NCBI GenBank assembly: GCA_015521095.1
Contig: WAOU01000020.1
Coordinates: forward strand, 1-30,718
Origin: Desulfurococcales archaeon
GTDB taxonomy: Archaea; Thermoproteota; Thermoprotei_A; Sulfolobales; Acidilobaceae
Direction: 5' to 3'
Length of the DNA stretch: 30,718 bases
The notes under the pieces were generated by a model that saw only the letters and a list, made by a program, of their open reading frames with translations, was not told the origin of the DNA and ran no database searches. Shown in pieces: positions 1 to 30,718 of this stretch. The position numbers and the translations under genes were made by a program. The first letter of the stretch is position 1. Each line of letters opens with the position of its first letter.

Positions 1-37
1 AGAACTATTGGCGTACTTGTCCATATAGGAAAATAGG

Positions 38-54
38 CCTCCAGATGATGGAGG
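38..54 (-). terminator. Possible hairpin terminator after the 118-aa gene
   Basis: A 5-bp perfect stem (CCTCC/GGAGG) with a 7-base loop lies about 10 bases past the stop codon of the minus-strand gene at 64-420. On the minus strand it is followed by CTATTTT. Archaeal termination relies mainly on T-runs, so the hairpin itself may not matter. Confidence 0.3.
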
Positions 55-63
55 TTGAGGAGA

Positions 64-420
64 CTACATCCTGAGCCTCCTGATCGAGACCCCTAGCTCT
101 TTTGCTTTTTCGCGTATCTCGCCCGTTAGCTTGGGGCCAGCTCCATAGAGGACTAGTAATGGTTTGCCTCCTAGCTCTTTTGCAGCGGATGCGAGGTTGT
201 CCAATACTTCTAAGGGAACATTGATTGATTTCTCGTATACTTTTACAACGAGTTTCTCTCCCTTCTTAGACGCGATAAAGTTATACTTGGCTCCTGGATC
301 AACGTCTATATTCTCGCTTATCTTGTAGCCTGCAGTCCTATAGCTGGCAGCTACTTTTCCAACGGATCCATATTTAGATGCAAGTTTCTTTGCCTCGAAT
401 GCTTCTCGTGCTGTGACCAT
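64..420 (-). CDS. Conserved hypothetical, small alpha/beta protein (possible degenerate PD-(D/E)XK fold)
   Basis: The gene encodes 118 residues with no signal peptide or membrane segment. An N-terminal helix (AREAFEAKKLASKYGS) is followed by a beta hairpin (YNFIASKKGEKLVVKVYEK, residues 46-64), a long helix, a strand (PLLVLYG) and a basic C-terminus. This order and the F-x-A-x-K...LVVKVYEK strand resemble small archaeal restriction-endonuclease-like proteins. The usual acidic residue of the E-x-K pair is not evident, so nuclease activity is not implied. The ATG start is preceded by GAGGGTGT about 8 bases upstream, with a TATA-like box farther up. It lies downstream of carbamate kinase on the same strand but has its own promoter. 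Function unknown. Confidence 0.7.
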   Translation of the reverse strand: MVTAREAFEAKKLASKYGSVGKVAASYRTAGYKISENIDVDPGAKYNFIASKKGEKLVVKVYEKSINVPLEVLDNLASAAKELGGKPLLVLYGAGPKLTGEIREKAKELGVSIRRLRM

Positions 421-456
421 TTCTATCTACACCCTCTTGAGACTGGTGTCTGCCTC

Positions 457-467
457 TATTTTATAAA
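457..467 (-). promoter_or_regulatory. TATA box for the 118-aa gene
   Basis: Read on the minus strand this is TTTATAAAATA, a near-consensus archaeal TATA box. A start site about 25 bases downstream (near 436) would give a short leader carrying the GAGGGTGT ribosome-binding site before the ATG at 420. Confidence 0.5.
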
Positions 468-494
468 GGTTATAAAATAACGATGGACGACTGT

Positions 495-1418
495 TCACGG
501 GTATATTACTGTACCGCTCTCTAACCTGTATACACGTGAAGCTTCCTCTAGAGCTCCTATAACAGCAGTATTTCCTGTATGCTCTACGTACTCAATTATT
601 GCCTTTACCTTAGGACCCATGCTTCCCGGCGGGAAGAGTCCCTTCTCATAAAGTTCTTTGAGCTCGTCTTTGCTTACTTCCTTCAACCATCTCTGCGTGG
701 GTTTACCGTAGTCAATAGCTATGCCGGGAACGTCTGTTAATATAACGAATCTATCGGCATTGATTAGTCTGGCCAAGAGACTTGAGGCGAGATCCTTGTC
801 TATAACGGCCTCCACAGGTGTTAGATCCTTGTCGACCGGAATTCCTCCTCCTCCCACAGCAATCGTTATAACGCCACTTAATGCGAGGCTCCTAATAACA
901 TTTTTCTCAATAATATCTACCGGCCGAGGACTAGGTACAACTCTTCTCCATCCTCCTCGGGGATCCGAGCGCATTACCCAGCCCTTCTCCCTTGATAATC
1001 TCTCGGCTTCTTCGCGGCTATAATATGATCCTACGAATTTCGTTGGGTTCGCGAATGCCGGATCATCTCTGTCAACCACGACCCTGGTAACTATACTCAC
1101 TACGTCTCTACTAACGCCGAGCCTGGCTAGGTATCTGGAAAGAGAATGTTGTAATAGGTATCCTATCCATCCCTGTGTCATAGCAACTGCAATATCAAGA
1201 GACTGCCTCGGCTTCGAGGCGGGGAGGGCTTCAAACGCTTCAAGCAGGTATCCGACTTGTGGACCATTTCCATGAGTAATCACGAGGTTAATCCCTTCTC
1301 TAGCTATTTCAGCTAGCTGTTCCGCGGCTCTGGAGACATTTCGCCATTGCTCTTCTGGGTGTCCGGAGTCTTTCTTTCTTAGGAGAGCGTTTCCGCCTAG
1401 AGCGATTACTACGAGCAT
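495..1418 (-). CDS. arcC: Carbamate kinase
   Basis: A 307-residue cytoplasmic amino-acid-kinase-fold enzyme that interconverts carbamoyl phosphate + ADP with carbamate (ammonia + CO2) + ATP. Visible family motifs are the N-terminal ALGGNALL, THGNGPQVG, the glycine run GGGGIPV, DKDLASSLLA, ILTDVPG, and the C-terminal FPPGSMGPKV, which binds nucleotide. The length is normal for the family. In hyperthermophilic archaea this enzyme can make carbamoyl phosphate or recover ATP from its breakdown; the direction cannot be told from sequence. It starts 81 bases after the end of the cyclic diphosphoglycerate synthetase gene on the same strand, with no obvious promoter between them, so co-transcription is likely. 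No ornithine transcarbamoylase or arginine deiminase gene is nearby. Confidence 0.93.
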   Translation of the reverse strand: MLVVIALGGNALLRKKDSGHPEEQWRNVSRAAEQLAEIAREGINLVITHGNGPQVGYLLEAFEALPASKPRQSLDIAVAMTQGWIGYLLQHSLSRYLARLGVSRDVVSIVTRVVVDRDDPAFANPTKFVGSYYSREEAERLSREKGWVMRSDPRGGWRRVVPSPRPVDIIEKNVIRSLALSGVITIAVGGGGIPVDKDLTPVEAVIDKDLASSLLARLINADRFVILTDVPGIAIDYGKPTQRWLKEVSKDELKELYEKGLFPPGSMGPKVKAIIEYVEHTGNTAVIGALEEASRVYRLESGTVIYP

Positions 1419-1499
1419 CGTGTCTTACCCGCCAAATGTTCAAGACGAAACAATGTGATGCTACTCTTGGTGTTCTAAGGGTATCTATGGGAAAGAGGG

Positions 1500-2840
1500 T
1501 TAGAAGTGAAGTTTGTTCTTTGCACGGTCTAGGAACGTGTTTATCATGTCGGCTATTGTGGGTCCTTCGATTATCTTTATATCATATTTTACTTGGACTA
1601 TTGGTTTGTTTACTTTTACTAGGCGCTCTAATTTTATCGGTGTACCCGCTACTATTACGTCTGCTGGGACAGCGTTGAGTGTCTCTTCTAGATCCTTTAT
1701 TTGTTGTGGGCTGTAGCCTGTGCTGGGTACAACATTCTTCATGTGTGGGTATTCCTGGAACATTTTTGCTATTATTCCCTTAGCGTAGGGTCGTGGGTCT
1801 ACTATTTCGGCGCCATACTTTTGTGCAGCAACGTATCCTGCCCCGTAGGGTGCGCCTCCGTGGGTTACTGTTGGGGAGTCTTCTACTACTACTGCTTTCT
1901 TTCCTTCGAGTAGCTCGGGTTTGTCTACTACTACTTCGCTTACAGCTAGGCTGATCTCGGCTCTTGGATTGACTCGCTTAATGTTCTTCTTTATTGTTTC
2001 TACCGCGTCTTTCTCTGCTTGATCGATCTTGTTGATTATGACTACGTCGGCGAGCCTCGTGTTGACCTCGCCGGGGAAGCTACCGACTTCGTGACCAGGC
2101 CTCATAGCGTCTGCTACTACTATCATGTAGTCGGGGACATAGAAGGGCCAGTCATTGTTTCCACCGTCCCAGAGTATGATGTCTGCTTCGGATTCTGCTC
2201 GTCTAAGTATCTCTCCATAGTCTATTCCGGCATATACTATTAGGCCCATGTCTAGGTAGTGCTCGTATTCTTCTCGTTCCTCAATAGTGACATTGTATTT
2301 GTCTAGGTCCTCGTAGGTCTCGAACCTCTGCACCGCCATCTTTACTAGGTCTCCATACGCCATTGGGTGGCGGACTGGGACCACTTTCAATCCTCTCTTA
2401 GATAGTTCTCTCACTACAGCTCTCGATACGCTACTCTTCCCTGCACCAGTTCTAACAGCTGTTACTGCTATCACAGGCTTAGCGCTCTCCAGCATCGTGT
2501 CTCTTGGTCCTAGGATTTTGAAGGTGGCTCCTGATGAGAGCGCTGCGCTGAGCTTGTTTCCGAGATCGGTGTAGAGGAGATCGCTGTATGCAAGGACTAT
2601 CTCGTCTACTCCTTCTCTGGAAGCTACCGTGACGAGGTCTTCTTCAGGGATTATCGGTATTCCGGAGGGATATAGTTTGCCTGCTAGCTCAGGTGGGTAG
2701 CGACGCCCTTCTATGCCAGGGATCTGAGTAGCGGTAAACGCGACTACACGATAGTCAGGATTGTCCCTATAGAAAACGTTAAAGTTGTGGAAGTCTCGTC
2801 CTCCAGCTCCCATAATGATAACTTTCTTCGGCCGTGCCAT
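1500..2840 (-). CDS. cpgS: Cyclic 2,3-diphosphoglycerate synthetase family protein
   Basis: A 446-residue P-loop protein matching the cyclic 2,3-diphosphoglycerate synthetase family, which in thermophilic methanogens closes 2,3-diphosphoglycerate with ATP to make a thermoprotective solute. Seen here are an N-terminal Rossmann-like strand (KKVIIMGAGGRDFHNFN), a P-loop-type motif (AVRTGAGKSS, near residue 130), LWDGGNNDWPF, and VIINKIDQAEK, which resembles a GTPase NKxD motif. The ATG at 2840 is preferred because GGTG lies 6 bases upstream; a GTG nine bases earlier overlaps that site. Whether crenarchaeal members make the same solute is uncertain, and no 2-phosphoglycerate kinase is in the window. 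It is divergent from aglB across a 216-base gap. Confidence 0.88.
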   Translation of the reverse strand: MARPKKVIIMGAGGRDFHNFNVFYRDNPDYRVVAFTATQIPGIEGRRYPPELAGKLYPSGIPIIPEEDLVTVASREGVDEIVLAYSDLLYTDLGNKLSAALSSGATFKILGPRDTMLESAKPVIAVTAVRTGAGKSSVSRAVVRELSKRGLKVVPVRHPMAYGDLVKMAVQRFETYEDLDKYNVTIEEREEYEHYLDMGLIVYAGIDYGEILRRAESEADIILWDGGNNDWPFYVPDYMIVVADAMRPGHEVGSFPGEVNTRLADVVIINKIDQAEKDAVETIKKNIKRVNPRAEISLAVSEVVVDKPELLEGKKAVVVEDSPTVTHGGAPYGAGYVAAQKYGAEIVDPRPYAKGIIAKMFQEYPHMKNVVPSTGYSPQQIKDLEETLNAVPADVIVAGTPIKLERLVKVNKPIVQVKYDIKIIEGPTIADMINTFLDRAKNKLHF

Positions 2841-3056
2841 AGAGAACACCGTGTTTTCTTCGCTGTGGTTACAGGAATAAATAATAGAATATTATGTTCG
2901 GATATGTGACCAAGGTGGGCTCGAAGAAGGGTTTAAGGATACTCTATTTTGAGAGTCCTAGAAACTATTAAAATCAAGAAATAAAACAATAAGATCCTTA
3001 TACGGTTCATGACTAGTAATACTACATACACGGACGAGTATTGGAGGGGCTAGCGC

Positions 3057-5519
3057 TTGGCGAAAAAGAGCAACAAGAAGAAAGGTCCTATATCCGGAGA
3101 ATACGGTAACTTTACGGGTAAGGTTGTAGAATTCGTTACACGGTTCTCCGCTCCTATAACGATTCTATTACTAATAATTATACTAGCTTTAGGCGTCTAC
3201 ATAAGAATAATTCCAGCGTTGAAATACGGTATAGAGCTGGACGCAAACGACCCCTGGATAGTGTATTGGGAAGCAAAATACTTCGTGGAGAACGGGCTCA
3301 CGTCCCTGGAAGGATTAACCAATGTAAAGGACTTCTGGTGGCCAGTGGGCAGAGACTTCCTCCATACGGAATATATTGGAATGGCGTGGTTAGCGGCAGC
3401 CTCGTATCCTATAGGAGAAGCCTTCGGACTAACGCTTAAGGAATGGGTAGCGCTCTTCCCAGTATTTGCAGGCGCCGCGACAATCATACTATTATTTGTT
3501 ACAATACATGAAGTAACAAGATCAAAGCTAGGAGCACTTGGCGCCGCCGCGTTCTTCGCATTAATGCCGGGAGCAATTGTCAGAACAACTGTTGGATTCG
3601 TGGAGAAGATAGGTTTCTCTATACCCTTCATAACGGCGCACTATCTAATGCTATACAAGACAGTAAAAGCGTCCGTTGAAGGCGATATGAAAAGAACAAT
3701 CATATATGGAGTGATAGCAGGTGCACTCGGAGGATCGATTGGATGGCTCTGGGGAGGATATCATTACGTGGTAGTATCCTTAGCACTAATAGTAGTCCTA
3801 GACCCATTGGTATTCGGTAAACCATCCTTTGAGAGGTTTAGAGCATATCTAGTAACTGCTATACCATTTATGCTGGTGCTTGTTTCGGCTCCAAGAATCA
3901 AGTATTCATACTTTATAACAAATGTAGGCGCAGGTCTAACAGGATCAATTATACTCTACTACTTAGAACTTATGGCGTCAAGATCGAAGAAGATAATAAT
4001 GTATTTGGAGAACGGCATAGACAGAAGAATACACGCGTGGATAATCATAGTAGTTGTCGCAATAGGGTTCTTCGCACTCTACAGCGGCCTCATAAACCTA
4101 AACAACCCTAGAATTCTCCAGTCAATAGGTATACGAAATATAAGCCCGCTACAGGAGAGCGTTCAAGAGAACCAGCCTACGTCGATACAAGTCATTCTTC
4201 AACAGTACGGGGTGCCTCTATTACTGGGACTAGCAGGATTCGCCGCGTATCTTTCCTCTAGAATAGCAATGAAATCTAAACCAACATTAAGCGATCAATT
4301 CAAGTTGTTCTTCTATATATTTATGATAATCGCGGTATTGCTAAACAAACAACTCTCCTACTATACTCAGATATCTACATTCTATGCAATCCTAGCAGCC
4401 GGTATTGGAATCACGGACTTAACGTCAGGGAGTATAAGTTTACAGCATACATCGAAGCCAAAATCAAAGAAGAAAATAAAGAAAGGTCAAGTCTCTGATC
4501 CTCTAAGGCTCCTAATATCGATATTTATCATAGTAATAATATTATTCAGCGGAATATATTTCGGAAAAACAGCATACACTCAGAACAGCTACCGGGCACC
4601 ACAAATACTCACATCAGGTCTAGGAGCATTAACCGTGAATACACCAGACGGAACCGAAACAGTTGTTCCTCTAAACAATGCATGGCTAAACGCGCTCGAC
4701 TGGATAAAGAACAATACCAGCGAGGACGCCCTAATCATAAGCTGGTGGGACTACGGCTTCTGGATAACCGTTAATACTGGACGTAAAACAGTTGCCGATG
4801 GAGCGACTTGGAACGAGACACAGATAAGATATCTAGCAGAACTCCTAACAGGAGAAGAAGGAACAGCCTCATATATTCTAAGCAACATATTCAAGGCAGA
4901 GCCAGGAAACACGTACATAGTGTTCTACGAGGTATTCAACGGTATCTACGATATGACGAACAACGTGACAATACTTTATCCAATGCTAGGATCAGCGAGA
5001 CAACCACAGAACCCTGGAGAATACGGCATAATAGTTCACGGAGTAGCAGACTTTGGAAAATCAGTACAGATGCTAAAGATCTCGTATAGAATACCACCAT
5101 TCAGCCCGACAGCACCGTTCTTCACGACCTACTCAAGCGAATATGTAGACAACTATGGATACAGGTACCTTCACTTCCCCGGCTTCATAGGAGAACCACA
5201 ACAAAACGTCACAACTGTACTCAACGCTCTCCTCTACAAACTAGCCCTTAACGGAATACTACAACTAAAGAATTACGCGATATTCGACTCATCACAATGC
5301 GCTTCACTAATAGAGAATAGCACACTAACCTTACCATACGTTGTGGCCAGCCTTTCAGGAGGTGGACAGCTAAGCCAGCAACCAATAATCCCACCACCCA
5401 CAAAATACTTCAAGCCAGCTGCAATATCAGTAGCCTGTCCAGTAGTAAATCAGAACCCAACAACACAGTCCGTATCGTTCACAGCAGTAATAGTCTACAT
5501 ATATCAATGGACAGGCTAA
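3057..5519 (+). CDS. aglB: Dolichyl-phosphooligosaccharide-protein glycosyltransferase (STT3/AglB)
   Basis: An 820-residue integral membrane oligosaccharyltransferase that moves a lipid-linked glycan onto Asn of N-x-S/T sequons on the outer face of the membrane. The first membrane helix spans about residues 31-55 and is followed by the external-loop acidic motif DANDPW (62-67), expected to bind the catalytic metal. About a dozen more hydrophobic helices run to about residue 510, with a lysine-rich cytoplasmic loop (KPKSKKKIKKG) before the last. The signature WWDYG is at 563-567, opening a soluble C-terminal domain of about 250 residues. The start is TTG with a strong GGAGGGG 9-10 bases upstream. 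A pyrimidine-rich stretch after the stop (about 5550-5595) probably ends transcription. Confidence 0.95.
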   Translation: MAKKSNKKKGPISGEYGNFTGKVVEFVTRFSAPITILLLIIILALGVYIRIIPALKYGIELDANDPWIVYWEAKYFVENGLTSLEGLTNVKDFWWPVGRDFLHTEYIGMAWLAAASYPIGEAFGLTLKEWVALFPVFAGAATIILLFVTIHEVTRSKLGALGAAAFFALMPGAIVRTTVGFVEKIGFSIPFITAHYLMLYKTVKASVEGDMKRTIIYGVIAGALGGSIGWLWGGYHYVVVSLALIVVLDPLVFGKPSFERFRAYLVTAIPFMLVLVSAPRIKYSYFITNVGAGLTGSIILYYLELMASRSKKIIMYLENGIDRRIHAWIIIVVVAIGFFALYSGLINLNNPRILQSIGIRNISPLQESVQENQPTSIQVILQQYGVPLLLGLAGFAAYLSSRIAMKSKPTLSDQFKLFFYIFMIIAVLLNKQLSYYTQISTFYAILAAGIGITDLTSGSISLQHTSKPKSKKKIKKGQVSDPLRLLISIFIIVIILFSGIYFGKTAYTQNSYRAPQILTSGLGALTVNTPDGTETVVPLNNAWLNALDWIKNNTSEDALIISWWDYGFWITVNTGRKTVADGATWNETQIRYLAELLTGEEGTASYILSNIFKAEPGNTYIVFYEVFNGIYDMTNNVTILYPMLGSARQPQNPGEYGIIVHGVADFGKSVQMLKISYRIPPFSPTAPFFTTYSSEYVDNYGYRYLHFPGFIGEPQQNVTTVLNALLYKLALNGILQLKNYAIFDSSQCASLIENSTLTLPYVVASLSGGGQLSQQPIIPPPTKYFKPAAISVACPVVNQNPTTQSVSFTAVIVYIYQWTG

Positions 5520-5638
5520 CTCTAGAATATTATAAATCATCAATAGTATTATTTGCTCTCTCTAGCCTCCTTGCAATAGTTCTTTTCTTATTTCGGGGTT
5601 TATACTAATTAACTCATAACAAAGATAACTATATTCAA

Positions 5639-6133
5639 ATGGTGTATCCCCGGGGGAACAGGATAGAATTGCCAGTTGTAAGGAAACATAGAGACTTACG
5701 AAAAGCAACAGTAGATGCCTTGACTCTGTCAAAGATAGCTCTCCATGAAGTAAAAAAGGCAAGAGCAAAGCTCAAGGCACTAGGCCAGACAAGCCTAGAC
5801 GAGTATCTCACCGCCTTAGAGCTAGTACTTGAGCGTGTAGTTCTAAGATTAACAACGATAACCGCTACTGGGATCGCTACAAGAGAGCTAATAGCTCCAG
5901 TGCTGGTTTTAATAAAAAACGCAACAGAATACTTTACGGCGCTTCCACCCGGCATTACTTCTAGCCTTCACGAGTTAGAAGCTGCACTCACAGTTATGTT
6001 TGAGCAGGCCCCGGGAGATGAGACGTTGGAGTCTGTATTCGTGGATACCAGATACAAGGCTGAGACCGAAAAAATACTTGAAGAAGCCCGAGAAGAGGCG
6101 AGGAAAAAACTTGGCGAGCAGCTTTCATCCTAA
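5639..6133 (+). CDS. Snf7/ESCRT-III-like protein (CdvB paralogue)
   Basis: A 164-residue, almost wholly helical, charged cytoplasmic protein. Its layout matches the archaeal ESCRT-III (Snf7, CdvB) family: a basic first helix (RKHRDLRKATVDALTLSKIALHEVKKARAK), a long second helix carrying LVLERVVLRL, the segment ATEYFTALPPGITSSLHELEAAL, then an acidic linker and a final amphipathic helix (ETEKILEEAREEARKKLGEQL), as in Sulfolobus CdvB. It lacks the extra C-terminal winged-helix and MIM2 parts of full-length CdvB, so it is a short paralogue. Such proteins polymerise at membranes in cell division and vesicle release. No CdvA or CdvC is beside it. The ATG has only a weak ribosome-binding site and may sit on a very short leader; TTTATACT lies about 37 bases upstream. 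Confidence 0.7.
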   Translation: MVYPRGNRIELPVVRKHRDLRKATVDALTLSKIALHEVKKARAKLKALGQTSLDEYLTALELVLERVVLRLTTITATGIATRELIAPVLVLIKNATEYFTALPPGITSSLHELEAALTVMFEQAPGDETLESVFVDTRYKAETEKILEEAREEARKKLGEQLSS

Positions 6134-6215
6134 TGGGCTATCAGTCAATAAAGAGGAGCAGTCCTCCATGTATTATCAAGTAAAATAATCCAAGTATTGA
6201 ACTAGTATATTGGAG

Positions 6216-6279
6216 AGGGTCGATGAGGACTCCTAGCCAGTCAGATCATGGTGAAGAGTGGACCACAAACCGAGACCCT
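6216..6279 (+). ncRNA. Candidate C/D-box-like sRNA with terminal kink-turn
   Basis: This 64-base stretch in the gap before serS is closed by AGGGTC (6216-6221) pairing with GACCCT (6274-6279). The closing stem leads into bulge GAT, tandem GA, then GG opposite CC-GA, which is a full kink-turn of the U4-snRNA type. In sRNA terms this is box C ATGAGGA (6223-6229) and box D CCGA (6270-6273). A weaker inner pair is D'-like CAGA (6242-6245) and C'-like ATGGTGA (6248-6254), leaving guides of about 12 and 15 bases. An AT-rich TATA-like site (6179-6188) is the right distance upstream. Box D is a variant, but the matching change in box C keeps the pairing. Targets unknown. Confidence 0.45.
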
Positions 6280-6405
6280 ATTAACGTTTAGATCCTGGGA
6301 GTCTATATTACGATCCTCGGGGCTCTTTGGTTTTATCCGGCATACTATTAATCCCGATCTTTCGTCGTGTATTATTACGGGAGTAGGGAAGAAAGGTGGA
6401 ATACA

Positions 6406-7806
6406 TTGGCTTGGTCAATATTAGACTTAATCAGAAACAATTTGGAGGAGTACAAGCGCCACTTGGCTAGAAGAGGTATAGACCCCTCTCTTGCTGATAG
6501 ATTCTATGAGGTCGACTGGGAATGGCGGAAGCTCCTTACTCAAGTAAACAATATACGGCACGAGCATAACGTTGTGAGCAGATCAATTGGAAGAGCAAAG
6601 TCTAGGGAAGAGCGAGAAAAGCTCATATCAAAAGCTAGAGAGTTGTTGAATACTCTAAACACTCTCGAGAAGAAACTAGCAGAGATCGAGGCATTGAGAA
6701 AAGAACTATTGTATCAGTTACCTAACATTGTGGAAGACGACGTGCCTGAAGGCGGGGAAGAGGCTTCTCTTCCAATAGAGTTCTGGGGGACGCCGAAAGT
6801 CTGGAAAGGATATCTAGAACACTTCAAGGAGCAAACCGAAAAGTATGGGTTCAAAGTAGATTACGAGGTCATCGATTGGAAGCCGGTAGGACATGCTGAT
6901 ATGTTGGAGTACGTATTAAAACTCGGCAATACAGTAAAGGCAGGAGAAGTAGCTGGATCCAGATTCTATTATGTATTCGACGACATAGTATGGCTAGACA
7001 TGGCCCTCATAATGTACGCTATAGATTACCTCACCAGCAAAGGATACACAATAGTAACGCCGCCATACATGCTACGCCACAAGATAATATCTGCTGTAAT
7101 AGACTTAGAAACCTTCAAGGACGCGATTTATAAAGTAGAAGGAGAGGATCTATACCTAATATCAACATCAGAACATCCATTAGCGGCACTATATTATAAA
7201 GAAGAAATCTACGACGATGAGCTCCCGTTAAAGCTCGCCGGTATAAGTCCATGCTTCAGAAAAGAAGCCGGTGCAGGTAATCGAGATCTCAAGGGAATAT
7301 TCAGAGTACATCAGTTCCATAAAGTGGAACAGTTTATCTACAGCCTGCCAGAAGAGAGCAGAAAACTGCATGAAGAGCTGATAAACAATGCAAAGGAACT
7401 GTTCCAGGGCCTTGGACTCCCATATAGGATCGTTAATATAGCGGCAGGCGACCTCGGAGCCTGCGCCGTCAAGAAATACGACCTAGAGGTATGGATGCCT
7501 GCACAGGGAAGATACAGAGAAATGGTTAGTGCAAGCAATTGTACTGACTGGCAATCCTACAGGCTCGGTATACGTTTGATAAGGCGCAAAGGAATGGAGA
7601 GAGGCTATGTACATACACTCAACAGCACAGCTATCGCGTCAACACGCGCCATTACAGCCATCCTAGAGAACTACCAGCGAGAAGACGGCGTTGTAGAGAT
7701 TCCCAAGATCCTTAGAAAGTACCTAGAGCCCTTCAAGAACGCTCCCAAGGACTATATTTATCCTAGGGAAAAACCACCTATCGGTCCCTGGAAAAAAGCT
7801 TCCTAA
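6406..7806 (+). CDS. serS: Seryl-tRNA synthetase
   Basis: A class II aminoacyl-tRNA synthetase that charges tRNA-Ser. The N-terminal tRNA-binding coiled coil covers about residues 25-100. The catalytic domain shows the serine-binding [11 protein letters not shown], motif 2 ([21 protein letters not shown], split around the loop) and motif 3 ([19 protein letters not shown]). This is the common bacterial/eukaryal-type SerRS, not the rare methanogen type. The reading frame is open from a GTG at 6367, but AGGTGG (6394-6399) lies 6 bases before the TTG at 6406, and starting there gives [12 protein letters not shown], the normal N-terminus of the family (466 residues). Its 3' end overlaps the convergent gene at 7778-8113 by 29 bases. 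Confidence 0.95.
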
Positions 7807-8113
7807 ACACTCCGAGAATACTAGGAGCCTTTTCCTCTTCACTTCCCATCCTGCTCATAGCTATTGCACGAGCTGTATCCTCGCTCATAAACGCGTATTT
7901 CTTCGCCTTAAGATACAGTATCTCTAGCTCTTCTCTCGTAGCGTAATCGATGGGCTTTCCTTTTTCACTGTTCTCTTCCCACTCTTTTACAAGCCTCTTC
8001 ATAATCATGTCTACATCAGGATCACTATAATATGCGGCGAGGACCCAGTTGTTCTTGTGCTCATCAATTAGCTGAAGTATCTTTTCTCTAAGTTCATCTC
8101 TTACCGGATCCAA
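7778..8113 (-). CDS. Hypothetical protein, 111 residues
   Basis: A small, charged, helix-rich soluble protein. Visible segments are an N-terminal helix ([36 protein letters not shown], in pieces), an acidic middle (EWEENSEKG), a helix ending [24 protein letters not shown], and a basic tail (FRKLFSRDR). No cysteine or metal motif is seen, and I do not recognise the family. The start is TTG with GGTGTG about 4 bases upstream, read after a separate AT-rich promoter region. It is the last gene of a minus-strand run and overlaps the end of serS tail to tail, so each transcript must read into the other's coding end. Confidence 0.65.
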
Positions 8114-8206
8114 CTAACACACCATATAGGAAAGCTGTTTACCTGGGGGAATATAATTTAGGCCTTATACTTCCTCGGGATATCGATTAAACCAATGTAA
8201 TTATGT

Positions 8207-8617
8207 TTAGGACTGTCTCGCTGAGAACTGTTGCTTCCATTGCTCAACCACATCATATCCAAACACGGCTTTTAACATCTCCCTTCCTTCCTCGGTAACG
8301 AAGTCGGGGCTCCAGGGAGGATCAAATGTTACGTCTACAATTATGTCCTGTGCTTCTGGTACTGCGTCTCTGATGGCCTCTTCTACGTATGCGGCGAGAA
8401 CACCTGCTACTGGACATCCTACTGCTGTAAGGGTGATTACTACATGTATTATCGGCTTATCTTTCTCTCCTTCCACACTGATCTCATAGACGAGGCCCAG
8501 ATCATAGATGTTTACTGGGATCTCTGGGTCATAGACCTCTTTGAGAGCTTTTATTATCTTATCGATTATTTCTTTAGGTCCTCTTATTACTGGGAATTTT
8601 GGTTTTTCCATGGACAC
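8207..8617 (-). CDS. MIP18/SufT family (DUF59) iron-sulfur assembly protein
   Basis: A 136-residue cytoplasmic protein of the MIP18 (DUF59, PaaD-like) family, which helps place Fe-S clusters on target enzymes together with Nbp35/ApbC-type carriers. Diagnostic sequences are VYDPEIPVNIYDLGLVYEI in the first third and LTAVGCPVAGVLAAYVEEAI in the middle, where the cysteine is the conserved functional residue. The DVTFDPPWSPDFVTEEGREML segment is typical of the longer archaeal members. The GTG start at 8617 has GGTGAG 6-7 bases upstream; an ATG two codons later is less well spaced. No other suf genes are in the window. Confidence 0.88.
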   Translation of the reverse strand: MSMEKPKFPVIRGPKEIIDKIIKALKEVYDPEIPVNIYDLGLVYEISVEGEKDKPIIHVVITLTAVGCPVAGVLAAYVEEAIRDAVPEAQDIIVDVTFDPPWSPDFVTEEGREMLKAVFGYDVVEQWKQQFSARQS

Positions 8618-8658
8618 TTAATCTCACCAGAAGATAGTGTGTGGATAAACAGGTTATT

Positions 8659-8868
8659 TTATTCCCTTGTATATGTATTTTCTTCCTCCTCGCTCCTGGC
8701 TATGCGTATAACTATCAGTAGTGATATGAAGGGCGATAATAGAAGAATTATCGCTGAGGCGACGAGGAGAGGCTTCACATGATATAGGCTAGCTATTATA
8801 AATATAAGGGATGAGAAACCTGCAATAAGTAACGTGAGTTTAATCTTGAGACCTACAATGTCTTTCAC
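8659..8868 (-). CDS. Small membrane protein, two predicted helices
   Basis: A 69-residue protein with two hydrophobic helices (about residues 9-28 and 32-54: LKIKLTLLIAGFSSLIFIIA and PLLVASAIILLLSPFISLLI) and a short acidic tail (ARSEEEENTYTRE). It would be overlooked on size, but GGAGGAG lies 6 bases before the GTG start at 8868. The gene overlaps the end of the CinA-type gene by 29 bases, so translation is probably coupled. No family recognised. Being downstream of a nucleotide-cleaving enzyme gives no clear hint of its role. Confidence 0.6.
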   Translation of the reverse strand: MKDIVGLKIKLTLLIAGFSSLIFIIASLYHVKPLLVASAIILLLSPFISLLIVIRIARSEEEENTYTRE

Positions 8869-9679
8869 GTATCTCTCCTCCTAGCTCCAATACGTAGTCT
8901 TCTAGCTCGGAAAGTATCTTGTCCGCTAATTCTTTAGCTTCTTGGAGCGTTCTGCTAAAGGTCAATACACGGATATCTAGTATTGGCGACGAGAGTTCAT
9001 GGCCCTTAGGATGACTTTTTAAATAGACTGTTGGATACTTTTTGGCTAGCTTCTTTAGGTATGGTGCAAGCCCCGATTCGGGCACCTCGCGGGTGACTAT
9101 ACCGCATTCTATTACGGCTTTATTTGGTGCACGTTTCTTTAGGATAGGTTTAACCTCCTCCAGGAATATTGCTTTCATCTCTGAAGGGACTCCCGGTAGA
9201 GAGATTATCAAAACGTTGTTTATTTCGAGTAGAGAGCCCGGCGCCGCACCTACCGTATTTCTGATTGGCTTGGCTCCGCGCGGTAAATAGGCCATCTTTA
9301 TCCTGTCCTCTGTGAGTTCGAGCCCCCTTGAGGAATAGAAGTCCCTTACCATCGATTCTGCATCAGGATTCAGCTCCAGTGGGAGACCGAAGGCTTTAGC
9401 CACTCCCGATAAGGTCATGTCATCGTAAGTAGGACCTAGTCCTCCTGTAGTTATTATAATTCCTGCTCGTGTATAGCCTCGGCCAACCTCCTCTGCTATG
9501 TCGTCTTCATTGTCTGGCACGGTTATTATTCTCTCGATCCTATAGCCTAGGAGCGTCAATTGTTCTGCTAGCCATGAAGCGTTTGTGTTAACTATTCTAC
9601 CTATGAGTAGCTCGTTGCCTACGCTTATGATCCACGCCGTGTGTTGTTTTTCTTCTATGGTTTCCTCCAAGGGTTTCAT
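8840..9679 (-). CDS. CinA-type (COG1058) nucleotide-utilising protein
   Basis: A 279-residue cytoplasmic protein built on the MoaB/MoeA-like (MoCF) fold of the CinA N-terminal domain. Motifs: AWIISVGNELLIGRIVNTNA at the start, ITTGGLGPTYDDMTLSGVAKAFG (about 77-99), LPGVPSEMKAIF (about 160-171). Bacterial CinA N-domains hydrolyse ADP-ribose and related pyrophosphates; archaeal stand-alone versions are usually just this domain plus a short C-terminal extension, as here, without the C-terminal NMN deamidase domain. ATG at 9679 is the first plausible start, with no convincing ribosome-binding site, which suggests a short leader. The stop overlaps the small membrane protein gene. Confidence 0.85.
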   Translation of the reverse strand: MKPLEETIEEKQHTAWIISVGNELLIGRIVNTNASWLAEQLTLLGYRIERIITVPDNEDDIAEEVGRGYTRAGIIITTGGLGPTYDDMTLSGVAKAFGLPLELNPDAESMVRDFYSSRGLELTEDRIKMAYLPRGAKPIRNTVGAAPGSLLEINNVLIISLPGVPSEMKAIFLEEVKPILKKRAPNKAVIECGIVTREVPESGLAPYLKKLAKKYPTVYLKSHPKGHELSSPILDIRVLTFSRTLQEAKELADKILSELEDYVLELGGEIRERHCRSQD

Positions 9680-9756
9680 CCCATTAATAGAATCCTGTTT
9701 GTTCTCGATAATACGCTTACTTATAGTGATGCGAATAATTATGTAGGATTTGTATA

Positions 9757-9811
9757 GTCCCCGCTCTCATCCCATAAAGGGCCTGCGGCCCTGTCCGCGG
9801 GTCGGCGCGCG
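9757..9811. other. GC-rich structured island between glyA and the cinA-like gene
   Basis: A 55-base G+C-rich block in an otherwise AT-rich gap (9680-9884). It holds a perfect hairpin (GGGCC 9779-9783, loop TGC, GGCCC 9787-9791) inside a second stem (CCCGC 9760-9764 with GCGGG 9797-9801). On the minus strand a TATA-like TAATTAAAT (9812-9820) lies just upstream. In AT-leaning hyperthermophile genomes such islands often mark structured RNAs. No clear C/D or H/ACA boxes are found, and an attenuator or terminator after glyA is also possible. Confidence 0.3.
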
Positions 9812-9884
9812 ATTTAATTATTAGTGTCTCGGATCTAATAGGTGTTTTCCGTTTCGAAAAAGCTGGTATAAGATGGGGAAGGGG

Positions 9885-11171
9885 CTATCTTACTAGATCT
9901 AATATTGTTGTAACTTCGCCATCCAACGCATAGTGGATAGTCATATAGTTCTTCTTGAATTCTATTACTTTTCTTTGCACATCTTCTACAGGCTTCTTAT
10001 GGATTAGTAGCTCGGCCATTAATCTTGCGATATCTTTCATTTCATCTTCCTTCATACCCCATCTAGTTACTTCTTGGACGCCGAGTCTTAGCCCACTTGG
10101 ATCCTTCACGGCTTCTGGGGAATCCCATGGTAGGAGGTTCTTGTTCACGATTATGTTAGCATCCTCGAGTAACTTGGCGGTTTTTGCTCCTCCTCCCAGT
10201 TCTCTGACGTCGACTAGGACCTGATGGCTTTGCGTGTATCCTAGGTGTTCTCCTATAACCTTGAATCCCTCGCTTGCTAGTGCCTCAGCTAGGGTTTTTG
10301 CGTTCTTGATTATCTGGCCGGCGTATTCTTCTCCATATTGTATCATTTCGAGTGCAGTGATTGCAAGGGCCGGTATTCTGTGGAGGTGGTGGTTGCTGAG
10401 GAACCATGGGAATATGGTCTTTGATACTTTCTTATAGAGGACTTTTTCGGTAAATGCTATTAGGCCTCCCTGGGGTCCTGGGAATGTCTTATGCGTTGAG
10501 GCCGTCATAGCATCGGCTCCATGGTGTAGTGGATTTCTCCATTTTCCAGCGAATATTAGTCCGAATACATGAGCGGAGTCATATACTAGTTTGCCTCCTA
10601 CGCTGTGTATTGCGTCTGCAATTTCTTTAACCGGGTGAGGAAAGAGGTATACGCTTCCACCGAGAACCGCGAACTTAGGCTTGACTTCCTCAATTAACTT
10701 TACGGCCCCATCGATATCTACATTCATGTTTTCCGGATCATAGGGCATTTCAATGTGTTTTATGCCGAGAGCTCCAAGCGTGCCGAATTTCGTATGGCTT
10801 ACATGTGCTCCCGCCTGTACCGGGGCTATTACCGCCTTATCACCAGGCTCTGCCAGTACTCGGAACACCGCCGCATTACTTATCGTCCCGCTTATAGGTC
10901 TAAGTTCTACGTACTCGGTTCCTAGGACTCCTCCAATTAGTTGTGCTGTGTACACCTCTAGCTCGTCTATTATTTTTGTACCTTGATAGTATCTCTTGAA
11001 TGGTTTTCCTTCAGCGTATCTGTACATGAAGTCGCTCAGATAAGCTTTTAGCGCCAGGGGGCTCATGACGTTCTCGCTTGCTATTAGGTTGATTGTTTCT
11101 TGGAGTCTCCACTTGTTCTCAGCGTTTACAAGGTCAAGGATTTTATCTAGAGAACTTTTGATTTCATTCAT
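9885..11171 (-). CDS. glyA: Serine hydroxymethyltransferase
   Basis: A 428-residue PLP enzyme converting serine and a tetrahydropterin cofactor to glycine and the methylene-cofactor; archaeal members may use modified pterins. Motifs seen: [13 protein letters not shown] near the N-terminus, [12 protein letters not shown], the PLP-binding Asp-His pair ([16 protein letters not shown]) and the Schiff-base lysine in [12 protein letters not shown]. The length matches the family. The ATG at 11171 is preceded by GGTG about 7 bases away. It diverges from the aldo/keto reductase gene across a very short gap with TATA-like AT-rich sequence. Confidence 0.95.
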
Positions 11172-11238
11172 AGACTTGCACCTATAATATTTGGCTTCGT
11201 TACACGGTTAATTAATGGTTAGTAGTAGGGTGATTGCG

Positions 11239-12066
11239 TTGCCTCTATTCCCGATATGCTATGAGGATAAGAAAGAGATCGGTAAGACGGGGGAGAGGGT
11301 CTCCGCGATAGGTCTTGGGACTTGGAACATACGTGATAGGAGTCGGGCGATAGATGCCTTGGTATACGCCGTTGAAAATGGAATAGACAATATTGATACA
11401 GCCGAGATGTACGGAGATGGTCTTGCCGAAGAAATAGTAGGCGAAGTCGTTAAACGTGTGGGGCGAGACCGGGTTTTTGTAACAACTAAACTACTACCTC
11501 ATAGATTTAGGAGCAGGGATCTAGCCGAGAAAGCTATGAGGGCGAGTTTATCTAGGCTAGGTCTCTCACAGGTTGATCTAGTATTGATTCATTGGCCTGA
11601 TAGTCTTGTCGATATTAAGTCTCAAATAGAGGCGCTAGAGTATCTAGCGGAGAAGGGGTATACAAGGTATATAGGCGTTAGTAATTTTGAGGTTTCACAA
11701 CTGGAGGAAGCACTAGTATCTACGAGGAAGCACGAGATAGTTGTTGACCAGGTACGTTATAGTGTTGTTTATCGTCAGCCGGAAAAGAGGCTTATACCCT
11801 ATGCTATTGATCATGGAATAACGATCCAAGCCTATACACCTATAGAGAGGGGCTCTGTATCAAGACTAGAGTTACTTACAAGGATAGGGGAGAAGTATGG
11901 GAAGACGCCTGTACAGGTAGCTTTAAACTACGTTATATCGAGGCCAAGAGTCATCGCTATTCCTAAGACGGAGAAAAAACATCGTGTCGAGGAATTCTTA
12001 GGAGCTATGGGTTGGAGGCTTTCATCAGAGGATCTAGAGTTATTGGAGAGAGCCCGGGTTCTATGA
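11239..12066 (+). CDS. Aldo/keto reductase
   Basis: A TIM-barrel NAD(P)H-dependent carbonyl reductase. Family signatures: GKTGERVSAIGLGTW, the catalytic Asp/Tyr in NIDTAEMYGDGLAEEIVG, the lysine in VTTKLL, the histidine in VLIHWPD, YIGVSNFEVSQLEEAL, and the cofactor-binding AIPKTEKKHRVEEFLGA near the C-terminus. The substrate cannot be predicted. The frame opens at an ATG (11215), which would be nearly leaderless given the TATA-like TATAATATT near 11183-11190. The TTG at 11239 has GGGTGAT 4-5 bases upstream and gives the usual N-terminus (275 residues), so it is preferred. A T-rich stretch (12068-12078) follows the stop. Confidence 0.9.
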   Translation: MPLFPICYEDKKEIGKTGERVSAIGLGTWNIRDRSRAIDALVYAVENGIDNIDTAEMYGDGLAEEIVGEVVKRVGRDRVFVTTKLLPHRFRSRDLAEKAMRASLSRLGLSQVDLVLIHWPDSLVDIKSQIEALEYLAEKGYTRYIGVSNFEVSQLEEALVSTRKHEIVVDQVRYSVVYRQPEKRLIPYAIDHGITIQAYTPIERGSVSRLELLTRIGEKYGKTPVQVALNYVISRPRVIAIPKTEKKHRVEEFLGAMGWRLSSEDLELLERARVL

Positions 12067-12108
12067 GTTTATTTTTAAATGTTACCTATCAAATACCGGG
12101 TTTTTCCC

Positions 12109-12116
12109 TATATAAG
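12109..12116 (+). promoter_or_regulatory. TATA box for the gene at 12164
   Basis: TATATAAG is a strong archaeal TATA box. The expected start of transcription is near 12138, leaving a leader of about 25 bases that carries GAGGTG (12150-12155) before the GTG start at 12164. Confidence 0.5.
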
Positions 12117-12163
12117 TGGTTCTGGACGAGAAGAATACTTTCGGAGCTTGAGGTGTTACATCC

Positions 12164-12592
12164 GTGCAGGAGTCTCCTCCGAGAAGAATCAACGACTACG
12201 AATATCCATCGATAAAAATCGAGATAACAATGTTTACAAGCATAGAGGTAATAGAGGCGGTTAGAAAAGCACTTGAGACTCTAGAAGACGAGTATGGGCT
12301 TTATCTAGGTTTTGAACTTGTAAATGTGAACCTCGCAAATCCCGGAATATGCTTTAGTGAGGTAGAAGCCGTAATAGATGTTTTTGGGAGCAAGTTAGTA
12401 ATAACAAGAGAGATCGTGGACGACGATATAAAGCTTAGCGAGTTAAAAGACAAGATAGTATTCGAAGCCCTTAGGAACATAGGAAAACTATATGATATAG
12501 ATGAAATAAATACCATACCTACAGATACAAGAGAACCCCCGAGCCTTACCACTGCGATCTTCGACGACGACTTAATAACAATAACACAATAA
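12164..12592 (+). CDS. Hypothetical protein, 142 residues
   Basis: A small acidic soluble protein. The central part alternates strand and helix: IEVIEAVRKALETLEDEYGLYLGFELVNVNL, then EVEAVIDVFGSKLVITREIVDDDIKLSELKDKIVFEALRNIGKLYDI, then a short tail. No cysteine cluster, signal or membrane helix is seen. I do not recognise the family. The GTG start at 12164 has GAGGTG 8 bases upstream and a good promoter. An ATG at 12230 (MFTSIEV) is an alternative if the first 22 residues are untranslated, but it lacks a ribosome-binding site. Confidence 0.65.
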   Translation: MQESPPRRINDYEYPSIKIEITMFTSIEVIEAVRKALETLEDEYGLYLGFELVNVNLANPGICFSEVEAVIDVFGSKLVITREIVDDDIKLSELKDKIVFEALRNIGKLYDIDEINTIPTDTREPPSLTTAIFDDDLITITQ

Positions 12593-12619
12593 TATATCTA
12601 AAAGGCCCTCCCTAGTAGC

Positions 12620-12829
12620 CTATTTCCTAAACTTCGGTATCCTATGTCTGTATCTTATAGTATCCAGTGCATGGCTCACTATGTGGTGGAAGAGATCCTT
12701 CTCCGAGAAGAAAATCGATTCTCCACACACTGGGCAGACATAGAAGCCCTTCTTTGCACGCGTTACCTCTAGTATAGAGCCACAGCATTCAACTACAATC
12801 TTCTCTCCTTCAAAGTCAGAGTCCAACAA
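12620..12829 (-). CDS. Small C2H2-type zinc-finger protein
   Basis: A 69-residue protein whose second half is a classical CCHH zinc finger: YVCPVCGESIFFSEKDLFHHIVSHA (in two pieces, Cys-x2-Cys then His-x4-His), followed by a basic tail (RYRHRIPKFRK). An N-terminal CC pair is also present. Small single-finger proteins of this kind are common in crenarchaea and probably bind nucleic acid or partner proteins. The TTG start has GGGTG close upstream. It is convergent with the 142-aa gene, ending 28 bases from it. Confidence 0.7.
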   Translation of the reverse strand: MLDSDFEGEKIVVECCGSILEVTRAKKGFYVCPVCGESIFFSEKDLFHHIVSHALDTIRYRHRIPKFRK

Positions 12830-12941
12830 CCAGCACCCGGAACATACACGACCAGTTTAACAAGAGTAATCTGCAGGAACCTTATTAATCCTTACATGAA
12901 ATCTAGCACATGGTAGACTAAGACAGGCTCCGGGGATTAAA

Positions 12942-14117
12942 GTGGAAAAAGAAAATAGCAAGATGAAATGCCACCGCGATTACCGGATCAGCAGCATAGC
13001 AACAATCGATGAACTCTGCACAATACACATAAAGATCAACGGATTGGAGATAAAGGGAGCAATTATAAAGACAGAAAAAATAACACCAGAAACAATCGGC
13101 GCCCTCCAGTACCTTAGAGCGGTTAAAGATCTCGACTTCCTAATAGTAGAACCTAGGGTTCCACCGAGCAAAGACCTGGCAGAGGCCCTTAAAGCGTATG
13201 GTATCCGCATCATAGGTAAAGAAATCATAATAAAAGAAACCCTACCCGAGGAAGCTTACACAGTACGACCACGCATTAGCAGTGATGAGGCAAGGAAGAT
13301 TTTCGAGACAAGAATCAAGTCCTCGCTAAAAGGCGTACTCGAGAGCATGCTTTACCATAGAAAGATAGAGTTTCTGGGACACGTCTTAGCATATTATCCA
13401 ATGAGATGTTACCAGCTCCTCCTACATAGCCAACTAGAAGAAGCAAGCGAAATAGCAGCCGAAGAAGCAGAGCTCTGCTTCGAACTCGCAACAGGATCCC
13501 TAGTTAAACTCGAGGATGATACTCTTATCGTTGACACACGTATAGGACAGCTCGGCGAGCTAGAAGACGAAGTAATTTCCCTCATTACCCTTATAGGCGA
13601 GCGCGGTGAAATCTCACTAGACGAGATCTCTGAGATTGTAGGATCCTCGGAGAAAGCCGAGATAATCGTCCAAATACTCTTAGACTACGGCATAATAGAG
13701 CGCGTCGGACTAGAAAGATTCCAGTTAAAAGCTCCGGAAGAGAAGAGGAGCCACAAAGTCTTCACGTATCTAAAAGAGAAAGGGTATCTATCAAAAGGCA
13801 GGCCCTCAAAGTGCTCGCTGGTGCTTGAACCAGGAATAGACGTATCCAAGCTTGACAGACTGGTTAAAGCGTTTGGAAGAGTGACAAGGATAGCCTCGAT
13901 ATTTATACCAGTCTACATCGGAGTCTTCAAGAAAACGCGTAACGAGCATTCGAGAGAAATAGTAGCAGTGATAGACGGGATATGGGGAGAAAGACTCGAA
14001 GATCTAGAAGAGCTGATTGCAAGTAGTAAGATGCTCTACAAGATCTACGAGATAATGAATGAGCTAATGAAGAAACAGGAAATTAAAACAGAAGAATGTC
14101 CGGAGCAGAAAGACTAA
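12942..14117 (+). CDS. Conserved hypothetical with central winged-helix domain
   Basis: A 391-residue soluble protein with three regions. The N-terminal ~100 residues form an alpha/beta unit (TIHIKINGLEIKGAIIK, ALQYLRAVKDLDFLIVEPRVP, LAEALKAYGIRIIGKEIII) reminiscent of nuclease-fold or receiver-like sheets, but with no catalytic set that I can see. A helical segment follows (about 115-190). Next is a winged helix (about 205-265: DEVISLITLIGERGEISLDEISEIVG, then QILLDYGIIERVGLERFQL), and the C-terminal ~120 residues are mixed. It may act in DNA-linked regulation, but the function is unknown. The GTG start follows GGGGAT about 4 bases away. The gene stands alone, ahead of the RNA-rich gap. Confidence 0.75.
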   Translation: MEKENSKMKCHRDYRISSIATIDELCTIHIKINGLEIKGAIIKTEKITPETIGALQYLRAVKDLDFLIVEPRVPPSKDLAEALKAYGIRIIGKEIIIKETLPEEAYTVRPRISSDEARKIFETRIKSSLKGVLESMLYHRKIEFLGHVLAYYPMRCYQLLLHSQLEEASEIAAEEAELCFELATGSLVKLEDDTLIVDTRIGQLGELEDEVISLITLIGERGEISLDEISEIVGSSEKAEIIVQILLDYGIIERVGLERFQLKAPEEKRSHKVFTYLKEKGYLSKGRPSKCSLVLEPGIDVSKLDRLVKAFGRVTRIASIFIPVYIGVFKKTRNEHSREIVAVIDGIWGERLEDLEELIASSKMLYKIYEIMNELMKKQEIKTEECPEQKD

Positions 14118-14180
14118 TAACTTTCTAGCTTTTCCAGCAAAATTATAGCCCTTGAATTTACAACCAAATATCATAGTCCT

Positions 14181-14254
14181 GGGCGATGATAGACCCCTAG
14201 CCGGTTGAGGGCTCTATAAGCCCGATGAGGCTATGTCGAGCCGGTCTTGAGCCC
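14181..14254 (+). ncRNA. Candidate double-kink-turn C/D-box-like sRNA
   Basis: A 74-base stretch with two facing kink-turn motifs. The outer one is GGGC (14181-14184), bulge GAT, GA, T, AGACC, pairing with GGTCT, T, GA, GCCC (14243-14254): C-stem, 3-base bulge, two G-A pairs, a U-U, then five Watson-Crick pairs. The inner one is TTGA (14205-14208), hairpin GGGCT-CTATA-AGCCC, then GAT-GA-GG (14224-14230). Read as an sRNA, C is GCGATGA, D' TTGA, C' CCGATGA and D TTGA, with guides of about 15 and 18 bases. A TATA-like GAATTTACA (about 14153-14161) is about 25 bases upstream. An L7Ae-bound RNA of another kind is possible. Confidence 0.5.
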
Positions 14255-14300
14255 TTCTTCTCAACCTCAAGGGTTCTACGGAGATGCCCGTAGTTAAGGA

Positions 14301-14378
14301 TGTGCCCCGCCTTACCGTTCCGCGATCATCTTCATCCCCGGGATTCCGGGTCTCCGCGGACGTGAGACCGGCGGGGCC
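14301..14378 (-). ncRNA. Candidate H/ACA-box guide RNA
   Basis: On the minus strand an 8-bp G+C stem, GCCCCGCC (14377-14370) with GGCGGGGC (14311-14304), is followed at once by ACA (14303-14301). Above it is an internal loop with arms GGTCTCACGT and AACGGTAA, an upper stem CCGCG/CGCGG, and a GA-rich asymmetric loop (GAGA opposite GATGAAGATGA) next to a CCCGG/CCGGG hairpin. The distance from upper stem to ACA is 16 bases, matching the 14-16 rule for archaeal pseudouridylation guides. The total of about 78 bases is usual for a one-hairpin guide. The pocket fits a conserved 23S rRNA sequence (see findings). The plus-strand reading lacks an ACA. Confidence 0.55.
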
Positions 14379-14461
14379 ATTGATTATTAAGTCCTGGGGA
14401 AAGTGTTTATTTTTGCCTCCAGAAAACGAAAGGCTACATGGATACTGTAGGTGTGTAGTAT

Positions 14462-15088
14462 ATGGGAGAAAACTCGAACTATGCAGACCTAGCACTGAAC
14501 GCTATGCAGGAAATCGCCAAGTTTATCAGTGATGCATCTAAGATAATCGATCCCGGCCAGGTAGAGAAGTTCCTAGATGTACTAGTCGAGGCCTATGCAA
14601 GTCCTAAAAGAAAGGTCCTTGTAATGGGTGCTGGAAGAAGCGGTCTTGTAGGAAGAGCCTTCGCGATGAGACTACTACATATGGGGTTCAACTCGTATGT
14701 TTTAGGTGAAACAATAGTTCCAAGCGTCAATAAAGGCGACGTTGTAATTGCTATTTCTGGATCAGGCAGGACGAAGATAATTGTTACTGCGGCTGAAACG
14801 GCTAAGCAGGTCGGCGCTACGGTTGTAGCGATAACGACTTATCCAGATAGTCCCCTCGGGCAGCTTGCCGATATAGTGGTAAAGGTTCCGGGCAGGACTA
14901 AGAGTACAAAGATGGACGACTACTTTGCAAGACAAATACTAGGTATACACGAGCCATTTGCCCCACTTGGAACCCTCTTCGAGGACACGGCACTCGTATT
15001 CCTCGACGGCATAATATACAGTCTAATGGTTAAGCTAGGAGTTTCAGAAGACCAGATGAGGATGAGGCATGCCAACGTTGAGCTTTAA
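14462..15088 (+). CDS. hxlB: 6-phospho-3-hexuloisomerase
   Basis: A 208-residue SIS-domain sugar isomerase. It interconverts 3-hexulose 6-phosphate and fructose 6-phosphate in the ribulose monophosphate pathway, which many archaea run backwards to make pentoses in place of the oxidative pentose phosphate route. Seen: [45 protein letters not shown] (split by family numbering), and the C-terminal [24 protein letters not shown] typical of this enzyme, as in the Methanocaldococcus homologue. The length fits. GGTGTG lies upstream of the ATG. The partner 3-hexulose-6-phosphate synthase is not in the window and is not fused here. The 3' end overlaps the likely start of the radical SAM gene. Confidence 0.9.
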
Positions 15089-15999
15089 GGGAAGTCATCG
15101 CCTACTCAAACCCTTTCGATCCTTGGAATAGTCCTCTTTGTACATGTCCCTTCAAACTAAGTCTCAACCCATATACTGGATGTAGTTTTAAATGTCTGTA
15201 TTGTTATGCTACGGCATATATAGGACTCCGTGATAGTTCCCCGAAGAAGGACTTTGTAAAAAGGCTAAAGCGTGATCTCACAAAGTATAGTCCAGAAATA
15301 CCGATAAACATTGGTACTAGTAGCGATCCCTACCCGCCTGAAGAAGCATATTATCTGCTCACAAGGTCAGCATTGGAGATTCTTATACCGTTAGGAAGAA
15401 GAATTCTCATAACAACAAAGGGCACACTATATGCGACTAGAGACCTAGAAATCATAAAAAAGGGAAATGTCGCGGTCACACCAACAATCACCACTATATA
15501 TTCCAGTATTTCATATCTCCTAGAGCCAGGTGCCCCGTCCCCGGAGAAGAGGATAGAGGCGGCAAAAATTGCAGCAGATAATGACGTGCCTATAGGTGTA
15601 AGAATAGATCCGATTATACCGTATGTGAACGATGATCCATACGATATAGAAGAACTCGTAGGACAACTAGCGGATATCGGTGTAAGGTTTATTGTAACAT
15701 CAACCTATAAAGCTAGGCCAGATAACTTTGTCAGGCTACTCGGTTCTCTAGGATCAGATATCGCCAACAGACTCCGGAAACTCTATAGTAATGGCGAGTA
15801 CGTGCAAGGTTATAGATATCTCCCTAAAAAGCTTAGAATAAACCTGCTTCGCCCGGTTATTGATTCCGCCAAATACTATGGTCTCGAATATGCAGTATGT
15901 AGAGAGGGTCTCTACGGAAAAGAATGGTTCAATGCCGGCTCCTGCGACGGCACTCATCTAATACCTAGAAGAATCCAGCCCCGGGGTCTATTTCAATGA
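15069..15999 (+). CDS. Radical SAM protein, spore-photoproduct-lyase-like (COG1533), apparent frameshift near start
   Basis: A 4Fe-4S radical SAM enzyme with [18 protein letters not shown]; the cluster cysteines are at 15181, 15193 and 15202 (C-x3-C-x2-C). [11 protein letters not shown] and a C-terminal R-E-G-L-Y-G segment also match the archaeal SPL-like family of about 300 residues. The frame holding these motifs has no ATG, GTG or TTG between its last upstream stop (15079) and the motif. The ATG at 15069 in another frame reads [16 protein letters not shown] and would join the family's FDPW-SPLCTCP segment if one base is skipped in CCCTTTC (15111-15117). So there is either a real or sequencing frameshift, or an unusual start codon. 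The substrate is unknown. Its stop overlaps the next ATG. Confidence 0.75.
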
Positions 16000-16916
16000 A
16001 GTGTCTTGATTCCTGCATAATAGAGGCGTCTATCAATGGAGAGATATCATACTACTATGTTAGAGGCTACGAGCACCCAATCACAGGGTACATAGTTGAA
16101 CCCTACATGAGGAATAGATGTAGAAAAATCCGTGGGAAAGTCTCATTATGCGAGAACTCCATATGTAGATACATCCCATACTTTGGTAGGCGAACACCTA
16201 TACTGGAGAAAAAGTTAATCGTATCAAGGGTGAATCCTTCTTCATCTTATTCTCAAAATATGAATCGTCTTCCCAGAAGTATAGTAGAGCTACTTGACGC
16301 TTTGGAATCATATGGGCTCGGTCTAACCGGTTCATGGGCCCTCGGATGTGAAAATAAGGAAAGCGACGTAGATCTAGTAGTTATGAATTATGACGAAGAA
16401 CTATTCAAAATATTGGAATCATATAAGAGAAAAGGGAAAATACGCCAATGTAGATTTCAGGAAATTATCTCGAAAAGGAAAAAGAATGATATCTCAACTA
16501 ATATCAATAAAATTAATAATAGCCTTCTCGATTCATGCTTCATCACTATTCCATACACATTAAGAGTTTTGAGAAGTTCTTCGATAACAACAATCATAGA
16601 ATGGAGACAACGATACATAGATTACGGAGAAATAATGCTACAGGCAATTATTGAAGATCCAGGTATAGAGGCATATCTTACCCCGGCCAGATATATCCTT
16701 GCCAATGCTAGCATAATAGAATCTTCCGAGGATCTACCGGATAACTTGCTAACAGAGCCTCTTATCCTGGAAACCTGGAGGACACGGTATACTGAGCTTA
16801 CCCAGGGTCGTTATCTGATTAGGGGTAGACTCTACTACGACATGTGGAGGTCTCAATGGATAATTACGCCGGACTGGGAGGGCGGGATATGGCGTATGCA
16901 TCTCGAGAAGATATAG
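15996..16916 (+). CDS. Nucleotidyltransferase-fold protein, copy 1
   Basis: A 306-residue protein joined to the radical SAM gene by an ATGA overlap. A DNA-polymerase-beta-type nucleotidyltransferase core begins at GLTGSWALG (GSW at 112-114), with the metal-binding pair in ESDVDLVV (Asp124, Asp126). The third carboxylate normally found on the next strand is not evident. The first ~85 residues include six cysteines (such as CLDSC and CENSIC) and may bind metal. The C-terminal part carries EDPGIEAYLTPARYILA, similar in pattern to the next gene's C-terminal region, suggesting duplication. Local base composition is more A+T-rich than neighbouring genes. The target of nucleotidyl transfer, if any, is unknown. 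Confidence 0.75.
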   Translation: MKCLDSCIIEASINGEISYYYVRGYEHPITGYIVEPYMRNRCRKIRGKVSLCENSICRYIPYFGRRTPILEKKLIVSRVNPSSSYSQNMNRLPRSIVELLDALESYGLGLTGSWALGCENKESDVDLVVMNYDEELFKILESYKRKGKIRQCRFQEIISKRKKNDISTNINKINNSLLDSCFITIPYTLRVLRSSSITTIIEWRQRYIDYGEIMLQAIIEDPGIEAYLTPARYILANASIIESSEDLPDNLLTEPLILETWRTRYTELTQGRYLIRGRLYYDMWRSQWIITPDWEGGIWRMHLEKI

Positions 16917-17857
16917 GATGTAGCTATGGCGAAGTGGTAATGACCAGATCCCTTATACTTGGTCAGACTCTCGGATTACCAGCGCCTAAAGGTTATTGTG
17001 TGTTTATGCCTAAGTATAAGGTGTGTGATTCTCCAAGCCCGTGGCGTCTGAGAAGTGTTAGTCTCTGCAGAATAATCAGGGGATATGGCCCCCTAGGAAT
17101 AATAAGAGCTGTCAAGAGATCAAACATAAAGACAGAAAACGTTGACTTGTATGGAGGACGGATCCCTATAATACGAGTAGAAGAGATATTCTTCAAAATT
17201 ACTCCTAAAGAAGCGATAAAGAGAATAATTAGTGGCGAGACACAGGACTCTGAGAGAAACATACAGGGTATATTGAAGAAAATACTAGAGGACTCTGGTC
17301 TCTCGATAGAAGATGTCGGTGTAACTGGTTCATATGCCGGTGGGTACTTCCATAAGGATTCAGACCTTGATATTATCGTTTATGGATCCGAGAACGTCAA
17401 AGTGATGTACGAATTATTCGTCGAGAAATATGGTTTTAAGAATAACCCTGAAGCAGTTATTCAGAGAAAACTTCTCGGAGGAGTCATTGTAAAGCCAATG
17501 ATATCTCTTTCCTGGAGAAGGGGGGAAGCCTGGTCTAATAACGATAAGGTCCATGTGACATGGATAGGATACGATGTTGAAAACACAATTCGTCTCGCCA
17601 AGATAATAGAAGGAAAACCCCCCGTAAAGAGGGTGTCTGTTAACTCGATTGTTGAGCCCGGCCAAATATCAGCCCTTACATATCCTCCCTGGATAACAAC
17701 TAGTGATGGTAGAATTATCGTATCGTACGAGTATAATGTCGGAGAAGTATTCTATAGCGGAGGCAAAATTAGGGTTTCTGGACTGGCATCCGAAAAAGGA
17801 GAAGTAGTATATCTAGGGCTAACAGAATATCCTGGAGAAGTCTCGATTCACGATTAA
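16856..17857 (+). CDS. Nucleotidyltransferase-fold protein, copy 2
   Basis: A second nucleotidyltransferase-fold protein directly after copy 1. The core motif is GVTGSYAGGYFHKDSDLDIIV (GS at 158-159, Asp170 and Asp172 from this start). As in copy 1, no third acidic residue is obvious on the following strand (GGVIVKPMISLSW). The C-terminal ~90 residues are rich in beta strands and contain VEPGQISALTYPPWI, echoing copy 1. The start is uncertain: ATG 16856 has a perfect GGAGGT 4 bases upstream, ATG 16889 has GGGAGG 7 bases upstream, and ATG 16940 lies beyond the stop of copy 1. The first is listed, giving a 61-base overlap. Probably one transcript with the radical SAM gene. Confidence 0.75.
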   Translation: MDNYAGLGGRDMAYASREDIGCSYGEVVMTRSLILGQTLGLPAPKGYCVFMPKYKVCDSPSPWRLRSVSLCRIIRGYGPLGIIRAVKRSNIKTENVDLYGGRIPIIRVEEIFFKITPKEAIKRIISGETQDSERNIQGILKKILEDSGLSIEDVGVTGSYAGGYFHKDSDLDIIVYGSENVKVMYELFVEKYGFKNNPEAVIQRKLLGGVIVKPMISLSWRRGEAWSNNDKVHVTWIGYDVENTIRLAKIIEGKPPVKRVSVNSIVEPGQISALTYPPWITTSDGRIIVSYEYNVGEVFYSGGKIRVSGLASEKGEVVYLGLTEYPGEVSIHD

Positions 17858-17868
17858 GATCTCCGGTG

Positions 17869-18231
17869 TTAGCTTCTCTCAGGTATAGGATGTGTTGCCG
17901 ACAGGAGATCTATGGCTTTTTCTAAAATCTGTTTTTTCTCCGCAGGATCCTCTGTAGCTATGGCCTTAACTAAATAGGATAGTATCTTGTAGAGTCTAGC
18001 GATTTCGTATGAGTTTTGGGTAACTCGCGATGAGAGATTGTTGACATTAGCGTTTATCGAGTCTATTAGTAGTTCAAGAACTAACAGTAGCTCGTCTAAA
18101 TCGCCAGCGTGGTGATGATGGTGATGGTGATGATCATGTGCATGGCTTTCTTCTACTTCTTGAACTATTTGATGTATATCTTCTGCCTTCTTTGGAAGGG
18201 TCATTCTCTTGCGCTTTTTTCGTTCACTCAT
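17869..18231 (-). CDS. Histidine-run coiled-coil protein
   Basis: A 120-residue soluble protein. A basic N-terminus (SERKKRKRMTLPKK) is followed by HAHDHHHHHHHHAGD (about residues 30-44), then two helical segments (LDELLLVLELLIDSINANVNNLSSRV and SYEIARLYKILSYLVKAIATED) with coiled-coil heptads. The histidine block would bind nickel, zinc or copper ions, so metal storage or a metal chaperone is possible, though no known hydrogenase or urease accessory domain is present. The ATG has GGTG 8 bases upstream. It is convergent with the second nucleotidyltransferase gene, 11 bases apart. No family recognised. Confidence 0.7.
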   Translation of the reverse strand: MSERKKRKRMTLPKKAEDIHQIVQEVEESHAHDHHHHHHHHAGDLDELLLVLELLIDSINANVNNLSSRVTQNSYEIARLYKILSYLVKAIATEDPAEKKQILEKAIDLLSATHPIPERS

Positions 18232-18414
18232 TCTTCCTGCACCTAATTGTACCGTATTTAGTGGAGTGGTTTTTTACGAGAGTTAAAAGCTCTATGTATT
18301 AATGATATATTAAATAAATAGCATCAGCTGATCCGGCTGAGGTTCAAAAGTAATAGTCAATACTATTATAGATCGTACAAAATACTTCATGATAAAGTGG
18401 ATGTGGTGGTTGAA

Positions 18415-18675
18415 ATGAAGGACAGGTTATTGAACCCGAAACTGATAGAGCTAGAAGGAATGGCCATGGTTGGCCAGGTAAAGAAGGTATCTATGGAGCC
18501 ATGCGAAGATTCTAGATTTCCCAAGGAGTGGAAACGCCTGCGCGCTATATTAGAGGATGGTACTATTTATGAAACTGGATGCATGGATCCTGAATCCGCG
18601 AAGAGAAACTATATGGTTCTTAGCTTGTATATTAGAAATTGGTCGAAAGATATAGTAATAGAGAAGAAGGAATAA
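18415..18675 (+). CDS. Hypothetical protein, 86 residues
   Basis: A small soluble protein with a likely beta-rich core: LIELEGMAMVGQVKKVSMEPCED, then WKRLRAILEDGTIYETGCMDPESAKRNYMVLSLYIRNW. Two cysteines are present but no metal pair. The ATG at 18415 is chosen because GGTGG ends 5 bases before it; the frame also allows a GTG six codons earlier. I do not recognise the family. It is followed after 25 bases by the C/D sRNA. Confidence 0.6.
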   Translation: MKDRLLNPKLIELEGMAMVGQVKKVSMEPCEDSRFPKEWKRLRAILEDGTIYETGCMDPESAKRNYMVLSLYIRNWSKDIVIEKKE

Positions 18676-18700
18676 TTATAATAATTTATTAAAAAGATTT

Positions 18701-18759
18701 TGGTCGATGATGTATGGTATTACCGCTGACTTTGTGATGAGTAGGGCTGTCTGAGACCA
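18701..18759 (+). ncRNA. C/D box sRNA guiding 16S rRNA methylation (predicted)
   Basis: All four boxes are visible: C ATGATGT (18707-18713), D' CTGA (18726-18729), C' GTGATGA (18734-18740, perfect consensus) and D CTGA (18751-18754). They are closed by the terminal stem TGGTC (18701-18705) with GACCA (18755-18759). The C/D ends make a textbook kink-turn (bulge GAT, G-A pairs, U-U, G-C). The D' guide TGGTATTACCG (18715-18725) is an 11-base perfect complement of 16S positions 30695-30705 in this window. By the N-plus-five rule the methylated base is A30699, equal to E. coli A532 in the 530 loop. The D guide (18741-18750) has target sequence ACAGCCCUAC, not found here. AATTATAATAA (18673-18683) is the likely TATA box. 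Confidence 0.88.
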
Positions 18760-18809
18760 CGGAAATCTGTCTATTCTAATAATAATGTAAATAATAAAAA
18801 TTATTAGAT

Positions 18810-19244
18810 CTACATCTTGACTAGGATCCGTGACGGTATTCCATTCTCGTATATTACTTCAAGTGTCAGATCTAGGTCGCCTAGTCTTACTAGTGGATCC
18901 ATGTCTTTTCTTACTCTTTCTAGAGCTATTATTCGGTTTTGGAGACTTCTCACGACATCGACGAGTATGTCAAATTCCTGCTTTGGAGTAGGATTGATTA
19001 TAGCTTTGGCCTGGCCGAGAGGTATCTCGGTTCCTCCAAGCTTTCCTCCACCTGTAGCAGTAGAGAGTAAATTCTCTAGTTTAACAAGCACTTCTGCTTT
19101 TGCCTTAGCACTCTCAAGTCTCCTGAGCAGCTCTCCTAGTTCACCCTTGAGTCTAGTTATCTCCGCGTCGAGTTCCTTAATTAGGTCTCCGACACTCGAG
19201 TATCTCTTTATATCGAGAAGTTTGGTTTGTCCTGTCGACGCCAT
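18810..19244 (-). CDS. Coiled-coil protein, unknown function
   Basis: A 144-residue protein with two long helices (IKELDAEITRLKGELGELLRRLESAKAKAEVLVKLENLL and EFDILVDVVRSLQNRIIALERVRKDM) joined by a glycine-rich turn (TATGGGKLGGTEIPLG), ending in short strands (GDLDLTLEVIYENGIPSRILVKM). The helix-turn-helix hairpin resembles prefoldin-like chaperone subunits in general shape, but no specific family match is claimed. The ATG at 19244 has GGAGG 8 bases upstream. The frame extends nine codons further to a TTG without a site. Its neighbour downstream is the sRNA on the other strand. Confidence 0.65.
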   Translation of the reverse strand: MASTGQTKLLDIKRYSSVGDLIKELDAEITRLKGELGELLRRLESAKAKAEVLVKLENLLSTATGGGKLGGTEIPLGQAKAIINPTPKQEFDILVDVVRSLQNRIIALERVRKDMDPLVRLGDLDLTLEVIYENGIPSRILVKM

Positions 19245-19396
19245 TTTTGAACCCTCCAATATCCTTTCCAATCATTATTTTATGATGTGCCATTTCGTTA
19301 TTTTAGTTTTAATGATATAAATCAAGAACAGGGGTTACATAGGAGAATAAAGTGTCTAACTGATAAAGGGGTATTCGGCTAATGCGAGGCAAAATA

Positions 19397-19735
19397 ATGG
19401 ATCCAAAAGAGATAGCAGAGAGGTTTGTTAGATCTTTATCCTCTAGTCTACACGCTTTCATATTTGATTCGTCCTTGGTCGATCCAGGCATAGTATCTAG
19501 AATAGTTGCGGTTTCTGGAACGGACCAGTATCTCAAAAGGTTCGTCAAGGATAACGTAGTTGTATACACATTAGACGTCTCTAAGCTAGAAAAAAGATGT
19601 AGGATGGAGACATGCAGGAATGTTCCCAGGGAACGCTACAGGATTTGCTTATCTGAGTGCTTAAAAAAGCAGACTGATGATATGGCGAGAGTTGTTGCTC
19701 AAAGTATAATGGATGCTGTTGATCTTTTAGGATGA
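19397..19735 (+). CDS. Hypothetical cysteine-containing protein beside ZPR1
   Basis: A 112-residue soluble protein. An alpha/beta N-terminal part (FIFDSSLVDPGIVSRIVAVSGTDQYLKRFV, VVVYTLDVSKLEKR) is followed by a cysteine segment with spacing C-x4-C-x9-C-x3-C (RCRMETCRNVPRERYRICLSEC) and a final helix. Four cysteines in this pattern could hold zinc or form disulfides. The ATG at 19397 has GCGAGG 7 bases upstream; an earlier ATG at 19382 lacks one. Its stop lies 10 bases before the ZPR1 gene, so the two are very likely co-expressed. No family recognised. Confidence 0.65.
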   Translation: MDPKEIAERFVRSLSSSLHAFIFDSSLVDPGIVSRIVAVSGTDQYLKRFVKDNVVVYTLDVSKLEKRCRMETCRNVPRERYRICLSECLKKQTDDMARVVAQSIMDAVDLLG

Positions 19736-19745
19736 GGGAAGCCTA

Positions 19746-20342
19746 ATGGACGACGAGAATAAAATTGAAGAAGTAGAGCTAAGGGAGCCCATTCTTCTGT
19801 ATAGTGACGTGATTGTATGCCCTGTATGCGGGGAAAAATCCCTCGAAGTATCATCGTATTTGTATAGTGTTGATTATTTTGACAGGATATTGATGACCAG
19901 AGGTATATGCACTAATTGCGGCTATAAGTTTAGAGACGTGAAGCTAGCTGAGCCAACACGTCCTAAGAAGATTATCGTCCATGTCCAGGGCGAAAAACAG
20001 CTAAGATACTTGCTTGTTAAATCGGCATATTCTTATCTAGCAATATTAGAAAAAGGCTATGAGATGATACCAGGCCCGGCAAGCACGGGTTTTATAACTA
20101 CAGTTGAGGGTGTTCTTCACAGGTTCCAGGAGGCTTTATCGATTGCATGCAGTGACACAGATAATGAACAGTGTCGTCAGGAAAAGAAGTGGCTTAAGAG
20201 AGCTATAGATGGGCTGGAGAAGTTCACGCTCGTTATATGTGATTATGAGGGTGCTTCTAAAGTTGTAGGAGATGATGTAGAGGAAGAACCACTCGATGAC
20301 TATTGTATTGGAAAGAAGCCTGAGTGGTTAGAGCTCCCATAG
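19746..20342 (+). CDS. ZPR1-related zinc finger protein
   Basis: A 198-residue archaeal ZPR1 protein. A C4 zinc finger opens it: CPVCGEKSLEVSSYLYSVDYFDRILMTRGICTNCG (Cys pairs about 35 residues apart, residues ~26-29 and ~55-58). The A-domain beta barrel follows (RDVKLAEPTRPKKIIVHV, LRYLLVKSAYSYLAILEKGYEMIPGPASTGFITTVEGVLHRF). Eukaryotic ZPR1 has two such units and acts as a folding chaperone for the elongation factor eEF1A; the archaeal form has one, and its role is less well known. The start is ATG with GAGG upstream. It appears to be in an operon with the preceding cysteine-containing gene. Confidence 0.9.
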   Translation: MDDENKIEEVELREPILLYSDVIVCPVCGEKSLEVSSYLYSVDYFDRILMTRGICTNCGYKFRDVKLAEPTRPKKIIVHVQGEKQLRYLLVKSAYSYLAILEKGYEMIPGPASTGFITTVEGVLHRFQEALSIACSDTDNEQCRQEKKWLKRAIDGLEKFTLVICDYEGASKVVGDDVEEEPLDDYCIGKKPEWLELP

Positions 20343-20361
20343 ACGTGATTTTTGATGAGCG

Positions 20362-20883
20362 TTACTCAACTTTGATTTCTGTCTCTTCCTTCGTCTCTTT
20401 CTTTTCCTTTTTCTTTAGCTTGATATCCAGCACTCCGTTCTTATACTTCGCGACTGCAGTCCTTGGATCGACTTTTACCGGTAGCTCGATTCTCTTATAG
20501 TACTTTTTACCATTCTCGGCACGGATCTCAACATAGTCTTCTGTCGCTTTCACCTTTATCTTCTCTTTTGGTATTCCAGGTAGCTCTGCTATTACCCATA
20601 CTTCGTCGTCTGCGTCTATTACATCTACTAGAGGCTCTATCTCCTCTGAGACTATGGTCTTACCAAACTTAGTCTTTCTAATGTTTCCAAACTCTTCGAC
20701 TCGTGGAACACCGTCAGGACCTATTGTTATCCTTACGCCATAATAGTACGGTCCACGTATATTAGAACCTCCTTCACGTAGAAGCCTTTCGAATTCTTCT
20801 TCAAAGCTCCTCATAGTGTCCTCGATGTCTCTGATTATTTCGTCGAATATGTCGAATATGCTTCTTCTCTTTCTCCACTCCAT
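20362..20883 (-). CDS. Small heat shock protein, Hsp20/alpha-crystallin family
   Basis: A 173-residue ATP-independent chaperone that forms oligomers and holds unfolding proteins. A charged N-terminal arm (FDIFDEIIRDIEDTMRSFEEEFERLL) leads to the alpha-crystallin domain (about 85-155): VWVIAELPGIPKEKIKVKATEDYVEI, YYKRIELPVKVDP and YKNGVLDIKLKK. A short lysine/glutamate tail ends EIKVE, where I-K-V serves as the I-x-I/V anchor for assembly. The start at 20883 is preferred because GGAGGTGA ends 5 bases before it; other methionines upstream lack a site. It is divergent from the geranylgeranyl reductase gene. No HSP operator is recognised. Confidence 0.93.
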   Translation of the reverse strand: MEWRKRRSIFDIFDEIIRDIEDTMRSFEEEFERLLREGGSNIRGPYYYGVRITIGPDGVPRVEEFGNIRKTKFGKTIVSEEIEPLVDVIDADDEVWVIAELPGIPKEKIKVKATEDYVEIRAENGKKYYKRIELPVKVDPRTAVAKYKNGVLDIKLKKKEKKETKEETEIKVE

Positions 20884-20969
20884 TTCAGTCACCTCCATTT
20901 TAGAAGAATATAGTATTTTAGTGTACTTATTCATTTGGAGGAAAAACAGTTATCATACGCATTTTATCG

Positions 20970-21017
20970 AAGACCAATATTTATCTATACTTAATAGTGC
21001 ATTTGAAAAGTGGTCTT
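20970..21017. repeat. Inverted repeat around the promoter of the reductase gene
   Basis: AAGACCA (20970-20976) and TGGTCTT (21011-21017) are perfect 7-base inverted arms flanking the TATA-like TATTTATC and the expected start site of the reductase gene. It could be an operator or a leader hairpin. A 7-base match over this span can also arise by chance. Confidence 0.25.
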
Positions 21018-21044
21018 ACTAGTAGTCTAGACAGGGTGGAGATA

Positions 21045-22421
21045 GTGTCGGATAATCGTTTGAAATACGACGTAGTAGTAGTAGGCTTGGGACCTGCTGG
21101 CTCATCGCTTGTTTACTTATTAAGAAATACTGGGTTGAAGGTTGCTGGCATCGATCTCGTAGACTGGGATGGTATTTGGGGAAAGCCATGTGGTGACGCA
21201 ATAGGAGAGCATCATTTTGATGAGACAGGTCTTCCAAAGCCATCAGGCCCATCACTAAAGAACCGCGTTGAAGGAATCGACATTTACAGTCCATCGGAGG
21301 AAATACGACTACGTGTAAAGGGCCTAGGCTACATAATAGACAGGAACGAGTATGGAAAAATGCTTCTTAAGGAGGCAGAGAAGGCTGGAGTAGACCTATA
21401 TCTCAAAACACAGGTCAAGGCACCCATACTTGAAGACGGTAAACTAATTGGTGTAAAAGCAAAGAATTCGAATGGAGAATTAGTCTTTGAAGCGAAAATA
21501 GTAGTAGACGCAACGGGCACCGGCGCTGTTCTGAGAAGACGTCTTCCTAAGACTTGGCCAGTAAACGAGCCTCTAAAGTCAACAGACGCGAACATAGCAT
21601 ATAGAAAAATACTAGATCTAGAAGATACTATCGAGGACTATCAATACATTAGGATCTACGTCAACCAGAGGATCGCCCCTGGAGGATACTGGTGGTTCTT
21701 CCCAGAGGGGCCTAGCAGCGTTAACGTAGGTCTAGGAGTACAGGGAGGAAGAGGTTATCCGAGTCCCAAGGAAATATATGAAAAAGAACTAGCGCACCGC
21801 CCAGAGCTGAGAAATGTCAAACGAGTAAAAGCAGATGCAGGAGCAATGGTGCCAACAAGAAGACCAGCAAACACACTCGTATGGGACAACTTCCTAGGAA
21901 TAGGAGACAATGGATACACAGTAAACCCCGTTCACGGCGGAGGAATGGGATATGCAATGAGCGCCGCCTTCTACGCATCAAAGGCTATAGTCGAGGCATT
22001 CGAGAAAGGCGACTTCTCCAGATACGGTCCACTATGGAAGACCAATCTAGACTATATGAAAGGTATAGGAGCGAAGCAAGCGGCACTAGACATATTCAGG
22101 ATATACCTGCAGTCACTGACCGACGAAGAAATAGAATGGGCTCTTAAGAACGGAGTAGTAAAAGCAGACGACGCATATACAATAAGCGCCGACGGAGAGC
22201 TAAAAGCAAACCTAGGCGTGCTCGACAAAGCACGAGTCCTCATAAGCATGCTCAAACGTCCAGTAATGCTACTTCAGCTAAGAACTGTAGGAAACTATAT
22301 GAAGGAGATAAAGAACCTCTATCAGGAATATCCAGAGAACCCCGATGATCTTGAAAAATGGGTAAGCAAGGTAGAAGATCTCTACTCTAGATTCAAATCA
22401 GAGCTAGGTATAGAATGGTAA
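21045..22421 (+). CDS. Geranylgeranyl reductase family protein (archaeal lipid saturation)
   Basis: A 458-residue flavoprotein of the geranylgeranyl reductase family, which saturates the isoprenoid chains of archaeal membrane lipids. Seen: the dinucleotide fold YDVVVVGLGPAGSSLVYLL, the active-site region GKPCGDAIGEHHF, the second FAD motif VVDATGTGAVLRRRL, WWFFPEGPSSVNVGLGVQGG, and GIGDNGYTVNPVHGGGMGYAMSAA. These are typical of crenarchaeal digeranylgeranylglycerophospholipid reductase. The GTG at 21045 follows GGGTGGAG; the frame is open from a GTG at 20997 that lacks a site. Several paralogues usually exist per genome, so the exact substrate (lipid or quinone side chain) is inferred. Confidence 0.9.
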   Translation: MSDNRLKYDVVVVGLGPAGSSLVYLLRNTGLKVAGIDLVDWDGIWGKPCGDAIGEHHFDETGLPKPSGPSLKNRVEGIDIYSPSEEIRLRVKGLGYIIDRNEYGKMLLKEAEKAGVDLYLKTQVKAPILEDGKLIGVKAKNSNGELVFEAKIVVDATGTGAVLRRRLPKTWPVNEPLKSTDANIAYRKILDLEDTIEDYQYIRIYVNQRIAPGGYWWFFPEGPSSVNVGLGVQGGRGYPSPKEIYEKELAHRPELRNVKRVKADAGAMVPTRRPANTLVWDNFLGIGDNGYTVNPVHGGGMGYAMSAAFYASKAIVEAFEKGDFSRYGPLWKTNLDYMKGIGAKQAALDIFRIYLQSLTDEEIEWALKNGVVKADDAYTISADGELKANLGVLDKARVLISMLKRPVMLLQLRTVGNYMKEIKNLYQEYPENPDDLEKWVSKVEDLYSRFKSELGIEW

Positions 22422-22461
22422 TACAAGTTTAACAGTTAGGTATTCTAGACTGTTTTTCCGC

Positions 22462-23037
22462 CTATAACTTGAGAACCATAACATACGCGTCTTCTCCATC
22501 TCTGTAATACTCTCTCACGATTCTTGCTTTCTTGAATCCAAATTTCTCATATAGCCTTATAGCTCCTATGTTTGAGACACGGACTTCCAAGTAAATAGAC
22601 ACGACCTTGTATACGTTTTTCATAGCATCAATAGTATGCTGGAGAAGGGCGCTACCAATGCCTCTACCTCTATATTCTTCCAGCACAGCTATGGAGATCA
22701 GATGTCCGACCCGTGTAGGAGCAGAGAACATATGCTTCATCTTGTCTATTATTCCGACCGATCCTTCTTCTAGCTCATTATATACGCCGAGTAGAACAGG
22801 ATCTATAGTATATTCTACACGTGACATAGAGTAACCAACAATAGTGTCGTCAATTTCAGCCACAAAAAAGCTCTCTCCCCACTCATTTAGAATAGATAAG
22901 AAGAACCCATACCAATAGTTTTCCGGGAGAGATCTCATGTTCACTAACATGACCGACGGTAAGTCTTCTACTTTCGCTTTCCGTATTATGAATCCTGCCT
23001 TATTGTCTCGTGCTTTCAGGGGCTCTGAAATCACCAT
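22462..23037 (-). CDS. GNAT N-terminal acetyltransferase (RimI/Ard1-like)
   Basis: A 191-residue GNAT enzyme. The acetyl-CoA loop is YRGRGIGSALLQHTI (about 120-134), preceded by the strand GHLISIAVLEEY and followed by SIYLEVRVSNIGAIRLYEKFGFKKARIVREYY, the usual end of RimI/Naa10-type protein N-acetyltransferases. The N-terminal IIRKAKVEDLPSVMLVNMRSLPENYWYGFF matches archaeal Ard1 (Ssol NAT) proteins, which acetylate the N-termini of many cytoplasmic proteins including Alba. An acidic insert (YNELEEGSVGIIDKMKHMFSA) lies in the middle. The ATG start has GGT-rich sequence upstream. It stands alone between two plus-strand genes. Confidence 0.9.
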   Translation of the reverse strand: MVISEPLKARDNKAGFIIRKAKVEDLPSVMLVNMRSLPENYWYGFFLSILNEWGESFFVAEIDDTIVGYSMSRVEYTIDPVLLGVYNELEEGSVGIIDKMKHMFSAPTRVGHLISIAVLEEYRGRGIGSALLQHTIDAMKNVYKVVSIYLEVRVSNIGAIRLYEKFGFKKARIVREYYRDGEDAYVMVLKL

Positions 23038-23191
23038 TACCTATACCACCACGGCGCAATAGAGTTTTGAACCACGAGTCTTCTGCTTATGATTCTTCAA
23101 GTATTTCATTTGAGGTAGTGGAGCGAATATAGATTACCCTGTTAACCTACTATTCAGATAGTGGTGCTAGTTATAGGGTAGAGCGTGATAA

Positions 23192-24460
23192 TTGTTGACG
23201 AAGAAATCGCTATGGAGTAGGGAGGTGTGGCATCCTACTAGCGATATACATGGTAGCGTCAACAAGTATCTAGCAGGGAAATGTATAGTTGTAGGGCTCA
23301 CTGGAAGCGTAGCGGTCTACAAATCGATAGATATGGCGAGATGGCTTATTCGTCGCGGAGCAAACGTAATATTTGCAGCCACGCGACCTGTGCTGGACTT
23401 TATAGGAGAAAAACTATTGTACTGGGCTTCTGGAGTGCCCCCGATAATAGATATGGGAGGGGAAGTAGAGCATATTTCGCTCATGCGTGGATGTGATGGC
23501 ATGATTGTTGCTCCTGCAACTCTTTCAACGCTTTCAAAGATGGCGTATGGCGTCCTCGACAACCCTGTTAGTCTAATGGCGGTGTCCTTCGCGGGCCAAG
23601 GGAAACCAGTAGTTGTCGTACCTGCGATGCACTACAATATGATGAATAGTAGAGCGTTCAGAAGAGTAATAGACCTGTTAGTCCAGGACGGAATAAGAGT
23701 CATCCCTCCGATAATAGAAGAAGACGTAGCAAAATACCCTGATCCCGCGCTCGTAGGTAGAGCTGCTGCGGCTTATCTATCCCGGGGCGAGGATCTGCGT
23801 GGAAAAACGGTTCTAGTAACAGCAGGTGCTACTAGAGAATGGCTGGATCCTGTTAGGTTTATATCGAATCCCAGCAGTGGGAGAATGGGAGTAGAGGTAG
23901 CAGTTGAAGCATGGGCTAGAGGAGCTAGGGTTGTACTTGTCCATGGTGCCATGAAGGTCGAAGCTCCGCACTTCGTAGATCAAGTATGGGTTAACACGAC
24001 TAAAGATATGCGGGAGGCTGTTGAACGGATAGTTGAGAATAATAAAATCGATATTATGGTTGCAACCGCTGCTCCAGCCGATTATACGCCTGAGAAGACA
24101 GTATCAGGAAAAATAAGGAGTGGAAAGATCCTTGAGCTAAAGCTTGTACCCACACCCAAGGTCGTTGAAGCGGCCTCTGGAAAAGTAGGATCTTTAGTAG
24201 TGTTCGCCGCAGAAACCGTTGAGTCCGTCGAGGACCTTGTTGATGCAGCTGGGGAGAAGATGGATAAGTACGGTGCAGATGTGGTTGTGGCTAATAACGT
24301 GGCGACGCTTGGAGCAGGTTTTGGTTCGGATTTTCTCGATGTTTTATTATTATGGAGGAGGAAGGATCGTGTTATAAAGGAAGTACTTGGGAAGATAAAT
24401 AAAGAGATACTTGCTAGGAGAATACTAGATACAGTTCTTAACGTTGTAAGCGAAGGGTGA
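23192..24460 (+). CDS. coaBC: Bifunctional phosphopantothenoylcysteine synthetase/decarboxylase
   Basis: A 422-residue bifunctional CoA enzyme. The N-terminal CoaC domain (about 30-200) is an FMN decarboxylase: VVGLTGSVAVYKSIDMARWL, the catalytic histidine in GEVEHISLMRGCDGMIVAPAT, and PAMHYNMMNS. The C-terminal CoaB domain joins cysteine to phosphopantothenate: TVLVTAGATREWLDPVRFISNPSSGRMG, ATAAPADYTPE and VVANNVATLGAG. It starts with TTG TTG after GTGAT; which TTG is used is unclear. It is the first gene of a run with nadE and the two archaea-specific pantothenate genes, together covering four steps of cofactor synthesis. Confidence 0.94.
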   Translation: MLTKKSLWSREVWHPTSDIHGSVNKYLAGKCIVVGLTGSVAVYKSIDMARWLIRRGANVIFAATRPVLDFIGEKLLYWASGVPPIIDMGGEVEHISLMRGCDGMIVAPATLSTLSKMAYGVLDNPVSLMAVSFAGQGKPVVVVPAMHYNMMNSRAFRRVIDLLVQDGIRVIPPIIEEDVAKYPDPALVGRAAAAYLSRGEDLRGKTVLVTAGATREWLDPVRFISNPSSGRMGVEVAVEAWARGARVVLVHGAMKVEAPHFVDQVWVNTTKDMREAVERIVENNKIDIMVATAAPADYTPEKTVSGKIRSGKILELKLVPTPKVVEAASGKVGSLVVFAAETVESVEDLVDAAGEKMDKYGADVVVANNVATLGAGFGSDFLDVLLLWRRKDRVIKEVLGKINKEILARRILDTVLNVVSEG

Positions 24461-24466
24461 TGGGGG

Positions 24467-25297
24467 TTGGCGGAGAAGATAACGATTAACGACGTTGTCT
24501 CGATAAATTACGAGAAAACAGCTGAGAGGATAGCGGAATTCATAGTTGATCAAGTAGAGAGTGCTGGAGCCAAAGGGGTAGTACTAGGAGTTAGTGGAGG
24601 AGTAGACTCCGCGACGGTGCTCTTCTTATCCGTAAAGGCTCTAGGCAAAGACAGGGTAACAGCACTCATAATGCCGGATGCTCTTGTAACGCCAAGTAAG
24701 GATGTCGAAGATGCAAAGAGTCTTACAAAGCTAGTAGGCGTAGAAACACACATAGTTAATATCTCACCTATAGTCGACGTCTACAAGTCAAGCCTACCAA
24801 TATATGAGGACGAGGAGAAAGACAAGGTTCCTCTTGGAAACCTTAGGGCAAGGATTAGGATGACTATACTATACTACTATGCCAACAAGAACAACCTTCT
24901 CGTTGCAGGTACCGGTGATAGAAGCGAGATCCTGATAGGCTACTTTACAAAGTACGGTGACGGAGCCGTGGACATGTTGCCGATCGGTATACTCTATAAG
25001 AGCCAGGTGAGGAGACTTGCCGAGTATCTGGGAGTACCTCATGACATAGCCTTCAAACCGAGTAGTCCTAGGCTCTGGCCAGGTCAGACGGCAGAGGGCG
25101 AGCTCGGTATATCATATGATGAAATAGACGTCATACTCTACTCGATGTTCGACAAAAACATACCATTAGAAAAAATACCTGATTACACAGGTATATCGCT
25201 AGAAAAAGCGAGGAGGGTCTACGAGCTATACGTCAAATCCGAGCACAAGAGAAGAATGCCGCCAACACCTTCCCTAGACATCATTGCTAGGAGCTAG
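24467..25297 (+). CDS. nadE: NAD synthetase, ammonia-dependent
   Basis: A 276-residue N-type ATP pyrophosphatase that amidates deamido-NAD (nicotinate adenine dinucleotide) using ammonia and ATP. Motifs: the PP-loop LGVSGGVDSATVLF (about 41-54), LGNLRARIRMTILYYYAN, GTGDRSEILIGYFTKYGDGAVDMLPIG, and KPSSPRLWPGQTAEGELG. There is no glutaminase domain, so free ammonia or an outside amidotransferase supplies nitrogen. The start is TTG, only 6 bases after the coaBC stop; GGTGAT overlapping the coaBC end and GGGGG nearby serve as the ribosome-binding region, so translation is likely coupled. Confidence 0.95.
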   Translation: MAEKITINDVVSINYEKTAERIAEFIVDQVESAGAKGVVLGVSGGVDSATVLFLSVKALGKDRVTALIMPDALVTPSKDVEDAKSLTKLVGVETHIVNISPIVDVYKSSLPIYEDEEKDKVPLGNLRARIRMTILYYYANKNNLLVAGTGDRSEILIGYFTKYGDGAVDMLPIGILYKSQVRRLAEYLGVPHDIAFKPSSPRLWPGQTAEGELGISYDEIDVILYSMFDKNIPLEKIPDYTGISLEKARRVYELYVKSEHKRRMPPTPSLDIIARS

Positions 25298-25328
25298 TAT
25301 CTACTACTGCATCCAGTAAGAGAATGCC

Positions 25329-26261
25329 ATGTCTGTGCAAGTCAGATCTACAAAGGTGCCTGCCGTGGCGTGGTGTGCATCCTCACCCCACCATATAACT
25401 TCAATTTTTGTCCCAGTGTATACAAGCTCCTATTTGTCAACTGGATCATTAGGTGTAGGAATAGCCGTCGAACCACGTTTTGAAACGTGTGTTCCAGGAG
25501 ACAAGCCCCTAACTACATCCACTATGAGGAGAACTGCTTCAATCCTCGGAGTAGAAGACCATCCATCTATTATTAGAGCACCGCTTCCGCCGGCTAAAGG
25601 ATACGCTGTAAGTGCCGCCTCAGCTATAACTTATGCTCTAGCACTAGTTTCAATGAATAGGCTAAGTTATATGGACGCTCTCCGGGCAGCACATCGTGCA
25701 GAGATAGAGGAGAGAACAGGACTGGGGGACGTATTATCGGTATCCTGCGGTATTGGAGTAGTTATAAGATACCAGCCTGGGGCTCCTGGAATAGGTAAGA
25801 CAGACTGTATTATGTTTCCATCAAGTATCGAGATACTAGTTGTTGAGCTAGGAGAAGCCATGCATACCAGGGACTTACTGAGACAACGGTATATAGAGTA
25901 TGGAAGAGATCTTGCTCTCAACTCAATAATGAGAATACGCGACGATAAGACAGTCGAGTCATTTATAGAGGAATCCCAGCGATTCACGGAGCAGATGAAG
26001 CTTCTAGCTACAACCGGCGTAGACAAAGAGTTTCTTTCCAGGATACCTGGGATAATCGGATATTATGTTAAGAAAAAACTGCTGGTGCTTTTTATCGAGG
26101 AAGACCAGTTTCTGGATGCGAGAGATATATTGTTGGCCGAGAGATATCATGTAAGGAGGTTAATGCCAAGCGAGCATGGTCCAAGGGTGTGGTGGAGTGA
26201 CAGATATTCCCAAGTCCCATCCGAGATATCACTCACTGATGACAAGGGAAAAGATAGTTGA
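25329..26261 (+). CDS. Pantoate kinase (GHMP family)
   Basis: A 310-residue GHMP-superfamily kinase phosphorylating pantoate to 4-phosphopantoate, the archaeal replacement for bacterial pantothenate kinase. The ATP-binding loop is APLPPAKGYAVSAASAITYALAL (about 82-104), a diverged form of the P-x3-G-x-G-S-S-A motif, and EIEERTGLGDVLS follows. SPHHITSIFVPV near the start is the typical opening strand of pantoate kinases. Identity is strengthened because the next gene is phosphopantothenate synthetase, the next enzyme. The ATG at 25329 is used; no strong ribosome-binding site is visible, and the nadE stop is about 30 bases upstream. Confidence 0.88.
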   Translation: MSVQVRSTKVPAVAWCASSPHHITSIFVPVYTSSYLSTGSLGVGIAVEPRFETCVPGDKPLTTSTMRRTASILGVEDHPSIIRAPLPPAKGYAVSAASAITYALALVSMNRLSYMDALRAAHRAEIEERTGLGDVLSVSCGIGVVIRYQPGAPGIGKTDCIMFPSSIEILVVELGEAMHTRDLLRQRYIEYGRDLALNSIMRIRDDKTVESFIEESQRFTEQMKLLATTGVDKEFLSRIPGIIGYYVKKKLLVLFIEEDQFLDARDILLAERYHVRRLMPSEHGPRVWWSDRYSQVPSEISLTDDKGKDS

Positions 26262-26961
26262 AGGATATAGGAAAGGAATAGTTGTACTACATGGACTAAT
26301 AGCTCATGGACGCGGCGAAGCATTCGATTATCTGTTGGGAGAAAAAACTCATGGGTTCGCCGACCATGCTGAAAAAGTTGTCGCAGCATACCTTGTGGCA
26401 TCCAACAGACCCATTATTAGTGTAAACGGAAACTATGCTGCATTAGCTCCCGAGGAGATCGCTGAACTCTCAAGAGTTTCTGGCGCCTATGTCGAGGTGA
26501 ACCTGTTCCATAGAACAGAGGAGAGGATTGTAAGAATTTACGAGTTCCTCAGAGAGTACGGCGTAGAACGTATTCTTCCTCCTGATTGCGAGAAAACATA
26601 TGTTCCAGGGCTTGAAAGTAAGAGGGGAATTGTCTGCAGGAAAGGTATTGCATCAGCTGACTTCGTGCTTTTAGCTATAGAGGATGGTGACCGTACAGAA
26701 GCACTTGTACGATGGGGTAAAAAGGTGGCTGCAATAGATCTTAATCCCTTCAGCAGGACTGCTCAGAAGGCTACGGTCACAGTTGTTGATGACGCGATAC
26801 GGGCGACAAGGAACATTATTAGATATGTTGAGCAGTTACGTGAAGACAGGGAGGAGGCGATGAGACTTATCAACGATTATGATAATAAACTTGTATTGAA
26901 GCAGGCGTTTAAAGCTCTCCTCGATAGATTAGAGTTTGCTGTTAGTCGAGGAGTCTTGTAG
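26197..26961 (+). CDS. 4-phosphopantoate--beta-alanine ligase (phosphopantothenate synthetase)
   Basis: A 254-residue archaea-specific ligase (DUF137) joining 4-phosphopantoate and beta-alanine with ATP to give 4'-phosphopantothenate, the substrate of CoaBC. Signature: IPKSHPRYHSLMTREKIVEGYRKGIV, LIAHGRGEAFDYLLGEKT, VSVNGN-type segment (PIISVNGNYAAL), and AAIDLNPFSRTAQKA-TVTVVDDAIRA toward the C-terminus. The GTG at 26197 lies about 6 bases past GGGTGTG and gives the family's usual N-terminus (MTDIPKSHP). The ATG at 26176 is a longer alternative. It overlaps pantoate kinase by 65 bases and the convergent winged-helix gene by 20. Confidence 0.93.
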   Translation: MTDIPKSHPRYHSLMTREKIVEGYRKGIVVLHGLIAHGRGEAFDYLLGEKTHGFADHAEKVVAAYLVASNRPIISVNGNYAALAPEEIAELSRVSGAYVEVNLFHRTEERIVRIYEFLREYGVERILPPDCEKTYVPGLESKRGIVCRKGIASADFVLLAIEDGDRTEALVRWGKKVAAIDLNPFSRTAQKATVTVVDDAIRATRNIIRYVEQLREDREEAMRLINDYDNKLVLKQAFKALLDRLEFAVSRGVL

Positions 26962-27595
26962 TTATATTATTTCTTTTGAGCCGGACTGCTCCAGGCGATT
27001 TTCTCCCAGCTACAAGTGATTCTGCAGCGGAGATTATTGCTTCTGCCATTGCGATCTCTCTTGAGAGTTCGGAGGGATATTCGGCTGAGGCCTGCTCTAG
27101 GAACGATACTATGTGGGGGAGGTCTTCGAAGACTATCTGTCTGAGGAGCTTCTTTTCATATGATGATAGTCTTTTTCTTCGAGACAGGTTTTGCAGAGTC
27201 TCGAGTATTCTTTCGGGGTCAAGACTCAGGAACTGTATCCTGAGCATGCGAGCCCTGTAGTCCTCCTCGTATCTGTCTGATTCGTCTTCTTTTCCTTCGT
27301 ACTCCTTTACTGCACGCTCTATTTCTTTTGGGTTGATTATACGCCACCAGTGTTGTGTTGATGAGCGATATGTTGTTTCTATTAAGCCGTATTCTTTTTC
27401 GAGTTTTCTTAGGAGTGGCGAGGGATTGTAGGATAGGCCGTATTTTTCTATAGCCTCTTTTACGTGTCTATAGGAGAAGTCTCCGAGCTCGGTTCCTGTC
27501 CAGGCGTGGGCTCGAGCCTCTAGTATTGCTTTTAGTACTAGGTAGCCTCTTTCTCCATAGCGTGCTATGAATGCCTTTGCCGGGCTTAGCTTCAT
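26942..27595 (-). CDS. Winged-helix protein, unknown function
   Basis: A 217-residue soluble protein. The N-terminal ~90 residues look like a winged helix (FIARYGERGYLVLKAILEARAHAWTGTELGDF, VKEAIEKYGLSYNPSPLLRKLEKEYGLIETTY, TQHWWRII), which would bind DNA or a partner. The rest is strongly helical and charged (ERAVKEYEGKEDESDRYEEDYRARMLRIQFLSLDPERILETL, then EKKLLRQIVFEDLPHIVSFLEQASAEY and EIAMAEAIISAAESLVAGR), probably a dimer or partner-binding region. The ATG has GGTG 7 bases upstream. No known transcription-factor subfamily is recognised. Confidence 0.7.
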   Translation of the reverse strand: MKLSPAKAFIARYGERGYLVLKAILEARAHAWTGTELGDFSYRHVKEAIEKYGLSYNPSPLLRKLEKEYGLIETTYRSSTQHWWRIINPKEIERAVKEYEGKEDESDRYEEDYRARMLRIQFLSLDPERILETLQNLSRRKRLSSYEKKLLRQIVFEDLPHIVSFLEQASAEYPSELSREIAMAEAIISAAESLVAGRKSPGAVRLKRNNITTRLLD

Positions 27596-27607
27596 TGTTT
27601 TGCACCG

Positions 27608-27826
27608 TTATTGTATGGGGTTAAGCGGCTTGGATGGCTCGAGCACTATTCGGAACCATGATACATTATTTTTGTCTGTTTCTCTGGGATTCTTAATATT
27701 ATGCCTGGTTTCAATGGCTGATCTGGTTCTATAAGACAAGAAACGGCAAAAGTCTCTGTTACCTGCTATGAGGGGCTCCGCTGGTTGATCTATCCTCATT
27801 ATCTCGGAGACCGCTATCCTCGCCAT
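27608..27826 (-). CDS. Possible small protein, 72 residues
   Basis: An open frame just upstream of the winged-helix gene on the same strand, ending 12 bases before its ATG. The sequence (MARIAVSEIMRIDQPAEPLIAGNRDFCRFLSYRTRS...) has arginine codons AGA/AGG like its neighbours but matches no family I know. A TATA-like CTATTATAAT lies close upstream. Only weak G-rich sequence precedes the ATG. It may be real and co-transcribed with the next gene, or it may be leader sequence. Confidence 0.35.
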   Translation of the reverse strand: MARIAVSEIMRIDQPAEPLIAGNRDFCRFLSYRTRSAIETRHNIKNPRETDKNNVSWFRIVLEPSKPLNPIQ

Positions 27827-27882
27827 CGCCCCGGGATTATAATAGGATTGTTCGGAGTTTTTGAAAAAGGGTTATTGTAATG

Positions 27883-28617
27883 CTATTGTGTTGACGTCTT
27901 GGGATTATTTGTTGAGGCGGTTCTCTTTGCGAGCCATTTTCTTAAGGGTCTAAGCGTGAATACGTAGAAGAGTTCTTCGAAGAAGACGTATGTTCCTCTC
28001 AGTATTCCCTTCTCCTTGTAGGTTAGATAGATCCTTTTCCAGTCTATTGAGAAGATTATTCCGGTTACTATGATTGTTCCGACTGCTATGCCTACTAGTG
28101 CTAGGGGACCGTTAGCCGTCTCGGAGCCAAAGTATTTTTCTAGGAGTTCCCAGTATGTCATGCCTAGGAATAATACTAGAGCGGTGAGGAGGATTTTTCC
28201 TATTATGACTGCTGTTGCGAACCAGATTGGGTTAAATCCAGAGATTCCAAGAGGGATGTATAATACGTCGTCCGGCAGGGGGAGAGACGCGAATAAGAGT
28301 ACTAGGAGGAATACTCCCCTCTTAGACTCGTTGATAACCCATGTGTACTCGTCTCTCTTTCTTCTAATGGTCTCGGATTTCCCTGCCAATACATTGCTTG
28401 TATAGAAGACGACTACCTTTCCTAGGCCTGCCCCCACTCCGGCGCTTATGACTACTATCAGTTGTTTTATTGGATCGTGGACAAGTGCCCCGTATGCCCC
28501 GACGAATGTTAAATATAATGCGGGAAACCCTGGTATAAGGTTCGTTATAAATGCCATTAGGAATAGTCCGGGCGGACCATATTTCTCTAGGCCCGTGAGT
28601 AGGCTCATGAGATCCAT
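27883..28617 (-). CDS. VTT/DedA-type integral membrane protein
   Basis: A 244-residue membrane protein with about five hydrophobic helices (LFLMAFITNLIPGFPALYLTF, KQLIVVISAGVGAGLGKVVVFY, RGVFLLVLLFASLPLPDDVLYI, WFATAVIIGKILLTALVLFLG, LALVGIAVGTIIVTGIIFSI). The re-entrant-like FITNLIPGFPA and FASLPLPDDVLYIPLG segments match the VTT (SNARE-associated/DedA/TMEM41) superfamily, linked to lipid scrambling or undecaprenyl/dolichyl phosphate flipping in other organisms. A basic cytoplasmic tail ends the protein. The ATG at 28617 has GGTG 7 bases upstream; the frame extends five codons to a TTG. Confidence 0.8.
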   Translation of the reverse strand: MDLMSLLTGLEKYGPPGLFLMAFITNLIPGFPALYLTFVGAYGALVHDPIKQLIVVISAGVGAGLGKVVVFYTSNVLAGKSETIRRKRDEYTWVINESKRGVFLLVLLFASLPLPDDVLYIPLGISGFNPIWFATAVIIGKILLTALVLFLGMTYWELLEKYFGSETANGPLALVGIAVGTIIVTGIIFSIDWKRIYLTYKEKGILRGTYVFFEELFYVFTLRPLRKWLAKRTASTNNPKTSTQ

Positions 28618-28899
28618 TTCGTTGCACCGCAAGCTATTTGTGGATGAGCAGTACTAGGTTGAGGGGCAGGCATTCATAGATGTTCCCGTCCTATTGTTCT
28701 CAATTATCCAGTAAAACAAGTGGATATTAAGCTGTTCCCTCACACTCGTTGCAGAGAGCACTCTGCTTCTAGGCTGTTAACGATCTATACGTTACATGGT
28801 ATAGGGGTTCCTCTCGCTCCAGACCTTCGTCATTGCACGATGCTCGGAACGTCCCTGCCTAGACATCCCCCAGAGTTATCTATAACGGTCTCCTGCAGG
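28618..28899. other. Gene-free stretch upstream of the methyltransferase
   Basis: Between the VTT protein start and the methyltransferase promoter I see no coding region with a ribosome-binding site, no tRNA and no guide-RNA boxes. The methyltransferase frame is open through it, but the translation there is unlike the family and is followed by a good promoter, so it is taken as untranslated. Confidence 0.5.
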
Positions 28900-28910
28900 T
28901 ATAATCTTTA
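28900..28910 (+). promoter_or_regulatory. TATA box for the methyltransferase
   Basis: TATAATCTTTA lies about 25-30 bases before the ATG at 28936, so the transcript would start at or only a few bases before the start codon. This supports leaderless translation from that ATG, which has no ribosome-binding site. Confidence 0.55.
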
Positions 28911-28935
28911 TTTGGGGAGCTTTTTGACGAGTTGG

Positions 28936-29559
28936 ATGATATTCGACGAGCTGGCAGATCGGTATGATAAGTGGTATGAGGAGCATAGAATAACGGCTGA
29001 GAACGAGCTACGCCTACTCAAGAGTATTCTGGGCACGGATCCTGGAAGGTGTCTAGAGATAGGTGTTGGAACTGGATGGTTTGCCAGCAGGCTTGGATGT
29101 AGATATGGAATCGACCCAGCATATAAGATGTTAGAGCATGCTAGTAGAAGAGGCATAGATGTTGTCTTGGGAAGAGGTGAGCGGTTACCGTTTCGTAGCT
29201 CAGTCGTCGATACTGTCTTATTGATAGTAACCCTGTGTTTTGTCGATAATCCACTAGTGTTACTAAAAGAAGCTACAAGGGTCCTGAGAAAAGAAGGACG
29301 ACTCATAGCATGCATTGTACCTAGAGACTCGGCATGGGGCAAACATTATACAAAGAAGGGACAAGAGGGACACGTGTTTTACTCCAAGGCAAAATTCTAC
29401 ACTGTCCAGGAAACAATATCGCTGATCCATTACACGGGCCTGAGACCGAGATTAATACACGGTATACTAACCTATGGTCCAGCCGACAATCCTGTTCCAG
29501 AGGAGCCACGCAAATATAGGGGCGGGGAAGGATTCGTATGTATAATGGCGGGACAATGA
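28936..29559 (+). CDS. SAM-dependent methyltransferase, class I (UbiE/Methyltransf_11 type)
   Basis: A 207-residue cytoplasmic methyltransferase. The N-terminal MIFDELADRYDKWYEEHRITAENELRLL is the usual cap of this family. Motif I is CLEIGVGTGWFASRLG (about residues 41-56), then YGIDPAYKMLEHA (motif II, acidic residue for the ribose), GRGERLPFRSSVVDTVLLIVTLCFVDNP (post-motif region) and EATRVLRKEGRLIACIVP. The substrate is unknown. The ATG at 28936 is chosen over an upstream frame extension of 72 codons because a TATA box sits about 30 bases before it and the extension has no homology-like features. The structured GC-rich region before the rRNA starts immediately after its stop. Confidence 0.88.
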   Translation: MIFDELADRYDKWYEEHRITAENELRLLKSILGTDPGRCLEIGVGTGWFASRLGCRYGIDPAYKMLEHASRRGIDVVLGRGERLPFRSSVVDTVLLIVTLCFVDNPLVLLKEATRVLRKEGRLIACIVPRDSAWGKHYTKKGQEGHVFYSKAKFYTVQETISLIHYTGLRPRLIHGILTYGPADNPVPEEPRKYRGGEGFVCIMAGQ

Positions 29560-29562
29560 CGA

Positions 29563-29637
29563 GGCTCGAAAGGGCGGATAGACCCCGTCCACACGAGGAC
29601 GGCTCTTCTAGGTGAAGACCCCGCGCAGGGCCGAGCC
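29563..29637 (+). other. Multi-hairpin GC-rich element after the methyltransferase
   Basis: GGCTCG (29563-29568) pairs with CGAGCC (29632-29637), enclosing hairpins CCGTCC-ACACGA-GGACGG (29585-29602), TCTTC-TAGGT-GAAGA (29604-29618) and CCC-CGCGCA-GGG (about 29619-29630). That is a compact multi-branched fold of 75 bases starting 4 bases past a stop codon. Which strand is functional is not clear. It could be a small RNA, a 3' end structure, or part of the rRNA upstream region. No ACA or C/D boxes are seen. Confidence 0.35.
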
Positions 29638-29695
29638 CGCCGCATCCACCAGAACCAATACTTTATCCCCTCCAAACCAAACCTACTATTAATGG

Positions 29696-29757
29696 CCCGC
29701 GGCTTCCCGGCGGCGGCGCGGGGAGGACGCGGGGCAAAGCCCCGAGGAAGAGCGTCC
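29696..29757 (+). other. Paired GC-rich hairpins upstream of the rRNA promoters
   Basis: Two adjacent stems: CCCGCG (29696-29701) with CGCGGG (29717-29722), and GGACGC-GGGGC (29725-29735), loop AAA, GCCCC (29739-29743), bulge GAGGAAGA, GCGTCC (29752-29757). A TATA-like ACTTTATCC (about 29660-29668) lies about 25-30 bases upstream, so a short transcript could start here. Function unknown. A protein frame across it is not convincing. Confidence 0.35.
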
Positions 29758-29886
29758 ATGGATGACTCCTACAGCCTCCAGCCGCGGGCACAACTCCATT
29801 CTCAAAGAGCGAAGAACACCTCGAAAGAGACCCAACAAGCCTATACAATCCTGGTTGCACGGCACCGCCCCGCACCCCGAAACAGG

Positions 29887-29893
29887 TATAAAT
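29887..29893 (+). promoter_or_regulatory. Upstream TATA box, rRNA operon region
   Basis: TATAAAT is a consensus archaeal TATA box, with expected start near 29915. It would give a long leader before 16S rRNA and may be one of two tandem promoters. Confidence 0.4.
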
Positions 29894-29956
29894 CATGTAG
29901 CCAGGGGTTATCCACGTGTTACGGTAATACTAGAACCCCTCATACCGACCCAAAAA

Positions 29957-29964
29957 CATTATAT
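29957..29964 (+). promoter_or_regulatory. Proximal rRNA promoter TATA box
   Basis: CATTATAT is preceded by an A-run (29952-29956) that could serve as the TFB-recognition element. Transcription would start near 29985-29990, just before the palindromic repeats, giving a leader of about 220 bases before 16S rRNA. Confidence 0.45.
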
Positions 29965-29990
29965 CCCCTCCCCGACATACAGACTACTCT

Positions 29991-30027
29991 CGGCGCGCCG
30001 GGGTGAAACACACAACACGGCGCGCCG
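29991..30027. repeat. Two copies of the palindrome CGGCGCGCCG
   Basis: The same perfect 10-base palindrome occurs at 29991-30000 and 30018-30027, separated by an A+C-rich 17-base spacer. The two lie at or just after the predicted rRNA start site. They can pair with each other in RNA or act as twin protein-binding sites in DNA. Confidence 0.6.
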
Positions 30028-30051
30028 GAAACAATTACGCTGAGATATGGG

Positions 30052-30094
30052 GGCCTGAACACCCCCGGGAATCTATCCCGGGGAAGTTCAGGCC
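30052..30094 (+). other. Strong nested hairpin in the rRNA leader
   Basis: GGCCTGAAC (30052-30060) pairs with GTTCAGGCC (30086-30094). After a 2x2 internal loop (AC/AA), CCCCGGGA (30063-30070) pairs with TCCCGGGG (30076-30083) around loop ATCTA. Seventeen perfect pairs make it one of the most stable structures in the window. Its place in the pre-rRNA leader suggests a role in folding, processing or binding of a maturation factor. Confidence 0.6.
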
Positions 30095-30115
30095 TGACAT
30101 GGGGCTCCGAGACAA

Positions 30116-30207
30116 GCCCGCCTGCTAGCCCGGGCGGGCCTGGGCCCACGAATAGGCGGCCCACGGCTGCGCCCAGCCCTCAGGCTGCGGAGGCAGCCGC
30201 GGCCGTA
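30116..30207 (+). other. 16S rRNA leader, proximal structured part
   Basis: Hairpins GCCCGCC-(10 bases)-GGCGGGC (30116-30139) and GGCTGC-GGAG-GCAGCC (within about 30183-30198) precede the mature 5' end. ACGGC and GCCGT near 30164 and 30202 can enclose the second. One strand here is expected to pair with sequence after the 16S 3' end to form the processing helix with a bulge-helix-bulge cut site, but that partner lies outside the window. Confidence 0.45.

Positions 30208-30718
<511 letters not shown>

What the first reader, a model, noticed from the sequence alone, without database searches (positions are those of the whole stretch)
18701..18759. C/D sRNA whose guide matches the 16S 530 loop in the same window
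All boxes (C, D', C', D) and the terminal kink-turn stem are present in a gap between genes. The 11 bases directly before D' are a perfect reverse complement of 16S 30695-30705 (C528 to just past C536 in E. coli numbering). The N-plus-five rule puts 2'-O-methylation on A30699, E. coli A532, beside the decoding centre. Guide and target being seen together makes this more than a motif hit. The second guide (18741-18750) predicts target ACAGCCCUAC elsewhere.
Basis: partly seen in the sequence, partly recalled or inferred. Interest (0 to 1): 0.72.

Follow-up and report, generated by a model that had tools for sequence, protein, structure and literature searches.

The report
Guide RNA for 16S rRNA methylation
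A small gene in a heat-loving archaeon encodes a guide RNA that very probably directs a methyl mark onto one ribosomal RNA base beside the decoding centre; it is a well-kept new member of a known class, and the base had already been predicted as a target in other archaea.

Summary
Window 18701-18759 has a 5-bp terminal stem, boxes C, D', C', D, and an 11-nt D' guide that is the exact complement of 16S 30695-30705. My scan found no second set of this quality in the window, and none (at most 1 mismatch) in 60 Markov-simulated windows.

C box plus D' guide recurs in 113 of 229 genomes of the class; the reversed-pattern control in 8. Terminal stems pair with their own partner arms better than with others'. 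The same unnamed gene lies directly upstream in 31 of 56 relatives tested, from five families. It is therefore an inherited double-guide C/D sRNA; the N+5 rule points to E. coli A532.

The site is already in print: Dennis et al. 2015 predict methylation at 16S A509, which their numbering makes E. coli A532, in three of seven archaea. The second guide has no convincing target in the rRNA I could read. Neither the RNA nor the methylation is shown.

Verdict: new member of a known kind. The modestly new points are the order-wide synteny and the fixed D' guide beside a fast-changing D guide.

The parts
18701..18759 (+). C/D box sRNA gene (whole element)
   Evidence: conserved in relatives
18701..18705 (+). 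5' arm of terminal stem, TGGTC
   Evidence: own arms pair better than cross arms in 39 relatives' sRNAs
18707..18713 (+). box C, ATGATGT
18715..18725 (+). D' guide TGGTATTACCG
   Evidence: exact reverse complement of 30695-30705; GGTATTACC kept in relatives
18726..18729 (+). box D', CTGA
18734..18740 (+). box C', GTGATGA
18741..18750 (+). D guide GTAGGGCTGT, target unknown
   Evidence: no convincing rRNA target
18751..18754 (+). box D, CTGA
18755..18759 (+). 3' arm of terminal stem, GACCA
30695..30705 (+). target in the 16S 530 loop; A30699 = E. coli A532 is the N+5 base
18397..18675 (+). gene B, 92-aa ORF of no named family, directly upstream of the sRNA
   Evidence: adjacent in 31 of 56 relatives plus the window; no Pfam or NCBIfam match
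18810..19271 (-). gene C, 153-aa ORF converging on the sRNA, conserved neighbour in many genomes of the window's family

Best explanation
The stretch is the gene of an archaeal double-guide C/D box sRNA. Its C/D and C'/D' motifs bind L7Ae, Nop5 and fibrillarin (established for the class, not tested on this RNA). Its D' guide pairs with the 530 loop of 16S rRNA and directs 2'-O-methylation to the fifth paired base from D', A532 in E. coli numbering, steadying the decoding loop at high temperature. Shown: anatomy, perfect guide-target match, conservation, synteny. Inferred: transcription, assembly, methylation and its benefit. The D guide either has an rRNA target outside the 16S part seen here or is idle in this lineage; a variable hairpin of 23S domain I (AACAGCCC...) is a guess only.
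For: Complete box set and stem with an exact 11-nt complement of 16S; no equal set in 60 simulations; sub-threshold Rfam matches to several C/D families on the same bases, best sR1 29.8 bits, E 8.8e-6; C box + guide in 113 of 229 class genomes against 8 for the reversed pattern; 39 of 50 distinct candidates pass a box-only test, and their own stem arms pair at mean 3.41 bp against 1.82 crosswise, 0 of 5000 permutations reaching it; gene B directly upstream in 31 of 56 relatives; Nop in 3 of 3 and fibrillarin in 2 of 3 genomes of the nearest genus; the same site predicted from RNA-seq sets in other archaea (PMC4644070).
Against: No RNA or methylation data. All Rfam matches lie below their gathering scores. 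Box C ends in U, not A. 116 of 229 class genomes lack the exact pattern, among them 30 of 31 of family f11 and all 6 of genus g6 (my count). 11 of 50 candidates fail the box test. Some relatives' stems are short or absent (15 of 39 under 4 bp). The D guide has no convincing target.
Confidence: 0.88

Rival explanations
1. It is a C/D sRNP whose main action is to hold the 530 loop open during 16S folding (chaperone), with methylation weak, partial or secondary.
For: Dennis et al. propose chaperone action for double-guide sRNAs; in some relatives both guides match helix 18 (13 of 46 D guides at shuffle fraction <=0.05, all scored on G024's 16S).
Against: The D' box and the N+5 spacing are kept in most relatives listed, as methylation needs; in the window only one guide has a helix-18 match.
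Confidence: 0.08
2. It is a C/D sRNA, but methylates another base of the loop (U531, A533 or A535) because the true D' box or register differs.
For: A separate sRNA type with the same loop aims at A535 (PMC4644070; examples L139, L162, L163, L174, L185). A eukaryotic family, snoR77Y, has a near-identical guide one base out of register (below cut-off).
Against: In the window D' CTGA follows directly on the guide, and N+5 falls on A532 without choice.
Confidence: 0.03
3. Chance motif, or a dead remnant with no RNA product.
For: The guide letters alone, at up to 1 mismatch, are expected about 0.4 times per window.
Against: Simulations, stem pairing, recurrence across the class and synteny.
Confidence: 0.01

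Closest known systems
Archaeal C/D sRNAs predicted to target 16S A509 = E. coli A532 (Dennis et al. 2015, PMC4644070): Tte sR15, Pca sR53, and a third species not named in the sections I read
   Same: Same class of RNA and same predicted 16S base.
   Different: Tte sR15 and Pca sR53 use the D guide for A509 and pair it with a D' guide to C530 and C34/35; here the D' guide is used and the D guide is something else.
A512/G491 sRNA type of the same paper: Tte sR114, Iho sR21, Pca sR28, Sac sR115
   Same: D' guide to the same loop of helix 18.
   Different: Their D' guide aims at E. coli A535, three bases on; the window's D guide does not match the G491 region (shuffle fraction 0.42).
Rfam sR1 (RF01152) and snoPyro_CD (RF00095)
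   Same: Box order, spacing and length of an archaeal C/D sRNA.
   Different: Guides differ; 29.8 and 22.6 bits, below the gathering score of 45 for both.

Membership tests
Archaeal C/D box sRNA | Boxes C, D', C', D in order with archaeal spacing | tested here: met
   box C has one departure (last base U)
Archaeal C/D box sRNA | Terminal stem beside C and D, k-turn pairing positions | tested here: met
   5-bp stem, G6 of C/C' with C1 of D/D'; stem pairing kept in relatives as a group, though 15 of 39 have under 4 bp
Archaeal C/D box sRNA | Guide directly before D' or D complementary to a cellular RNA | tested here: met
   D' guide 11 of 11 to 16S; D guide without a target found
Archaeal C/D box sRNA | Host encodes the sRNP proteins | tested here: met
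   Not in the window's own genome (not held) but in the nearest genus: Nop 3 of 3, fibrillarin 2 of 3 genomes; L7Ae not searched
Archaeal C/D box sRNA | Stable RNA of about 60 nt bound by L7Ae, Nop5, fibrillarin | not testable with these tools
   needs RNA-seq or pull-down
Archaeal C/D box sRNA | 2'-O-methylation of the N+5 base | not testable with these tools
   needs RiboMeth-seq or mass spectrometry
A509 (E. coli A532) guiding sRNA of Dennis et al. | N+5 base is archaeal A509 = E. coli A532 | tested here: met
   A509 = A532 follows from G507 = G530 in the paper
A512/G491 sRNA type of Dennis et al. | D' guide with N+5 on A512 = E. coli A535 | tested here: not met
   N+5 is A532
A512/G491 sRNA type of Dennis et al. 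| D guide to the G491 region | tested here: not met
   shuffle fraction 0.42 against G024's helix 18
Rfam sR1 | Score at or above gathering (45 bits) | tested here: not met
   29.8 bits

The most novel reading that the evidence does not exclude
This is one inherited sRNA gene, held beside gene B since early in the order, whose D' guide to A532 is nearly frozen while its D guide has been replaced again and again (5' side of helix 18, other sites, perhaps 23S). In G043 the site beside gene B holds an sRNA aimed three bases away (A535/G491), so the two helix-18 sRNA types may stem from one gene by a shift of guide register. That would answer, inside this order, the common-ancestor-or-convergence question that Dennis et al. 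left open for the A512/G491 group. The register-shift part rests on a single genome, and both types coexist in G021 and G043.
Probability: 0.4. Interest if true: 0.45.

Novelty: new member of a known kind. Interest (0 to 1): 0.3.

Why it matters
A532 lies in the loop that checks codon-anticodon pairing. A guide to it kept in about half of the class genomes searched suggests that this one modification matters to these hyperthermophiles. The shared neighbourhood lets the turnover of the second guide be followed in what looks like a single gene, which is rarely possible for these fast-evolving RNAs.

Tried and rejected
D-guide target in rRNA: I scanned the window's partial 16S and rRNA of ten relatives. 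The best rRNA place was G032 23S near nt 141 (ACAGCCCUGC: 8 pairs, 1 G-U, 1 pair), broken in its sister G024 (ACAGCCCCGU); another good match in G018 lies in the flank outside 23S. Treated as a guess. G001-G005, the nearest genus, hold no 23S match, and G001 and G003 no 16S match, so it could not be tested.

tRNA as D-guide target: no tRNA in the 30 loci fetched, of 75 places listed for RCAGCCYTRC in three genomes.

Pattern TGGTATTAYTGA for the A535 type: 124 of 229 genomes match, but its reversed control is common too, so the count means little. Of 32 loci examined (the 30 it returned plus L139 and L017), 5 were C/D-like.

Near copy of the target at 29922-29932 (10 of 11) upstream of 16S: chance level.

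Gene B: no Pfam or NCBIfam family.

Papers: PMC4644070 was seen as abstract, sections 8, 9, 11 and found passages; PMC7994747 as abstract, section 8 and found passages; other papers as search listings only; one search found 0 papers. Supplements could not be opened, so the third A509 species is unconfirmed.

Full report
OBSERVATION. The 59 bases at 18701-18759 read as a complete archaeal C/D box sRNA: stem TGGTC/GACCA, C ATGATGT, guide TGGTATTACCG, D' CTGA, C' GTGATGA, guide GTAGGGCTGT, D CTGA. The first guide is the exact reverse complement of 16S 30695-30705. A scan with relaxed boxes listed this as the only set with at most two mismatches in all and a stem of four or more on either strand; 60 order-1 Markov simulations of the window gave no set with at most one mismatch, the level that the real set meets. 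At Rfam's own cut-offs only the 16S gene is found. With the E-value threshold, sR1, snoPyro_CD, sR2, sR11, sR5 and other C/D families fall on the same bases, best E 8.8e-6, all below their gathering scores.

TARGET. On E. coli rrsB the matching loop gives C528, G530 and A532, so the N+5 base is A532, window A30699. The same 11 bases stand in the 16S of G024 and G013.

RELATIVES. The window's own assembly is not held; the nearest genome, G001, shares 46% of sampled 31-letter words. A named close relative is an Acidilobaceae MAG (L021, 90% identity in gene B). The 81-nt query matched 40 of 60 relatives at E<=1, strongly only in G003 (95% of 75 nt) and G001 (100% of 57 nt, at a contig end); most other matches cover the C box, D' guide and D' box. 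The motif C box + GGTATTACC occurs in 113 of 229 genomes of the class, its reversed control in 8 (control counted by me from the table). By my count of that table it is present in 35 of 48 genomes of the window's family, 0 of 6 in its genus g6, and 1 of 31 in family f11; that one (L101) lacks the other boxes.

STRUCTURE TEST. From the loci in hand, 50 distinct candidates were taken; 39 passed a box-only test. Their stem arms pair at mean 3.41 bp with their own partner against 1.82 with others', and no permutation of 5000 reached the own mean; 24 of 39 have 4 bp or more. Eleven failed: L101 and L112 look like chance matches, and in the other nine one box departs from the spelling I allowed (by eye).

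SYNTENY. I tested 56 of the matched relatives. The small gene B (18397-18675) ends just before or inside the sRNA, on the same strand, in 31 of 56, in families f1 (20), f9 (6), f3 (2), f6 (2) and f10 (1), and in the window; genes A, C, D and E of the window accompany it in many f1 genomes. In G024, G032, G015, G051 and G058 gene B's stop codon lies within the C box, an arrangement that PMC7994747 reports from Tripp et al. 2017 as common. In 25 of 56 B is not directly upstream: for instance in G004 the sRNA lies in the B/C gap on the other strand, in G018, G026 and G082 it sits between genes A and C, and in G009 and G028 B is about 1 kb away on the other strand. Gene B was found in 23 of 28 further-searched genomes, among them all ten f11 genomes in that list; no C/D set was seen in the 160 nt after it in those ten. 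I read this as vertical inheritance with local moves.

SECOND GUIDE. D guides differ widely, also within the nearest genus (L060, L061, L062). Scored against G024's helix 18 (not each genome's own), 13 of 46 D guides reach a shuffle fraction of 0.05 or less, where about 2 are expected: for example L008, L013 and L039 on GGGGGGCAAGUCU and L100 on G491. The window's is not among them (0.42). Its best rRNA place in relatives is a variable hairpin of 23S domain I (AACAGCCC). As the nearest genus has no held 23S, this stays a guess.

PROTEINS. In the nearest genus Nop is found in 3 of 3 genomes and fibrillarin in 2 of 3; in G003 and G005 the two genes are side by side. Fibrillarin is missing from the 86%-complete G001, whose Nop match lies at a contig end.

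KNOWN WORK. Dennis et al. 2015 (PMC4644070; abstract, sections 8, 9, 11 and passages seen) report 23 predicted methylations at 13 positions of helix 18 in five of seven species. A509 and A512 are predicted in three and four species; with G507 = E. coli G530, A509 is E. coli A532, and A512 is given as A535. Tte sR15 and Pca sR53 use the D guide for A509. The A512/G491 type is a different sRNA. Both types occur in G021 (L004, L174) and in G043, where the A535/G491 type stands downstream of gene B and the A532 type elsewhere (L139, L017).

MECHANISM. Shown by sequence: anatomy, complementarity, conservation, synteny. Inferred from the class: assembly with L7Ae, Nop5 and fibrillarin, and 2'-O-methylation of A532. 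Transcription may come by read-through from gene B or from the A+T-rich stretch before the sRNA, part of which is kept in G003; neither was tested.

VERDICT. A sound finding: a new member of a known kind, aimed at an already predicted site. The order-wide synteny with a fixed D' guide and a changing D guide is the part worth keeping.

Noticed in passing
window 18397-18675 +: Gene B: a short protein family conserved through the order (23 of 28 genomes searched) without a Pfam or NCBIfam name; E20, A23, G26 and Y78 invariant in 12 aligned.
   Followed up: partly
window 17869-18231 -: Gene A: protein with a run of histidines, a conserved neighbour of gene B; in f11 genomes a His-rich reading frame follows gene B directly.
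   Followed up: no
L139 (G043), downstream of gene B: A C/D sRNA of the A535/G491 type stands beside gene B, while the A532 type is elsewhere in the same genome (L017): possible guide-register shift.
   Followed up: partly
L062 (G004): The sRNA lies in the same gap between genes B and C but on the opposite strand.
   Followed up: no
L135 (G171) and L137 (G037), 3' end of gene B: C/D-like sRNAs seem to overlap the end of gene B, with variant D' guides (GGCATTACC, GGTATTACA) and D guides that resemble the complement of the G491 region (by eye).
   Followed up: partly
window 15996-17857 +: Two neighbouring ORFs with nucleotidyltransferase-like motifs; only the second reaches a Pfam match (NTP_transf_2). 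A second weak match to it beside its homologue in L021 suggests a tandem duplication.
   Followed up: no
window 29922-29932 +: A 10-of-11 copy of the 530-loop target sequence upstream of the 16S gene; at chance level.
   Followed up: yes
window 18701-18762 +: Rfam snoR77Y, a eukaryotic snoRNA family, carries the guide UGGAAUUACCG, nearly the same as here but one base out of register; by recall it marks the same loop of 18S rRNA (below cut-off).
   Followed up: no
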